Positions 1 through 64,000 of a stretch of DNA of 64,000 nucleotides are shown here, piece by piece. The DNA is from Nitrosomonas sp. (lineage in GTDB: Bacteria > Pseudomonadota > Gammaproteobacteria > Burkholderiales > Nitrosomonadaceae), in assembly GCA_019635215.1 (NCBI GenBank), contig JAHBZZ010000013.1:1-64000 (forward strand). The letters are read 5' to 3'. Numbering within the stretch: position 1 is the first letter of the stretch; each line of letters opens with the position of its first letter. The position numbers and the translations under genes are program-made. Under the pieces are notes generated by a model. The model was given only the letters and a program-made list of their open reading frames with translations, did not search any database and was not told the origin of the DNA.

Positions 1-77
1 ATTCAAACAATCACAACAATACGCAACATGCATTTCAGGATGCCGCCGTCCGGCGGGGTCGGCAGGAGGATTCACAT

Positions 78-1673
78 ATAACACAACAGGCCGTTATTTA
101 TTGCCGCGTTTCCAGTCCTAAGCAAGTGACCGAAGGGCACGGGCTTGCCAGTCAAGAAACGCGCTGCCGCGAATATGCCAAGCATAAAGGTTATGACGTG
201 ATTGACGTATTTCGCGATGAAGGGCTGTCCGGCAAGCTGATGGATCGTCCGAACATGAAAGCGATGCTGTCCTACATTAAGAAACGCAAGGCCGATAAGC
301 CAATTGTCATTATTGACGATATCAGCCGCTTGGCACGCGATATCGAAACGCATATCCATCTGCGTACCGCGATTACTGATGCGGGCGGCAAGCTGGAAAG
401 TCCGTCGATTGAGTTCGGTGATGATTCCGACAGTCGTTTGGTCGAACATTTATTAGCCTCTGTTGCAGCCCATCAGTGCGAGAAAAATGCCGAGCAGGTA
501 TATAACCGAATGCGTGCACGGATGATGGGCGGTTATTCGGTCTTTAACGCACCACCCGGCTATCGCTATGGCAAGGTACGTAATCATGGAAAATTATTAG
601 TACGGGATGAACCCTGCGCATCTGTTATTGCCGATGTACTGGAAGGGTTTGCTTACAGGCGTTTTGAATCACAAAGCGAGATTAAAAGATTTCTTGATGC
701 TTCCCCACATTTTCCTAAAAATGGGCAAGGTGTTGTTCACTTGCAGAAAGTCAAAGATTTACTCACTCGTGTTCTATATGCCGGATATCTCGACAAGCCT
801 GAATGGGGTATTCATCTGGTCAAGGGACATCACGAACCGTTGATCAGTTTTGAAACATATCAAAAAATACAAGAACGCCTAAACGGAAAAGCAAAAGCAC
901 CTGTACGCAAGGACATTAGTGATGACTTTCCGTTGCGTGGGTTTGTCGCCTGCGATTCTTGCGGCGCACCCATGACATCCTGTTGGTCGCGGGGAAGAAC
1001 CGGCCTATATCCCTATTATTTATGCCACCGTAAAGGATGCGCTTTACAGAAAAAATCTATTCGTAAGGAAAAAATTGAGAGTGATTTTGAAAAACTACTA
1101 GGCAACATGAAACCGTCAAAAGAACTTATTCTTCTGGCGGCAGATATTTTCACCAACCTGTGGAATGAAAAACGCGAAACGGTAAAGATGGAGGCTGAAC
1201 ATTTTAGACAAAATATTCTACAGATCGAGCGTAAGACAGAACAGTTTCTTGACCGCATCACGGAAACAGACAACCAAACATTGATTACAACTTACGAGAA
1301 AAAAATCCGAAAATTGGAGGAAGAAAAAATTATTCTGGATGAAAACATAGCAAAATGCGGTCGTCCGCTGCAATCTTTTGACGAAACCTTTCGAACCGCA
1401 CTCAGTTTTCTCTCAAACCCACAGAAACTATGGGCCTCCGACAGGCTAGAGTACAAAAGAATAGTATTAAAACTTGCGTTTAGTGAGCCAATTCGATATT
1501 GCAAAAATACTGGTTTTCGAACCGCCGCTAAGTCGCTACCATTCTCGCTTTTAGAGGGGATTAGCACCCCGAAGTATGAAATGGTAGGCGCGACTGGATT
1601 CGAACCAACGACCCCCACCATGTCAAGGTGGTGCTCTAACCAACTGAGCTACGCGCCTGTGCGATATCTGTAA
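78..1673 (+). CDS. Serine site-specific recombinase of a tRNA-Val genomic island
   Basis: A large serine recombinase that probably integrates and excises the island to its left. The resolvase domain comes first: the nucleophile motif YCRVSS is encoded at about 99-116, followed by GHGLASQETRC and the IIDDISRLARD segment. A recombinase domain and a zinc-ribbon (CDSCGAPM, then YYLCHRKGC) follow, and then a coiled coil. The first ordinary start is GTG at 126, but that would remove the catalytic serine. The frame is open upstream, and a GGAGG at 65-69 sits 8 bases before an in-frame ATA at 78, which would give MTQQAVIYCRVSS. I therefore place the start at 78, either as a rare ATA start or as an ATG lost by mutation. 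The last ~30 codons are the antisense of the tRNA-Val gene. The family is clear; whether the gene is active is uncertain. Confidence 0.8.
   Translation: MTQQAVIYCRVSSPKQVTEGHGLASQETRCREYAKHKGYDVIDVFRDEGLSGKLMDRPNMKAMLSYIKKRKADKPIVIIDDISRLARDIETHIHLRTAITDAGGKLESPSIEFGDDSDSRLVEHLLASVAAHQCEKNAEQVYNRMRARMMGGYSVFNAPPGYRYGKVRNHGKLLVRDEPCASVIADVLEGFAYRRFESQSEIKRFLDASPHFPKNGQGVVHLQKVKDLLTRVLYAGYLDKPEWGIHLVKGHHEPLISFETYQKIQERLNGKAKAPVRKDISDDFPLRGFVACDSCGAPMTSCWSRGRTGLYPYYLCHRKGCALQKKSIRKEKIESDFEKLLGNMKPSKELILLAADIFTNLWNEKRETVKMEAEHFRQNILQIERKTEQFLDRITETDNQTLITTYEKKIRKLEEEKIILDENIAKCGRPLQSFDETFRTALSFLSNPQKLWASDRLEYKRIVLKLAFSEPIRYCKNTGFRTAAKSLPFSLLEGISTPKYEMVGATGFEPTTPTMSRWCSNQLSYAPVRYL
1582..1658 (-). 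tRNA. tRNA-Val(GAC)
   Basis: A complete 77-nt cloverleaf on the minus strand. Acceptor arm AGGCGCG pairs with CGCGCCT, the D arm contains AGCTCAGTTGGTTAGAGC, and the anticodon stem CCACC/GGTGG encloses TTGACAT, giving anticodon GAC. The T arm reads GGTTCGAATCC and CCA is encoded at 1584-1582. The 3' half lies under the end of the recombinase frame, so this tRNA is the likely attachment site of the island to its left. Confidence 0.95.
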
Positions 1674-1692
1674 TAGATATGCGAAAGCGCAG

Positions 1693-1721
1693 ATTCTATC
1701 TGAAACGCATTCAAGGCACAA
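1693..1721 (-). promoter_or_regulatory. Likely sigma-70 promoter of tRNA-Val
   Basis: On the minus strand a TTGTGC box (1721-1716) is separated by 17 bases from TAGAAT (1698-1693), about 35 bases before the tRNA 5' end. The position and spacing fit a tRNA promoter. It is predicted from sequence only. Confidence 0.5.
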
Positions 1722-1782
1722 ATTAATTTAATTATTTTCAGTATCCCCAGAAACAGATACGATAGCAAACGCATCGAAAATT

Positions 1783-2727
1783 ATGGCACCAAATGCAACT
1801 ATAGCTTATATCAGCCACTCCGAATGCCTTGAACACAGTATGGGGCCGTATCATCCAGAGTGCCCGCAACGGATAACAGTCATACAAGAAGCGCTGGAAG
1901 CAGCGGATATATTCACAAAACTGCAGTACTACGATGCGCCGCTGGTCTGCGATAGGCAACTGAGCCGTATTCATCCACCGGAATATATTGCCGCCATCCG
2001 CAGCACTGCTCCGCAATCGGGCCTACAGTTTCTTGACCCGGATACCGCTATGAATCCATATACCCTGAATGCCGCGCTGCGTGCTGCAGGAGCGGTCGTC
2101 CGGGCTGTCGATCTGATCATGGCGTACGAGGCAAACAACGTTTTTTGCGCAGTGCGCCCACCGGGCCACCACGCGGAATCATCACGTGCAATGGGATTCT
2201 GTATATTTAACAATGTCGCTGTCGGTGTTGCGCATGCATTAGAGCAACATGGTTTAAAGCGGGCCGCCATACTCGATTTTGACGTGCATCACGGCAATGG
2301 CACCGAGGCAATCTTTGGTAACAATCCGCAAGTTTTGTTATGTTCGACGTTCCAACATCCGTTTTATCCCCACTGCGGCACTGACCACCGTAACCGCAAC
2401 TGTATCAACGTACCGTTGGCAGCGGGTTCCGACGGCACGGTTTTCCGCAAAGCGGTTATGGATTACTGGTTTCCTGCTGTTGACCACTTTCAACCGGAAA
2501 TTATTTTTATTTCAGCCGGGTTCGATGCGCACCGTGAAGATGACATGGCGAATTTAAAATTTGATGATGCGGACTATGTCTGGATTACGCAGCAAATAAA
2601 GCTATGGGCGGAAAAGCATGCACAAGGACGTATTGTTTCTGTGCTTGAAGGCGGTTATTCACTTAAAGCATTAGGCCGCTGCGTCGCGCAGCATATCGGT
2701 GTGCTGATGGATCCCGTTGGCAGTTGA
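1783..2727 (+). CDS. Histone deacetylase / acetylpolyamine-amidohydrolase family protein
   Basis: A 314-residue zinc hydrolase of the arginase/deacetylase fold, the usual length for bacterial HDAC-like enzymes. The diagnostic motifs are present: HPECPQR near the N-terminus, RPPGHHAE, GFCIFNNVAVG, the zinc ligands in DFDVHHGNGT, and FISAGFDAH followed by LEGGYS near the C-terminus. Such enzymes remove acetyl or other acyl groups from lysine or small amines. The substrate cannot be read from the sequence. The gene stands alone, divergent from tRNA-Val, and starts at ATG 1783 without a strong ribosome site. No signal peptide is seen, so it should be cytoplasmic. Confidence 0.88.
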   Translation: MAPNATIAYISHSECLEHSMGPYHPECPQRITVIQEALEAADIFTKLQYYDAPLVCDRQLSRIHPPEYIAAIRSTAPQSGLQFLDPDTAMNPYTLNAALRAAGAVVRAVDLIMAYEANNVFCAVRPPGHHAESSRAMGFCIFNNVAVGVAHALEQHGLKRAAILDFDVHHGNGTEAIFGNNPQVLLCSTFQHPFYPHCGTDHRNRNCINVPLAAGSDGTVFRKAVMDYWFPAVDHFQPEIIFISAGFDAHREDDMANLKFDDADYVWITQQIKLWAEKHAQGRIVSVLEGGYSLKALGRCVAQHIGVLMDPVGS

Positions 2728-2740
2728 ACAGTTAAGTTAC

Positions 2741-2807
2741 CTCCGGCAGAGCCGGAGCTTATTGCTTGAGCCCCTCAAAAGGGCTGTTTGTTAGCCGCTA
2801 AAGCGGC
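2741..2807. repeat. Three consecutive short hairpins
   Basis: Directly after the HDAC-like gene come three inverted repeats in 67 bases: CTCCGGC/GCCGGAG (2741-2757), AGCCC/GGGCT (2769-2785, followed by GTTTGTT) and GCCGCTA/AAGCGGC (2794-2807). One or more may terminate transcription, although none has a long T tract. They could also belong to the edge of the neighbouring IS remnant. Confidence 0.5.
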
Positions 2808-2841
2808 GTGTCTATATCTAACCTGAGTTCGGGATAAGCCT

Positions 2842-3066
2842 TCAAGCCTCGGCTAAACAATTGATCTTGGTTAGTTTCAAGGTTGGTTTATTATCAGACA
2901 AACAGTAGGCCACGATACCAGCCATCAGATTGACGAGGAAATTGAATGGAGAACGATGGCGGGTGTGCTCGATCTGGCAAAGGTTCTTCAATTCGTCAAA
3001 GACCGTCTCGATCAGAGAGCGTCGGCGCAGAATGGCTTTTTCGAATTCAGTACGGGGTACGGTCCA
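2842..3066 (-). pseudogene. IS982-family transposase, C-terminal fragment
   Basis: Translating the minus strand from about 3066 to the TGA at 2844-2842 gives a 74-residue stretch with SLIETVFDELKNLCQIEHTR followed by HRSPFNFLVNLMAGIVAYC. This is the conserved C-terminal segment of IS982-type DDE transposases. Upstream, the frame meets a stop at once and no start exists, so only about a quarter of the gene remains. The sequence CTTATCCCGAACTCAGGTTA (minus strand, 2838-2819) just beyond the stop may be the element's terminal inverted repeat. The fragment ends a few bases before the metZ stop codon. Confidence 0.75.
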
Positions 3067-3087
3067 GTAAAATCAATTGACATTTCT

Positions 3088-4272
3088 TCAATGCGATTTA
3101 TCCAATCCTCTCGACAGATCCGATTGGATATCCTCGACAGCTTCCAGCCCGACAGCAATGCGTAACAGGCCATCGCTTATCCCGGCCGCATCACGCGCCT
3201 CTTGGTTGATACGTCCATGCGTAGTTGTGGCGGGATGTGTCAGTGTCGTCTTGGCGTCACCGAGATTGGCCGTAATCGAGACCAGGCGCGTTTCATCAAT
3301 AACGCGCCAGGCGGCATCCCTACCACCTTTCACTTCGAATGTTACGATACCGCCACCGGAAATCTGCTGCCGTCCGGCCAATTCGAATTGCGGATGCGAC
3401 AGCAAGCCGGGATAGAAAACACGATTGACATTAGGATGGGATTCCAGCCATTGCGCGATATGCAGCGCATTTTTTGAATGGGCTTCTACACGCACTTTAA
3501 GCGTTTCCAGGCCTTTCAGGATGATCCAGGCATTAAATGCACTTAACGTCGGGCCAGCTGTACGCAGAAAGCCATAAACACCACCTTCCATCATCAGATC
3601 ACGGTTACCCAGGATAGCGCCACCGAGTACCCTGCCCTGACCATCCAGATATTTGGTCGCAGAGTGAATAACGATATCCGCACCGAGTTCCAATGGTTTT
3701 TGCAGTATTGGCGTACAGAAACAGTTATCGACAACCAGAAAAGCGCCTGCTTTCCGCGAAATTTGCGCAAGTGCTGCGATATCCGAAATTTCAGTTAATG
3801 GATTGGAAGGTGTTTCCAGAAAAAACATTCGGGTATTCGGCCTGATAGCATCTTCCCAACTGTGTATATCAGTTGCCGGTACAAATGTTGTTTCAATATT
3901 AAATTTTTTGAGTATGGTATTAAACAGATTTACAGTAGCGCCGAACAGGCTCTGTGAAGCAATGATATGATCACCGGCGGATAACAGGCCCATGACACAA
4001 GCTAGAATCGCGGACATGCCTGAAGCAGTCGCCACGCAGGTTTCGGCACCTTCCAGTGCAGCCAGACGTTCCTCCATGGCCGTAACAGTCGGATTGGTGA
4101 AACGTGAATAGATATTGCCGCTTTCTTCTCCGGAGAAACGCGCCGCAGCCTGCGCGGCACTATCGAAAACGAAGCTTGATGTCAGATAAATCGCTTCGGA
4201 ATGTTCATTAAACTGGCTACGGTGAATGCCTGTACGTAGCGCCAGTGTTTCTGGCTTGAGTTGATCCGTCAT
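3088..4272 (-). CDS. metZ: O-succinylhomoserine sulfhydrylase
   Basis: A 394-residue PLP enzyme of the Cys/Met metabolism family that makes homocysteine from O-succinylhomoserine and sulfide. The PLP lysine lies in HSATKYLDGQGRVLGG, and the YSRFTNPT and ASGMSAI segments of the family are present. MetZ, rather than cystathionine gamma-synthase, is favoured by the LDGQGRVLGGAI motif and by its position directly after purF, an arrangement seen in many betaproteobacteria and pseudomonads. It starts at ATG 4272, about 60 bases after purF, and is probably cotranscribed. Its 3' end abuts the IS982 remnant, but the C-terminus appears complete. Confidence 0.93.
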   Translation of the reverse strand: MTDQLKPETLALRTGIHRSQFNEHSEAIYLTSSFVFDSAAQAAARFSGEESGNIYSRFTNPTVTAMEERLAALEGAETCVATASGMSAILACVMGLLSAGDHIIASQSLFGATVNLFNTILKKFNIETTFVPATDIHSWEDAIRPNTRMFFLETPSNPLTEISDIAALAQISRKAGAFLVVDNCFCTPILQKPLELGADIVIHSATKYLDGQGRVLGGAILGNRDLMMEGGVYGFLRTAGPTLSAFNAWIILKGLETLKVRVEAHSKNALHIAQWLESHPNVNRVFYPGLLSHPQFELAGRQQISGGGIVTFEVKGGRDAAWRVIDETRLVSITANLGDAKTTLTHPATTTHGRINQEARDAAGISDGLLRIAVGLEAVEDIQSDLSRGLDKSH

Positions 4273-4331
4273 TTAGAATGATCCTTTAAACATATACAAA
4301 ACATGTCTTTTAAGTAAAAAAATAATGACAG

Positions 4332-5852
4332 TTACTCGGATACGGCAAGGCTTAAATCCAGCCGAGTTCTGGAACCGGACTGACTTTCCGCATGCTCGGC
4401 GTGTCTTCGTGCCTCCAATGCGTTCAGGTATTCGAATGTTATCGTGCCGGTAATATAGTTGCCATTAAAACAGGATGTCTCAAAACGGGTCAATGCCGGA
4501 TTGGCTTTTGACACCGATTGTGTCAAGGCATTCAGATCCTGGAAAACCAGATAATCCGCACTGATTTCATGGCATATTTCGTCCGGATCACGCTCCGTTG
4601 CAATCAATTCCTGCCGTGTCGGCATATCAATACCGTAGACATTCGGGAAACGTACCGGAGGAGAAGCCGATGCAAAATAAATCTTATTGGCACCGGCATC
4701 TCGTGCCATCTGTACAATTTCACGGCTGGTTGTGCCACGTACAATCGAATCATCAACCAGCAAGACATTTTTTCCCTTGAATTCGATGCTCATGGCATTG
4801 AGTTTCTGGCGAACGGATTTTCTGCGCTGCTGCTGTCCGGGCATAATGAATGTTCTTCCGACATAGCGATTCTTGACAAACCCTTCACGAAACTTGATAC
4901 CCAGATGATTTGCCAATTGCAAAGCGCTTGGCCGGCTGGATTCGGGTATTGGAATAACCACATCGATATCCAAATGCTGCATATTTTGCTTGATTTTCTC
5001 GGCCAGTGATTCACCCATGTTTAATCGTGTTTCATAGACTGAAACGCCGTCAATCATTGAATCCGGACGAGCCAAGTACACATATTCAAAAATACAGGGA
5101 TTTAAAGTTGTCCGTTCAGCGCATTGCTTATTGTGAAAATGCCCCGCTTCATCAATAAAAATGGCTTCCCCCGGCGCAACGTCGCGAATAAGCTTGAATC
5201 CCAGTGTATCCAGCGCAACACTCTCGGAGGCGACCATGTATTCTTCCCCCTGGTCGGTTTCAATGGATCCGAATACCAGCGGCCTAATACCGAAAGGATC
5301 GCGAAACGCCAACAGCCCATATCCTGCGATCATGGCGACGACGGCATAAGCGCCCTGGCAGCGTTTATGAACACCCGAAACCGCTCGGAATATGATATCC
5401 GGATCAAGATGGCAATTCCGCGTACTTTCCTGTAGTTCATGCGCCAATACATTCAAAAGGACTTCAGAATCAGAATGCGTATTCACATGTCGCAAATCGG
5501 TGCGGAATAACTCCTGATTCAATTGTTCGGCATTTGTAAGATTTCCGTTATGACCCAGTACAATGCCAAAAGGTGAGTTAACGTAAAACGGCTGCGCTTC
5601 AGCGGGGGACCGGGACGATCCAGCTGTCGGATAACGTACATGACCTATTCCCATATTGCCCAGTAATGCGCGCATATTGCGTGTACGAAAAACATCCCGC
5701 ACCATACCCAGGCCTTTATGCATGTGAAAGGTGCTCCCCTGCGCCGTTACGATGCCGCCGGCATCCTGTCCGCGGTGTTGTAGCATAAGTAAACCATCAT
5801 AAAGCAACTGATTTGCAGGCGATTTAGCAACGATGCCGAGTATTCCGCACAT
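4332..5852 (-). CDS. purF: Amidophosphoribosyltransferase
   Basis: The first committed enzyme of purine synthesis, 506 residues, which makes 5-phosphoribosylamine from PRPP and glutamine. The N-terminal Ntn glutaminase begins MCGILGIV, with Cys2 as nucleophile after Met removal, and contains GHVRYPTAG and GHNGNLTN. The C-terminal phosphoribosyltransferase domain has the PRPP loop [14 protein letters not shown]. The length is typical. The gene follows cvpA by 17 bases, the classical cvpA-purF operon, and precedes metZ. Confidence 0.97.
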
Positions 5853-5869
5853 ATCGATACTCCGTAGAC

Positions 5870-6436
5870 TTAAGCGGGATGGTAAAGAAACAATGTTTCT
5901 GTGAATGTATGTATTGATTGCTGTAAAAGCTGCACGGGCTTATCTGCTTTATCATAACTGATATATTTCGACAGTTCGTCTGGCAGCCAGGGCACGACTT
6001 GTTTGGCCATTAATTCCAATGATTCGCTGAGCATCGCCTGCCGCCATAATGGCTGTTGCGGTAATGCTGTAAGTCCCGCTATCAAAACCAACGCCAAAAC
6101 GATAATCAGTGCGCGCGCAAATCCAAAAACAGCGCCAAGCAGACGATCTATAAAACCTAATCCTACGTTCTTAATCAATGAATTAAGCAGCATGGTGATA
6201 AGTGTGACAATAAGCAGTGTTCCAATGAAGACCAAAACAAAAGCAGCCACAATACGCAAAGAGCCACCGATTTCAGATGGCACAAAGGGTTCGAAATCGG
6301 CCGCATATGTGCCTGCTGCTATAAACGCCACAACCCACCCTGCAATTGACAATACCTCACGAACAATGCCGCGTATGATACTTAAGACAATCGATATAAA
6401 AAAAATAACTAATACAACATAATCGAATATGGTCAT
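5870..6436 (-). CDS. cvpA: CvpA family inner-membrane protein
   Basis: A 188-residue protein with four hydrophobic helices starting at the N-terminus ([20 protein letters not shown], then segments near residues 28-45, 62-86 and 100-120). It matches the CvpA/colicin V production family, whose biochemical role is unclear and which is linked to envelope stress. The position immediately upstream of purF is the conserved arrangement. The start at ATG 6436 is the only one that keeps the first helix. Confidence 0.9.
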
Positions 6437-6475
6437 TGACTAAAACAGTGCAAAAAAATACAACTCAAGCCTTAT

Positions 6476-7225
6476 TTATTGCGATGTTACGACACCGTCC
6501 TGTCCAACCCTACGGAGTTTCTCCAATTCGGCCTGTGCGGCGGAACGGTTTGCAAACGGACCAATACGAACACGAGTCATCACATTGCCATTGATCACCA
6601 GTGTCTCGGTAAATGCATTAAAACCTTTCGACATAAGTGCACTTTGCTGCTGTTGTGCTTTCGTCTGATCCGAAAAAGCACCGAGCTGCACGACATATGT
6701 ACCTGCCTGCTGGACAGGCGCTTGTCTTTCAGTTGAGATTGCGGCTGGCGGTGGCGCGGCCTCGATTGTAGGCTGCCTTACAATCGGAGTTGTCTGTATC
6801 GTCGGCACTGTCTGTGTTGTCTGCGCTCTTTCAAACCGCGGTTTAATGCCAGGAATAGGAATATGCCTTTTATGAACAGCATTCTCCGGACGCTGAATCA
6901 GCGATTCTCCTTGTTGTTCGAACGGTTGTGGTATATCGGAAAAAGCAGACGGTGATTCTGCTGAAAATTCCATTTGATCGACATGTTCAGGCGTGGTATT
7001 TCTTAAAACATTATCAGGCGGAACGGTCAAAGGCGAAATTTCGGTAATGGCATCTTTAGGAAAGAGATGTATATCGATTTCATGTGTTTCCGTATCAGGC
7101 TTGGGTTCATCGAATATCATCGGCAGGATAATCACTGCAACCATTACCAGCACAACCGCGCCCACCAAGCGTCTTCTGGCACGTTTTCTAAGTGATAACT
7201 CTTCTTCTGTGATATTTTTATTCAT
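6476..7225 (-). CDS. dedD: SPOR-domain protein, DedD-like
   Basis: A bitopic inner-membrane protein that should bind denuded septal peptidoglycan. A short cytoplasmic basic segment (RKRARRRL) precedes one transmembrane helix (VGAVVLVMVAVIILPMIF). A proline- and threonine-rich linker of about 130 residues leads to a C-terminal SPOR domain (GTYVVQLGAFSDQTKAQQQQ ... TRVRIGPFANRSAAQAELEK). I chose ATG 7225 (MNKNITEEEL). Another ATG at 7243 forms a TAATG overlap with the folC stop and would add six residues, and translational coupling makes that start also possible. The folC-dedD-cvpA-purF order matches E. coli and many proteobacteria. Confidence 0.88.
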   Translation of the reverse strand: MNKNITEEELSLRKRARRRLVGAVVLVMVAVIILPMIFDEPKPDTETHEIDIHLFPKDAITEISPLTVPPDNVLRNTTPEHVDQMEFSAESPSAFSDIPQPFEQQGESLIQRPENAVHKRHIPIPGIKPRFERAQTTQTVPTIQTTPIVRQPTIEAAPPPAAISTERQAPVQQAGTYVVQLGAFSDQTKAQQQQSALMSKGFNAFTETLVINGNVMTRVRIGPFANRSAAQAELEKLRRVGQDGVVTSQ

Positions 7226-7242
7226 TGATAAATATCCAAGCA

Positions 7243-8547
7243 TTACTGACAGCTCTTTCTTTCCAGATACTGCAGCACTGCACCGACAGTATGGAAAGAC
7301 CCCACGACGCAAATTCTATCATTTTTAGCGGCCTGCTTACAGGCATATATGTAAGCTGTTTCAGCATTGTCAAATTCATGAATGGGGTGATTTTCCCGTG
7401 TTATCCCCAACTTGTAAAGATTGAGCAGCAACTCATGCACACTTGCACCCCGGGGTAATTGAATAGGTGCAATCAGCCAGATATCGATATCATCTTTAAG
7501 TGCTTTTATGACGCTGGAAATATCCTTATCATGCAGCATGGCAAAGACCGCGAAAGTTTTTCCATCCGTATTTCCCCGCTTCGCTAATTTCAGATTGGCT
7601 GCAAAAACTGCTGCGGCAGCCGGATTATGCGCCACATCCAGGATAACCATGGGTTGTGTGGACCATACTTGGAAACGCCCGCGCAAAGTGACATTGATCA
7701 GGCCCTGGCGGATTGATTGCATGCTGACTGGCAGGTGATCACTCAGTGCATCAAGTGCCGCCAGGCATGCACTGGCATTGATTAACTGATTGGCACCCCG
7801 CAATGCAGGCAGAGGTAAAGCACTTCGTTTTCCCTTCCTACTCCAGAAATCCCAGTGATCCACATCCGCATTAAAACCAAAATCCTGATTCAATTGAATC
7901 AGCTGAGCACCAATTGTCTGTGCATATTGAAGTACAGTTATAGGTGTGTTTGCATCTGAACAGATCGCCGGCTTATCAGTTCTAAATATCCCCGCTTTTT
8001 CATAACCTATCGCTTCGCGCGAATCACCAAGATAATCCATGTGATCGAGCGCAACATTGGTCAAAACAGCACAATCAGGTTCAAAAACATTAACCGCATC
8101 AAGACGCCCTCCCAGCCCTACTTCAAGAATCGCCACATCGACCTGCCGTAATGCAAACAGATGCATTGCAGCCAGCGTGCCGAATTCAAAATAAGTCAGT
8201 GAAATACCGCACCTGTTTCTACTTTTATCGATGCGGTCGAAAGCCTCTGTAATAGACTGATTATCAATCGCTCTACCGTTGATCCGGATACGCTCGTTAT
8301 AATTTACAAGATGTGGGGAAGTGTAACATCCCACATGATAGCCGGCTGCGATCAATATTGATTCAAGCATGACGCAGACGGAACCTTTACCGTTCGTTCC
8401 TCCTACGGCTATTACCGGAAAATCGGGAGACAGCTTCATATCTGCGCGTACATATTCAATACGCTCCAGTCCCATTTCAATGGTTTTGGGATGCAGCTGT
8501 TCGAGATAAATCAACCAGTCCGAAAGCGAATCTAATTTATCGTTCAA
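7243..8547 (-). CDS. folC: Folylpolyglutamate / dihydrofolate synthase
   Basis: A 434-residue ATP-dependent ligase of the Mur-ligase type that adds glutamate to dihydropteroate and folates. The P-loop VIAVGGTNGKGSVC lies at about residues 45-58. The segments LEVGLGGRLDAVN and LTNVALDHMDYLG and the C-terminal VILDVAHNPAAA are family hallmarks. The start is TTG at 8547, since no ATG or GTG fits the family's N-terminus (SDWLIYLEQLHPKTIEMGLERI). It lies 50 bases after accD, the common accD-folC pairing. Confidence 0.95.
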   Translation of the reverse strand: MNDKLDSLSDWLIYLEQLHPKTIEMGLERIEYVRADMKLSPDFPVIAVGGTNGKGSVCVMLESILIAAGYHVGCYTSPHLVNYNERIRINGRAIDNQSITEAFDRIDKSRNRCGISLTYFEFGTLAAMHLFALRQVDVAILEVGLGGRLDAVNVFEPDCAVLTNVALDHMDYLGDSREAIGYEKAGIFRTDKPAICSDANTPITVLQYAQTIGAQLIQLNQDFGFNADVDHWDFWSRKGKRSALPLPALRGANQLINASACLAALDALSDHLPVSMQSIRQGLINVTLRGRFQVWSTQPMVILDVAHNPAAAAVFAANLKLAKRGNTDGKTFAVFAMLHDKDISSVIKALKDDIDIWLIAPIQLPRGASVHELLLNLYKLGITRENHPIHEFDNAETAYIYACKQAAKNDRICVVGSFHTVGAVLQYLERKSCQ

Positions 8548-8597
8548 AATTATATTCTTTAGTATGCGATGGACATGATCTGAAAAAAGATAGAAAA

Positions 8598-9476
8598 TTA
8601 TGCAGCAGTTGTCGCCGGGGCAGGAATGCGCATCAACAACGTGACTAAATTTGCAATTTTCTCACGCATTTTCCGGCGATCGATAATCATATCGATAGCG
8701 CCATGATCCAGCAGGAATTCCGCACGCTGAAAGCCATCCGGAAGTTTCTGGCGCACTGTCTGTTCGATAACACGGGGACCTGCAAAACCAATCAGTGCGC
8801 CCGGTTCAGCAACGACAACATCGCCGATAAATGCAAAACTCGCTGATACGCCCCCCATGGTCGGATCCGTTAGAACAGAAATAAAGGGTAATTTTTCTCG
8901 ACTGAGTCGCGTAAGGGCTGCGGATGTTTTGGCCATCTGCATCAGGGAAAAAAGCCCTTCCTGCATACGTGCCCCGCCACTTGCCGTAAAGCAAATAAAC
9001 GGCATCTGATATTTTATACTGGCATTGATGCCGCGAACAAATCGCTCCCCGACAACCGATCCCATCGATCCTCCCATAAAACCGAACTCAAATACCGCCA
9101 CAACAACGGGAATCGATAAGACGGTGCCTTGCATTACAACCAGAGAATCGTCTTCATCGACATTATGCTTCGCCTGTGTCAGACGATCCGCATAACGCTT
9201 ACTGTCTTTAAACTTCAACGGATCTGTAGGTAAGACTTCAACGCCGATTTCCCACTGGTTTCCTGGATCCAGAAAATAATCGATGCGTGTCCGGGCGGAT
9301 ATGCGATTGTGACAATCACATCTTGGACAGACATTCAGGTTTTTTACCAGGTCAGTGTAATAAAGCACAGCCTCACAGGAGCTGCATTTACTCCATAATC
9401 CCTCTGGCACAATTTTCTTTTCACCATTTTCTTTACGTTTAATTTTTGGCGGTATGATATTCTGGAACCAACTCAT
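8598..9476 (-). CDS. accD: Acetyl-CoA carboxylase carboxyltransferase subunit beta
   Basis: A 292-residue subunit of the carboxyltransferase that makes malonyl-CoA for fatty acid synthesis, acting with AccA. The four-cysteine zinc ribbon is at the N-terminus ([13 protein letters not shown] ... [11 protein letters not shown]), and the crotonase-fold core contains [11 protein letters not shown] and [16 protein letters not shown]. The length is normal. The gene lies 12 bases after trpA, the frequent trpA-accD-folC order in proteobacteria. Confidence 0.97.
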
Positions 9477-9488
9477 AAATGCATTACC

Positions 9489-10310
9489 CTACTTAAGATT
9501 CGAATGCGGTGCGTTTTCATTGATCGCCGTACGGAAGGACTGAACCAGTGTTTTTACTTTATTCAGAACATTGTTACGGGGGGTACTTTCGATTTCCTCA
9601 ATAATACGGCTGCCGATCACCACGGCATCGGCAAGTTCGGCAACCGCACGGGCTGTCGCACCATCGCGAATGCCGAAACCGACACCGATGGGGATAGACA
9701 CCGATTGCCGCAATTTTTCCAGCATCGCTTTTATGTTCTGTAAATCAAGATGTAGAGCGCCTGTTACGCCCTTCAGCGACACATAGTAAACATAACCTTT
9801 TGCCAGTCTTGCAACCTGTTGAATGCGTTCTAGTTTTGTCGTTGGCGATAATAAGAAGATTGCATCCATGTTATGCTGTCCCAGACAGTCAACCCACTGC
9901 TCGCATTCCTCTGGTGGATAATCAACCGTCAGAACACCATCAACACCGGCTTCCTGCGCTTTCTTGGCGAAAATCGTATGCCCCATCGCCTCCACTGGGT
10001 TAGCATATCCCATTAATACCACCGGGGTGTGAGCATTTTTACTACGGAATTGCGCTACCATTTCAAACACACCATACAATGTGACATGGTGTTTCAGTGC
10101 GCGTTCGGAGGAACGCTGAATGGTAGGGCCATCGGCCATAGGATCTGAAAAAGGCACTCCAAGTTCGATAATATCCGAGCCTGCCTCCACCAGACAATGC
10201 ATCAGATCAACAGTCAGCTCCGGATCAGGATCACCGGCGGTAATAAATGGAATAAGTGCCTTTCTATGATTCGCTCGCAGTGCGGTAAAGGTTTGGTTAA
10301 TACGATTCAT
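9489..10310 (-). CDS. trpA: Tryptophan synthase alpha chain
   Basis: A TIM-barrel subunit that cleaves indole-3-glycerol phosphate to indole. Motifs are LIPFITAGDPDPELT, the active-site region DIIELGVPFSDPMADGPTIQ, and GVGFGIRDGATA near the phosphate site. I place the start at ATG 10310 (MNRINQTFTALRANHRKALI, 273 residues), which matches usual TrpA length. A TTG at 10385 would add 25 unconserved residues. Neither start has a good ribosome site. It follows trpB by under 100 bases in the trpF-trpB-trpA-accD order. Confidence 0.95.
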   Translation of the reverse strand: MNRINQTFTALRANHRKALIPFITAGDPDPELTVDLMHCLVEAGSDIIELGVPFSDPMADGPTIQRSSERALKHHVTLYGVFEMVAQFRSKNAHTPVVLMGYANPVEAMGHTIFAKKAQEAGVDGVLTVDYPPEECEQWVDCLGQHNMDAIFLLSPTTKLERIQQVARLAKGYVYYVSLKGVTGALHLDLQNIKAMLEKLRQSVSIPIGVGFGIRDGATARAVAELADAVVIGSRIIEEIESTPRNNVLNKVKTLVQSFRTAINENAPHSNLK

Positions 10311-10408
10311 ATCAGTGTTATCGAAGTATTCTGAATCTGGCAAATACACAAAAAGATCTGGTTTTTTTGAATCAATGGTCGACAAGAATTGACAGTAACG
10401 GCAACATT

Positions 10409-11608
10409 CTAAAAAGTTATGCCAGACATTTGCGCTACTGTTGCCATATCCTTGTCACCTCTGCCGGATAGATTGACCAACAGCAGTTTATCCTTAGCAA
10501 GTGTCGGTGCATATTTAGCGGCGTAAGCCAATGCATGACTAGATTCCAGCGCGGGCATAATGCCTTCAAAACGGCATAAGGCATGAAACGCTTCCAATGC
10601 TTCATCATCGGTAATACCGACATATTCAGCACGATGGATATCCTTAAGCCATGCATGTTCAGGACCGACGCCGGGGTAATCCAATCCGGCTGAAATAGAA
10701 TGTGTTTCGATGATCTGGCCGTTGTCATCCTGAATCAAATAGGTTCGATTGCCGTGTAACACACCAGGTCTGCCTGTGGTCAAAGTGGCGGCATGTTGGT
10801 GTGTATCCAGTCCCTTTCCGGCGGCTTCCACCCCGATCATTTTTACATTGTCATCATCAATATAGGGATAAAACAGGCCTATCGCATTGGATCCCCCGCC
10901 GACACAGGCGATAAGTGCATCTGGTTGCCTGCCGTATTCTTCCAGCATTTGGATTTTGGCTTCTTTACCGATTATCGTCTGAAAATCCCGCACCATCATG
11001 GGATAGGGATGAGGACCGGCAACTGTACCGATGATATAAAATGTATCCTCGACATGAGTCACCCAATCACGCATGGCTTCATTCAACGCGTCCTTTAAAG
11101 TACGCGAACCAGATTCCACCGGAACAACTTCAGCACCTAACAATTTCATGCGGTAAACATTGGTCGCTTGACGACGCACATCTTCAGCACCCATATACAC
11201 GACACACTGCATACCGTAACGCGCTGCAACCGTTGCGGAAGCGACGCCATGCTGCCCGGCGCCCGTCTCGGCAATCACACGTGTTTTCCCCATGCGCCGT
11301 GCTAGCAAGGCTTGTCCAATCGTATTATTGATTTTGTGTGCGCCCGTATGATTCAAATCTTCCCGTTTTAAAAGAATTTGCGCACCGCCCAAATGTTCGG
11401 ACCATCGCTTCGCATGGTAAATCGGACTGGGGCGTCCGACGTAGTGTTTTAATTCACAAGCAAATTCTTTCTGGAACGCAGCATCATTCTGATAATACTC
11501 ATATTGCTCGCGGAGAACATCAAGCGCAGAAATTAGCGTTTCCGCAACAAATACACCGCCATAGGGACCGAAATGACCGGTCTTATCCGGCAGATCATAA
11601 ACATTCAT
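10409..11608 (-). CDS. trpB: Tryptophan synthase beta chain
   Basis: A 399-residue PLP enzyme joining indole and serine to tryptophan. The PLP lysine is in [14 protein letters not shown], the glutamate of the active site is in [11 protein letters not shown], and the phosphate-binding loop is [10 protein letters not shown]. The monovalent-cation and C-terminal [10 protein letters not shown] segments are present. Its start overlaps the trpF stop by four bases (ATGA), so translation is probably coupled. Confidence 0.97.
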
Positions 11609-12228
11609 GATGCTCGCACTCCTTGCATGAAAGCTGATATTTTGTATTTATCCTTGATACCTTTTGATACTTCTACGCCACTGGATACATCAACCGCCCA
11701 TGGATTTACCCGCTGGATTGCAGATGCAACATTTTCAATTGTCAGGCCACCGGATAGAATAACCGGCAGCGGCAAATCACGGGGAATCAAGCTCCAATCG
11801 AAAACATGGCCAGTGCCACCCGGCATATCCGCAGCATAAGTATCCAGCAGCAGACCTCTGGCCGTTCGATATTGACGTGCATATTGTATCAAATCTACGT
11901 CATCTCTGACGCGCATTGCTTTAATATACGGCAAGCTGAATTGTGCGCAGAATTCCGGCGTTTCATTACCATGAAACTGCAGCAGGCTCAATTTTGCAGC
12001 AACCGCGGTCTCTTCCACCCAATCCGGTGATGGATCGACATAAACGCCTACAGTATGTATAAAAGCCGGTATTGTTTCTGCGATTTCCCGCGCTTGCTCA
12101 GGCGTCACGTACCGTGTGCTTTTCGGCCAGAATACAAAACCGATGGCATCAGCACCGGATTCCACCGCATATAAGGCATCCTCAGCACGAGTAATTCCAC
12201 AAATTTTTACGCGAACAGGTATGGTCAT
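11605..12228 (-). CDS. trpF: Phosphoribosylanthranilate isomerase
   Basis: A 207-residue TIM-barrel enzyme, single-domain as usual in betaproteobacteria, catalysing the Amadori rearrangement of N-phosphoribosylanthranilate. The catalytic cysteine is in [14 protein letters not shown], the catalytic aspartate in [15 protein letters not shown], and the C-terminal phosphate site in [12 protein letters not shown] and [15 protein letters not shown]. It begins the trpF-trpB-trpA stretch. trpE, trpD and trpC are not nearby. Confidence 0.96.
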
Positions 12229-12283
12229 CGGAAAAGTTAAATGTGAATAACTGAAATTCTAAAATCAAATTACTTGTGAATCA

Positions 12284-13063
12284 TCAGATAACACCGGAAG
12301 CCCGATTAAATTGAGGCAAATTCCATTTTGGATCATAGGTGATACCTGACAAATACAAACCGGCAGGTGAGAAAGTCGGCGCAGCTAGAGATCTATCACA
12401 GCTTTCCAACAAAGTCCGAATCCAATCTGGCGGATATTTGCCTTTACCCACATAAACCAAACAACCGATAATATTCCGCACCATATGATGCAAAAAAGCA
12501 TTAGCGGTCAGATCAAAAATGAATATATTACCATGCTGTGATATGTCCAATTGGGTGAGTTTACGTATGGCTGACTTTGCCTGACACTCGGCGGCGCGGA
12601 AAGCGGAAAAATCGTGTTCTCCGATTAATCTGCCCGCACCATTTTTCATGCAATCCAAATCAAGGGGCTCATGAAACCACCCCACTTTCTGATCATGGCA
12701 ACCGGGACGCGCCGGATGGTTTAAAAGAATATATCGATAATGCCGTTCATAGGCACTGTATCGTGCATGAAAATCTTCTGAAACTTCGTTGGCCCATAAA
12801 ACGGCGATATCGTTAGGCAAAAAAGCATTAGCGCCACGTATCCATGCGGTTAAAGGACGCTTAGCAGGAGTGTCGAAATGGACAACCTGATAGAGCGCAT
12901 GAACACCGGTATCCGTGCGGCCTGCGGTAGTTACACGAATATTATCCTGCACTATTTTGGACAACGCCGTTTCAAGCTGATCTTGTATTGCGCATCCATC
13001 AGGCTGGCTCTGCCAACCGCAATAATTGCCGCCATCGTATTCCAGTATCAGTACGACTCTCAC
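12284..13063 (-). CDS. truA: tRNA pseudouridine(38-40) synthase
   Basis: A 259-residue TruA that isomerises uridines 38-40 in the anticodon arm. It has the first-strand motif LEYDGGNYCGWQSQP, the catalytic aspartate in AGRTDTGVHALYQVVHF, and the C-terminal NAFLHHMVRNIIGCLV. The only in-frame start at the family N-terminus is GTG 13063 (MRVVLILEYDG). The gene sits between fimV and trpF, a conserved betaproteobacterial arrangement. Confidence 0.96.
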   Translation of the reverse strand: MRVVLILEYDGGNYCGWQSQPDGCAIQDQLETALSKIVQDNIRVTTAGRTDTGVHALYQVVHFDTPAKRPLTAWIRGANAFLPNDIAVLWANEVSEDFHARYSAYERHYRYILLNHPARPGCHDQKVGWFHEPLDLDCMKNGAGRLIGEHDFSAFRAAECQAKSAIRKLTQLDISQHGNIFIFDLTANAFLHHMVRNIIGCLVYVGKGKYPPDWIRTLLESCDRSLAAPTFSPAGLYLSGITYDPKWNLPQFNRASGVI

Positions 13064-13141
13064 AATTCATTACATTTAATATGTATAGTCAATGCAACAA
13101 TCCGAATTAATCATTATAAATCAAATAATTATGATCAATAA

Positions 13142-15820
13142 TTACAGATCTTTTAACAGTACTTTAGCCGTCTCTTGTTGCCTGGTGTCGCCTTCCTGGA
13201 TGACTTCTTCAAGCATTTCTCTAGCCCCTTCTTTATCTTCCATATCCAGATAGGCCTTTGCCAAATCTATTTTGGTTTCCACTTCATGCCATTGCTCATT
13301 TTTAGCGTCAGTATCGACTATTGGAGAAGATTCCTCTGATATGCCGGTCGATTGATTATCCGGTGCACTATCAAAATCGAGATCAATGTCTGAAAAATCT
13401 ATTTCGGTGGGTTTCCCTGCAATTTTGTCCTCTGCTTCACTGGATTCCTGCGTTTCAAATTGCAGTGTATTTGAATCGAGCAAATCTGATGTACTGGTGT
13501 CACCGTCAGAGACAGGTGAGAACGATTTATCACTTGATGGATTTTCATCAGAGAGATCTATGGTTGAAGGATCAATAGAAAAATCAAGAGAATCTTCAAC
13601 ATCACTTTCTTCTCCTGATTCAACAGGGACGCTCTTCGAATCGAGTTTAACGCTATCATCGGTCAAATCAATTTCCAGTGCTTCAACTTCATTCAATTGG
13701 AGATTTTCCGATGATTCTCCGGATGCATCAAAATCAATATTCAAAGCATAAGCGGATTCTTCATCAGACTGAGGAGATTCATTTTCTGGAAAATCAAGCA
13801 AATGATTGTCGCTATCCGCATCATGTCCAGTGCGCTCAGTTTCTATGGATTCATTCAAATCGTCAGTAGTAATTTCATCAAAAGACTGGTCGCTGATTGG
13901 TTCATGTGCAACTGATTCCGGTAGATCAAAATCAGAATTATCATCCACAGGCTGCGATAAGGATTCCTCATTGGAATTGCCGATTTCTTTGGAAAAATCA
14001 AGTGCCAGCGATTGATCATCGGATGATGAATCTTCGGCCGTTTCTACTTGACCACCCGTCTCTGCGTGGTCACCGTGCAAGAAATCCGAATCTTGACCAA
14101 AGGTATCAATATCTTCTTCCACATTATCGGTGGCATGACTAGCGGCGACATGAGTAGTCGCGATCGCAGCGGCTGCTTTGTTGCGCAGTGCAGCAGCATT
14201 TTCCTCAAACCTGGCTTCTTCATCCGCCATGGCTTTGTCATTTTTTCTTTCGTTACGTATCTTGATGCCCAGCACTAAAAGCGGCAATATAATTAAAGCT
14301 GCACCGATATAAATTAAATTATCCATAGCCCGTCCCAGAAAAGCGCCAATAAAGGAAGGTTCCTCTGGTTCCTGTTGCGCCAATGGATTATTCGTAACTG
14401 GCGGAGCGTATCCGCCCGATGTTGTCGCTATATCCGATACGGTGAGTTCAGTTGATGCGGATTCTTCAAAATCAAAATCTCCATCAACCAATTCTGAGAG
14501 CAGATCAAATTCAGAATGATAAATATCCGGCTCTGGTGTAAGTACTTCAATAGATTCCATTGCTGAATGTATACTGGAATCTTGTTGCGTTATTATCGAA
14601 GGTGTTTCAGATGCCGAAGACGGTGATTGCGCTTGCACATTAGTCTGAGTTTTTGCCAATTCCGAATTCTGTAACGCTAATAGCTTTTGCAGATTGCCGA
14701 TATTCTTTTCCAGCATGGCAATACGCTCGTTTGCTTCTTTCAGTGCCATACTCCGTGCAATGGCATCCTCTTCCATCATGCGCAAACGCTCTGAGGCACT
14801 TTGACTGGCTTGTGCGTCTGCTGAACCTGACAAGTTCTCTCCACTGGATAACCGCAGCACTTCTTGAGGATCATCGCGCGAGGTTACGGCAGTATCCGCG
14901 ACAGTGGTTGTGATTTGTCCTGAATCGACCTGCCTTAATGTTTCATATCCTTGCGTCTGCTGAGTCGCCAATGCAAGATTTTGACGATATTTTTGCCAGT
15001 CACTGACCTGTAATTTGACCTCAGCATCCGCCTGCTGCCTACTGATAGTTCCGAGTTCTTCAATATCAGGTATTTTCAGAACAGCGCCTGTTCTGAGTAA
15101 ATTCATATTGTTCGCAATAAATGCCTCACGATTAGCCCTGAATAAAGCCACCAGCATTTGATTGACATTGACGCCTTCCGGCTTAACCTGTCGCGCTATC
15201 GACGATAGTGTGTCACCCTGAAGAACCGGACCATACGTATTGGATCTATTCTCGGTTAACCGAGATGTCGGTACCGGTATTGATTGCCGCGGCTGTTCAT
15301 ATGAAATCGCAGCGGTGGACTGTGCGGCTGGTGATGACATGATCATATCGGCAGAACCGACGGAATTCACGGGTTCCTCAGGTACTGCACGAACAATAGG
15401 CGAGACCGGTTCAGGTCTTCGCGTATCGACAGGATCCAGTAGAATCGTATATTCCCGCAATAAGCGGCCGGAAGCCCAGTTTAATTCAATCAACAGATTA
15501 ATGAAGGGCTCATTGATCGCCTGAGGCGAAGCAATCCTGATATAAGGTTCACCGTTTGCACGAGGTTCTATCGAAAGTTTGAAAGTAGGAAAAAAAGGCT
15601 CATACTGTATACCTGCCTGTGCATAAGCTTCAAGTGAGGCAATGCTTACATTGAGAGAAGAGAGATCTTCGGCATTAACGGTGACAAGATCAATTTCCGC
15701 ATTAAATGGCTGTCCTAAAGCGGAATTGATTGTCAGCTTGCCGAGCCCTGCTGCATGCGCTGAAATGGACAAAATGAAAACAAGTAATACTACGCATGCT
15801 CTAACAAAAGAAGTATACAC
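13142..15820 (-). CDS. fimV: FimV-type peptidoglycan-binding pilus assembly protein
   Basis: An 892-residue FimV/TspA homologue. In order it has a signal peptide (residues ~1-23, ending SAHAAG), the FimV N-terminal domain (LGKLTINSALGQPFNAEIDL), a LysM domain (GDTLSSIARQ ... LRTGAVLKIPD, ~200-250), a coiled coil (~335-395), one transmembrane helix (~500-517), a long very acidic Ser/Asp/Glu-rich cytoplasmic region, and the conserved C-terminal TPR-like motif (KIDLAKAYLDMEDKEGAREM). The family links peptidoglycan to type IV pilus secretin assembly and polar signalling. The acidic repeats are low-complexity and likely vary between strains. Confidence 0.92.
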   Translation of the reverse strand: MYTSFVRACVVLLVFILSISAHAAGLGKLTINSALGQPFNAEIDLVTVNAEDLSSLNVSIASLEAYAQAGIQYEPFFPTFKLSIEPRANGEPYIRIASPQAINEPFINLLIELNWASGRLLREYTILLDPVDTRRPEPVSPIVRAVPEEPVNSVGSADMIMSSPAAQSTAAISYEQPRQSIPVPTSRLTENRSNTYGPVLQGDTLSSIARQVKPEGVNVNQMLVALFRANREAFIANNMNLLRTGAVLKIPDIEELGTISRQQADAEVKLQVSDWQKYRQNLALATQQTQGYETLRQVDSGQITTTVADTAVTSRDDPQEVLRLSSGENLSGSADAQASQSASERLRMMEEDAIARSMALKEANERIAMLEKNIGNLQKLLALQNSELAKTQTNVQAQSPSSASETPSIITQQDSSIHSAMESIEVLTPEPDIYHSEFDLLSELVDGDFDFEESASTELTVSDIATTSGGYAPPVTNNPLAQQEPEEPSFIGAFLGRAMDNLIYIGAALIILPLLVLGIKIRNERKNDKAMADEEARFEENAAALRNKAAAAIATTHVAASHATDNVEEDIDTFGQDSDFLHGDHAETGGQVETAEDSSSDDQSLALDFSKEIGNSNEESLSQPVDDNSDFDLPESVAHEPISDQSFDEITTDDLNESIETERTGHDADSDNHLLDFPENESPQSDEESAYALNIDFDASGESSENLQLNEVEALEIDLTDDSVKLDSKSVPVESGEESDVEDSLDFSIDPSTIDLSDENPSSDKSFSPVSDGDTSTSDLLDSNTLQFETQESSEAEDKIAGKPTEIDFSDIDLDFDSAPDNQSTGISEESSPIVDTDAKNEQWHEVETKIDLAKAYLDMEDKEGAREMLEEVIQEGDTRQQETAKVLLKDL

Positions 15821-15990
15821 AAAAGACCTCTCTAGTTCACTATAGAAAATAGTCGAAAGCCTACCATGCCCCTATTCAATGCATGGTTCGAATATCCTTT
15901 GGAATATCAGTTAATTCAAAGGGCGTTCAACCGGATTTTGTGATAAGACAATATCATTCGCCTTATTAATCAGTCAATAATTGCTTGGAT

Positions 15991-17103
15991 TTAATGTTGC
16001 ACAAGAATTCTTAGCATACGGCGCAATGGCTCCGCCGCCCCCCAAAGCAATTGATCACCTACTGTGAATGCAGTTAAATATTCATCACCCATAGCTAGTT
16101 TCCGAATGCGTCCAACAGGTATCGTTAATGATCCAGTGACGGCTGCTGGTGTTAATTTAGCCGTTGTCACTTCCCTTTCGTTTGGTATGACCTGCACCCA
16201 GTCGTTGGACTGGGCTATAATGTCTTCAATCTCATCCAGCGGGATATTCTTTTTCAATTTCATCGTCAGTGCCTGACTATGGCAGCGCATGGCACCGATT
16301 CTTACACACGTACCATCGACAGGAATTGGATGGTCTCTTTTACCCATAATCTTATTGGTTTCCGCCAGCCCCTTCCATTCTTCACGGCTTTGACCGTTCG
16401 CCACCGCTTTATCGATCCACGGAATCAGGCTTCCCGCCAACGGAACACCAAAATTTTCAACCGGAAAATTCTTATCACGCAATGTACCGGCAACTTCACG
16501 ATCAATATCGAGTATGCTTGATGCCGGATCGTCAAGCAGATCCCTAGCAACACGATGCGCTTCACCCATTTGTTGCAATAATTCACGCATATTGCGCGCG
16601 CCGGCTCCCGATGCCGCCTGGTATGTCATGACATTAACCCATTCCACCAGACCTTTTTCTATCAAGCCACCTACCGCCATCAACATCAGGCTGACAGTGC
16701 AATTACCTCCGATGAAATTCTTTATACCGTTATGCAATGCCTGTTCGATAACCGGCATATTGACCGGATCGAGGATAATTACGGCGGCGTCGTCCATCCG
16801 CAAGGCTGACGCGGCGTCAATCCAATACCCCTGCCATCCTGATTTGCGTAATTCTTTGACCACCTTGTTAGTGTAATCACCACCCTGACAAGTAATAATT
16901 ACGTCCATTCGAGCTAGCGCGGATAAATCAAAAGCATCTTTGAGTGGCGGAATTGTTTTGCCAATATCAGGTCCGCTACCACCTTGTTGCGAAGTTGAGA
17001 AAAAAACGGGATCGATTAAGGAAAAATCATCTTCCTCACGCATGCGCTGCATCAGGACAGAACCTACCATACCGCGCCAGCCGACAAAACCAACCTGTTT
17101 CAT
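15991..17103 (-). CDS. asd: Aspartate-semialdehyde dehydrogenase
   Basis: A 370-residue NADP enzyme of the gammaproteobacterial-type Asd, at the branch point to lysine, methionine and threonine. The nucleotide loop [15 protein letters not shown] is at the N-terminus and the catalytic cysteine is in [14 protein letters not shown]. The substrate-binding [11 protein letters not shown] segment is present. It starts at ATG 17103. The leuC-leuD-leuB-asd-fimV order is widely conserved. Confidence 0.97.
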
Positions 17104-17186
17104 TGTTTACCTGTTATTCAAGAAATCAAAAATAAAAAACCGCTTATACTCTGATCAAAACGACTATAACTACAGAAATACTGTGA

Positions 17187-18248
17187 TTATAAGTGGGATA
17201 ATACCGCATCGCCCATTGCCTGGGTTCCGAGAATCTGCAAGCCGTCACCGGCAATATCGCGTGTACGCAGCCCCTGTGCCAGGACTTTTCTGACAGCGTT
17301 CTCTATACGCTGTGCCGCGTCTTCCTGATTAAATGTATAGCGCAGCATCATGGCAACCGAGAGTATCGTTGCAAGCGGGTTGGCTACATCTTGTCCAGCA
17401 ATATCCGGTGCCGAACCGTGAATGGGTTCATACAATCCCTTGTTATTACTATCAAGCGAGGCCGAAGGCAACATGCCGATTGATCCTGTCAGCATGGACG
17501 CTTCATCAGACAGAATATCGCCAAACATGTTTCCTGTAACCAGAACATCAAACTGTCTGGGATTACGCACCAGCTGCATCGCCGCATTATCCACCAGCAT
17601 ATGCGACAGCGTGACATCGGGGTAATCCTTGCTGACTTCGTCAACCACATCCCGCCATAACTGGGTACATTCCAGAACATTCATTTTGTCTACGGAACAC
17701 AGTGACCGGTTTCTTTTCTGTGCGGCTTGGAAGGCAACATGTGCGATCCGTCGAATTTCCGTTTCATTGTATATCATGGTGTTATAACCGACACGCTGCC
17801 CGTCACGCATTTCGATGCCGCGTGGCTCGCCAAAATAGATATCGCCGGTGAGCTCCCGCACAATCAAGATATCAAGATCAGAGACGACTTCCGCTTTCAG
17901 ACTGGAAGCGGCCGCAAGCTCAGGATAGAGAATCGCCGGGCGTAGATTGGCAAACAGATTCAAAGCCTTGCGAATCGCCAACAATCCTTTTTCAGGGCGC
18001 TGTGCGCGTGGCAATGTGTCATATTTCGGTCCGCCGACAGCACCAAGCAGAATAGCATCCGCCTGAGACGCCAATCGGTGCGTCGCTTCAGGATAAGGTT
18101 CTCCGGTGGCATCAACTGCACAGCCGCCGATCAGGCCATGTTCGAGTGTAATATCCAGTCCGTCGGACTTTAACGTATTTAATACGCGCACGGCCTGTGC
18201 GACAATTTCCGGGCCGATACCGTCACCCGCGAGAATAGCAATGTTCAT
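17187..18248 (-). CDS. leuB: 3-isopropylmalate dehydrogenase
   Basis: A 353-residue enzyme that oxidises and decarboxylates 3-isopropylmalate in leucine synthesis. It contains the [11 protein letters not shown] loop, the catalytic Tyr/Lys region ([14 protein letters not shown] ... SVDKMNVLE), [11 protein letters not shown] and [14 protein letters not shown] for metal and NAD binding. It lies 18 bases after leuD and is almost certainly cotranscribed with it. Confidence 0.97.
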
Positions 18249-18266
18249 GTCATTAATTGGGCAGAA

Positions 18267-18908
18267 TCAAGTTGAAAACAACCAGGGTTGTTCTTCACGC
18301 CGTCTTAGTTCGAATTGTTTGATCTCTTCGGCATGCTGCAGCGTCAAACCGATTTCATCCAAACCATTAAGCAGACAATGCTTGCGGAAAGCATCTACTT
18401 CAAACGTGAATCGCTCGCCATTCGGCATTGTCAGTGTCTGTTCCTGTAAATCTACTGTCAGGGTATAACCCTCGATTTCATTCACTGCATGGAATAGCTG
18501 ATCCATGCGCGTGTTATCCAACGTTATCGGTAACAGACCGATCTTAAAGCAATTATTGAAAAAAATATCCGCAAAACTTGGCGCAATAATGACCTTAAAC
18601 CCATAATCCTGCAATGACCAGGGCGCATGTTCTCGGCTGGAGCCACAGCCGAAATTGTCACGCGCCAGTAATATCTGCGCACCCTGATAGCGCTTCTGAT
18701 TCAAAACAAAATCCGGGTTGATCTGCCGCTTCGATACATCCATCCCCGGTTCGCCATGGTCCAAGTAACGCCATTCGTCAAACAAATTTACCCCAAAACC
18801 GGAACGCTTGATCGATTTGAGAAATTGTTTGGGAATAATGGCGTCAGTATCCACATTCGCACGGTCAAGCGGCGCAACGATACCAGTAAAAGTATGAAAT
18901 TTTTCCAT
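18267..18908 (-). CDS. leuD: 3-isopropylmalate dehydratase small subunit
   Basis: A 213-residue swivelling-domain partner of LeuC, isomerising 2- to 3-isopropylmalate. It has the N-terminal [18 protein letters not shown], the [16 protein letters not shown] substrate loop, and [16 protein letters not shown]. The length is typical of proteobacterial LeuD. It is separated from leuC by the small entericidin-like gene. Confidence 0.97.
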
Positions 18909-18919
18909 GGATGAACGAT

Positions 18920-19045
18920 TTATTGCGCGGTGCGCTCCAGAGCCTCTCCGCCATGCTGAATGTCTTTACCAAGACCAGCCATAGTATTGCAAGCCGATAA
19001 GCTGAACAATATGAACATTGTGAGTATCACCGTGATTATCTTCAT
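18920..19045 (-). CDS. Entericidin-like small lipoprotein
   Basis: A 41-residue peptide beginning [20 protein letters not shown], a lipoprotein signal with the lipobox LSAC, and then [17 protein letters not shown]. The Gly-x-Asp-x-x-x-Gly-Gly core is the entericidin A/B signature. A GAGG ribosome site lies 10 bases before ATG 19045. Entericidins are small membrane lipoproteins described in enterobacteria as a toxin/antidote pair; a single copy here may instead be a structural or stress lipoprotein. It sits between leuC and leuD on the same strand. Confidence 0.8.
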
Positions 19046-19078
19046 AATTTTCACCTCAAAGAAATTTACAAAAAAATT

Positions 19079-20497
19079 CTAATTCATTGTTCTAACATCA
19101 ACAAAATGACCTGCAATAGCTGCCGCAGCCGCCATTGCAGGGCTGACCAAGTGTGTCCGCCCTCCTGGTCCCTGTCTGCCTTCAAAATTGCGGTTAGATG
19201 TTGATGCGCAGCGTTCGCCTTTATTCAGCCGATCATCATTCATCGCCAAGCACATCGAACACCCCGGTTCCCGCCACTCGAAACCCGCCGCCAAAAAGAT
19301 TTTATCCAGACCTTCCTGTTCGGCCTGGTATTTTACCAGGCCAGATCCGGGCACAACCAGAGCCAGTTTGACAGAAGATGCGATATGTTTGCCATTGACC
19401 ACGCGCGCAGCCGCACGCAAATCTTCAATACGGGAATTCGTACATGAACCAATAAATACCTTGTCAATGGCTATTGACTGAATGGGGGTTCTGGGTTCCA
19501 ATCCCATATACCGTAACGCTTTTTCCATATCCTGGCGCTTAATTGTATCGGTCACATCGACAGGATCAGGAACGCATCCATCGATCGTGGTTACCATCTC
19601 AGGAGAAGTACCCCAGGTAACCTGCGGTCTGATGCCGGCAGCATCCATTACAAGTGTTCTGTCAAATACAGCATCAGGATCACTATGCAGCGTTCTCCAA
19701 TATTTCACAGCCTGATCCCACAATTCGCCCCGAGGTGCAAAAGGCCTGCCCTGAATATAATTTATCGTGGTTTCATCGACGGCCACCATACCCGCACGCG
19801 CACCGGCTTCAATGGCCATATTGCACAACGTCATGCGACCTTCCATAGACAACGCTTCAATCGCACTGCCCGCAAACTCAATGGCATAACCTGTACCACC
19901 CGCTGTACCAATTTTTCCGATGATTGCCAGCGCGATATCTTTCGCTGTCACGCCCAGACCCAGTTCACCTTCAACAGTGATACGCATCGATTTGGATTTT
20001 TGGGTGACCAGGCACTGTGTCGCCAGTACATGCTCGACTTCCGATGTGCCAATACCAAAGGCCAGACAACCGAACGCGCCGTGAGTGCTGGTATGTGAGT
20101 CGCCGCACACCACGGTCATCCCCGGTAGTGTCGCACCCTGCTCAGGGCCGATGACATGAACAATACCCTGGCGTTGATCGTTCATCTTGAATTCGGTAAT
20201 ACCCAAGGCATCGCAATTCTGGTCCAGAGTATCCACCTGCAGACGTGAAACCGGATCACTGATGCCATGCGCACGATCGGTTTCAGTTGTCGGAACATTA
20301 TGATCCGCCACGGCAAGTATGGAATTCACGCGCCAAGGATTACGGCCCGCTATCTTAAGGCTTTCAAATGCCTGAGGACTAGTTACTTCGTGCACAAGAT
20401 GGCGATCGATATAAAGCAGCACCATACCATTTGCATCTCCCGATTCGGTATGGACAACATGTTGATCCCAGAGCTTGTCGTATAACGTTTTTTGCAT
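19079..20497 (-). CDS. leuC: 3-isopropylmalate dehydratase large subunit
   Basis: A 472-residue aconitase-family subunit carrying the 4Fe-4S cluster. The cluster cysteines are in [14 protein letters not shown] and in [11 protein letters not shown], and [14 protein letters not shown] is the substrate region. The length is normal. It is the first gene of the leu cluster, and the 177 bases upstream contain a likely promoter. Confidence 0.97.
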
Positions 20498-20536
20498 CGG
20501 TATCTGATTTATCGGTATTCATCAATGAAGCTTTGC

Positions 20537-20566
20537 ATTATCACATAAAGTGAGGTTGTTAAACAA
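20537..20566 (-). promoter_or_regulatory. Possible promoter of the leuC operon
   Basis: On the minus strand TTGTTT (20566-20561) and GATAAT (20542-20537) are 18 bases apart, about 40 bases before leuC. It is the best sigma-70-like match in the gap. No leader peptide with leucine codons and no T-box-like fold was recognised. Confidence 0.35.
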
Positions 20567-20674
20567 TTATCGCCGCTATCTGACGTTATAAAATCGTTGT
20601 GGAAACGATGCTATCCGGTGTGGTTACAATGCATCATCGCAGCTTTCTCGACCAGACTCATGATTAACAGCCTG

Positions 20675-23347
20675 TTAAAACAACTGCACTCCTTTCCTGT
20701 TCGATACAATAGACTGTTTAGGACGTGAAGGCTTCCGGGCCTTGGATCGCTGCCGCCGGTAAATAATAATACTGGCAAGAATACCGCCGCTCACCACCGT
20801 GATCAGCAGAATATTGCCTTCAGCGAATTTTTCCAGGACGGGATCAAATAATAACAGCAATAATCCGGCAACCAATGCGGGAATCACGGTGGCAAACAAC
20901 CCCAGAATGAGATAATTTCTGCGTTGATCACTTAATCCGCAGGCATGGCAAAGAACCCTTCCCAGCGCAATTGAAAATGCAGTCAGAATGATCACCAGTA
21001 CCCAGAAATAAGCACGGTTCTCGCACACAAACCGGTCGACCGGCGAATCCGGTCGGCCATTTCTTGATTCATGTTGGAAATACCTGACCAGACAACTGGT
21101 AATTGATTTCAGATCTTCACAGCGCCCCGACATCTCAGCGGGTAAAACAGGTTCATCAAAAGGCATCGACCAGAATCCCATGCCACCGAAATTATCTTTA
21201 AAATAAACAATATCGTCTTCCAGCTGCTCCCAGTTGCGGCCGCCAAATTCAATGACCGGGATCATGTTCTTCAGCAGCAGGCTGCGTAACATGCCATATA
21301 AACCACTGTTTTCAACATCCAGCCGAAGCTGCTTTTTGGCTTTGGTGGTCGGCTCTTCAAGGAATACCAGAATTTTAGCCTTTAAATTATCACTATCCAT
21401 TTGCTGATAGGATGTCGGCGCATCGTTGGGTTGTATGCCCGAAATCCGCTCAAGCAAATTGAAGTGCCGGTAGATTCCTTTGCCGAAATCCGATTGCGGC
21501 ACCAGGATATTAATGAAGTAATCATCACTTACGGCAGCCAGCCGCGTGTTGAGATTATCATAAAAGTGGTTAAACAGATCGATAGACACGGCATCCTGTG
21601 GATAGCCGCGAAAATCGATAGTAACGCCATCGCCCTGCGTAGGTATGGGTATCAGACCCAAAGTCCACTTGGCCAGATCAGGATCCAGCGGCTGAGTTAG
21701 CAGCGCATAGATTTCATCCGCCAGCGTTGCCAAAATGTTGGCTTTCTGGTTGGAATCGAACAACTTCCAGGTTTTTTCCCAATAGGAGCGATCTTTATGG
21801 ATAACCCAGTCGATTTTGCTGGTGTGTCTGCGCGCAGTTTCGACAAATGGGCTTTTTTTGAGAAACCACGCCAGATCAAATGTATTGTGCGGGTCGTTTG
21901 CGTGGACAAGATAACCGTCTTTCCCGAATGAAAGACCATAATAAGCAACCCGGGACAGAACGCTGAAATTGACGGTCTGCTTTTCACTGCCAGCCAGCCA
22001 GAATGGATAGAATCCGTAAACCGTGCCGGACAGCTTATCCAGCACACATCCGCAACCTTTACTGTTCCAGTCAATGACCGCAGCAGCATTAAAATCGCTT
22101 TGCTTCCGATAAAGCAGGTCGATAGCAGGCAGTACAACGTGATCGTAAAGGTTTTCTGCAAATGCAAAAACCTCCTGCTGATCTTTTGCATTGCACGTTC
22201 TTTGCCCCTGGCGCAGTGCATTAATCAGTTCAAGATGCTTGCGGACATCCGGCATGCCATGATATTCCTGATTATTCAGCAGATCCGTTTCCAGCGCCAG
22301 AAACGCTTCATCGCTAAAACCGAGGCTCAGTACATACTGGTTATGGAACTGCGCAGTACTGCACACCCCTGTCGCCGCAAAGATTTTGGCCTGGGCGGCT
22401 TTGTCAAACAAAGTATGATGCGGATAGGCAACACCGCCAAGTGCGCGTTCCAGCAGGTCGGCCAGTGTTTTGTGCAGCGAAGGCATGAACGGGTCGCTCG
22501 CCATGGCCTGATTGATAAATGCAATAAATTCGGTGGTCAGAACATATGGTTTATTGAAATAAAACTTCTTTATCGCGGGTGACAATCTTTCAAAAAACTT
22601 CGGGGACGCCTGAAATACTTCTGCAAGTGATGCTTCGAGCAATGAAAAATTATCAAACGGTTTGTTTTCAAGTTTTGACAGTGCCGCAACAATCTGCGCC
22701 CGGTCTTGCAGCAAAGCGAAATCTTCCGCCGACAGTTGATAATAATACAACGGCGATGCCGAATAATCGTCGGTTACCGCGCTATGATGCGGCTCCACAA
22801 GCGACCGGTAGCGATAGACCAGATCCAGTAGTTCCTGATTCGAACCCATACGTCGGATATCATAATCCAGGTCACGCTGGATACCCGGCTCTCTATCATT
22901 CCAGCGTGCAAAATCAGCACTGGTGAGTATCCTTGTTTCATCGGGGAACATATCCGCAAATTCGGCAATTTTCTCGAGACGGACAATAAGGCTGCCGGCA
23001 TAATCACCGATCGGTTCGATTCTGAAGTCATGTGCGAAACGCTGCAGCCAGAACAGGGTTACCGGCCCCATCAGACCATCAGTCAACGGATGCTGGCTTA
23101 ACCGGATATCCCGTTGCCAATTCAGATCGTTATGATAAACCGTGGCAAGATCCTGTTGTATGCGCTGCACGACAGACCTCTCCAACCGCTCGAACCGGGA
23201 TCTGTCCAGCAGACGGTTAAAATGCTGGTCGTAATCGGTCTGATAATACACATCGTGATAACCATCGTAGGCATAAGTCAAGGAAATGTTCAGGCCTGCA
23301 ACCATGACAAGCCAAAGAAACACGATACTCCACAGCCACTGCTTCAT
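20675..23347 (-). CDS. Membrane-anchored CIS-associated protein with degenerate GH18-like domain
   Basis: An 890-residue protein with no clear full-length family known to me. An N-terminal hydrophobic segment (residues ~4-25) acts as signal or anchor. A GLMGPVTLFWLQRF stretch (~90-103) resembles a peptidoglycan-binding-1 repeat. A central region starting VYGFYPFWLAG (~445) and reaching GDGVTIDFRGYP (~575) resembles a glycoside-hydrolase 18 barrel, but the DxxDxDxE catalytic motif is not intact: the acid position is not a glutamate. Near the C-terminus are about three transmembrane helices (~775-870) and a basic tail. It overlaps the AAA+ gene by four bases (ATGA) and is the last gene of the injection-system operon. 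A role in anchoring the apparatus at the cell wall is inference. Confidence 0.6.
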   Translation of the reverse strand: MKQWLWSIVFLWLVMVAGLNISLTYAYDGYHDVYYQTDYDQHFNRLLDRSRFERLERSVVQRIQQDLATVYHNDLNWQRDIRLSQHPLTDGLMGPVTLFWLQRFAHDFRIEPIGDYAGSLIVRLEKIAEFADMFPDETRILTSADFARWNDREPGIQRDLDYDIRRMGSNQELLDLVYRYRSLVEPHHSAVTDDYSASPLYYYQLSAEDFALLQDRAQIVAALSKLENKPFDNFSLLEASLAEVFQASPKFFERLSPAIKKFYFNKPYVLTTEFIAFINQAMASDPFMPSLHKTLADLLERALGGVAYPHHTLFDKAAQAKIFAATGVCSTAQFHNQYVLSLGFSDEAFLALETDLLNNQEYHGMPDVRKHLELINALRQGQRTCNAKDQQEVFAFAENLYDHVVLPAIDLLYRKQSDFNAAAVIDWNSKGCGCVLDKLSGTVYGFYPFWLAGSEKQTVNFSVLSRVAYYGLSFGKDGYLVHANDPHNTFDLAWFLKKSPFVETARRHTSKIDWVIHKDRSYWEKTWKLFDSNQKANILATLADEIYALLTQPLDPDLAKWTLGLIPIPTQGDGVTIDFRGYPQDAVSIDLFNHFYDNLNTRLAAVSDDYFINILVPQSDFGKGIYRHFNLLERISGIQPNDAPTSYQQMDSDNLKAKILVFLEEPTTKAKKQLRLDVENSGLYGMLRSLLLKNMIPVIEFGGRNWEQLEDDIVYFKDNFGGMGFWSMPFDEPVLPAEMSGRCEDLKSITSCLVRYFQHESRNGRPDSPVDRFVCENRAYFWVLVIILTAFSIALGRVLCHACGLSDQRRNYLILGLFATVIPALVAGLLLLLFDPVLEKFAEGNILLITVVSGGILASIIIYRRQRSKARKPSRPKQSIVSNRKGVQLF

Positions 23348-24726
23348 TGCGTCCGTCCTTCTTTGATCAACTCTCGTGTAATACCCTTCACAAGATCGCT
23401 GTGCACAATCTCTTCGCGCGCCATCCGCGCTGCCTGAATCGCAGCATAACGTACGGCATTGGTGATGGCGCCACCGGACAAGGCATATTTTTCCGACAGC
23501 ATGACCAGATCCACGTCCGCCGATAACAACGTGGCATTACTGAACATGCCTTGCCACAATCTTAAGCGCTGCGCCTGATCAGGTAGGGAAAAATGTACAG
23601 AAGACTGAAAACGGCGCGCAAATGCATCATCGATATTCGCCTTCAGATTGGTTGCGAGAATCACAACTCCGGGATAATCTTCAATGCGCTGCAACAAATA
23701 CGCTATTTCCTGGTTAGCATAACGGTCATGTGCACTGCTGGTCTGTGTACGTTTGCCGAATAATGCATCCGCTTCGTCAAAAAACAGAATCCAGTTTTTG
23801 TTGACCGCCTGATCAAATACATTGGCGAGATTTTTTTCAGTCTCACCGATATATTTGGAGACTACCATGGAAAGATCGATGCGATAGACATCGGACCGGG
23901 TTATGGCGCCGATGATGGTCGCCGTCAGTGTTTTCCCGGTACCCGGAGGGCCATAGAACAGTGTACGGTAACCCGATTTGATATTTTTAACCAGCCCCCA
24001 TTGCTGCATGATCTTTGCCGAATGCCGCAACCAGACAATGATATTGTCTATTTCATCCAGCACTTCAGCGCTGAGCACCAGATCATCGCGTGTCAGCGTT
24101 GTCGTAATCTGTTTGGCTGGAAAATGTACATCAAAATCCGGCCGCTGGTTTTGTCCAGTGGTCATCCGCCCCAGGTAGTCCGTGGTGATCATCAATGCGG
24201 CGCTTAAAAAAGGCTCACCGGATGAAGCATGCACCACCTTGATAATGCCCTGTTTCGACAAATAATAATCTTCCTGGAACAATCGCATCACTTGAAAACG
24301 CCTCGCCAGATCATTTCCCGCAAGGATAAAGACAGCGGTTTCGCATGTCGGTAAAAAACCGCTGTGCTGCTTACCCTTCCACCCGCCAAATTCGCTAAAA
24401 CCGCGCGCGAGATCCTTGTTATTCAGAAGAAAAGAATCCAGAGCATGAGGCTGCAGATGTGGCAGTAATGCCAGGATAATGATCAAACGCTCATCAAACC
24501 CCATGTCGAATTCACGCACAATATGCGCAAATCCGGATTGATCATGCATCAGATCAGGAGGGGGCGCCGCAGTGATATCCTCGGCACCGGCATCGCGTCC
24601 AAAATGACGATCAAACCGTATCTTAAGCACAGCCGTAAACCATGCGATTTCGTTGTTCAGAACGGTGGCATTCAGATCTTCCCCAGATATGGCCAGATCC
24701 AATTGTTTTTTAACGCCAGGTGACAT
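23344..24726 (-). CDS. AAA+ ATPase of contractile injection system type
   Basis: A 460-residue protein with one AAA+ module in its C-terminal half. Walker A is LFYGPPGTGKTLTA (~255-268), Walker B is ILFFDEADALFGKR (~312-325), followed by the sensor and arginine-finger segment VVILATNLKANIDDAFARRF. The N-terminal half resembles the dedicated domain of the ATPases found in extracellular contractile injection clusters (Afp15/Pvc15 type), which are thought to help assembly. The family assignment rests on this domain arrangement and on the neighbours. The start overlaps the upstream tape-measure gene by 17 bases. Confidence 0.82.
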   Translation of the reverse strand: MSPGVKKQLDLAISGEDLNATVLNNEIAWFTAVLKIRFDRHFGRDAGAEDITAAPPPDLMHDQSGFAHIVREFDMGFDERLIIILALLPHLQPHALDSFLLNNKDLARGFSEFGGWKGKQHSGFLPTCETAVFILAGNDLARRFQVMRLFQEDYYLSKQGIIKVVHASSGEPFLSAALMITTDYLGRMTTGQNQRPDFDVHFPAKQITTTLTRDDLVLSAEVLDEIDNIIVWLRHSAKIMQQWGLVKNIKSGYRTLFYGPPGTGKTLTATIIGAITRSDVYRIDLSMVVSKYIGETEKNLANVFDQAVNKNWILFFDEADALFGKRTQTSSAHDRYANQEIAYLLQRIEDYPGVVILATNLKANIDDAFARRFQSSVHFSLPDQAQRLRLWQGMFSNATLLSADVDLVMLSEKYALSGGAITNAVRYAAIQAARMAREEIVHSDLVKGITRELIKEGRTQ

Positions 24727-27700
24727 GAATTGCGCGCTCCATCCAGCGATGTTTAATGACTGAGAAACTCCAGGGCAAGTTGTCGAGCAACATGTCGAAC
24801 GGCCCCGGCTCTACCGTTAGAAACCAGATTTCCTCCTGCAGAATCAGCCGCCCCCTGCGCTGTAGAAACGTTTCCCGCAAACCCGAGATTGATGTATTTC
24901 CGATCGTTTTCCAATTCTGAATCATGCCACGCATTAAGCTTTCAATAGTATCGCGTTCATGCGGGCTCAACACAATCCGGCTTTGAATCGGAATGCCGGG
25001 AGTCAGACCGCACAAAATTTTGTTCAGCAGCAATTGATATTCCGGGGATTCGTTTTTTGCATTCACCATGAATTGTAACAAATGTACCGCACGCTCGGCC
25101 GCTGTGCGATCGATAAAAACATCCGCATCCACCAGACCGAATAAGCGCGGCAGATAAGGCGCCGCCAGCACTTGCCCGGCATTGTCGATATAAAATTCTT
25201 CGCCGGGCTGGCATGCAAAATCCATCATGACCGGTAAGCCTGCGGATGTTTGACCGGAGCGGCCGTATGCTTCCGCAAAAGATACCGCTGCACCGGTTTC
25301 CGCGTTACCTGCAACACCCCTCCGGATACGCCGGCGGGACAGCAAATCATTTAACAGATGCTGAAGTACGCGCGTTCCGGGGATTTGCGCCAGCGCATCG
25401 ACCCAGTACCGAAGCATTGCGCCGAGCGGCTCACCTCCAGCCAGCTCCACAATGAGTGCCTGCAAAAACTCCGCGCCGTCAAAACCGGCAATCCATGACC
25501 CGGAGATGGATAGTTTTGTCAAAAAACCCAGTGCAGCTTCCCAGAGTTTCAGCTTCCAGAATTCGACCCCGGCATCCTGCTGTTTTGCAGTCGAACGCTG
25601 TAATACTGCGGATTGTGTCAACACCTGTTCGATCATGGCCGCCGCTGCCGGCGACAGAATAAACGCCATATCCAGCAGGACCGGTTGCGGCAATCCGGCA
25701 ATGTACTGTGTCCGCAAATGCGGATTCCGAAGACCGATAACCAACTGCTCACGGAATGTTGCCAAATACTTTGTTTGCAGATTTCTCAACAGCAAACCCG
25801 ATTCAGCGGAACCTGCCTCAGCATTCAATCGTTCGATTGCAGACAGGATGCGTTGTAAAACAACAATCCCCGCATTGGCGTACAGTAATTCCACTTCATC
25901 TTCCGGTTGTACCGGCATGATGGGTGCATCCGCTGTCTGAACCGGTCGGGCATTCAGCGCAATGGCTTCCAGATCAATGTCCAGGCCGGAAAGCACTGCT
26001 GCAAGAATCCGCTGATAATACATCGCTTGATTGGAAGCCCCCCGCGCATAGGTCTCCATGGCTGTGACAAATGGTTCATGTTCTTCACCCATTGATTCCG
26101 GATTGTGAATCAACAGCGCCTGAATAATGGCTTTTATATCACCGCCCGACAACTGATCAATGTGCAATCGGCCTGTATCGTGCAACGTTTTCAGGTACTG
26201 CCGCCGCTGCTCGAAATCAGTTTCCAATGCGGCCAGTATCTGCTGTACATCGTGACGGACAGGCATTGCCGGGCGTATGGATTCCGATGCCGATATTGCT
26301 GGCTGTGCCGTTTCTGCCGCCGCAATGGCTTCAGCAATCAGATATTGCACAATAGTGCTCCAGTTTTCCTTTTTCCGAAGCTGCAGTGAATCGTTCTCCT
26401 TTTCCGGATCTTTTCCTGACTTCAATAGCACAGCGGTAAATTCTGTGCTGCCTGACAATGGGAGGATGAGCGCCTGAATAAAAACCCGGGCATCGAATAC
26501 ATCGTTGTCAGCCCGGGTAACCAGAAAACGCAATGCATTTTCCCATATCTGCCGCCCCCAACCCGCACTGCCAGTACGAGTACGGTGTTTTCCGGCAGCC
26601 GGATATCCAGAAACATCCGTTTGCAGCAGCACCTGTTCGAGATACAGTGCCGCATGCGGTGATATCAACTGCACAATATCCAGCAGAACGGATTGCGGCA
26701 GTTGCTCGATCAACTGCGTGCGAACGGATACAACCTGCAGAATTTCCGTTAACCACTGGCGGATCGCATACACATCGAACGTTGCCGGCGCTGCCTGTAA
26801 GCGCCCCACCACTGCGGCCATCCCCGCTTGCCTTAAGGACAACAGCACGCGCCGGAAAATGACTGCAGAATATGTTTCAGAAGAAGCCACGGATTGTTCC
26901 AGCTCCTCTTTCACCGGTGGTTTTACCGATTCCGGAATATCGGCATCGACACTGCCGGCGTACGTCGTTTGTCCGGCAATCGACTCCAGATCGATCAGCC
27001 GGTCAAACAGCAGATTTTCCAGTATCCGGGAATAGTACACTGATTGATTACGGGTTTTTTCTGCAAATCGGGCAATGGCTGCACTCAGTGTACGGCGATC
27101 TGCTCCGGTCAATTCCGGATTATGGATCAGCATGGCATACACCAGGTTTTCCAATTCCGGTACGGACAATTGCGCCATAACTCGCTTGTCATCATTGAAC
27201 ATCGTTTGAAGCCACTGCTTCTGAGCCGCGAAGTCTGTTGCCATGGCGGCTGTGATATGCCGTATCTCCTGTCCGGCCTGAGCAGCCGGATATTCTGATA
27301 CGTCGAAAACCCCGGATTCGCGCAGCAGGCTTTTTAAAACCGCTGGCGCGCGCGCAGATTCCTGTTCAGGCAGCATATCCACCCACTTCAGGGATTCCTG
27401 CCATAGCGCGGCCAGCACCTTATCGTCCTGAGTGGCGGACATCGCATGAACGAGTGATGTCATGAAATCGTGCGCGGGCATTATTTCTACGGATGCTGCA
27501 TTTGAATCAACGATTTTACGGGCTGCCAGAATATTCAGGGCATTGCTATATAACAATCGTCTCAGCTGCTCACTATCCGCATGCCGGGCATGCGCGGATT
27601 GGGTATCTGTCGTTCCAATCCGCTGCGCGAATTGTTCAAGAACGACCGCATTTCCGGGCGACAGCAGATATACAATATCATTCATGGCTGCGGACGATAG

Positions 27701-30145
27701 TCGGCTTGTCAATGCTGTGCGTACAGTTTCATCCCGAAACAGGGCATGTAACTGCTGACGAATGGTAGGCATCGCATTCATTATCGATGCATCGGAATCA
27801 TCAGAAATTGCATCGGCTCCGGCCCATCCAGCTCTCCTGACGGCGGACAGTACCCGCTGGACAATGACCGCAATAAAACGCCGTGTTTCCTGAACGGCAG
27901 CGAAAACATGCTGTGTGATTTCCGCCGGGCGAATACTCACGTCCAACATATTCAACACGGTATTTATCCCGGCAATGTTATCCCGTCTGCCTGACAATGC
28001 CGTATGCCAGGATTGCAATTGCGCATCACCCGCCATGTCATATGACAAGTGATGCGCAATTGACCGTACCCACCGGATGCTGTCCGGTGAATCCGATACA
28101 ATCTCGCTGTCGGGCAACGCCGCGCAATAAAGCAACACATTACGCCAAAGTTGTTGCTTCCATTCAGCACGATTCGCAGGTTCTTTACGGACGGGATACC
28201 GACAGAATATCTCAGCGTGCAATGACAACTGTTCAAGAACAATTGCCATCTGCGGTGACAACAGATAAATCATGTCGATCAGGACAGGCTCAGGCAATCG
28301 AGCAAACTGTTGCACGTTGCGCATTGCATACCGGAGTATTTCCAAGACACGTTGCCGGATATCTTTTGGATCCGTAAATCCGGTTTTTTCCGGCGCTAAA
28401 TCGGTGTCAAGCAGACCGGCCTTCTGCAGTGCCTCAACGACACGGTTGAACAACGGCATCATGCCGGACTGCGCCGGAGTCTGGCCGGTTCCGGTATCAC
28501 GAGGCGTCACAGCGGGTGTTTCCGGTTTCCCGGAACGAGATACCTCCTGAAACAGGCGGCCGTTCAATACGTTTTCATCATATGGCTGCAATTCTATTGC
28601 CTTACGCAGTAACTGCCGAACCGCTGCCGGCAGTTCAGGTGCGGTCAATATGTCCGGCACACCAGCAGGCGCTTCAAACAACTGCTTTCGTAACCATGCT
28701 ATTGCGGCATCATATTGTGCGGGTGTTAAATATGCGCCGCGAGATGTTCCCGGGGTTGCACTGGGGTGATGCAAACCGGCTTCCTGCCGATCATCGGCTA
28801 TACGATGCACTAACGGAATCGAATCGGGCTGCGCAGGAAACTGTCCGGTTTCTGTGTCATGGCCTGTCTCAGCAAGTGTTTCCAATTTTCCGGAATCTCT
28901 CTCGTCCGAAAACATGCTGCCGTTTTGCACACGCTCATCGTGCAGCTGTAATTCCGATGTTTTATGCAATAACCACTGAATTACTGCCGACAATTCATGC
29001 GCAGCCAATGTGTCCGACGCGCCAGCAGGCACTTCAAACAGTTGTTTCCGTAACCACGCTACTGCGGCGTCATACTGTGCGGATATCAAATGCACGCTGC
29101 GGGATGCTTCCGGTGTTGCTCTGGGGTGATGCAAACCGGCTTCCTGCCGATCATCGGCTATACGATGCACTAACGGAAGCGGCTCGGACTGCACAGGAAA
29201 CTGTCCGGTTTCTGTATCATGGCCTGTCTCGGCAAGTGTTTCCAATTCCCCGGAATCTCTCACGTCTGGAAACATGCTGCCGTTTTTCACGCGCTCATTG
29301 TGTGGCTGCAATACCGCTGCCTTGCGCAGTAACTGCCGGGCCGATATGTCATACGCGGTGAATGTAGCCGGTACGGCAAATGCAGCCTCAAAGCAGCATT
29401 CCCACAACCTTGTTTCCGCAGTGATCCGTTGCGCGGGTGTCAATACTGTTTTCGGCAACGCCGAACGCACAGACGCAAGCCAATGCGATAATTCATCATG
29501 GGATATCGACAGGCTGGCAGTCAGAATTTTGCCGAGATACGCTTCTGAATACTGGTAGATCAACCGCTGAATCAACGGCTCCCGGTGAGTCGACGCCATG
29601 TGTATCAATAGCGTCTTTAATGCCGCCGCACCATGTGTTTCGTGCAGGATGTGATCGACAAGCCGTTCATGCACGTTTGATTCGGCGATATTGATATGCC
29701 AGGGCATATTGCCTGACCGCAGAAAATGTCGCAGTAAATCCAGATTAAATTGCAGCCGGGTGACTTGTTGCGCAACCGGTATGTCTACAGTCGGTCCGAA
29801 TGCGATTTGTGCGTCCGCTTGCTGCAGAACATCAAGCGGCTGTCTGCGCCATCTGATTTTACTCAGCTCCAAATCGAGCTTCTCGCGGAATCTTTGGATT
29901 AACTGGCCGAAATAATCAACATCATCAATATCGCCCAGATCAATGGTGATCTGATCGATGCGTAAAACAGTGCCTGCTTCGTCATTGGCATGCAGTACGC
30001 TTTCGAGTACGGGCAATAATTCATCGATCGCCCATGCGGTTAATCTGTCTTCATGTATCCCTTCAATCACGTCGCAGTCAAACGAGAAATCCAGCATGAC
30101 TTCGTCGATGAGATGCGCAGCGCGATTGTCAGAACCAGTAATCAC
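24710..30145 (-). CDS. Contractile injection system tape-measure protein
   Basis: A very long protein (1811 residues). The N-terminus (HLIDEVMLDFSFDCD ... LRIDQITIDLGDID) matches the start of the CIS tape-measure family, and modules of the form LLSPQMAIVLEQL, YLLSPGNAVVLEQF, LISPHAALYLEQV and ILSPAAAAMIEQV recur through the chain. The protein would set tube length and chaperone tube assembly. Residues ~288-528 contain two copies of a 120-residue unit, with a partial third to ~580, encoded by a 360-bp tandem duplication. Translation begins at GTG 30145, overlapping the baseplate gene by 17 bases. The many plus-strand open frames across this gene are shadows. Confidence 0.8.
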   Translation of the reverse strand: MITGSDNRAAHLIDEVMLDFSFDCDVIEGIHEDRLTAWAIDELLPVLESVLHANDEAGTVLRIDQITIDLGDIDDVDYFGQLIQRFREKLDLELSKIRWRRQPLDVLQQADAQIAFGPTVDIPVAQQVTRLQFNLDLLRHFLRSGNMPWHINIAESNVHERLVDHILHETHGAAALKTLLIHMASTHREPLIQRLIYQYSEAYLGKILTASLSISHDELSHWLASVRSALPKTVLTPAQRITAETRLWECCFEAAFAVPATFTAYDISARQLLRKAAVLQPHNERVKNGSMFPDVRDSGELETLAETGHDTETGQFPVQSEPLPLVHRIADDRQEAGLHHPRATPEASRSVHLISAQYDAAVAWLRKQLFEVPAGASDTLAAHELSAVIQWLLHKTSELQLHDERVQNGSMFSDERDSGKLETLAETGHDTETGQFPAQPDSIPLVHRIADDRQEAGLHHPSATPGTSRGAYLTPAQYDAAIAWLRKQLFEAPAGVPDILTAPELPAAVRQLLRKAIELQPYDENVLNGRLFQEVSRSGKPETPAVTPRDTGTGQTPAQSGMMPLFNRVVEALQKAGLLDTDLAPEKTGFTDPKDIRQRVLEILRYAMRNVQQFARLPEPVLIDMIYLLSPQMAIVLEQLSLHAEIFCRYPVRKEPANRAEWKQQLWRNVLLYCAALPDSEIVSDSPDSIRWVRSIAHHLSYDMAGDAQLQSWHTALSGRRDNIAGINTVLNMLDVSIRPAEITQHVFAAVQETRRFIAVIVQRVLSAVRRAGWAGADAISDDSDASIMNAMPTIRQQLHALFRDETVRTALTSRLSSAAMNDIVYLLSPGNAVVLEQFAQRIGTTDTQSAHARHADSEQLRRLLYSNALNILAARKIVDSNAASVEIMPAHDFMTSLVHAMSATQDDKVLAALWQESLKWVDMLPEQESARAPAVLKSLLRESGVFDVSEYPAAQAGQEIRHITAAMATDFAAQKQWLQTMFNDDKRVMAQLSVPELENLVYAMLIHNPELTGADRRTLSAAIARFAEKTRNQSVYYSRILENLLFDRLIDLESIAGQTTYAGSVDADIPESVKPPVKEELEQSVASSETYSAVIFRRVLLSLRQAGMAAVVGRLQAAPATFDVYAIRQWLTEILQVVSVRTQLIEQLPQSVLLDIVQLISPHAALYLEQVLLQTDVSGYPAAGKHRTRTGSAGWGRQIWENALRFLVTRADNDVFDARVFIQALILPLSGSTEFTAVLLKSGKDPEKENDSLQLRKKENWSTIVQYLIAEAIAAAETAQPAISASESIRPAMPVRHDVQQILAALETDFEQRRQYLKTLHDTGRLHIDQLSGGDIKAIIQALLIHNPESMGEEHEPFVTAMETYARGASNQAMYYQRILAAVLSGLDIDLEAIALNARPVQTADAPIMPVQPEDEVELLYANAGIVVLQRILSAIERLNAEAGSAESGLLLRNLQTKYLATFREQLVIGLRNPHLRTQYIAGLPQPVLLDMAFILSPAAAAMIEQVLTQSAVLQRSTAKQQDAGVEFWKLKLWEAALGFLTKLSISGSWIAGFDGAEFLQALIVELAGGEPLGAMLRYWVDALAQIPGTRVLQHLLNDLLSRRRIRRGVAGNAETGAAVSFAEAYGRSGQTSAGLPVMMDFACQPGEEFYIDNAGQVLAAPYLPRLFGLVDADVFIDRTAAERAVHLLQFMVNAKNESPEYQLLLNKILCGLTPGIPIQSRIVLSPHERDTIESLMRGMIQNWKTIGNTSISGLRETFLQRRGRLILQEEIWFLTVEPGPFDMLLDNLPWSFSVIKHRWMERAIHVTWR
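28560..29280. repeat. 360-bp internal tandem duplication
   Basis: Two adjacent 360-bp units inside the tape-measure gene are highly similar. For example the block GGGGTGATGCAAACCGGCTT occurs at the same offset in both copies near 28762 and 29122, and ACATGCTGCCGTTTT recurs near 28912 and 29272. The period is a multiple of three, so each unit adds 120 residues in frame. A third, more diverged partial copy lies to the left, near 28400-28560. Confidence 0.85.
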
Positions 30146-33100
30146 GGGTATCTTCCCGCCGGTGTTGGATTAAAAAAGACCTGACGCCCTCGGCAGCCTG
30201 ATCCAGGCGCAGAGATAATGCGGCATCGCAACCTTGATTCAATTGCCGCAGACAATCCAGCCAGGATTCATGACGTCGCTCGAAATCCCGCATCGGTTCG
30301 AAATCAAGCCAGAAAAAATCGGCGAACACATGCGCGGGAAGGTTCTGCTGCACCGTTTCTTCAGCAAACTGCCGGAAGGCGCTGTCTGAAAAACACGCTG
30401 TCCACGAAGGAAAAATGAAACTTACCCGATGATGATAAAAGGTATTGTCGGTTTTTTCATTGTCCCATACCTTGGCATCGCGCGGGCGCAACAGGATATG
30501 TTCGACGATATGAAAATTTTCACAGGCTTTGTTCAATTCATTCAATGTACTGTGAAATTGATGCGCATAAACCGCCGCACGATGGAAAGTCGTCTCTTTT
30601 GACAAAACCCATAATCGGGCATCGTGTTCGGATTTAAAGCATACTTGTGTTGCATTACGCCCTACCCTGACCAAACGATAGTTTCTCAGTCTGATGCCTT
30701 CCCTGAATATCGTATCACTGAAGACGGGCAATCGTGACGGCACTATCCTTACGGCAGATGGGCTTGCGGTAAATCCCGGGATATCCGGTACAGCTTCACT
30801 GGGTGTTTCTCCGGACAGAAACTGAATTTTCCCGGCTAAAGCTTGATCCGTAACAAGATTGCTTTTTCTCCGGATCAGCACATCCGTGATGCGTGGCGGT
30901 TTATGCGCAATGTTTAAACCCAATAAATAGCCGATTTTCACCTGCAATCCGGACCGATTGGCTTCATGATCCGCACATTGCGGCTGTGCACGGGGTCCGA
31001 GATAATCAAAACCTGCACCTCTGTTGCGGCTGATTTCCCGTATAGTCTTCAAATAACCGGCCTTGATTTCAATGATCCAATCTTGCGTATCCGCAAGCCG
31101 ATAATGGTTAAAGCGAAATAATTTCTGCTGTTCGATTTCTTCACCGTATAACGCCAGCAAAATATCCAGAATACGATTTTTCCGTTCGCTGAAATGATCA
31201 TATTGACCTAACACATCATCGATTGCCGATGACGGGCTAACATCGCTTTCAGCATACAGCGGCTCAATTGCGGGAATTTTCATATTATCCAGATACTGGG
31301 AAAAATAGGTTTTTTTCGCCTCGGAATACACGGCAAACAAATCGGGAATGGCCTGCAGACCTTGCAGATAATTGGCCATCAGCTGTTCGAAAGGATAAAG
31401 ATAAGCTTTTAATTGTTTGGCCTTGGCATGCACTTCCGCTGGCATCGAACCCGGAACGCCCTGCCGGTTAATACCGTAAATGGCCGGAAAGTGATTCTGA
31501 ATCGAATAGTAATCGTTAATATACCGTTGCTGGCCATTGGGAAGCACAATGAATTGTTCGAAAGGTTGCTTATGGTTTCTGTAGGCATGATATTCAAAAA
31601 CCAGCTTTTTCAATTCATACTGAAACTCATCGGCGAAAAATACATGCAGGCTGTTTTCAGCAGTTTCAGCTTCGCCGTTACCGGTTATATCGTTCTCTTC
31701 GGGATTGAAAGGCGGCATTAAATGCAATGTATGCATCCTGTTTTCAGCCTGTGACATCTGCAGGTCGGGAAATCGGTTCTTCTGCAATTGGTAATCCAGG
31801 CTTTCATACGATTTTCCGTATGCATTGACTATGTTCAGATTCAGGATTTGCCTGACACCATCGATTTGCCGGATCAACGATGTTAGCGCCATAACCGTGA
31901 CATTACTGCGCGGTGTTTCAAGTGCGGTTTCCCGGATATAGCCATGTTGCGTCAGCGGTCCCGAAAAAATCTGCGCATAATCCCTTGATGCACTTAATAC
32001 CGTTGCATAATGATCAATCTGTACATTGGATGAAATATGGCGTGAACATTTAAAGAAAATTTCAGCACACACTTTCGCAGGATTATGGAGCGGATCGATT
32101 TCGATCTCTCCCGCGAGAAAATAAGGCACGGTTTCGATGATGTGTATGCTGTGAATATCTTCACAGAGACTACGATGAGATGAAAAAACACTGAGAATTT
32201 TTCTTTTGATCGAATCCACTTTAAATGACGACAAACGCTTTCTGGCCGTGTCCAGATCAATGGCGCTATTTGTAATAAAGTGATCGGTCCGTTTTATTGA
32301 GACATTCAGCACGGGCAAACTGCGATCCAGCGACGAAACAAGTTCATCGATTTTTTGCAATGGTACATCCAGAATGGCGGCAACCTGTTCAAATCCTCTG
32401 ATCGCTGTTGATCGATGGAAAAATGGCCGTTTTTCTTCCAGCATCCGGGAAAATTGACTGATTTCCACCGCATCATAACCCTGGCGTTTCATAAGATCCG
32501 GAATGGCCCGGAATTCGTGCACCAGGCCGGAAAGCCCGCCCAGCTGGTTTTCCAGTTGTTGCAAATACATACCGGATTTTTCAAGCGTTGATTGAATCAA
32601 CGCCGCTTGTTCAGATTGCTTCTGACCGGACTTGAGTATGCGGCCGAGCCATCTTCTCAAGGCACGTCGCCGTATTTGCAGGTTTTCAGCAATTCGATCC
32701 ATTACGCCACGCAAACGGTCAATGTTTTCGAGCAGCAGATTGATCCGTGCGGTTACCTCGGTTAATGCTTCAGCATCAGGTTCGGGCGCGGTATACGCCT
32801 GAAACAGAGTAGGATCAAGCTTTGCATAGACCGTATACAAACTGCTTGTTCCATGATGCCCGGAAGTATCGGATACAAACCGGATCTGATCAATTTCCGG
32901 CACGGCATCGTACATCATCTTTTCATAGTCCGCGCTTGTTACCGCTGAGCTTGGCAGTATTTCATGCGGCGGATGCAGAGCCAGCTTTTCGTAATCAATC
33001 CGTGTTTGATCGCCGGTCAGATAATCCTGTACGGGAAAACCGGAGCGGTATGAAAGATCAGTCAAGGCAAAGCAGAGCTGTTCGAGAATGGTAACGCCCG

Positions 33101-33236
33101 GATCATGCAGATTGTAGTCGGTCCAGTGATCTCCGCATAAATCCTGAACGAGGGTAATGGCATCTTTTCTGAGCGCGGCGAAATCCAGAGCATCCGGATC
33201 GCTTTGAATACGGTTGATATGCTCAGTGATCGGCAT
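30129..33236 (-). CDS. gpJ-like baseplate protein of contractile injection system
   Basis: A 1035-residue protein whose N-terminus has HWTDYNLHDPGVTILEQL (~36-54), the wedge-protein motif of baseplate J / gp6-like proteins from phage-tail-like particles (Afp11/Afp12 type). The rest is long and diverged, with a coiled segment around residues 140-230. It would form the baseplate wedge around the tube end. It overlaps both neighbours (14 and 17 bases), so the operon is translated as a chain. The homology is clear only in the N-terminal part; the function beyond that is inferred. Confidence 0.78.
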   Translation of the reverse strand: MPITEHINRIQSDPDALDFAALRKDAITLVQDLCGDHWTDYNLHDPGVTILEQLCFALTDLSYRSGFPVQDYLTGDQTRIDYEKLALHPPHEILPSSAVTSADYEKMMYDAVPEIDQIRFVSDTSGHHGTSSLYTVYAKLDPTLFQAYTAPEPDAEALTEVTARINLLLENIDRLRGVMDRIAENLQIRRRALRRWLGRILKSGQKQSEQAALIQSTLEKSGMYLQQLENQLGGLSGLVHEFRAIPDLMKRQGYDAVEISQFSRMLEEKRPFFHRSTAIRGFEQVAAILDVPLQKIDELVSSLDRSLPVLNVSIKRTDHFITNSAIDLDTARKRLSSFKVDSIKRKILSVFSSHRSLCEDIHSIHIIETVPYFLAGEIEIDPLHNPAKVCAEIFFKCSRHISSNVQIDHYATVLSASRDYAQIFSGPLTQHGYIRETALETPRSNVTVMALTSLIRQIDGVRQILNLNIVNAYGKSYESLDYQLQKNRFPDLQMSQAENRMHTLHLMPPFNPEENDITGNGEAETAENSLHVFFADEFQYELKKLVFEYHAYRNHKQPFEQFIVLPNGQQRYINDYYSIQNHFPAIYGINRQGVPGSMPAEVHAKAKQLKAYLYPFEQLMANYLQGLQAIPDLFAVYSEAKKTYFSQYLDNMKIPAIEPLYAESDVSPSSAIDDVLGQYDHFSERKNRILDILLALYGEEIEQQKLFRFNHYRLADTQDWIIEIKAGYLKTIREISRNRGAGFDYLGPRAQPQCADHEANRSGLQVKIGYLLGLNIAHKPPRITDVLIRRKSNLVTDQALAGKIQFLSGETPSEAVPDIPGFTASPSAVRIVPSRLPVFSDTIFREGIRLRNYRLVRVGRNATQVCFKSEHDARLWVLSKETTFHRAAVYAHQFHSTLNELNKACENFHIVEHILLRPRDAKVWDNEKTDNTFYHHRVSFIFPSWTACFSDSAFRQFAEETVQQNLPAHVFADFFWLDFEPMRDFERRHESWLDCLRQLNQGCDAALSLRLDQAAEGVRSFLIQHRREDTRDYWF

Positions 33237-33558
33237 GTTTTTTTCGAGAATGGCCTGGAGTATGATTATCTTCGGTTTGAAGCTGAAGCGCCTGCTGCCG
33301 GTTTAAACTGTTCAGTAGCTGATGAACGTGTTCATAGGGCAAGCGTCCCAATGCTTTCATCGACAGTGCCAGTTCCTGTTCGGTAAATTCAAATGGTCTG
33401 CGCAGCGTATGATCACTGATTTCCGTAAAATGAAGGTGCGCCTGATGATTCAGCTTGCCGATCAATTCAAAAACCGTCTTGAACGGACATTCGGCCAGTG
33501 CGGTTAATAACAGGCTACCTTCTTCAAGATTCAACTCTATGGATAATATCCGGTCCAT
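33223..33558 (-). CDS. Small uncharacterised protein of the injection-system operon
   Basis: A 111-residue protein, soluble, with no signal peptide, rich in Leu, His and Glu and probably mainly helical (SLLLTALAECPFKTVFELIG; ELALSMKALGRLPYEHVHQL). I do not recognise a family. Its start (ATG 33558) is 13 bases after the fibre-like gene, and its end overlaps the baseplate gene by 14 bases, which argues for a real gene working with the baseplate, perhaps as a chaperone or small structural part. Confidence 0.55.
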   Translation of the reverse strand: MDRILSIELNLEEGSLLLTALAECPFKTVFELIGKLNHQAHLHFTEISDHTLRRPFEFTEQELALSMKALGRLPYEHVHQLLNSLNRQQALQLQTEDNHTPGHSRKKHADH

Positions 33559-33571
33559 TATCCCGCCGACG

Positions 33572-34390
33572 TTATTTTTTTGTTACGGCTGCGGACACGG
33601 AGACATTGTCCGGTTTTATCTCGCTTTCATACATGACTGCATCTTCCCAAAGCCGGGTTAAATGATATCTGACCCAGATATCGCTGCCATAAGACACGCC
33701 CGTCCGCAATTGCAAAACATATTCAAAATTATCGCCTTCCGTGGCAACCGTCTGCCAGCGTAATTCAAGCTGATTGCACTTGGCGCCATAATGCGCTTGA
33801 TGGTAACTGATATGGTTCTTCGCATGATAAGTGCTCAATGCGAACGCATGCATCAGTGCATATTTGCCGTCCGCATCGCGTCCGCCGACACCGGCCACGA
33901 CTTCAAATGCCTGACAGCCCGTCAACACCTCGGTTATATCGTACCACTGGCCATCCGCGGGTACGGCAAATTCATCTTTCTTGCCGATTCTTCCGTGCGA
34001 TGCGATTATCCCCGCAACATCCAGTTCATACTGCGGCTGAATTTTGTTAATGCCGACACCGGTACGACCGGCCGGCGCCGCATCGTCGGGTTGGTCAATA
34101 CTGCTTAACGTTAGGACATTGGCGTTGAAACGATTACCGATGGTCAGGTTTGAAGTTTTTTTATCGAGTCCGACAAACCACAAAGGACTGAGTGTTTCCA
34201 TCTTCTGATAAAAGCTCATCAGTTTCCCCTCACCCAGCTGGAAAATACGCAGACCATCTTTTATGGTTTTTTCAAAACCATCGTCGATCAGATTTAACGT
34301 TGAGTCAATCAAATCGGCAAATGCGGTTTCTGTCGGCATACTGCCATTCTTGAATTTGGCTTCCAGTGTTTTTCTATTGTGTTTTGCCAT
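33572..34390 (-). CDS. Fibre- or adhesin-like protein of the injection-system operon
   Basis: A 272-residue protein, the first gene of the operon. Its N-terminus (RKTLEAKFKNGSMPTETAFADLIDSTLN) is of a kind I associate with proteins in contractile injection clusters. A middle segment (RTGVGINKIQPQYELDVAGIIASHGRIG) resembles the G-I-G-x-x-x-P-x-x-x-L-D-V motif seen before fibre or intramolecular-chaperone domains. The C-terminal part looks beta-rich. A receptor-binding or tail-fibre role is inference. No promoter was pinned down in the gap before it. Confidence 0.55.
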   Translation of the reverse strand: MAKHNRKTLEAKFKNGSMPTETAFADLIDSTLNLIDDGFEKTIKDGLRIFQLGEGKLMSFYQKMETLSPLWFVGLDKKTSNLTIGNRFNANVLTLSSIDQPDDAAPAGRTGVGINKIQPQYELDVAGIIASHGRIGKKDEFAVPADGQWYDITEVLTGCQAFEVVAGVGGRDADGKYALMHAFALSTYHAKNHISYHQAHYGAKCNQLELRWQTVATEGDNFEYVLQLRTGVSYGSDIWVRYHLTRLWEDAVMYESEIKPDNVSVSAAVTKK

Positions 34391-34704
34391 GACTCAATTA
34401 ACTATGCCACGTAATAGGCAAGAAGATGACCCTTTTTCGTGCGTGGCAGGAAATAGGATTGATGAATATACGTAATATCCTGAATAGCAGGCACTTTGAC
34501 ATTCACCATATCCGTAATTATAAAAACACTCGATCTGCCATTAACAGCCTGTTAAACGATGACAAACCAAACCATCATGCCGCAAAACGTATATTAACAG
34601 AAGGCGGAATCAGCAGGGCAATGTTAATGGACGCATCTGGTAACTGGATTATCGTTATTCCAGTTTGAGAACGTGGTGTACTTTACAATTAAAAATACAA
34701 CTTA
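34391..34704. other. Intergenic region with a doubtful small frame
   Basis: This 314-base gap separates the injection-system operon from the transporter gene. The only candidate gene is a plus-strand frame from ATG 34462 to the stop at 34668 (68 residues, ending NWIIVIPV). It has a weak upstream AGGATTG and no recognised relatives. I do not call it a gene. The operon promoter should lie here but no box pair stands out. Confidence 0.3.
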
Positions 34705-35970
34705 TTAATGCTTTTGCGACCGACGAGCCAGAATTAATCCTCCGAGACTGAATATACCTGCAACCGTCAAATACAGGCCGACAGCTGACGTACCGCCTAT
34801 CTGACTCAATGCTTGCGCGGCAATCGGTGCACCAGCTCCACCCAGGATCCCACCTGCATTAAAAGCAACCGATGCTCCGGTATAACGCACGTGTGGCGGA
34901 AACAGCGATGGCAGCCACGCTCCGAGTGGGCCATAAACGAAACCCATCACGAACAATGCGAGTGACAGTGCCGCCCACACCAACCATAACGACCCCGAAC
35001 CCAAAAATGGCCCAAACATCAATCCCATGCCAATAGTCGCTGCACATCCCCATGTTAATACCCGGGCCGCGCCATCGGCATCAGCACGTATACCCGAGAT
35101 GATAATACCGAACACTAAAAAAAGAATTGCAACAAGCTGTACAGCCAGAAAAGCTTCGCGATCATACCCCAGCGCAGTTGTACCATGTGCGAGCGCAAAA
35201 GCAGTCGAAAGATAAAAGATTGCAAAACAAGCTACCACTGCGAAAGTCCCGGCAAAGGTTGCAAGCGCATGATTGCGAATCAGCTCTCGAATAGGAACCG
35301 GAATCGGCGGATCCTTTGCCAGCGCCTGAGCGAACTCATGTGTTTCGTTAATCTTCAAACGTACCCACAGACCGAGCCCAACCAGAATGGCACTGGCCAG
35401 AAATGGAATACGCCACCCCCATGCTACAAAGTCCGCCTCGCTCAATCCCATACCGATCAATAGAAACAGTCCATTCGCAGCAATGAATCCGATCGGCGCG
35501 CCTAATTGCGGGACCATACCGAACCGTGCCCGCCACCCTTGCGGAGCATTCTCAATCGCCAGTAATGCTGCGCCACCCCACTCCCCGCCAAGGCCAAGCC
35601 CTTGACCAAAACGAAGGATACACAACAATAGCGGCGCAACCCAACCGACCATTGCATAAGTTGGTAGAAACGCAATCAGCAAGGTAGATATTCCCATGAG
35701 CATCAATGATGCTACAAGCGTCGACTTCCTTCCGATCCGATCACCAAAATGGCCGAACAATATCGCACCGAATGGACGTGCGATGAACGCAAGACTAAAA
35801 CTTAAGAATGACAACATCAATTGTGCGGCTGGTGAGCTGGCCGGAAAGAACAACGGCCCGAACACTAACGCTGCCGCTGTGGCATAAATGTAAAAATCAT
35901 AAAACTCGACAGCTGTTCCGACCAAACTCGCGACAAGTATACGGCGATGCTGACGATAAGGACTGGCCAT
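34705..35970 (-). CDS. MFS transporter, metabolite:H+ symporter (MHS) family
   Basis: A 421-residue inner-membrane protein with 12 predicted helices. It carries the MHS-type signature GTAVEFYDFYIYATAAALVF in helix 1, the MFS loop FGHFGDRIGRKSTL after helix 2, and RFGQGLGLGGEWGGAALLAIENAP before helix 5. Relatives move organic acids, osmolytes or shikimate with protons; the substrate here is unknown. I chose ATG 35970, which has AGGAA eight bases upstream, over a TTG at 35976. It stands alone between accessory blocks. Confidence 0.88.
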   Translation of the reverse strand: MASPYRQHRRILVASLVGTAVEFYDFYIYATAAALVFGPLFFPASSPAAQLMLSFLSFSLAFIARPFGAILFGHFGDRIGRKSTLVASLMLMGISTLLIAFLPTYAMVGWVAPLLLCILRFGQGLGLGGEWGGAALLAIENAPQGWRARFGMVPQLGAPIGFIAANGLFLLIGMGLSEADFVAWGWRIPFLASAILVGLGLWVRLKINETHEFAQALAKDPPIPVPIRELIRNHALATFAGTFAVVACFAIFYLSTAFALAHGTTALGYDREAFLAVQLVAILFLVFGIIISGIRADADGAARVLTWGCAATIGMGLMFGPFLGSGSLWLVWAALSLALFVMGFVYGPLGAWLPSLFPPHVRYTGASVAFNAGGILGGAGAPIAAQALSQIGGTSAVGLYLTVAGIFSLGGLILARRSQKH

Positions 35971-36075
35971 TCTCAAGTTTCCTGTGGAATTTTCAGGCTA
36001 TCACTCCTATCACTCATGTATAAGATCAATAAGCCTTTTTTCATGGGGGATGAAAGATAATCAAGATTAAATCGT

Positions 36076-36276
36076 TTGTCAAACATACTGACACCTATGA
36101 TGCATCTGATGCCTTCATTTCCTAAAAGAGGCATTATTACAAAATGTAACAGCCTGATGGCTCGAATCCTGCAAACGAGGATCGGTTTTGAAGTCATGGA
36201 CACACAGGCCGCCTGCCGCACCCACAATATCCTGATGGAAGAAGGCCGCCAATTGGCCGCAGCGATTATTTTGTAA
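36076..36276 (+). pseudogene. Degenerate fragment of a Mth938-like (NDUFAF3/DUF498) protein
   Basis: The last ~35 residues of this frame (RIGFEVMDTQAACRTHNILM, then EEGRQLAAAIIL) match the C-terminal motif of Mth938-like domain proteins, which normally have about 120 residues. The N-terminal part does not match, so only the 3' end is left. The family call is from memory of the EVMDT-AACRTYNIL motif and is moderately sure. It lies in a 455-base stretch (35971-36425) that otherwise holds only one copy of a 50-bp repeat. Confidence 0.5.
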
Positions 36277-36340
36277 AGCATGCAGACTACAGATTGGCTA
36301 TGAAAAGACAGATTTGAAAGAAGGAGATAGCATGTGAGGT

Positions 36341-36390
36341 TTCATTTTTGATGTAATATATTGTGTCATTTCGGACGTATAGCTCTATTT
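36341..36390 (+). repeat. 50-bp direct repeat, copy 1
   Basis: About 84% identical to 37023-37072, sharing CAATATATT-like and GTCATTTCGGACGTATA blocks. Copy 1 lies 36 bases before the VOC gene, and copy 2 lies 17 bases before the next gene. Both end in a TATA-rich box, so they may be promoter-bearing repeats. They are in the same orientation and flank the VOC gene. Confidence 0.7.
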
Positions 36391-36425
36391 CAGCAAAACA
36401 CATCCAAACTCAATCATCTTAAATT

Positions 36426-36812
36426 ATGAATACTCATCGTAATCCCGTCGGCTGGTTTGAAATATATGTTCAAAACATAGAACGAGCCAAGGCATTTTAT
36501 GAAAACACATTTCAAGTGACGTTTGAGCGTCTTGAGAGTTCCGATAATACCGATATTGAATTGTGGGCCTTTCCGATGGATATGAACATCCCCGGAAGCT
36601 CGGGAGCAATTGTGAAGATGGATGGCAAAGATTCGGGAACAGGCGGAACGATAATCTATTTTTCTTGTGCTGATTGTGCTGTCGAGGCAATCCGCGCCCT
36701 TCAGCATGGCGGACGAATCCAGCAGGAAAAGATGTCGATCGGAGAATATGGTTTCATCGCATTGGTTTTTGATACTGAAGGTAATATGATTGGCCTTCAT
36801 TCAATGAAATAA
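36426..36812 (+). CDS. VOC-family (glyoxalase/dioxygenase-like) protein
   Basis: A 128-residue protein of the vicinal-oxygen-chelate fold, with two beta-alpha-beta-beta-beta modules. It begins GWFEIYVQNIERAKAFYENTF, typical of the first module, and ends FIALVFDTEGNMIGLHS, typical of the second. The family includes glyoxalases, dioxygenases and antibiotic-binding proteins, and substrate cannot be assigned. The gene is flanked by two copies of a 50-bp repeat, suggesting it arrived as a unit. Confidence 0.85.
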   Translation: MNTHRNPVGWFEIYVQNIERAKAFYENTFQVTFERLESSDNTDIELWAFPMDMNIPGSSGAIVKMDGKDSGTGGTIIYFSCADCAVEAIRALQHGGRIQQEKMSIGEYGFIALVFDTEGNMIGLHSMK

Positions 36813-37022
36813 CAAAGCTGAACAAGGCACTGTACTTAATTCTATCCGCATTACACTTCCTGTTGCTCGCTACGCTCCCGTATAGGAAGTAGTACCACAA
36901 CGGGTAATCGCAGTTTTGTCGCAAGAGGGATTATTCCTGGATGACATAAACTTATTCAGGCTACTTAATGAGCTGGAAACTGATATTTGTTCATTATAAT
37001 ATCTGTGGATCTAAAGCTAGGC

Positions 37023-37072
37023 TTCATTCTTGACGCAATATATTACGTCATTTCGGACGTATAATTCTAGTT
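37023..37072 (+). repeat. 50-bp direct repeat, copy 2
   Basis: Partner of 36341-36390, in direct orientation, 682 bases apart. This copy contains TATAAT and lies just before the GGAGG ribosome site of the following gene, so it may supply that gene's promoter. Confidence 0.7.
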
Positions 37073-37088
37073 AGATTTAGGAGGCGCA

Positions 37089-38114
37089 ATGCCGAACTTC
37101 AGAAATCTGTTGGTACTGCTAAGCGCAGCATTCGCCTTGCTGTGTTCATTCACTGCAGCCGCAAGCAATCCATTTACAGGCCAATTTTTAGTCGACAATA
37201 GACCCAGAGAGCTCATATATGTTTCTATTACCCAAGCAGAAAATATTGTATCTGGACTTATGATCTTAGTATCAGCTGCCGACAAAGGAAAAACAGAAAA
37301 GACAACTTTGGCTTTGGAGGGGATCGCTGATAAGACTACCGTCACTTTGCGTGAAAAGCGCTTTCTTGGAGACTACGTTCTGACTGGGCGAAGAAAGGGA
37401 AATAACCTCATCCTAGCTTTTCCCGGAAGAGATGGCAGTGTTATACCTACAACCTTCGTTCCAGCAACCGAATCAGAGTACTCGAATAAGTTAACTGAAT
37501 GGCAAAAGTTACATGCTGATATCTATAAAGAGCAGTCCACTATATTGAATCACGCCTCCGCACTGGCCGAGCAGATACACAACATTGAAAACACCGGAAT
37601 CCCTAAGCTGTTACTAGAAACATCAAAATTACTGTCTGACCAAAAAGCAATTGCAGCTTCTTTTCAAAAAAGAAGGGAACATTTCCAAAAGGTAGCAGCG
37701 GTGAATGGATCATTCAGATGTGACTATGTTTACTCTCAAGTAAGTCCATTCTTTTACTCCGATATGTCTGGGTATTTCTATTCTGATTTTTCTCCAATGG
37801 ATATGAGATACCAGCAAGCACTATCTGATATTAGTAAGCGCATTGATAATGCACCTGAAGTAATTGCCAAAGCAAAGAATGATGCCTCGCTTTTAAAAGA
37901 GGCTCTGTCAAAGAGAAGATTTCCTATCCCCAAACTTCCGAAATTGCCAGATGACGAGCAAAGCATATTTGACGGCTATATCACTCTGGCAAAGAACTCA
38001 GCATCAGAGATTGAATCCATAAGGGCCCAATACACCTCCATTGCCAATACGGTAGAGAAAATCATGCGCGAGAGTGAGCATGAACTAAATATTATGGAGT
38101 CGAAGTGTCGTTAA
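37089..38114 (+). CDS. Secreted coiled-coil protein, unknown function (integron-cassette-like)
   Basis: A 341-residue protein with a signal peptide (residues 1-25, FALLCSFTAAAS). An N-terminal part of about 110 residues looks beta-rich, and the rest is long helices and probable coiled coil (~130-215, ~250-340). No family was recognised. A GGAGG ribosome site lies 5 bases before ATG 37089. An attC site begins 15 bases after the stop, so the gene and site form a typical integron cassette. The G+C content is lower than in the core genes. Confidence 0.6.
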   Translation: MPNFRNLLVLLSAAFALLCSFTAAASNPFTGQFLVDNRPRELIYVSITQAENIVSGLMILVSAADKGKTEKTTLALEGIADKTTVTLREKRFLGDYVLTGRRKGNNLILAFPGRDGSVIPTTFVPATESEYSNKLTEWQKLHADIYKEQSTILNHASALAEQIHNIENTGIPKLLLETSKLLSDQKAIAASFQKRREHFQKVAAVNGSFRCDYVYSQVSPFFYSDMSGYFYSDFSPMDMRYQQALSDISKRIDNAPEVIAKAKNDASLLKEALSKRRFPIPKLPKLPDDEQSIFDGYITLAKNSASEIESIRAQYTSIANTVEKIMRESEHELNIMESKCR

Positions 38115-38129
38115 TAAAGCAATGCAAAA

Positions 38130-38197
38130 ATCTAACGACTGGTTCCAATCGACGTGCCCGTCTTCGGCAGTCACGCGGCTGAACCAAGGCGTTAAGC
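38130..38197 (+). repeat. Integron attC recombination site
   Basis: The 68-bp site begins with inverse core ATCTAAC (38130-38136, matching RYYYAAC) and ends with core GTTAAGC (38191-38197, matching GTTRRRY). Inside, CTGGTTCCA and TGAACCAAG form the second pair of boxes with an unpaired base, as in folded attC hairpins, and CCCGTCTTCGGCAG lies in the loop. No integron integrase is present in the window, so this looks like a cassette cluster without an integrase. Confidence 0.85.
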
Positions 38198-38225
38198 TTA
38201 TTGGTTATTGAAGGAACAGATTATA

Positions 38226-39611
38226 ATGAAGAAATTTGATCTCAATATTGAAAGGATCCTTGAAAATTGGGAAACGCATCATGCAATTAGAGAAATAATT
38301 GCTAATGCACTTGACGAACAACTTTTGACAAAAACAAAAGGTGTAGAAATATTTAAGCATGGAAATTCTTGGATAATTCGTGATTTTGGGCGTGGTATAA
38401 AATATACGCATCTTACTCAGAATGAAAACCAAGAGAAGCTAGCTAGTACGAATGTAATTGGAAAATTTGGAATCGGTTTAAAAGATGCTCTAGCAACTTT
38501 TGATAGAAGGGGAGCTATAGTAAGTGCCAAGTCAAAGCATGGTCAAATTACTATAGCAAAGTCACCAAAACAAGGATTTCAAGATATTATTACTTTACAT
38601 GCAATAATTGAGGATACAGTCGATCCCAATTTTGTAGGCACAGAGTTTGAGTTAAACGGAGTTACCGACAAAGATATTGATGATGCAAAAAAACTTTTTT
38701 TAAGGTTCTCAGGCGAAGAAATAATCGAAACAACAAAGCAAGGACAGATTGTTAAGCGCAATAAAGGCTATGGAAATATTTATATAAATGGCGTAAAGGT
38801 TGCCGAAGAGGAAAATTTTTTATTTAGCTACAACATTACAACATTAAATTCCTCAATTAAAAAAGCTCTGAACAGAGAGCGGACAAATGTTGGACGCACC
38901 GCCTATACAGATTCGATTAAAAAAATATTATTGTCCTCAACAAAAAAGGAAGTTGTTGAGATGCTTGTGAAAGATTTAACGAATATCAATGCGGGAACGG
39001 CACATGACGAATTGGGTTGGCTTGATGTTCAAGAACACTCTGTAAAAATATTAAATCGGGAAGGAAAGTATCTTTTTATAACATCTTTTGAAGCAATGCA
39101 GTATCCCGACATGATTGACCAAGCCAGAAACAGCGGGCATGAAATCATTACAATACCAGAAAACCTAAAGCTAAAAGTTCAAGATTCAAAAGATTTATCA
39201 GGAAACCCAATAGTTGATATTGGACAATTTATTTTAAATTACAATGACAGCTTTACATTTAATTTTGTTGATCCAGAACAACTTAATGATAAGGAAAAAG
39301 CTATTTATCAATATACCCAAGAAATAATTGATATATTTGGTGGAAAGCCTAAAAAAGTCAAAGAAATAAAAATATCATCTACGATGAGAAGAGATTTATT
39401 TTCTGGCGTTGAAACACTAGGATGTTGGGATGAAAAATCCCGTTCAATAATCATAGATCAAAAAAACCTAAAAACAATTTCAAATTATTCTGGTACATTG
39501 ATCCATGAATTAGTTCATGCAAAGACAGGATATGGTGACGTTACAAGATCATTTGAAAATGGATTGACCAATGCGATAGGTCATATCTGCAAACAATTAC
39601 TTGAAAAATAA
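38226..39611 (+). CDS. GHKL ATPase fused to a HExxH metallopeptidase
   Basis: A 461-residue protein. The N-terminal GHKL (Hsp90/MutL/histidine-kinase-like) ATPase has the N box REIIANALDEQ (E23, N27, D30), the G1 box RDFGRGI (D53-G57) and the G2 box GKFGIGLKDA (79-88). A middle region follows, and at residues 427-431 HELVH is a zinc-metallopeptidase motif. It could be a stress- or phage-sensing protease or a chaperone-like factor; no function is established by the sequence. I chose ATG 38226, with AAGGAA upstream. The gene starts 28 bases after the attC core, as a cassette gene would. It is markedly A+T-rich compared with its neighbours, indicating transfer. Confidence 0.75.
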   Translation: MKKFDLNIERILENWETHHAIREIIANALDEQLLTKTKGVEIFKHGNSWIIRDFGRGIKYTHLTQNENQEKLASTNVIGKFGIGLKDALATFDRRGAIVSAKSKHGQITIAKSPKQGFQDIITLHAIIEDTVDPNFVGTEFELNGVTDKDIDDAKKLFLRFSGEEIIETTKQGQIVKRNKGYGNIYINGVKVAEEENFLFSYNITTLNSSIKKALNRERTNVGRTAYTDSIKKILLSSTKKEVVEMLVKDLTNINAGTAHDELGWLDVQEHSVKILNREGKYLFITSFEAMQYPDMIDQARNSGHEIITIPENLKLKVQDSKDLSGNPIVDIGQFILNYNDSFTFNFVDPEQLNDKEKAIYQYTQEIIDIFGGKPKKVKEIKISSTMRRDLFSGVETLGCWDEKSRSIIIDQKNLKTISNYSGTLIHELVHAKTGYGDVTRSFENGLTNAIGHICKQLLEK

Positions 39612-39619
39612 AGCTATAG

Positions 39620-39697
39620 AACTCACGCGAAATCCATACCTGACAAAGCGCTGTGCCAGACTCCGCTACACCCCGCCAGTGAGCTGTATCGTTAGCA
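39620..39697 (+). repeat. Possible degenerate attC site
   Basis: After the GHKL gene, CTCAC (39632-39636 region) can pair with GTGAG (39679-39683), and the right end GTTAGCA resembles an attC core, but the inverse core is poor and the outer arms do not pair well. It lies where a cassette boundary is expected. Low confidence. Confidence 0.3.
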
Positions 39698-39713
39698 CTT
39701 AGAAAGATCCAGA

Positions 39714-40358
39714 ATGCCACAACCTACATCTACCTGGCTTCAGCGCCTTCGCCCGGAAGATCCGCGGCGTATTAAGGTATTTCGAGCAAAGCTCGAAGAC
39801 CTCACGTGGGATAAACAAAATGCTTTGAAATCGCTTTCCACACTCTTCGCCGCTGTTGATGATCTTGCCGAAGCGGAAGTTCATTATTACTACCGCCGCA
39901 GAGGAACCCGGGCGTGGATTTCGGGAGTAACGCGTACTGGTGCCTGGTTACTCGGGACTGTCGGATTGCTGCTGCCGTTGCTTGCAGGAACGGATGCACC
40001 TATATTCAAAGACTGGGGACAGTACGGATACGCGTTTCTTGCTGCAGCGGCGAGTTGTCTCGCGGCCAATGCTCTGTTCGGTGGCACGGAGGGGCATATC
40101 CGGTTTGTTTCGACGCAACTTGAACTCGAAAGGCTGATCACTACGTCCCGTGTCGAATGGTGCAAGTACCTGGCGGGTCCGCATGAAACCGATGACGACC
40201 TTGTTGAAGGGTTCACCATCATTCTGGGTTATGCCAGCGCACTGTATACTGCCACAATCACCGAGACAGGCCGTTGGGGTGAAACGCTTTTGGTTGAGCT
40301 GGCGAAGTTTCAGAAATCAATCGAGGCGAAGAGCAGCACATCCGACAAAGAAAAATGA
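39714..40358 (+). CDS. SLATT-domain two-helix membrane protein
   Basis: A 214-residue protein. A helical, basic N-terminal region (VFRAKLEDLTWDKQNALKSL ... AEVHYYYRRRGTRAWIS) leads into two transmembrane helices (TGAWLLGTVGLLLPLLAG and YGYAFLAAAASCLAANALFG), followed by a helical C-terminus. This architecture is that of SLATT proteins, which are predicted pore-forming effectors in nucleotide-signalling conflict systems. Its stop codon overlaps the start of the next gene by four bases (ATGA), so it is coupled to a nucleotidyltransferase. SLATT is my family call from the domain layout. Confidence 0.72.
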   Translation: MPQPTSTWLQRLRPEDPRRIKVFRAKLEDLTWDKQNALKSLSTLFAAVDDLAEAEVHYYYRRRGTRAWISGVTRTGAWLLGTVGLLLPLLAGTDAPIFKDWGQYGYAFLAAAASCLAANALFGGTEGHIRFVSTQLELERLITTSRVEWCKYLAGPHETDDDLVEGFTIILGYASALYTATITETGRWGETLLVELAKFQKSIEAKSSTSDKEK

Positions 40359-41152
40359 CCCGATTGCCCGCTCAAATCACAGAGCAGGTGTCACAGGCGT
40401 TCAGCGTAATCGAACGCTATCTGGCATCAACGCTGCAGGCCATCCATCTGTTCGGCTCCGCAATTGAAGGTGGCCTGAAGCCGCACAGCGATATTGACCT
40501 GCTGGTTACCGTGCATACTCCGCCTGATGAGACTGTCCGGCGGGCACTCTTATCCGAGCTGTTGACGGTTTCGGCGCCACCGGGCAGCAACGGGACCTGG
40601 CGTCCCCTGGAAGTGACCGTTGTTGCGTACCATGAAGTGGTACCCTGGCGCTATCCGGCCAGGCGGGAACTCCAATTCGGAGAATGGTTACGGCAAGACC
40701 TGCTTTCGGGGATTTTCGAGCCTGCGGTTCCGGATGCCGATCTTGCAATTCTGTTGACGATGGCGAGACAACGCAGCATTGCTTTAGCCGGTCCAACGGC
40801 GGATGCACTCTTCCAGCCGGTGCCCGGGCAGGATTTTTCCAAGGCGCTGTCCGATACCCTAACGTTGTGGAATTCACCCCCGGATTGGGCCGGTGACGAG
40901 CGGAATGTCGTACTCGCATTGGCCCGCATCTGGTACAGCGCTGCAACCGGGCGGATCGCGCCAAAAGATGTTGCCGCCGCCTGGGTGTTGGAACGCTCGC
41001 CCACCGGATATAAACCCCTATTGCATAGCGCCCGGCAGGCATATCTGGGACACAATGAAGACAATCTGGCTGCGTATGCGGATCAAACGACAGCGTTCAT
41101 TCTTTTTGCCAAATCCATGATCGTTGATTTGCTGGATGCGCCGCAAGCATAA
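40355..41152 (+). CDS. aadA: AadA-type aminoglycoside nucleotidyltransferase, ANT(3'')-like
   Basis: A 265-residue protein, close in length to AadA (about 260), which adenylylates streptomycin and spectinomycin. The nucleotidyltransferase core HLFGSAIEGGLKPHSDIDLL carries Gly34-Ser35 and the metal ligands Asp46 and Asp48, and Glu86 (PLEVTVVA) fits the third acidic residue. The segments WRYPARRELQFGEW and LWNSPPDWAGDERNVVLALA are AadA hallmarks. It overlaps the SLATT gene by four bases, an unusual partner. An antibiotic-modifying role follows from the family; whether this copy confers resistance, or makes a signal for the SLATT protein, is unknown. Confidence 0.82.
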   Translation: MTRLPAQITEQVSQAFSVIERYLASTLQAIHLFGSAIEGGLKPHSDIDLLVTVHTPPDETVRRALLSELLTVSAPPGSNGTWRPLEVTVVAYHEVVPWRYPARRELQFGEWLRQDLLSGIFEPAVPDADLAILLTMARQRSIALAGPTADALFQPVPGQDFSKALSDTLTLWNSPPDWAGDERNVVLALARIWYSAATGRIAPKDVAAAWVLERSPTGYKPLLHSARQAYLGHNEDNLAAYADQTTAFILFAKSMIVDLLDAPQA

Positions 41153-41242
41153 TTTTAAGCAGGCATTTTCTTACGTCGGGCTGTATTCAATGACTGATGC
41201 CTGATTCCAGTTTTGTCAGCGGCAATGATCGCCGATAAGATA

Positions 41243-42001
41243 TTAACCAAATCCCGGCCAGTAATGGCTGTCGGGTAAAGGTCGTTTGCCGAAAATCGCT
41301 TGTCCCACGCGCACGACGGTTGCGCCCTCTTCTATCGCCAGTTCGAAGTCGCCAGACATGCCCATGGACAGTTCGTCAAACGACAACCCCGCCGGTGCGT
41401 TCTGGCGCAGCCGTTCCTGCAGTTCACGCATTCTGATAAAGCAGGCGCGCACGCGTTCGTGGTCGGTGGAAAAAATCGCCAGCGTCATCAGCCCTTTAAC
41501 CTGGAGTGAAGCATAATCCGGCAGTTGCCGGACGAAATCTTCCACTTCTTCCGGCGGCAAGCCGAATTTACTGGCTTCACCCGAGCTGTTGACCTGCACG
41601 TAAACATCCATACCGCGACCAGCGGCCTGCAGGCGTTTGTCGAGTTCGGCGGCGACTTTAAGGCTGTCGAGCGCCTGAAATTCATGCGCGAAACGGGTGA
41701 TGTATTTGACCTTGTTGGTTTGCAGGTGGCCGATGACGCACCATTTGATCGCGAGATCGTTAAGCAGCTCGGATTTTTCACGCGCTTCCTGTACCTTGTT
41801 TTCCCCCATTTCCTCGCATCCGGCGGCAAAAGCGATACGCAGCCGCTCCGCCGGTACGGTTTTGGTGACCGGCAGCAAGCGCACGGACGAGGGCTCGCGC
41901 CCGGCTTTGGCGCAGGCATCGGCTATTTTTTGTTGTATCGTTGCCAGATTGGTTTTAATTTCGTTGAGTTGCTGTTCTGCCGATGCTGTCGCTGCTTCCA
42001 A
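41243..42001 (-). CDS. yggS: YggS-family pyridoxal phosphate homeostasis protein
   Basis: A 252-residue PLP-binding TIM-barrel protein that buffers PLP and affects amino-acid metabolism. The PLP lysine is in RLLPVTKTVPAERL. Other marks are MGENKVQEA, WCVIGHLQTNKVKY, ELSMGMSGDFELAIEEGATVVRVGQAIFG and the SSGEASKFGL segment. Translation starts at TTG 42001 with AGGAGA upstream. In many proteobacteria yggS neighbours pilT or proC, which are not seen here. Confidence 0.93.
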   Translation of the reverse strand: MEAATASAEQQLNEIKTNLATIQQKIADACAKAGREPSSVRLLPVTKTVPAERLRIAFAAGCEEMGENKVQEAREKSELLNDLAIKWCVIGHLQTNKVKYITRFAHEFQALDSLKVAAELDKRLQAAGRGMDVYVQVNSSGEASKFGLPPEEVEDFVRQLPDYASLQVKGLMTLAIFSTDHERVRACFIRMRELQERLRQNAPAGLSFDELSMGMSGDFELAIEEGATVVRVGQAIFGKRPLPDSHYWPGFG

Positions 42002-42010
42002 TTTGTTCTC

Positions 42011-42403
42011 CTAAACGCGTTGTGTTGCCTGATGAAAAACCATTTTCCAGTGATCGCCGCACCGTTGCCAGACGGAACTCCGGATCGATCCCCGGTATTC
42101 TTTTTGCTCGTTATAGTCCTTGCCGCTTGTTTGCACTGGATCGTGCCTGACTGCACGGTAAACCGCTATGACCATATCATTCGATAAGGGCTTGATACGG
42201 AAATCCATCAGTGACCATTGCTCTGTACTGTCTTTGTTCAGCAGCCATGCCACTGCTTGCTGTCTGGAATGCGCTTGGCCGTCGCTGCCGATTTCTTCAA
42301 ATCCACCGTCCAACAGTTCATCGATGGCCGTTGGATTGGCACGCATATCCGTATGCAGCAGCTTTAACTCCAACTGCATGATCTGCGCGGCAAGCGGTTC
42401 CAT
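42011..42403 (-). CDS. DUF4440 / NTF2-like protein
   Basis: A 130-residue protein with the NTF2-like cone fold expected of DUF4440: an N-terminal helix with LELKLLHTDMRANPTAIDEL, then GFEEIGSDGQAHSRQQAVAW, and beta strands including VIAVYRAVRHD, ending WKMVFHQATQR. Such proteins bind or transform small molecules; the specific role is unknown. It lies 9 bases before yggS and 17 bases after metG and may be in the same operon. Confidence 0.7.
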   Translation of the reverse strand: MEPLAAQIMQLELKLLHTDMRANPTAIDELLDGGFEEIGSDGQAHSRQQAVAWLLNKDSTEQWSLMDFRIKPLSNDMVIAVYRAVRHDPVQTSGKDYNEQKEYRGSIRSSVWQRCGDHWKMVFHQATQRV

Positions 42404-42420
42404 AAGGTGCCGAATAATCG

Positions 42421-44544
42421 CTACTTGACGCGCATACCTGGCTGCGCACCGGTATCGGGGCTGAGAATGAACAATTCCTTGCCGCCGTTACCGGCGGCGA
42501 CTACCATGCCTTCCGACAAGCCGAATTTCATCTGGCGCGGCGCCAGGTTGGCGACCATGACAGTCATGCGTCCTTTCAATTGTTCCGGGTCATAAGCCGA
42601 TTTAATGCCGGCAAATACCGTGCGCTGTTCGCTGCCGATATCGAGTGTCAGTTTCAACAGCTTTTCCGCGCCTTCGACATGCTCGGCATTAACGATTTCC
42701 GCCACGCGCAAATCAATTTTGCTGAAATCGTCAATCGTTATAGTTCCGGCAATCGGGGCAACGGTTTTTGGCTTGTCATCCGCTACGGCTTTGGCAGTAG
42801 TTGTGGCACCGGATTGCTCAGTCGAAAGGCTCTGTTTGTTCGCAGCTACAAGCGCATCGATTTGTTTGCTTTCGATGCGCGTCAATAGGTGTTGATACGC
42901 ATGAATCGTATGCCCGGCGGGTAGTAGCAACTGCGATACCGGTTCGTTCGCGGCAAGGCATGGCCAGATCAGTTTGTTGCAATTCAAAAAGCACTCCACC
43001 TGCCGGATGGTTTCCGGCAGAATCGGTTTCAGATAACGCGCGAGCAGATAAAAAAGCTGAATGCCCAGACTGCAAGTGCGTTGCAGGTCGGCATCCCTGC
43101 CCGCCTCCCTAGCGATTTCCCACGGTGCCATTGTATGAATCATTTCGTTGGCTTCATCGGCAAATTTCATGATCAGGCGCACCGCAAGCGAGAAATCACG
43201 TGCTTCAAATGCCTGTTCAATGGCATCCGGCCGCCAGCCGGAAAACCGTTCATCAACAGTTTGCTGCAAAGCCTTGTAGCCTTCCCCGTCGACCAATCTA
43301 CCATCAAAACGTTTGGTGATAAATCCAGCACAGCGGCTGGCGATATTGATGAATTTGCCGACCAGATCGGAATTGACGCGCGCGATAAAATCGTCCAGAT
43401 TCAGATCGATGTCCTCCATGCTGCCGTTCAGTTTTGCCGCGTAATAATAGCGCAGCCATTCCGGATTCAAACCCTGCTTGAGATAACTGTGCGCCGTGAT
43501 GAACGTACCGCGCGACTTGCTCATTTTTTCACCGTTAACTGTCAGGAAACCATGCGCAAAAATCTGCGTCGGTGTACGATAACCGGAATGCTCGAGCATC
43601 GCAGGCCAGAACAAGGCATGGAAATACAGAATATCCTTGCCGATGAAATGGTAGAGTTCTGTTTCCGTTTCCCTGTGCCAGTAGGCATCAAAATCGATAT
43701 TCTCGCGCACACACAAATGCTTGAAGCTGCCCATATAGCCAATCGGTGCATCGAGCCAGACATAGAAATATTTGCCGGGTGCATCGGGAATTTCAAAACC
43801 AAAATAAGGCGCATCGCGCGAAATATCCCAATCGGACATTTTATTTTCCCCGGCATCGCCAAGCCATTCATGCATTTTATTGGCCGCTTCCGGCTGCAAA
43901 TGGCCTGCACGCGTCCAGCGGCGCAGGAAATCGACGCAACGCTCATCCGACAAGCTGAAAAAATAATGCTCCGATGATTTTTTCACCGGCGTGGCACCTG
44001 AAACCGCGGAATACGGATTTTTCAACTCGGTCGGCGTATAAGCGGCGCCGCAGACTTCGCAAGAATCGCCATACTGATCCTTTGCCGAACATTTGGGACA
44101 TTCGCCTTTGACGAAACGATCCGGCAAAAACATGTTGCGCTGCGGATCATACAGTTGTTCAATGCCGCGCACTGTGATCAGTCCGGCCGCTTTCAGCTTC
44201 TGGTAAATCACTTCTGAGTAATGGCGTGTTTCATCGGAATGCGTGCTGTAATAATTATCGAAATGAATATGAAAACCGGTGAAGTCATCATAATGCTCGT
44301 CATGCACGCGGGCGATCAGCGCTTCCGGTGTGATGCCTTCCTTTTCGGCGCGCAGCATAATCGGCGTGCCGTGCGTATCATCAGCACAGACATAGTACAC
44401 CGCGTGCCCGCGCATTTTCTGGAAACGCACCCAGATATCCGTCTGGATATATTCCACAAGATGGCCCAGATGGATACTGCCATTGGCATAAGGCAGCGCC
44501 GAAGTCACCAGAATTTTCCGCTTGTTCATTGTGTTGTTTGTCAT
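42421..44544 (-). CDS. metG: Methionine--tRNA ligase
   Basis: A 707-residue class I synthetase. The HIGH motif is in [15 protein letters not shown], the zinc ligands are in [19 protein letters not shown], and KMSKS is in [12 protein letters not shown]. The C-terminal EMAP/Trbp111-like domain ([20 protein letters not shown] ... [11 protein letters not shown]) is present, so it is the dimeric long form. A proline/alanine/threonine-rich linker precedes it. It is divergent from apbC. Confidence 0.97.
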
Positions 44545-44677
44545 TTAGTCGAGTATGAGATTGACGCCTATTCTAACAAATTGTGCGCAAGACCTGATAT
44601 TTGTTACCATGCCAATTTCAAATGATTACATGCCTGCGCTCCGGTCAATGAGCGGCAGCCGTTTGAGGAGTTTTCTA

Positions 44678-45766
44678 GTGACCATTTCTGAACAACACAT
44701 TCAATCCATACTGAGCACGATTATTGATCCGACAACCGGGAAAAATTATGTCACCGCCGGTGCAATCAAAAATATTCGAATTGACGGCAATGACGTTGCG
44801 CTTGATGCCGAACTGGGCTACCCGGCCAACAGCGTCAAGACCGATGTACAGCAGCAAATCGCCACTGCGCTGCAAGCGATTCCCGGTATCGGCAAAATCA
44901 GCGTTACCGCAAGCAGCAAAATTGTGCCGCATGGCGTGCAAGGCGGCGTCAAACTGATACCCGGCATCAAAAATATTATCGCCGTAGCTTCAGGCAAAGG
45001 CGGTGTCGGCAAGTCGGCAACCGCAGTCAATCTGGCGCTGGCGCTGGCCGCTGAAGGTGCTAATGTCGGTATTCTGGATGCCGATATTTACGGCCCGTCA
45101 CAGCCGCAGATGCTCGGTATCACTCAGAAGCCCGACTCGCTTGACGGCAAATCGATGGAACCCGTGATAGCCCATGGCATACAAGCCATGTCCATCGGGT
45201 TGCTGATTGATATCGAAACACCGATGGTATGGCGCGGACCGATGGTCACCCAGGCATTGCAGCAACTGCTGAATGACACCAACTGGAAAGACCTGGATTA
45301 CCTGATTGTCGACATGCCTCCTGGTACCGGTGATATCCAACTGACACTGGCGCAGAAAATACCCGTAACCGGCGCGGTTATCGTCACCACACCGCAGGAT
45401 ATCGCCCTGCTGGATGCACGCAAAGGACTGAAAATGTTTGAGAAGGTCGGTATTCCGATTTTCGGTATTATTGAAAACATGAGTACACATACCTGCTCCC
45501 AATGCGGCCATACGGAATCGATTTTCGGCACCGGCGGCGGTGAAAAAATGTGCCGCGATTATCAGGTCGACTTCCTCGGTGCATTGCCCCTGGACATCAA
45601 AATCCGCGAACATACAGACAGTGGCAGACCCAGCGTCATCGCCGAACCTGACAGTCAGATTGCACAGACTTACCGCCTGATTGCACGCAAGGTTGCCGTA
45701 AAAGTAGCCGAATCAGCCGAAGATCACTCAGCGGTATTCGCCAAGATCATTATGGAAGATGACTGA
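44678..45766 (+). CDS. apbC: Iron-sulfur cluster carrier ApbC/Mrp
   Basis: A 362-residue P-loop ATPase that carries Fe-S clusters. It has an N-terminal MIP18-like domain (~1-85), the deviant Walker A in [21 protein letters not shown], and [19 protein letters not shown]. Paired cysteines in THTCSQCGH bind a cluster. I chose GTG 44678 because GAGGAG lies 7 bases upstream and conservation begins there; an upstream ATG at 44555 is not supported. Its stop overlaps the dcd start (TGATG). Confidence 0.93.
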
Positions 45767-46332
45767 TGACGATCAAATCAGACAAATGGATACGGCATAT
45801 GGCGCTCGAACATGGCATGATCGAACCGTTCGAGCCCGAACAGATCCGCCACAAGGATAATCAACGCATTGTCTCTTATGGTACATCAAGCTATGGCTAT
45901 GATATACGCTGCTCGGACGAATTCAAATTGTTCACCAATATCAACACGACTATCGTCGATCCGAAAAATTTCGACTCGAATTCGTTCGTCGATGTTAAAA
46001 ATGATATCTGCATTATTCCACCTAATTCATTTGCGCTTGCCCGTACAGTCGAATACTTCCGCATTCCACGCAATATCCTGACTATCTGCCTGGGCAAGTC
46101 GACGTATGCGCGCTGCGGTATCATCGTCAATGTCACACCTTTTGAACCCGAATGGGAAGGCTATGTTACACTGGAGTTTTCCAATACGACCCCGCTGCCC
46201 GCGAAAATCTATGCCAATGAAGGTGTCGCCCAGGTCATTTTCTTCGAATCGAACGAAGTCTGCGAAACATCCTATAAAGACCGCGGCGGTAAATATCAGG
46301 GCCAAAGCGGCGTCACTTTACCGAAAATCTGA
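45766..46332 (+). CDS. dcd: dCTP deaminase
   Basis: A 188-residue enzyme deaminating dCTP to dUTP, the usual length. It contains [22 protein letters not shown], the catalytic region [34 protein letters not shown] (Arg, Glu), and AQVIFFES. It overlaps apbC by one base. The apbC-dcd pair is common in betaproteobacteria. Confidence 0.96.
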
Positions 46333-46348
46333 CGGAGGCAATATTCCT

Positions 46349-46936
46349 ATGACGAAGCCATTCAACTTTTCAGCCAACCCCGGAAATCCGGCATTGGGGT
46401 GGATGACATTCCTTTCAGTCATGTTGATTTCAGTTGCGGTTACTGCCGGACAATCCGCGAATAACAACGATGATCCGCTTAAAAACATTGAAATTTCAGG
46501 TATCTCGCTCGCAATGCCGCTTGATAAAATTACCGGCATTCTCACTGCGCAGGGCTACAGCGCAGTGAGCAGCCGGTTGTTCACCAAACAAGGCGAACTG
46601 CAAAATAACCGCAGAACCGTTTTCAGAATAGAAATCGAAGATAATGCTGACTCGCGCCAGATTACCTATTACCGCAGCCTGAGCGGCGGACGTGTCAAAA
46701 CTGCTGGGGGCGACAGGCCGATCCCGGAATATGAAGTGGATATAGCACGACAATTCTACCAACTGATGTGTGAAAATATTACGGAAAATGTAATGAAAGA
46801 ACGGCAATGTGAGCCACAAACCGAATATAACATCACTGCAGGCAATGGTCGATTTGTTCAGATTAACGATCGCTATTCGATGCAGCTCAATGCCACTGCC
46901 GCAAACAGCGCAATCGGTATACGTTATACATATTGA
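46349..46936 (+). CDS. Secreted or anchored uncharacterised protein
   Basis: A 195-residue protein with an N-terminal hydrophobic segment (WMTFLSVMLISVAVTAG, residues ~18-34) and a soluble domain. The segment KNIEISGISLAMPLDKITGILTAQGYS is typical of small periplasmic proteins of unknown function. The start is ATG 46349 because GGAGG lies 10 bases upstream and the frame upstream is only an out-of-frame shadow of dcd. It lies 16 bases after dcd and is probably in that operon. No enzymatic motif was seen. Confidence 0.65.
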   Translation: MTKPFNFSANPGNPALGWMTFLSVMLISVAVTAGQSANNNDDPLKNIEISGISLAMPLDKITGILTAQGYSAVSSRLFTKQGELQNNRRTVFRIEIEDNADSRQITYYRSLSGGRVKTAGGDRPIPEYEVDIARQFYQLMCENITENVMKERQCEPQTEYNITAGNGRFVQINDRYSMQLNATAANSAIGIRYTY

Positions 46937-46970
46937 CCGATTTTTCATAAAAAAAACAGCATCGGCAAAG

Positions 46971-46999
46971 TTGCTCAAAACTACTTTCTGGTTTATCCT
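46971..46999 (+). promoter_or_regulatory. Likely promoter of tRNA-Ser
   Basis: TTGCTC (46971-46976), a 17-base spacer, then TATCCT (46994-46999), about 50 bases before the tRNA. Predicted from sequence only. Confidence 0.45.
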
Positions 47000-47051
47000 T
47001 GCCTCCCCATAAGGGCGAGATGCCTTTGAGCTTTGAGTGAAACATTCCAGT

Positions 47052-47143
47052 GGAGAAGTGACCGAGCGGCTGAAGGTGCACGCCTGGAAAGCGTGTGTAC
47101 GGCTCAAACCGTACCGCGGGTTCGAATCCCGCCTTCTCCGCCA
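47052..47143 (+). tRNA. tRNA-Ser(GGA)
   Basis: A 92-nt tRNA with the long variable arm of class II. Acceptor GGAGAAG/CTTCTCC, anticodon loop CTGGAAA (anticodon GGA), T arm GGTTCGAATCC, encoded CCA at 47141-47143. Mobile-element sequence begins right after the CCA, so it is a probable integration site. Confidence 0.96.
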
Positions 47144-47188
47144 TAATATTGTTATATATCAATAATTTAATTAATTAATACTGACCGT

Positions 47189-47243
47189 ATTTTGGCATTT
47201 TTGGTCATGTTTTGGCATAGCTTGGTCAGCATTTTGGTCAGCA
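47189..47243 (+). repeat. Five helically phased TTGG(T/C) repeats
   Basis: TTTGGCAT, TTGGTCAT, TTTGGCAT, TTGGTCAG and TTTGGTCAG occur with their TTGG at 47192, 47201, 47212, 47222 and 47234, about one DNA turn apart, 50 bases after tRNA-Ser. They may be protein-binding (arm-type) sites at the element's end. The rest of 47144-47430 is A+T-rich, with a TGCACAA/TTGTGCA hairpin at about 47260-47276 and nothing coding that I can support. Confidence 0.5.
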
Positions 47244-47434
47244 TTTAGAGATGTTTTTTGCACAATTTTTGTGCACATTTATGAATCGATTTTGACTATT
47301 TTTTTCAAAAGAAAAATTAACCTGATCGCTGTAAAAATTACACTGCTTTAATGCATGTGCATTCAAAATTTGAGATAATTATCAATACATAGTTGATATC
47401 TCCTGTGCGCACGCACAAATGGCAATTCACATCC

Positions 47435-47857
47435 AGGTTCCGTTACCATGCATTTGGTTGGAATTCAAGACTTCCGATTCAACGGATAAAGGAAGCTTTA
47501 TCTGAAATCAAATCATTTGTTCGAAAAGACCCCCATTCTTACGGCAGAAAGCGCAGTAAAGCTACTGGAAAAACTATCTCCAGCATTGGAACAGGTGGAT
47601 AGTTCATCGGGGCGATAGGCACTGCTGTCAATCGCGCACTCGATACGCTGGTTCAAATTATTGCAAAAGCAGGTGTTGACATTAAAGTTCGAAAATATTG
47701 GCTTGACCGGCTTTGGACTGCATTTCAGGATGATGAAATTCCGTATCTCGAGTGTTTAGGTGATTACTGGAGTGAATTATGCGTGACCAAAAGAATGGCA
47801 TCTTCCTGGGCTGATGAGCTGTTGCCTTTTCTCGAAAATAACTGGAGGGAGTATTAG
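47435..47857 (+). pseudogene. Frameshifted conserved hypothetical gene
   Basis: Three reading frames joined together give one continuous protein-like sequence: GWNSRLPIQRIKEALSEIKS, then (after a shift near a run of five C at 47530-47534) ILTAESAVKLLEKLSPALEQ, then (after a second shift near 47609) AIGTAVNRALDTLVQIIAKA to NNWREY and TAG 47855-47857. The two shifts compensate. The IS element begins at the stop codon, so the gene may have been cut by it. I recognise the motif as a conserved hypothetical protein but cannot name a function. Confidence 0.55.
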
Positions 47858-49246
47858 AAATTCTGTGTCATTCCTTTATTATTAATATTATAGGAGTGAC
47901 AAATGAACAAGACTACATCGCAATTTGATTTTGAAGAAGCCTTGGACGCACTTAAATCAGGACGTGATTTGAATGGAAAAGATGGCATATTGACGCCATT
48001 GATCAAACAACTCACAGAAGCTGCATTAGCGGCGGAACTTGAGCAGCATATAAAATCCACAGATGAGCAGAACCGGAAGAATGGAGCCACGCCAAAGACC
48101 GTAAAGTCGGCTTCAGGCAGTTTTCAACTGGATACGCCTCGAGACCGCAACGGTACATTTGAGCCGCAGTTGATTAAAAAGCATCAGACTCATCTTACCG
48201 ATGAAGTCGAACGCAAAATTCTATCGTTATTTGCGTTGGGCTCTAGCTATCAGGATATCTCTGGGCATATTGCCGAAATGTACGACATTGACGTTTCATC
48301 AGCCACGATCAGTGCAGTCACTGACAAGCTTATTCCGGAGCTCAGGGAGTGGCAGCAACGGCCATTGGAGAGTCACTATCCGTTCGTGTGGCTGGATGTC
48401 ATGCATCACAAGGTGAAAGACGATGGCCGGTATGTCAGCAAGGCTGTCTATACCGTACTCGGCTTAAACATTGAAGGAAAAAAAGAAGTTCTGGGGTTGT
48501 ATGTATCGGAAAGTTAAGGTGCCCGGTTCTGGCTTTCCGTACTGACAGACCTGAATAACCTGGCATACAGGATATCCTCATTGCCGCCGTTGAAGGCCTT
48601 ACGGGCTTTCCAGAGGCGATCAACAGCATATTTCCTGAAACCGAGATTCAGTAGTGCATCATCCATCAGATCCGCAATTCAATGAAATATGTAGCGTCAA
48701 AAAATCAAAAAGCGTTCATGGCCGATCTGAAGCCGGTATACAAAGCACCGGCCATTGATGCAGCCGAAGATGCGCTTGATGCATTGGAGGCCAAGTGGGG
48801 GAAACAGTATCCCATCGTGACCCAATCCTGGCGCAACAAATGGGAAAATTTATCGGTATACTTTAAATATCCAGAACCGATACGCCGTGTGATTTATACA
48901 ACCAATACCATTGAAGCCGTACATCGCCAGTTTCGCAAACTGACGAAAACGAAAGGTGGATTTCCGAATGAAAACAGTTTGCTTAAGTTGCTGTATGTTG
49001 GCATTAAGAACGCCAACTGGAAATGGGCGATGCCCTTTCCAGACTGGAATTTGACATTATCGCAGCTGGCGATATATTTTAAGGGGCGTCTGGATGCAGC
49101 ACTGGATTTATTAATTGATTAGGAATTTTTATAGTGCCGCTGAAAACAGTCAGCCGATCGACACGCACGGTGTCGATAGGTTACCGGTTGAAGTGACTCA
49201 ACAAGCAAGGCCCACTTGACAATTTGAAGGTTGATACAGAATTTTG
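47857..49246 (+). mobile_element. IS256-family insertion sequence, decayed
   Basis: About 1.39 kb. Imperfect terminal inverted repeats AAATTCTGTGTCA (47858-47870) and, on the minus strand, AAAATTCTGTATCA (49245-49232) flank a transposase pseudogene. A right-end stretch (49123-49246) includes a hairpin ATCGACAC/GTGTCGAT. No clear target duplication was found. Confidence 0.65.
47903..49122 (+). pseudogene. IS256-family transposase, disrupted
   Basis: The N-terminal half (47903-48517) contains KDGILTPLIKQLTEAALAAE and LGLNIEGKKEVLG, and the C-terminal half (48682-49122) contains RNKWENLSVYFKYPEPIRRV and IYTTNTIEAVHRQFRK, both typical of IS256-like mutator-type transposases. Three lesions separate them: an in-frame TAA at 48515-48517, a one-base deletion near 48560 and a TAG at 48652-48654. 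The gene cannot make a full protein. Confidence 0.85.
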
Positions 49247-49308
49247 AACACCCTCGACGTGTCGAGACCACAATGTGATGACAAACTCATCCTATCTCCC
49301 GAAAGAAC

Positions 49309-49340
49309 TCACATTTGTTCGACAAGCTTGTCAAATGTGA
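49309..49340. promoter_or_regulatory. Inverted repeat upstream of cas2
   Basis: TCACATTTG (49309-49317) and CAAATGTGA (49332-49340) enclose the palindrome GACAAGCTTGTC (49321-49332). It lies 32 bases before the cas2 start and may be an operator or the end of a neighbouring repeat. The rest of the 125-base gap after the IS holds a CTCGACGTGTCGAG palindrome (about 49253-49266) and nothing else I can support. Confidence 0.45.
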
Positions 49341-49371
49341 CTCAGCTAGCACATCATCGTAAGCTACTGTC

Positions 49372-49656
49372 ATGACTCAGCGACAACTCTATCTAGCAGC
49401 TTATGATATATCCAGCAATCGACGATTGCGCAAAGCGCTGTATGTGCTACGGGGTTACGCATCGGGTGGACAGAAATCAGTATTCGAGTGTTATCTGACG
49501 CATGTCGAAAAATCGTGTTTGCTGAAGAATGTCAGTACGATCATCGATCCGTATGAGGATCGATTCATCGTGCTGAAGTTGAGCGGGGGGAGCCATATTC
49601 ATATACTTGGCAAAGCAGTGCTTCCTCAGGATGGCTACTTTTATTATATCGGGTGA
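49372..49656 (+). CDS. cas2: CRISPR-associated endonuclease Cas2
   Basis: A 94-residue Cas2. The first strand YLAAYDISSNRRLRKAL carries the conserved aspartate, and GGQKSVFECYLTH is the family's second motif. It ends at a TGA directly beside the cas1 start. It is the complete one of two cas2 genes in this block. With Cas1 it should insert spacers into a CRISPR array, but no array or effector gene occurs in the window. Confidence 0.88.
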   Translation: MTQRQLYLAAYDISSNRRLRKALYVLRGYASGGQKSVFECYLTHVEKSCLLKNVSTIIDPYEDRFIVLKLSGGSHIHILGKAVLPQDGYFYYIG

Positions 49657-49659
49657 TTG

Positions 49660-50616
49660 ATGAACTGTTTGTATCTTGACCGGAAGAATCTGGAAATCAG
49701 ATTGGACGGGCAGGCATTGGCCTTGTACGAAGACGGTGCTAGGAAGGGATCAGTGCCATTACATTTGCTGGAACGTGTCGTCATGCGCGGTAATGTGCAA
49801 CTGGAAAGTCGGGTACTCGGCGCGTTATCGGCGCGGAATATCGGTCTGTTGGTGCTATCGGGGCGCTATAGCGAAGCGACAGCCATGTTAGCGGGAAGGT
49901 CCCATAACGAGAGTTCCCGTCGGTTAGGGCAATACCGCGTGTGCCTGGATAATAATTTGCGTGCTCCACTGGCGCACTGGCTAGTACTGGTAAAAATCCG
50001 TGCGCAAAAACGCATGTTACGTGAAGCTTTGCCAATGCGCGCGGATTTGCGTCATGCGCTGACTGTGGCAGTGCAGAGACTAGATAACATTATGAATCGG
50101 TTAAAGACAGATTCCGACATGCGGTCACTGTCAAGCTTGCGTGGTTTCGAAGGTGCTGCCGCATCTGCTTATTTCAGTGGATTGACACAGTTATTCGCAC
50201 CGTCCTTAAATTTCACGGGCCGAAAAAAACGTCCTGCACCCGACCCAGTAAACGCGTGTTTATCGCTGGGCTATACGCTTTTGCACAATGATGCCGTGTA
50301 TGCCAGCCATATCGCCGGACTGGATACAATGTTGGGCTTTTATCATGACATCAGTTTTGGACGTGAATCTTTGGCCTGTGATTTGATGGAACCGTTGCGT
50401 CCGCTGATCGACCGGTGGGTGTGGTGGTTGTTTCGTGACCGTACTCTGCGAATAGAACATTTCAGTGATGACAACGGGCGTTGCCTGCTGAACAAAGCCG
50501 GACGTAAGCATTTTTACGGCTGTTACGAAGCGAACAGTGGTCCTGCCAGACGTTTACTGAAGCGATATAGTCATGCACTGGCTAAACGCTGCCAATTAAT
50601 ACATGACGGCGAATGA
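49660..50616 (+). CDS. cas1: CRISPR-associated endonuclease Cas1, intact
   Basis: A 318-residue Cas1. The N-terminal beta domain starts NCLYLDRKNLEIRLDGQALA. The catalytic residues are visible in the helical domain: Glu164 in GFEGAAASAY, His229 in GFYHDISFGRESLA, and Asp241/Glu244 in CDLMEPLRPL. ATG 49660 is preferred over the TTG at 49657. The 3' end overlaps the next gene by four bases. The integrase should be catalytically able. Confidence 0.9.
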   Translation: MNCLYLDRKNLEIRLDGQALALYEDGARKGSVPLHLLERVVMRGNVQLESRVLGALSARNIGLLVLSGRYSEATAMLAGRSHNESSRRLGQYRVCLDNNLRAPLAHWLVLVKIRAQKRMLREALPMRADLRHALTVAVQRLDNIMNRLKTDSDMRSLSSLRGFEGAAASAYFSGLTQLFAPSLNFTGRKKRPAPDPVNACLSLGYTLLHNDAVYASHIAGLDTMLGFYHDISFGRESLACDLMEPLRPLIDRWVWWLFRDRTLRIEHFSDDNGRCLLNKAGRKHFYGCYEANSGPARRLLKRYSHALAKRCQLIHDGE

Positions 50617-51362
50617 TGCGGCCGCTGTATATTGATGGTGCTACCGGTTGCCATGTCGTACTGGATGCGCCAGCCTTGCGAGTAGTCGTGCCGGATCGGG
50701 CGGACCAGTTTTTTGCACTGTCGCGGGTTTCCAGGGTGGTTTGCCAGGGCAACGTGGAATGGTCTATGCAGGCGTTACTGGCCTGCGCAGATGCGGGCAT
50801 TCAATTACTGTTTCTGGGAAAAAACAGTGAAATTCGCGCGCGATGGCTGGGGCAAAGTGGGGAGCGGCAGCAACTTACTCAAAGATTGATCGATTTATTG
50901 TCACGTGCTGACGGACCGGCGCTATATGCAAACTGGTTATTATCGATGGAAAAACTGGCAGTGCGCAGTCTTGCGCGGCGAATTGGTTTTTGTGATTGGC
51001 GCGATTGCTCCGCTGTGGAATTGCACCAGCAAATCAGGCATACATTGGGTCATATTGGCTGGTATCGTGCAACCTTAATTCAAAACATCCTGTACAGTGA
51101 ATTGCTTGTCTTGCTGCCGGAATGCGGTTTTGAACGGGATAACGAAGTATTGCTATCGATGGACCTGGATCTGGCGGCTGATCTCAGCCAGATACTGCTT
51201 TGGGATTACTATATTCCACTCCTGGATCCCGACGTGGTTAAACTCGACGGAAATTCTTTAGAAATAATGGCGGAATTGTTTCAACAGCGTCAAGATCGCT
51301 GTTACAGACTGTTTCGAAGCAGCATTAATAAACTGCATCAATTCTTATTGACAGTAAGCTAA
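50613..51362 (+). CDS. Cas1-like protein lacking the catalytic triad
   Basis: A 249-residue paralogue of Cas1. Its N-terminal beta domain is recognisable (RPLYIDGATGCHVVLDAPAL ... VVCQGNVEWSMQALLACADA). The region that in Cas1 holds the catalytic His and Asp reads CGFERDNEVLLSMDLDLAAD here, with no histidine and no matching acid pattern, and no EG-A-Y segment is present. It is about 70 residues shorter than the neighbour. Overlaps of four bases with cas1 and one base (TAATG) with the truncated cas2 show it is part of one operon. It may be a structural partner of Cas1 rather than an enzyme; this is inference. Confidence 0.72.
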   Translation: MMRPLYIDGATGCHVVLDAPALRVVVPDRADQFFALSRVSRVVCQGNVEWSMQALLACADAGIQLLFLGKNSEIRARWLGQSGERQQLTQRLIDLLSRADGPALYANWLLSMEKLAVRSLARRIGFCDWRDCSAVELHQQIRHTLGHIGWYRATLIQNILYSELLVLLPECGFERDNEVLLSMDLDLAADLSQILLWDYYIPLLDPDVVKLDGNSLEIMAELFQQRQDRCYRLFRSSINKLHQFLLTVS

Positions 51363-51530
51363 TGGCTGACAACCAGAGCAATTTGTATCTGATCGCATAC
51401 GATATTGCTGATTCCAAGCGTCTTGCCCGGGTTCATCGCGTCTTGAAGCAACAAGGACTACCAGTGCAATTTTCGGTATTCATGGTAGTTCTCAATTGGT
51501 TTTTGCCAGACGCTTTACATAACGAATCGA
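51362..51530 (+). pseudogene. Second cas2, truncated
   Basis: Begins at ATG 51362 with NLYLIAYDIADSKRLARVHR and LKQQGLPVQFSVFMVVLN, the first ~45 residues of a Cas2, and then loses similarity near 51500. The remaining frame runs into the relaxase gene on the other strand to 51619. The 3' half is missing, probably from a rearrangement that joined this block to the relaxase. Confidence 0.78.
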
Positions 51531-53723
51531 TCAATCATTACATGAATCATTACGCAACTTCACTGCACCATTTTCTACATAAATCTTGCCAGCATCATGC
51601 CTGCTTGAATTTGCAATAAAACTATGCGTCATCTTGAATCCACGTTCTTTGCACGCTTCAATAAGCGCATTCTTTTCAACAGACACAAATCCATCAGGAT
51701 GATACTCAGCAGCACCGATTGATTGAATAATTGAAACAAGTTCATCCAGGGTTGGATAGCGAGGTCTGTTGGCAGCGTTCGATTTATCCAGTTTCTCGGC
51801 TTTCTCTGATTGTGACTTTTCCGGTACGGCTGATCTGTTAATTGACTTTCTCTGTTTGGCTGACAGTTTCTTCGTCACAGACTTACCGATAATTTTTTTT
51901 GTATCCTGATTGTGATTATCAGTTGTTGCACCTGTATCAAGATTCACAGCAATTTTTTTCTCGCCAGGTACAGATGCTTCCGTCTGTTTCACAGTAGGCA
52001 CATCACCCAATTCATGATTAAAAGCAACACTGATCTCACGCTGTAACCTGATTGCTTTGACAGGTTGTCCGTTGATTTGCGTGTCGATAACTTTTTTCAG
52101 TGGCGCCATGGGATCGATCCATAGCCACTGCCGTTTGTAAAATTCCTCGATGATTTTGATAACGGCAAGTTCGTAATCATTAATTGCGTCTGGCCATCTG
52201 ATCAGCAGACGGCCTTCAGCATCAAACCAGGCGTCATTTCCCCATCGTTTTTTACCCGTCTTTAAATCTTGCGCCAGTTTTTTCAGAAGTGAACCGGTAG
52301 TATCATCTGGGATTACATCTGTTTGTGTAACCGGCAACTTTGAAGTAGCCTGTGCTCGCAATTCCGGCTTTGTTGCAATAGGTGTTTCTGTTGCATACCG
52401 GATCGGAATTTGTGGCTGCGCTTTTATTTTCGTCTCTTGTTCTGACTCTGATCCAGGTTCTGGATACTCTGCTTTTTCTAGAGATTCCACAACATTATGT
52501 TTTTCAGCACACTGCTTTCCATCGATTACCATGCCTTCTACTGCCGGCATCGGCGTCGATGACACCATCGTATCGTTCACCAATCTGACCGCTTGTAACT
52601 GAATGTCCGGTATTTTGTCTGTCAGAACTTTGGGAGAAATTTTCCAAAAATAGTTTTCAGTTGAATTATTCTCACGAGTTGTGACGATTCCTCTTTCAAC
52701 CAGCATATCCAGAATGCCATCGGGTGTGCGCGATATTCCAGGAATTTTGTCTTCACGGATTTGCCTAGCCAGTTCTTCGCCTGCCATCGGCCAGACCAGA
52801 TAAACATCACCGCTTATATTCCAGACTCGCGCACCGGGTGTATTGATCAGCCAAACACCTTCTCGCACGAAGCGCTGCATGATATCGATCAAGACACGTT
52901 CAACAGGCACGCCCAGTTCATAGCCTGCCATGGTGCTGCCCATGGATTCAATGTCGCGTTCCACACTGAGTTGATCCGCCTTGATAACCAGATCATGTAT
53001 CGGGTTTGCAGGATGCGGATTATTATTGAGGGATTCCATCAACCAGATAATAAGATCGACACCGCTCTCCTCTATCCAGTTGAATGTATCAATTCCGATG
53101 ATTCGGTCGCTGATGAGATTGGCCAGTGCTGTGTGTTGCCTTCCCCTATTCTTGCGCCAGTCGATGAAGTAGGCGTTGATGGCATTGTTTTGCGCCCAGG
53201 TATAGAGGTCTTCCTTGATCGGTTTCCAGACGGTCTCGCGGTTGTTGTCCGAGACAGCATAGTCTGACACCGGCTTACCCGTATCGTGGCACAGTGCCGC
53301 TAAAAACACAGCAAGCTGCCAGCGAGGTTCCATTTCCCGGCGCTCAGTGGCTGACGCGATATTCAATAATACCCTGTCGGCTAGTTGCAGTGCGAACAAT
53401 CCAACTTCCAGTGAATGATGCAGTAATCCACCAGCGCCACGGTGATGATGTGACTGTGATGCGGGTAGCAAATGCACAAACTGGACAAAGCGATTAATGA
53501 CCGGCAGGTAGTGATGATTAATGATGTCCGGTGTACAAACCGCCGTTTGCAGTATGCGTTCTATCAGTACATTTTGTGTATTCAATAGAAACTGGGGCGG
53601 CACCACTGGCAAGCCTTTCATGAATGGGGGATAACGAGGAATGTCTTCGCCCTGCCACTGAGTTACCAGGTCTGCGGTATTGATGACAGGTTTCTTTCTT
53701 CTGAAGAATTGAAACAAGCGCAT
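51531..53723 (-). CDS. traI: MOBH-family relaxase (TraI_2)
   Basis: A 730-residue relaxase that would nick oriT and lead DNA transfer. The N-terminal TraI_2 domain has the histidine-rich motif SHHHRGAGGLLHHSLEVGLF (~90-110) and the HD motif LCHDTGKP (~147-154), as in SXT/R391 TraI. A charged linker leads to a C-terminal domain (YHPDGFVSVEKNALIEACKE). The C-terminus overlaps the truncated cas2 frame on the opposite strand. No TraD coupling protein gene follows in this window. Confidence 0.9.
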   Translation of the reverse strand: MRLFQFFRRKKPVINTADLVTQWQGEDIPRYPPFMKGLPVVPPQFLLNTQNVLIERILQTAVCTPDIINHHYLPVINRFVQFVHLLPASQSHHHRGAGGLLHHSLEVGLFALQLADRVLLNIASATERREMEPRWQLAVFLAALCHDTGKPVSDYAVSDNNRETVWKPIKEDLYTWAQNNAINAYFIDWRKNRGRQHTALANLISDRIIGIDTFNWIEESGVDLIIWLMESLNNNPHPANPIHDLVIKADQLSVERDIESMGSTMAGYELGVPVERVLIDIMQRFVREGVWLINTPGARVWNISGDVYLVWPMAGEELARQIREDKIPGISRTPDGILDMLVERGIVTTRENNSTENYFWKISPKVLTDKIPDIQLQAVRLVNDTMVSSTPMPAVEGMVIDGKQCAEKHNVVESLEKAEYPEPGSESEQETKIKAQPQIPIRYATETPIATKPELRAQATSKLPVTQTDVIPDDTTGSLLKKLAQDLKTGKKRWGNDAWFDAEGRLLIRWPDAINDYELAVIKIIEEFYKRQWLWIDPMAPLKKVIDTQINGQPVKAIRLQREISVAFNHELGDVPTVKQTEASVPGEKKIAVNLDTGATTDNHNQDTKKIIGKSVTKKLSAKQRKSINRSAVPEKSQSEKAEKLDKSNAANRPRYPTLDELVSIIQSIGAAEYHPDGFVSVEKNALIEACKERGFKMTHSFIANSSRHDAGKIYVENGAVKLRNDSCND

Positions 53724-53731
53724 TTAAACTA

Positions 53732-54214
53732 TCAAAACAATTGAATTGCCCGCCCGATGATCCGGTCTTTGCTGACCCAACCCACCAGCGCATAGCGGGA
53801 ATCCAGGCTGTCTGGGTGTGGTGCTGACATGTAGTAGTGGTTCTCAGGAATAATACCTATCATGCCAATTTCAAGCGACCTGCCCTGCTTTGAAAATGGT
53901 TTGGCATGACCGGCATAGATACCGTCCACATTAAAATGCCGGCCATCGATTGTCACTTTCGATCCTGGAATACCGCGTATGGTTTTCACAAAAATAGTAC
54001 CTGCCGTATGCGGCCAGTCATTGGTATATACAAACCCGGCCAGCTCCCCCTTATCCGGCATCACTCCCTTTTCGATCAGATAGAACGTACCCGGTAAAGA
54101 GTCAGATACATTGATGGTCAGCATATAGTAGCGCCCAAAGATAACAATGCCTGCCAGAAACCAGAGATATGCTGGGAAATATTTTACGAAATGCGTATAA
54201 AGTCTATCCAGCAT
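53732..54214 (-). CDS. Conjugal-transfer S26 signal peptidase (TraF-type)
   Basis: A 160-residue membrane peptidase with an N-terminal transmembrane helix (residues ~13-31). The catalytic serine is in INVSDSLPGTFYLIEKG and the catalytic lysine in GTIFVKTIRGIPGSKV. A pilin-processing role is typical of this family in plasmids and ICEs. It lies 8 bases before the relaxase gene. Confidence 0.88.
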   Translation of the reverse strand: MLDRLYTHFVKYFPAYLWFLAGIVIFGRYYMLTINVSDSLPGTFYLIEKGVMPDKGELAGFVYTNDWPHTAGTIFVKTIRGIPGSKVTIDGRHFNVDGIYAGHAKPFSKQGRSLEIGMIGIIPENHYYMSAPHPDSLDSRYALVGWVSKDRIIGRAIQLF

Positions 54215-54216
54215 GA

Positions 54217-54672
54217 CTACTTATCCTCACCGGCTGCAGCTGCAGCTACCGCTCTTGCGTTTCTGACAGCAATCATCGCCTTGACCAGGTGGCTTGCTTC
54301 CCATCTAATAGGCACCAGTTGATTTTCCGTTTCTTCGATCATCGGTTTTTCCCAGTCTTTCGCAAACTGGTATAGCTTGGTCAGGGTATAGGCGTGTTTG
54401 CCTTTCGGTTTTGATATGTAGACCATCAATGGTCGGCGTGTACCCGAGGCTTTGCTTCCCTGCCATTTTAATCCCGTCCAGTCGATGCGCAGCGAATTGC
54501 CCTTGCGTTCGCACCGCAGCCGCAGGTTGCTTTTGTTCTCCCAGCCGCTGTTGCGCGACTCCACATCGCGTAACCAGTTCCAGTAGCGATCCACGATACC
54601 AATCGCTGTATGCTCCAGTTCATCCAGGCGTTTTTCTATCGATTCGTTGATTGCGTCGTATGTTTCCAGCAT
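54217..54672 (-). CDS. MobI-like conjugative transfer protein
   Basis: A 151-residue soluble protein. The pattern (ERLDELEHTAIGIVDRYWNWLRDVE-like helix, then NLRLRCERKGNSLRIDWTGL, and a basic, Tyr-rich region) resembles MobI of SXT and IncA/C elements, which acts next to oriT. Alanine- and Arg-rich C-terminus. ATG 54672 has AGGAAA upstream. The assignment is moderate; the position beside a repeat-rich region and the relaxase supports it. Confidence 0.6.
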   Translation of the reverse strand: MLETYDAINESIEKRLDELEHTAIGIVDRYWNWLRDVESRNSGWENKSNLRLRCERKGNSLRIDWTGLKWQGSKASGTRRPLMVYISKPKGKHAYTLTKLYQFAKDWEKPMIEETENQLVPIRWEASHLVKAMIAVRNARAVAAAAAGEDK

Positions 54673-54720
54673 TTGTTTCCTACCAGTTTGTTTATCAATT
54701 TAAACAATGATCAAAATGAG

Positions 54721-55100
54721 GACTGATCGCTCCTTTTACTGTGTAGCAATCACATACCTGATCGCTCCATGAAAAAACCGTTTTTACTGCAAATAAAACA
54801 GATTGCTCCATGACGAAGCGACACTGCGCACATTGCTACTAACAGGGAGCGATCAATAGACTGATTGCTCCATGAAACAGAATTTTTAGCGGATTGCTCC
54901 ATGAAAATTCAACCAATAAAAAAGTGGGTATGTTTTATTAGCTGCATTTTTGCGCTAAAAATATAGGCTGATCGCTCCTTATGATGGAGCAAAGCAACAA
55001 CTGATTGCTCAATGAATGAACTCAATTGTTTTCTGTTGAAATAATCATCCCGATCGCTCTATATGATGGAGCAATCACTTACCACATTGCTCCATGAAAA
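54721..55100. repeat. Iterated GATYGCTCC(ATGA) motifs
   Basis: About ten copies of a TGATYGCTCCATGA-like word lie here, in both directions. Direct copies begin near 54724, 54759, 54801, 54862, 54891, 54969, 55002 and 55084; inverted copies (GGAGCGATCA or TGATGGAGCAATCA) are near 54844, 54983 and 55064. Spacing is irregular. They sit between the MobI-like gene and the ParM-like gene and resemble iterons of an origin or a partition centromere, with oriT also possible nearby. Confidence 0.75.
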
Positions 55101-55155
55101 GTTGCCGCGTACCGGATCTACTTTAGCAAAAAAGAACCCTAAAATATCGGTACTT

Positions 55156-55176
55156 AAGGAACAATATCTGTTCCTT
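55156..55176. repeat. Hairpin AAGGAACA/TGTTCCTT
   Basis: An 8-bp perfect inverted repeat with a 5-base loop, followed at about 55185-55198 by the palindrome ATTTTTTAAAAAAT. It lies in the same non-coding region as the iterons and may be part of oriT or an operator. Confidence 0.45.
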
Positions 55177-55240
55177 ATAAGGTTATTTTTTAAAAAATAT
55201 TTTGATAATCTACACGAGTGATCAAGGATGTAATCAATTG

Positions 55241-55382
55241 GTGCACCTGCAGGTGCACTAAAACCAGATTTTCATACTCTCGATCACAGAAATGCTAATT
55301 GAGTGCACCTGCAAGTGCCACAAAATTGTGATTTCAGGCTTCAGAGCAAAAAACGTTTTAATTAATGCACCTGCTGGTGCAC
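55241..55382. promoter_or_regulatory. Three palindromic operator-like sites
   Basis: GTGCACCTGCAGGTGCAC (55241-55258) is a perfect 18-bp palindrome. GTGCACCTGCAAGTGC (55303-55318) and ATGCACCTGCTGGTGCAC (55365-55382) are near-copies, about 62 bases apart. They stand just before the parM start. A dimeric repressor, for instance the ParR-like protein, probably binds here; this is inferred. Confidence 0.65.
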
Positions 55383-55403
55383 TATTTTAAACAGGAGACA
55401 TCA

Positions 55404-56378
55404 TTGAATATTCTGGGCATTGATATTGGCTATTCAAACTTGAAACTGGCCTATGGTATAGAAGACCAACCACCACAAACCTGCCTGCGGCCAGCCGGTG
55501 CTGCGCCCGCCAAATGCTTTGGAACGCGAATTGATGGCACGGCGCATGAAGATTTTTTATATGTGGATGTTGATGGGCAGGAATTCGTAGCAGGTGTATC
55601 TCCGGATCGTGCTGAATTATATAGCCGATCACTGCACGAGAACTACACATCGTCGGATTCATACAAGGCACTATTCCATGCCGGATTATTGCTCACGGAT
55701 ATGGATAAAATAGACACGTTGATTACCGGCCTTCCGGTGTCGCAATACCTGAATGACAAAAAGAGACAACAAATTCAAGAACAGATGCAAAGTACACACC
55801 GGATCACTGCGACACGTCAGGTCACGGTTAATCGGGTCATCGTTTTGCCACAGCCCATTGGTGGATACCTGGACTATATCTCGAATGGCAAGGTCGACAC
55901 TGAAGATGCCAGAATTCTGGTCATCGATCCGGGATTTTTTTCTGTGGACTGGGTTGTTATTGCAAACAGCGTTATTCAGAACCAGTCATCCGGCACCAGC
56001 TTAAATGCATCGTCGGTTTTGCTGGAAGAAACGGCCAAGCTGATAGCCGGTGATTACGAAACATCCATGAATACTGAATCGCTGGAAAATGCCGTGCGCA
56101 AAGGAAAATCGACGGTCATGTTGCTTGGTAAAAAAGTTGAAATAGCACCGTATCTGGAAAAAGCAGGCAAAGCCATAGGTTCAATCGTTGCCGAAACCAT
56201 CCAGAAAGCACTGCGTACAGAAAGCCGCATGGCAGACATTATTGTGCTCGTTGGCGGAGGCGCTGTATTTTTTCAGGAAACTATTAAAAATGCTTTTCCA
56301 CGATTATCGGTTACTACACCGGATGAACCGGTATTTTCGAATGCACGAGGATTTTGGTTGATGGGAGCTGCCAAATGA
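55404..56378 (+). CDS. ParM/StbA-like plasmid-segregation actin
   Basis: A 324-residue actin-like ATPase that polymerises to push DNA copies apart. Phosphate-1 motif GIDIGYSNLKLAYG, phosphate-2 region VIDPGFFSVDWVV, and adenosine motif IVLVGGGAVFFQ are all present. I place the start at TTG 55404, with AGGAGA 5 bases upstream; the ATG at 55365 falls inside a palindromic operator. It overlaps the downstream small gene by four bases. Confidence 0.85.
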   Translation: MNILGIDIGYSNLKLAYGIEDQPPQTCLRPAGAAPAKCFGTRIDGTAHEDFLYVDVDGQEFVAGVSPDRAELYSRSLHENYTSSDSYKALFHAGLLLTDMDKIDTLITGLPVSQYLNDKKRQQIQEQMQSTHRITATRQVTVNRVIVLPQPIGGYLDYISNGKVDTEDARILVIDPGFFSVDWVVIANSVIQNQSSGTSLNASSVLLEETAKLIAGDYETSMNTESLENAVRKGKSTVMLLGKKVEIAPYLEKAGKAIGSIVAETIQKALRTESRMADIIVLVGGGAVFFQETIKNAFPRLSVTTPDEPVFSNARGFWLMGAAK

Positions 56379-56680
56379 AAAAGGATAGAATTCTACTCAA
56401 AGTCACCATCAAAGAATCTTCTGATCCTGAACTCTTCAGTGCTTTAACTCAAGCAGCGTATAGAGAACGCGCCACACGACTGCGTACACTGGCAACGATT
56501 GGACTAGGCGCATCGAACGAAAGCACATACTTAAAACCCAACCCCATTCAATCAAATAGCCAGTCTGGGTCGGTTGCCCAACCTGATAACAAGAACAGTA
56601 GAAAAGCAAAAATTCCAGGTTGCTTCAAAAATGAGAACGCTTTGAATCTGGTTAGGCAAATGGCAAAAAATTTTAAATGA
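56375..56680 (+). CDS. Small ParR-like DNA-binding partner (putative)
   Basis: A 101-residue protein starting MKKDRILLKVTIKESSDPEL. The beta-strand plus helix beginning is compatible with a ribbon-helix-helix protein, and the C-terminal half is basic and polar. ATG 56375 overlaps the parM TGA (ATGA). By analogy with parM-parR operons it should bind the upstream repeats and link them to the filament. No direct family match was recognised, so the role rests on position and size. Confidence 0.55.
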   Translation: MKKDRILLKVTIKESSDPELFSALTQAAYRERATRLRTLATIGLGASNESTYLKPNPIQSNSQSGSVAQPDNKNSRKAKIPGCFKNENALNLVRQMAKNFK

Positions 56681-56721
56681 TTTCGGATTGGGAAATTTTT
56701 TAAGAACTGAAAGTTATTAAT

Positions 56722-57192
56722 CTAGTTCTTGATAACCGGGTTTTTGCAGAAAGGACACCTGCTGGTATATCTGTTGGCAGCGTCATAGACAAAGTCGATT
56801 TTGCAACAATTACAATAAGACAGGCAAACAGTGCCTCTTCTAATGTCTCTTAATGACAGGTAAGCAATATTGATGTCCAGATCGCCGCAGGTGAGTTGAT
56901 ATTCTTTCCATATCCGATATAGCATTTTAATGGAAAAATCACTGCCGTATAAATGCTTATGCAACGAAATGAAAGCCGAAAGATTGGCGGCTATCTCATA
57001 ACTTTTGATAAAACCCTGGATGGAATTGAGGCGCCGGCCTTTTGACAAAGGTCTTCCATGTTTTTCCTTCCACCATAACCGGAGGGTACGTTTATCGATC
57101 AATGTTTCTTCATTAACAAAAGAAATGCGCAGACCCGCATTTAACAGATCGAATGCAAGATTAAGCTTCTCAAGTTCTCTGGTTGCCACCAT
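56722..57192 (-). CDS. FlhC-like transcriptional activator (SetC-type)
   Basis: A 156-residue FlhC homologue. The N-terminal helical part (ELEKLNLAFDLLNAGLRISF) and the zinc-binding C-terminus, with CNCC ... CPFC (four cysteines), are typical. In SXT/R391 elements the FlhC/FlhD homologues SetC and SetD switch on transfer genes. I start it at ATG 57192; the longer frame to 57279 would overlap the upstream gene by 110 bases. It overlaps the FlhD-like gene by 23 bases. Confidence 0.8.
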   Translation of the reverse strand: MVATRELEKLNLAFDLLNAGLRISFVNEETLIDKRTLRLWWKEKHGRPLSKGRRLNSIQGFIKSYEIAANLSAFISLHKHLYGSDFSIKMLYRIWKEYQLTCGDLDINIAYLSLRDIRRGTVCLSYCNCCKIDFVYDAANRYTSRCPFCKNPVIKN

Positions 57193-57469
57193 GGTTTCTT
57201 TTGTGCGTGGTAACAGCGAGCATATATGCAGCCTTTTTATCATCCGGCAATGCGCGCAAACGATTGATTTCTGTTTCATTCAACCTGAAATTTATGAGGC
57301 TCACGCTCATTTCATTTGCAATTGCTTCGATTTCATCAAGACTTAATTGACCGAGGACTTGTAATACCGATTTAGGAATACCAGAAACAACATGACCCGT
57401 ATCCATATGAGCCATTTCCTTAGCCCATAATAGATATTGGTAATTTATTGAAGATATGTCCTTTTTCAT
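57170..57469 (-). CDS. FlhD-like transcriptional activator (SetD-type)
   Basis: A 99-residue protein (start ATG 57469 with AGGAG 11 bases upstream) with the FlhD-like helices SINYQYLLWAKEMAHMDTGH and LDEIEAIANEMSVSLINFRL. It pairs with the FlhC-like gene downstream and should form the heteromeric activator of the element. It is divergent from the XRE regulator gene. Confidence 0.72.
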   Translation of the reverse strand: MKKDISSINYQYLLWAKEMAHMDTGHVVSGIPKSVLQVLGQLSLDEIEAIANEMSVSLINFRLNETEINRLRALPDDKKAAYMLAVTTHKRNHGGNQRT

Positions 57470-57501
57470 AATAGAATGCACTCCTTTTATGAATTGTACC
57501 G

Positions 57502-57531
57502 ATTATACTAAATTATGATATTTTTGTGCAA
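57502..57531 (-). promoter_or_regulatory. Promoter of the FlhDC-like pair
   Basis: On the minus strand TTGCAC (57531-57526), 18 bases, TATAAT (57507-57502), about 33 bases before the FlhD-like ATG. A good sigma-70 match from sequence alone. Confidence 0.6.
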
Positions 57532-57542
57532 ATAATTATTAA

Positions 57543-57572
57543 TTGATGTGCATCATTAAATAATGATATATT
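57543..57572 (+). promoter_or_regulatory. Promoter and operator of the XRE regulator
   Basis: TTGATG (57543-57548), 18 bases, TATATT (57567-57572). The palindrome TGATGTGCATCA (57544-57555) overlaps the -35 box and could bind the XRE repressor and block both divergent promoters. Confidence 0.5.
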
Positions 57573-57602
57573 TATTAATAATACTAATAAAAGGGCTATT
57601 CT

Positions 57603-58034
57603 ATGGAGGGTATCAGTCAAAGACTGCGTATCTGGCGTAAAACCATTCTCAAGATGACTCAAAATGAGTTTTCAAAGCTGGCAAGAATGAATATAGGCAT
57701 GATCAGAAAATATGAACAAGACGATGATGAACGTGGCTTACCTGGAGCAAAGTCCTTAATTGCGCTATCCAGAACAGGCATCAACATTCACTGGTTATTA
57801 ACCGGTCAGGGTGAAATGAGGGCATCCTCTGTAATCGGTGAAGTCAGGGAAGATAACAATATCTATGCAGAGGGAATCAGCAGATTGCAAGCAATTGAGC
57901 AGATATTAAGTGGCATCGAAGATGAAAAGCGTAAAATCGTCATTGATGAACTCTACTCCCGCGCACTGGAAGCCAAACGGCTTTCGGAGCTTGAAAACGC
58001 GATTCGCAGGATCGTAAAGAATTTCGATAAATAG
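57603..58034 (+). CDS. XRE-family transcriptional regulator
   Basis: A 143-residue protein with an N-terminal helix-turn-helix (ISQRLRIWRKTILKMTQNEF, then ARMNIGMIRKYEQDDDERGL) and the segment TGINIHWLLTGQGEM, common in phage- or island-type repressors. The C-terminal half is helical (SGIEDEKRKIVIDELYSRAL) and probably dimerises. It lies divergent from the FlhDC-like activators, the usual layout for a repressor controlling transfer. A peptidase-type cleavage domain, as in SetR, is absent. Confidence 0.78.
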   Translation: MEGISQRLRIWRKTILKMTQNEFSKLARMNIGMIRKYEQDDDERGLPGAKSLIALSRTGINIHWLLTGQGEMRASSVIGEVREDNNIYAEGISRLQAIEQILSGIEDEKRKIVIDELYSRALEAKRLSELENAIRRIVKNFDK

Positions 58035-58279
58035 AATCAGATAATGATAACCAATGGTTCGATTTAGCAAAAAAGCGGCTGCATCAGTTATGCACAGAAA
58101 AAACCCAATGAAGCAGTTCTGTATTATCAAGAAATTGAAACAGCCACATGCGGCCATAGAGCGGATCGCACTATTTTAAGATGCCCGGCCTGTCATGCAG
58201 CTCTCTCTACCTGATGACAAACAATTGTTATATCTGCTATATTTCCTACAAACCGCGCTGTCTATCAAAAGGTGAAATT
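58035..58279. other. Gap with a startless zinc-ribbon-like frame
   Basis: Between the XRE gene and the next small gene, the plus frame at about 58060-58209 reads GCISYAQKKPNEAVLYYQEI, then CGHRADRTILRCPACHAALST and a stop. It resembles a small zinc-ribbon protein but has no start codon and follows a stop. It is probably a remnant. No other feature is visible. Confidence 0.35.
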
Positions 58280-58615
58280 ATGATCACAACACCCTACGAT
58301 AAAATCCTCAAAAAAAGAATCCGGATTGCTGTCACTGTACTGGCACTGACCGCAATTTATCTTTTTGCAGGTATGTACTGGCTGGTCATGACCGGTTTCG
58401 GCTGGATGCTGCATGTCTTCTTTCGTGATGCTTATTATGCGTTTTTTTGCAAGAAGCGCGGCTTGACTGTAGCAGAAGAAAAAGAGCTGAATAAGTTACG
58501 AGAGGAATTTACCGAGTGGGAATATCACAACAACCCTGTAAATATTAAAACTCTTGCTTATCATGCATATGAAGATAAACATCTTCTCAGTGATGATGAC
58601 ATACGCCATTATTGA
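58280..58615 (+). CDS. Small membrane protein, unknown
   Basis: A 111-residue protein. An amphipathic N-terminus is followed by one or two membrane helices (IAVTVLALTAIYLFAGMYWL and TGFGWMLHVFF), then a charged helical tail (EEKELNKLREEFTEWEYHNN). The start is ATG 58280 with AAGGTGA upstream; the longer frame to 58181 has no support. It is convergent with traG. Function is not recognised; small membrane proteins near traG in such elements are sometimes entry-exclusion factors, but nothing here proves that. Confidence 0.5.
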   Translation: MITTPYDKILKKRIRIAVTVLALTAIYLFAGMYWLVMTGFGWMLHVFFRDAYYAFFCKKRGLTVAEEKELNKLREEFTEWEYHNNPVNIKTLAYHAYEDKHLLSDDDIRHY

Positions 58616-58630
58616 CGAGATTAAAAAATT

Positions 58631-61618
58631 TTATTCCTTTTTTTCTTGCTTGCTGGAGGACTGACCCTCAGTCACCGGCAATACTTTCCTGTATGAATCC
58701 AGCATGGGATTACGTGGTTCACCCTGATTCTGCCGGTCTGCACCTGCTTCAGTCACGCTGGCACCTGGCGTACCCAGATTCATATAAACCCCCGGCACCC
58801 GTGCGTTATAACCGGGTATTTTATTTACCAGCACTCTGGATACGCTATCCGGCAATACCTGTCCTGCCGCATTGGTCACAGCCAACCCGGAGAGAGATTG
58901 CGATCCAGGGTCGGTGCGATGCGTGACGTCCTGCTCAAGCGGTGAACCCTGAGTAGTGACCGTGCTGCGCCCGGTATCGATGGCCTGATCCGTTTCAGTT
59001 TGTGTTGTCGCCCATTGCTGCGGCAGATCGCTGGATACCCTGCTACCCGCGCTGATATCTGCCGTAGCAGCCGATGCGCCTGCGCTGCCATGCCAGCGTG
59101 AGCCTTGCGATTGAATAGCGCCAACGCCCGGCATGCCTGTCTTGCCATGCTCAAAGTATGTCTTCACGTCCTCCGGAGAATGCATATCTCCAACCCGTGA
59201 CATGATTTGCGGTTCGATATATTCCCGGTAAAATTGATCCATATAGGGCGCAAGATTCTCTGGATTCTTGGCTGCCATTTGCGCAACCGTAGGTGGATCG
59301 AAATTCTTACCCATAAATGCATTATATTGCGTACCCATCCAGTCGATAAAGGGTCGCATATAACTGGCTTCCCAGGTGCCGGTGCTTTGTTCCATATGTG
59401 TAGCCGCTTCCCTGAACGATATGGATTGCTGATAATTAGCCGATGCCTGCTGCTGGTGCTGCATCGATTTATCAAGGCTTGCGCGTATGCCTTCCATAGC
59501 GCGCCGGCTGGACTCATCGCTTGACGCAAAGTTGGCATCCATAGACGCTCGTCGTATGGCATTCAGATTTTCCGAGAATCCGGTTTCCTGTATATGGTTA
59601 ATTGCTTTTTCAAGAAGTTGTCTAGCACCTGCATCTGATCGACCTGCTAATTGTGCGGTCGCGCCAACCGATAGTGGCGAAATCCACTCAGTTGCCTTTG
59701 GATTTCGCATTGCAGCATCAGCTATTCCCATTACTGTAGCTGATTGCATCTGGGTGAGTCCATGCCGTTTCGCAAAACTGTCCGTAATATTCTGCGCCTG
59801 ATTCACGGCCTGGGTAAAGGCGGTTTGATCGCCTGCGCTATAGCTTGTGCCTGCACTCTCGGATGACGCACGCATACGCACAAAGTCCGATGACTTTTGC
59901 AAAGCCGCCGCGGTCGTACTGGCAGCAGAAACCATATTGCCGACAGCCGACGATTGCGCCAATTCGGATTGTTTTGACAATGAAGCCGATCCACGGCTGC
60001 TAAAATCAATGCTCATATTCATGCGATGCTGTAATCCCGATGCATCGTAAGACACCGTGCCATCAGGATACCGCGTCATTTTCAGTCCATCAGCATAGGT
60101 TTCATTCAATACCGGCGCACCTTGATGAATATTCGGCGCGGTATTGTGTTGCCCCATGGTCTGGTTATCGACGCTTAACTGGCCCATACTGATATTGCCT
60201 TGCGATGCTGAAGCGGCATAGCGGGCAGCTTCCGCACCTGTGGGCGAACGCAGAATATTGCCAAATGCCGATGCGCCCAGTGATAATCCTTCGACCATCA
60301 TCCATGCGATCACAGGAATGCCAACGGCTGCTATCATACCTGCGATTGCCTGATCGGAAATCATCAGGTTATTGAGAAAGGCATAAGTGTTTAAAGACAT
60401 GCCGCCATTTGCCACGGCGTCTGCCTGTCTGACGCCATACATGGTCATGATGTAATTCATCACGGCATACAACGGCGGCCACAATTGTATCCAGATAAGG
60501 CTCTTGGCATACATTGCCAGCGCCCTTAATCCATAATGGCCCAGTATGACAATAATCAATAGCGCAAAGGGTGCCAGCGCATACTGAATCATTTCAATGA
60601 TATTACGCATCTTAGGCATGACACTCTGACCGACTGCCGCCATGACTTTATAACTTTCGGATGTTGAGCGTAACGCCTGCACTTGCGCCAATGCCGTAGT
60701 AGCCGATGCAGCATCCCCAACCTGAGCCGGTATCTTGTATTGCGCATCAAGAAACATGTTCATGACAAGACCCTGGCGCATGATGTTTAGCGCACTAGCA
60801 GAAATATTCGTATACAAACCGGCTGAAGTGACGATCTGGCTTTGCGCCATGGCCTGACGCATAGCGAGCGGCACACCCGGATTGATCACATTTGAAAGTC
60901 CGCCGATAACAGTATCGGTCACAGTGCTTATCTGCGTAGTAAGCTGGTTATACGCATCAGGACACGTCATTGGGAGCATCATAATGCCGGTTGGTAACTC
61001 ACGAATTTCCACGAAACGGGCGATATTCGTTCTACCGCTGAGATAACCCCAGATATCCGGCTGACGGATAACCTCATGCGGCGGTACATAGCCCGTTGCA
61101 AATTCCGGCCACACACATTCACGAAAAAAATCAGTCATATTCGCTGACAATACCGGACTGCCGGAGCGCGCCGCCATGATTTCCTGCAGTACCCGTGCAC
61201 CAAACAGCGTACCGGATTTACGAAATTGCACATCACCCGGCAATGCAAATACCGTTTCAAACGATGTCGTCATCCAGTCTCCGATTTTACTCACAGCTCC
61301 GGTCAGAGATGCGATGCCCAATGGAACATTGGCAACAATCTGCGGATTCGGGTTGGCTGTAGTGCGGTCGATAATCACAACGGATGCCTTGGGGACAATT
61401 AACATACCATGCAGGATGGCAAACATAATGATCCAGCGCCACATGTCATCCATACGGCCTCTACCGCCCAGCACCACAAGTGTTACGGAAAACAAGGCAA
61501 TCATGGCAAGCAATTTCATCAAGCCGAAGAAATCATCGCTGTTGGTCAGCGCGGCCACCGCATTGAATAACGCAACCAGCTCGGTTGTCGTCCAGTAGGA
61601 ATAAACTTCAAAGTTCAT
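58631..61618 (-). CDS. traG: Conjugal transfer protein TraG, F-type
   Basis: A 995-residue inner-membrane protein. The N-terminal half has several transmembrane helices (residues ~30-85, ~330-480 as clusters) with the TraG-N motif region including FRECVWPEFATGYV, and the C-terminal half is polar, rich in Gln, Ser and Ala. F-type TraG works in pilus assembly and mating-pair stabilisation. It follows traH by 15 bases. Confidence 0.88.
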   Translation of the reverse strand: MNFEVYSYWTTTELVALFNAVAALTNSDDFFGLMKLLAMIALFSVTLVVLGGRGRMDDMWRWIIMFAILHGMLIVPKASVVIIDRTTANPNPQIVANVPLGIASLTGAVSKIGDWMTTSFETVFALPGDVQFRKSGTLFGARVLQEIMAARSGSPVLSANMTDFFRECVWPEFATGYVPPHEVIRQPDIWGYLSGRTNIARFVEIRELPTGIMMLPMTCPDAYNQLTTQISTVTDTVIGGLSNVINPGVPLAMRQAMAQSQIVTSAGLYTNISASALNIMRQGLVMNMFLDAQYKIPAQVGDAASATTALAQVQALRSTSESYKVMAAVGQSVMPKMRNIIEMIQYALAPFALLIIVILGHYGLRALAMYAKSLIWIQLWPPLYAVMNYIMTMYGVRQADAVANGGMSLNTYAFLNNLMISDQAIAGMIAAVGIPVIAWMMVEGLSLGASAFGNILRSPTGAEAARYAASASQGNISMGQLSVDNQTMGQHNTAPNIHQGAPVLNETYADGLKMTRYPDGTVSYDASGLQHRMNMSIDFSSRGSASLSKQSELAQSSAVGNMVSAASTTAAALQKSSDFVRMRASSESAGTSYSAGDQTAFTQAVNQAQNITDSFAKRHGLTQMQSATVMGIADAAMRNPKATEWISPLSVGATAQLAGRSDAGARQLLEKAINHIQETGFSENLNAIRRASMDANFASSDESSRRAMEGIRASLDKSMQHQQQASANYQQSISFREAATHMEQSTGTWEASYMRPFIDWMGTQYNAFMGKNFDPPTVAQMAAKNPENLAPYMDQFYREYIEPQIMSRVGDMHSPEDVKTYFEHGKTGMPGVGAIQSQGSRWHGSAGASAATADISAGSRVSSDLPQQWATTQTETDQAIDTGRSTVTTQGSPLEQDVTHRTDPGSQSLSGLAVTNAAGQVLPDSVSRVLVNKIPGYNARVPGVYMNLGTPGASVTEAGADRQNQGEPRNPMLDSYRKVLPVTEGQSSSKQEKKE

Positions 61619-61633
61619 GATGTTTCCCGTATT

Positions 61634-63058
61634 CTAAAAACTCTTGTTGCTGCCCCCAAAGAGGTACATTGATTCGCGTATGTCGCTGGATACCGAAGAC
61701 ACCAGCGTTTGATTGATCAATTGCATGTTTCTGGCCTGCTCTGCAATGCCGATACCTTTCTGGTACGCAAGACTGACACCGGTTGAAAGTTCTTCCATCA
61801 CATACTGCCAGTCGGTCTTCAATTCATCGATGTTCTTGAGTGATACCGGGTCCTGGAAGCTTTTGGCGTTGAGCAGCGATTTATTCATTTCACGCATGGC
61901 TGTGGCCACAAAATTGGCGGCAACTTCCGTTGCAATAATCTCTGCATATTCATCCAGTGCCGCAACGGAAAACGGTACTGTGGACATCATCGACAACAAC
62001 TTCCATAAAGGTGTCGTGGATTTGGTCAGAAAAAACTTTTCCATGTCGGAGAAATTCTGGGAGCTGCGGGTATTGATATTTCCCATCCCCTTTCTGATGA
62101 TCTCGCGTACTTTGTACGCAAAGGTTTCTATGGTTTTGGAATCTTCCGCAAGACTGGTGCAGCCAGTGTCCAGGCACCGCCATACCTTGATAGTTTTGTG
62201 CTTTTCACCGACATTACCGATAATGTCCTTGAAATCAAGCAAGCGCCCTTTGTATTCAATTACCGGTTCTTCATTGCCGCTGTGTCCGGTTCCCTTGACA
62301 ATAATGGTACCGGCCAGACTTATCATCAATTCCTTGATATGGTCAGGCGCATTGAGGCTACGCATCGCTTCCCAGGCAACATTACCGGGCTTGAGATATG
62401 CTTTTAACCGTGGGTCGGTTGCTGCAGATTGATTGAGCGTATCCTTGCGAACCGTCGGATTCTGCATCCAGGACGCCAGCCCATCCATCGAGTCGTTAAA
62501 CCGGTTTAGCAAAGATGCGCCGTTGCTCTGCGCATTCATTTGTTCCTTGGCCTTCTGTGCCATTTGTGGTAAGGGTGACATGCTCACCAAAGCTTCAGCC
62601 GCCTTACAGGAATTGACGTTGAACAGACTGTTGGCACTTTGGGATACGTTCTGTAATGTTTTGAGCAAGTCGGCCAGATCAGGGGAGATCGACTGCACCG
62701 CAAGCATGAACGCGTAGCCCAGCGCATTATTGGCAATGTTCTTTAACAATGAAGTCAGTTGATCGGTATTGATGTAAGAAAAGGAACCCGCATGGAAATC
62801 AATACCACCGCAGCCTGCCCTGAACGATGGTGGCGTAATGCTGCCCAACTGATAACTTACGACCGGCGTGCGCATGTAGATGGAACCGCCGGTATACGCA
62901 TTGCCGGTCTGCCCCCTGATGGCCTGTGGCGTGGTGACATTACCAAAACCACCCATGTTATTAAACCAGTCATTCATGTCCGAACTTAAACCCGATGAGA
63001 CCTCAGCGCTGAACACCATGAGACTAATCATGGCAATCCATTGATTTTTGTTTTTCAC
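61634..63058 (-). CDS. traH: Conjugal transfer protein TraH, F-type
   Basis: A 474-residue periplasmic pilus-assembly protein with a signal peptide (from MKNKNQWIAMISLMVFSAEV). The TraH features include the GGSIYMRTPVVSYQLGSITP and APDHIKELMISLAGTIIV segments. I start it at GTG 63058 because AGGAG lies 6 bases upstream; a TTG at 63076 is less likely. It lies after traF in the usual traF-traH-traG order. Confidence 0.88.
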   Translation of the reverse strand: MKNKNQWIAMISLMVFSAEVSSGLSSDMNDWFNNMGGFGNVTTPQAIRGQTGNAYTGGSIYMRTPVVSYQLGSITPPSFRAGCGGIDFHAGSFSYINTDQLTSLLKNIANNALGYAFMLAVQSISPDLADLLKTLQNVSQSANSLFNVNSCKAAEALVSMSPLPQMAQKAKEQMNAQSNGASLLNRFNDSMDGLASWMQNPTVRKDTLNQSAATDPRLKAYLKPGNVAWEAMRSLNAPDHIKELMISLAGTIIVKGTGHSGNEEPVIEYKGRLLDFKDIIGNVGEKHKTIKVWRCLDTGCTSLAEDSKTIETFAYKVREIIRKGMGNINTRSSQNFSDMEKFFLTKSTTPLWKLLSMMSTVPFSVAALDEYAEIIATEVAANFVATAMREMNKSLLNAKSFQDPVSLKNIDELKTDWQYVMEELSTGVSLAYQKGIGIAEQARNMQLINQTLVSSVSSDIRESMYLFGGSNKSF

Positions 63059-63072
63059 CACAGTCTCCTTAA

Positions 63073-63885
63073 TCAATACAGTTCGCCCGGTTGAGTAGCT
63101 GTCAGGATATACATACGCTCAATCATTTCCTGTGAAGAAATCACGCCCGAACCCAGCCCAACCATGTTTCTGGTCTTGACATTACCCAATACCATCATCG
63201 GTACTTCCTGGACATTGAGTTGCTTTGCCATGCCGTTGTCCCGCGATGGATTTGGATATTCCGGCAGCCCTGAACCATCGAGGCTGATTGGAAATATGGT
63301 AATACCATGCATGTCGCTGATCACTTTGAGCGTTGATGACATCACATGACAATAGGGACAGTCCGATCTGAAAAAGAAAAATATTCCCCATTCCCTGCTG
63401 ATTTCATTCAATTTCTGCGTGACTGCCGTTTGATGCACCTGGCGTTGCACTTCAATGCCCGCATTGTTGACCGGCCGGTGCAGCTCGTAATTAAGCGCTG
63501 GTGTTTGCCATACCACCCTGCGCCAAACATCGGAGAAGACCGAAGCCTGATTCATCGATGCATTCTGTAATTCGATATAGGCGGCCACATTCTCAGGTGT
63601 CGGATCGATGATGGCCAGCGCACGCTTACCTTTCAATTCCTGTTGCAACGCTTCAAGTTGCTCAATGGCCTCCATTTCACGCATTCTGGCGTGCTCTGCT
63701 ACCGCATGGGGTGTCTCTTCGTCGTCCAGCTCATCAACTTCGCAGTACCAAATAAACTTGGTGCGGTCGCACTGCCATGCAGATGGATAATCACTGACCA
63801 ATGAGCCGGACTGTGCAGATAACCTGGTTGGAATCAACAATCCAATCGATAAAACAAATATTGAAACGGGCAGCAATTGTTTCAT
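63073..63885 (-). CDS. traF: Conjugal transfer protein TraF, F-type
   Basis: A 270-residue periplasmic thioredoxin-fold protein for F-type pilus assembly. A signal peptide (residues ~1-24) is followed by a helical region, and then a thioredoxin domain with the redox-active CxxC in FFFRSDCPYCHVMSSTLK and cis-proline region VQEVPMMVLG. Starting at ATG 63885, it lies three bases after the stop of the next upstream gene. Confidence 0.9.
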   Translation of the reverse strand: MKQLLPVSIFVLSIGLLIPTRLSAQSGSLVSDYPSAWQCDRTKFIWYCEVDELDDEETPHAVAEHARMREMEAIEQLEALQQELKGKRALAIIDPTPENVAAYIELQNASMNQASVFSDVWRRVVWQTPALNYELHRPVNNAGIEVQRQVHQTAVTQKLNEISREWGIFFFFRSDCPYCHVMSSTLKVISDMHGITIFPISLDGSGLPEYPNPSRDNGMAKQLNVQEVPMMVLGNVKTRNMVGLGSGVISSQEMIERMYILTATQPGELY

Positions 63886-63888
63886 ACG

Positions 63889-64000
63889 CTAGCGCCCGTT
63901 AATGTGATCCCTGACCCAGGCCGTCATGTCCGGTATGGAATTATTCATATGCGCTTTGCCAGGGCGTTTGACGATAGCTGCTGAATTGATCACATCGCAT
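63889..64000 (-). CDS. Conjugation-cluster gene, 3' end only
   Basis: The frame ending at TAG 63891-63889 reads DVINSAAIVKRPGKAHMNNS, then IPDMTAWVRDHINGR. It is open to the window edge. Its position just upstream of traF suggests another transfer gene, but the visible 36 residues are not enough to identify it. Confidence 0.5.
   Translation of the reverse strand, partial: CDVINSAAIVKRPGKAHMNNSIPDMTAWVRDHINGR

What the first reader, a model, noticed from the sequence alone, without database searches (positions are those of the whole stretch)
49372..51530. Mirror-ordered cas2-cas1-cas1'-cas2' block on a conjugative element
Two dissimilar Cas1/Cas2 sets are fused head to tail: an intact Cas2-Cas1 set, then a shorter Cas1-like protein lacking the catalytic triad, then a truncated Cas2. 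No array or effectors are near. A heteromeric integrase with one dead subunit, possibly serving the element itself, would be new to me.
Basis: partly seen in the sequence, partly recalled or inferred. Interest (0 to 1): 0.8.

Follow-up and report, generated by a model that had tools for sequence, protein, structure and literature searches.

The report
CRISPR memory-writer with dead partner
The four genes are a broken-off copy of a bacterial module, found in many other genomes, that probably writes CRISPR immune memories with two kinds of Cas1 (one without its catalytic core) and two kinds of Cas2; the copy here looks like a leftover, but the module itself deserves study.

Summary
Observation confirmed. 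At 49372-51496 lie cas2, an intact cas1, a shorter cas1' and the first 45 codons of a second cas2'. In 65 aligned Cas1' the catalytic Glu is missing in 65 and the His in 65 (a gap in 64, Ala in one); the Asp is kept in 52.

It is not two sets fused on a conjugative element. Cas2-cas1-cas1'-cas2' is one conserved operon: of the 80 nearest Cas1 loci 61 have all four genes in this order, 16 have cas2-cas1-cas2', 3 are cut by contig ends. Where I could see effectors they are type III-A or III-B; 44 of 80 loci hold an array. The own genome has a second copy beside type III genes and a short array. The window copy is an orphan: an IS256 relic precedes it and cas2' breaks off beside a MobH/F-type transfer region.

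Cas1' is under purifying selection (omega 0.08-0.16), forms one clade, and fits a PADLOC profile, 'Cas1, diverged variant, second in the loci' (60 of 62). Ten literature searches found no functional study. Best mechanism: a heteromeric spacer integrase with Cas1' in the non-catalytic Cas1 position. Assembly is inferred, not shown.

The parts
49323..49330 (.). CAAGCTTG core of a palindrome (GACAAGCTTGTC, 49321-49332), 49 nt before cas2; likely promoter or operator element of the adaptation operon
   Evidence: sequence read; CAAGCTTG occurs within 100 nt upstream of cas2 in 51 of 81 loci against about 0.9 expected, 29 of them at -49 to -52 and 22 at -68 to -90
49372..49656 (+). cas2 (first Cas2 of the operon, 'GGQKS.fEc' type)
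   Evidence: Pfam PF09827 5.4e-12; 92-96 aa in 25 of 25 loci; consensus
49657..50616 (+). cas1, catalytically intact by sequence
   Evidence: Pfam PF01867 2e-70; E165, H230, D242 invariant in 24 of 24
50613..51362 (+). cas1', pseudo-Cas1 without the catalytic Glu and His
   Evidence: Pfam Cas1 1.7e-6; PADLOC PDLC01185 2.8e-7, ahead of a general Cas1 profile at 3.9e-7; local profile-profile match to Cas1 over 256 columns, probability 98.9; E and H missing; omega 0.08-0.16
51362..51496 (+). cas2', first 45 codons only; the ORF runs on to 51619 in unrelated sequence that overlaps the relaxase gene on the other strand
51495..51531 (.). junction between the CRISPR fragment and the conjugative-transfer region
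   Evidence: homology to intact loci ends at 51495; relaxase gene ends at 51531

Best explanation
The block is an orphaned copy of the spacer-acquisition module of a type III CRISPR-Cas system. In intact members the operon makes four proteins that I infer to assemble into one heteromeric integrase: catalytic Cas1 joins the prespacer ends to the repeat, Cas1' occupies the Cas1 position that does no chemistry in ordinary integrases (the walls of the repeat channel), and Cas2 plus Cas2' form a mixed central dimer. The mixed subunits may also break the two-fold symmetry of the complex and so help to orient spacers. Shown here: gene content, order, conservation, loss of Glu and His, purifying selection, link to type III effectors and arrays. 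Inferred: complex assembly, subunit positions, orientation role. The window copy itself lost most of cas2' at the junction and probably cannot work alone.
For: Order cas2-cas1-cas1'-cas2' in 61 of 80 nearest Cas1 loci (59 plain, L076 with cas2' in two pieces, L082 with an extra cas2' hit), 3 more cut by contig ends, 16 without cas1'. Genes nearly touch or overlap: within -30 to +60 nt in 68 of 79 cas2-cas1, 53 of 64 cas1-cas1' and 56 of 62 cas1'-cas2' pairs (predicted starts). Cas1' is one clade (SH-aLRT 99, 25 rows) and Cas1 another (92, 25 rows). Pairwise distances of the four proteins correlate (r 0.71-0.84, largest of 500 permutations 0.17; 62 loci). Omega of Cas1' 0.08-0.16 in the 4 of 6 same-genus pairs with finite dS, low in both halves. 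Of 64 loci with Cas1' among the 80, the only two without Cas2' (L075, L104) end at the contig edge, as does L034 of the earlier set, while Cas2' occurs without Cas1' in 16; this favours one mixed complex over a separate Cas1'-Cas2' complex. Type III-A effectors beside the block in G034 and G053 and their homologs on own contig C1, III-B effectors in 3 of 5 further loci tested; arrays in 44 of 80 loci, 32 with and 12 without cas1'. [quoted passage not shown] a catalytic Cas1a and a Cas1b of different conformation in PMC8102632 (passages).
Against: No structure or complex could be predicted (tool off) and I found no biochemistry. 16 of 80 loci lack Cas1' and have spacers of the same lengths, so Cas1' is not essential for integration in general. 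Mirror-tree correlation also arises from shared descent alone. Asp is kept in 52 of 65 Cas1' and one Glu column near the C-terminus is 72% conserved, which a purely structural subunit would not need. The C-terminal part of Cas1' alone matches Cas1 only weakly (probability 70.9). 64 of the 80 relatives are titled MAG (my count).
Confidence: 0.62

Rival explanations
1. Cas1' and Cas2' form their own complex that does not integrate but captures or hands over prespacers, or binds the leader, for the Cas1-Cas2 integrase.
For: The order cas2-cas1 / cas1'-cas2' looks like two pairs; Cas1' keeps a recognisable N-terminal domain.
Against: Cas2' is kept in 16 of 80 loci that lack Cas1' and two plasmids are annotated Cas2-Cas1-Cas2, so Cas2' does not depend on Cas1'.
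Confidence: 0.2
2. Cas1' is a decaying duplicate without function.
For: It is shorter and has lost two catalytic residues. It is missing or broken several times: 16 triplets, a broken frame in the own contig C1 copy, a weak stop-ridden match in G020.
Against: Omega 0.08-0.16, low in both halves; one clade; wide spread with unchanged gene order.
Confidence: 0.08
3. In the window the block serves the conjugative element (for example integration, or competition between elements).
For: It lies 36 nt from the end of a MobH relaxase gene of an F-type transfer region.
Against: Homology to type III loci of relatives ends at the junction and cas2' is cut by it. The window Cas1' has no tblastn match in the plasmid or phage collections (close relatives only). 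The two plasmid records with a similar Cas1 (E <= 1e-50) have Cas2-Cas1-Cas2 beside BREX or type III-B genes, without a Cas1'. The tRNA-Ser end has no second copy that would mark the block as inside an island.
Confidence: 0.04
4. The two damaged copies of this genome complement each other: contig C1 supplies Cas2', the window copy supplies Cas1', and together they still acquire spacers for the C1 array.
For: C1 has intact cas2, cas1, cas2' and a broken cas1' frame; C5 has intact cas2, cas1, cas1' and a cut cas2'. Window and C1 cas1 and cas2 remain constrained against each other (omega 0.06).
Against: Coincidence cannot be excluded with one genome; the C1 frame break could be an assembly error; the copies differ by dS 0.56 (cas2) and 0.99 (cas1).
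Confidence: 0.15

Closest known systems
Cas1-Cas2 spacer integrase (canonical)
   Same: Homologous Cas1 with E/H/D, Cas2 with its YD motif in both paralogs, operon beside arrays
   Different: Two Cas1 paralogs, one without Glu and His, and two Cas2 paralogs in one operon
PADLOC PDLC01185 'Cas1, diverged variant, second in the loci'
   Same: 60 of 62 Cas1' match at E <= 0.001, best 6.7e-147; two general Cas1 profiles match all 62, with best 4.5e-18 and 7.9e-18
   Different: The entry, as the tool prints it, is a profile with a one-line description; nothing on function, missing residues or the second Cas2
Type III-A and III-B CRISPR-Cas loci
   Same: Effectors, CARF proteins, Cas6 and arrays next to the block in relatives
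   Different: The usual adaptation module is one cas1 and one cas2 (recalled)
Cas2-Cas1-Cas2 triplet modules (16 of 80 loci here; also Aeromonas media pMC64A and Sphaerotilus pSna507_unt13)
   Same: Two Cas2 flank one Cas1; the 16 triplet loci lie among the quartets in the Cas1 tree
   Different: No Cas1'
Contig MtG-4_NODE_208 of PMC11742911 (cas2-cas1-cas1-RT-csm3gr7...)
   Same: Two adjacent cas1 genes in a type III locus (passage read)
   Different: Has a reverse transcriptase; sequence not examined, so relation untested

Membership tests
Type III CRISPR adaptation module | Catalytic Cas1 with E/H/D | tested here: met
   24 of 24 with the window, 82 of 82 in related loci
Type III CRISPR adaptation module | Cas2 family protein | tested here: met
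   Both cas2 and cas2' over the Pfam cut-off
Type III CRISPR adaptation module | Type III effectors linked to the module | tested here: met
   In relatives and, by homology, own contig C1; not in the window itself
Type III CRISPR adaptation module | CRISPR array in cis | tested here: met
   44 of 80 related loci and own C1; none found in the window
PDLC01185 second Cas1 | Profile match | tested here: met
   Window Cas1' 2.8e-7, its best PADLOC match by a narrow margin; 60 of 62 in A4
Heteromeric Cas1-Cas1'/Cas2-Cas2' integrase | Physical complex of the four proteins | not testable with these tools
Heteromeric Cas1-Cas1'/Cas2-Cas2' integrase | Cas1' lacks its own catalytic residues | tested here: met
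   Glu missing 65 of 65, His missing 65 of 65 (64 gaps, one Ala); Asp kept in 52 of 65
Conjugative-element cargo | Block inside element borders or recurrent on such elements | tested here: not met
   the true borders of the transfer element were not found
Casposon / solo Cas1 | Cas1 without cas2 and array | tested here: not met
   cas2 and cas2' flank it in relatives, arrays in 44 of 80 loci
RT-Cas1 type III module | Reverse transcriptase fused or adjacent | not tested
   No reverse-transcriptase scan of the loci was run

The most novel reading that the evidence does not exclude
An asymmetric spacer integrase, two Cas1-Cas1' dimers on a Cas2-Cas2' heterodimer, in which a dedicated pseudo-Cas1 has taken over the non-catalytic position and the asymmetry of the subunits, not a PAM or Cas4, sets spacer orientation in these type III systems.
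Probability: 0.35. Interest if true: 0.78.

Novelty: new variant of a known kind. Interest (0 to 1): 0.58.

Why it matters
Ordinary integrases carry active and inactive copies of the same Cas1, and the complex is symmetric although spacers must enter in one direction (PMC12259127 passages). Here evolution appears to have split the roles into separate genes and kept them together in many lineages. That gives natural material to test what the non-catalytic Cas1 does and how symmetry is broken, and an integrase whose two Cas1 positions could be studied independently.

Tried and rejected
Rejected: chance ORFs; recent duplication of the C1 locus (window to C1 dS 0.56 for cas2 and 0.99 for cas1, larger than G034 to C1 at 0.31 and 0.43); the tRNA-Ser as island border (no second copy of its 3' end); a role of cas1' in spacer length (loci with and without it both peak at 33-34 nt); gene fusions of the four proteins (the ORFs with two family hits are paralogs scoring each other); CAAGCTTG as an array-leader motif (3 of 56 leaders by script, two of these at impossible distances, a script artefact).

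Led nowhere: ten literature searches gave no study of a second, inactive Cas1 as a subunit. One search was swamped by Cas12 and Cas13 papers because the term matched word starts. The library lacks most subscription papers, so absence from print is not shown. A scan of viral contigs with the Cas1 alignment gave one locus at 31% identity, not examined further. Foldseek searches were not run, for lack of a model. My first end-to-end profile alignment was run in global mode, which imposes its extent; the local rerun is the one to trust.

Full report
What is there. The window is the first 64,000 bases of an 85,510-base contig (C5) of an unnamed 3.39 Mb genome in 46 contigs. The four ORFs of the finding are real: cas2 49372-49656, cas1 49657-50616, cas1' 50613-51362 and a cas2' ORF from 51362. 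Pfam, NCBIfam and PADLOC name them Cas2, Cas1, Cas1 (N-terminal part only in Pfam) and Cas2 (first part only). To the left are two fragments of an IS256-family transposase (47903-49122) and a tRNA-Ser (47052-47143). To the right, on the other strand, begins a transfer region: MobH relaxase 51531-53723, a TraF-type peptidase, MobI, then TraG, TraH and TraF, and further on the contig TraC, TraK, a TrbI-like protein, TraN and TraU.

The block is one operon, not two sets. A PADLOC profile search of 101 genomes (own and relatives) gave 5 with a match: the own genome, G032, G034, G053, and a weak stop-ridden match in G020. In G032, G034 and G053 the same four genes stand in the same order and cas2' is full length, 101 to 105 aa. 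In G034 and G053 the block is followed by cas6, CARF genes, cas10, csm genes and an array. A second copy of the block on contig C1 of the own genome has homologs of the same genes and a short array; the labels csm4, csm5 and csx that I gave to three of its genes in the scripts rest on position and were not tested by profile. A Cas1' profile found 23 of 369 genomes of the class and 13 of 300 of the order; sorting by best profile shows that 19 of the 23 and 4 of the 13 hold the block with Cas1' (the own genome counted in both), the others being ordinary Cas1 or, in one case (L045), unclear.

Spread. These are by design the nearest relatives, not a random sample. Sorted by profile: 59 have exactly cas2-cas1-cas1'-cas2', L076 and L082 the same with an extra cas2' piece, L075, L104 and L140 are cut by contig ends, and 16 have cas2-cas1-cas2' with no cas1'. 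In those 16 the gap between cas1 and cas2' is at most 198 nt, too short for a Cas1', and no Cas1' was found in the rest of the fetched stretch. Two plasmid records with such a triplet are annotated Cas2-Cas1-Cas2 by others, one of them beside type III-B genes. Most loci are proteobacterial; quartets also occur in records labelled Nitrospirota, Planctomycetota, Acidobacteriota and a deltaproteobacterium. 64 of the 80 titles say MAG, so single odd placements may be binning errors.

Effectors and arrays. With references from the same-genus loci, 17 of 80 loci show Cas10 or Csm genes, 43 CARF genes, 33 Cas6, and 55 at least one of these; many contigs are short. Of the 25 with none I tested ten proteins from five loci (L080, L095, L099, L127, L138): three loci hold type III-B Cas10 or Cmr proteins, two gave no type III match. 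44 of 80 loci hold an array by a simple finder, 32 with cas1' and 12 without. Repeats are 36-38 nt in 42 of the 44 (the ends in L073 and L109 are unsure) and typically end in GGGATTAAGAC or close to it; spacers are mostly 32-36 nt, alike in loci with and without cas1'.

Cas1' is a maintained pseudo-enzyme. In a local profile-profile comparison Cas1' matches Cas1 over 256 columns (probability 98.9); its part after residue 110 alone matches weakly (70.9, to the end of Cas1). The Glu column is a gap in 65 of 65 rows and the His column a gap in 64 of 65 (Ala in one); the Asp is kept in 52 and is Glu in 5 (two partial rows were dropped beforehand). The same procedure recovers all three residues in 11 of 11 divergent ordinary Cas1. 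Among 64 Cas1' the best His column is 30% conserved, the best Glu column 72%, and the best Asp column, 80%, is the one just named. In a quick joint tree of 57 rows Cas1' is one clade (99) and Cas1 another (92), with warnings about long branches. In the quick Cas1 tree the presence of Cas1' needs 6 changes over 82 rows; 11 of the 16 triplets form one clade (98) whose nearest kin are quartets, which fits early gain and several losses, although the direction is not proven. Omega for Cas1' among same-genus copies is 0.08-0.16 in the 4 of 6 pairs with finite dS and low in both halves; for cas1 it is 0.06-0.10 in 7 of 10 pairs. The eight solved sequences that match the Cas1' profile are Cas1 or Cas4-Cas1 proteins, matched over the N-terminal part.

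The window copy. Homology to intact loci runs from 49358 (the closest same-genus loci) to 51495. Upstream it keeps a palindromic element whose core stands in front of cas2 in 51 of 81 loci against about 0.9 expected; the intact same-genus loci L013 and L018 have a variant of it. Cas2' keeps residues 1-45; a search with the full protein found no other piece of that copy in the assembly. The window genome has one place with this repeat, on C1, four exact copies of the core plus one with three mismatches 3 kb away; arrays with other repeats were not sought genome-wide. The C1 copy in turn has a broken cas1' frame. The two copies are not a recent duplication.

Mechanism. In solved integrases two Cas1 dimers flank a Cas2 dimer (PMC8102632 passage); [quoted passage not shown] A Cas1' that keeps the recognisable start of the family but has lost Glu and His, and that stands with Cas2', is what one expects if the non-catalytic place is filled by a dedicated subunit. 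That Cas2' persists without Cas1' in 16 of 80 loci, while Cas1' without Cas2' was not seen where the contig allowed it (the cut window copy excepted), points to one mixed complex built first on a Cas2 pair.

Known or new. A PADLOC profile describes a diverged Cas1 that stands second in loci. PMC11742911 mentions one contig with cas2-cas1-cas1-RT-csm3 genes (passage). The ten searches showed me no description of the four-gene module, its missing residues or its function; I saw listings, and passages of the four papers and one review that I opened; the library is incomplete. I therefore call it a new variant of a known kind, with the window copy itself of low interest and the module of moderate to high interest.

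Noticed in passing
window 49310-49339; upstream of cas2 in related loci: Palindrome around CAAGCTTG in front of cas2: 51 of 81 loci, about 0.9 expected; 29 at -49 to -52 and 22 at -68 to -90; probably an operator shared by these operons.
   Followed up: partly
L018 16382-17052 (own contig C1): cas1' of the second copy is split into two overlapping ORFs (154 and 112 aa), so this genome has no single complete four-gene module.
   Followed up: partly
window 47903-49122: IS256-family transposase in two fragments just left of the cas block.
   Followed up: no
L016 10375-12528 (G053): CARF plus adenosine deaminase protein in the type III locus, like the Cad1 family (name recalled); homologs in 9 of the 80 loci: L063, L068, L071, L100, L110, L115, L118, L121, L123.
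   Followed up: no
L003 831-2093 and L004 (own contigs C20, C12): Two further Cas1 matches in the same genome, far from this kind.
   Followed up: no
leaders printed, e.g. L063, L068, L071, L072, L096: By eye, array leaders share a stretch like CAACCCC..TTTGCAA..CTGA before the first repeat.
   Followed up: no
window 55365-56378: ParM-like actin homologue in the transfer region.
   Followed up: no
L138 3279-6464: Protein resembling the defence protein MkoC upstream of a quartet in a Methylohalobius MAG.
   Followed up: no
L148 (viral contig IMGVR_UViG_2510917027_000003): One viral-collection contig encodes a Cas1 at 31% identity to the window Cas1.
   Followed up: no
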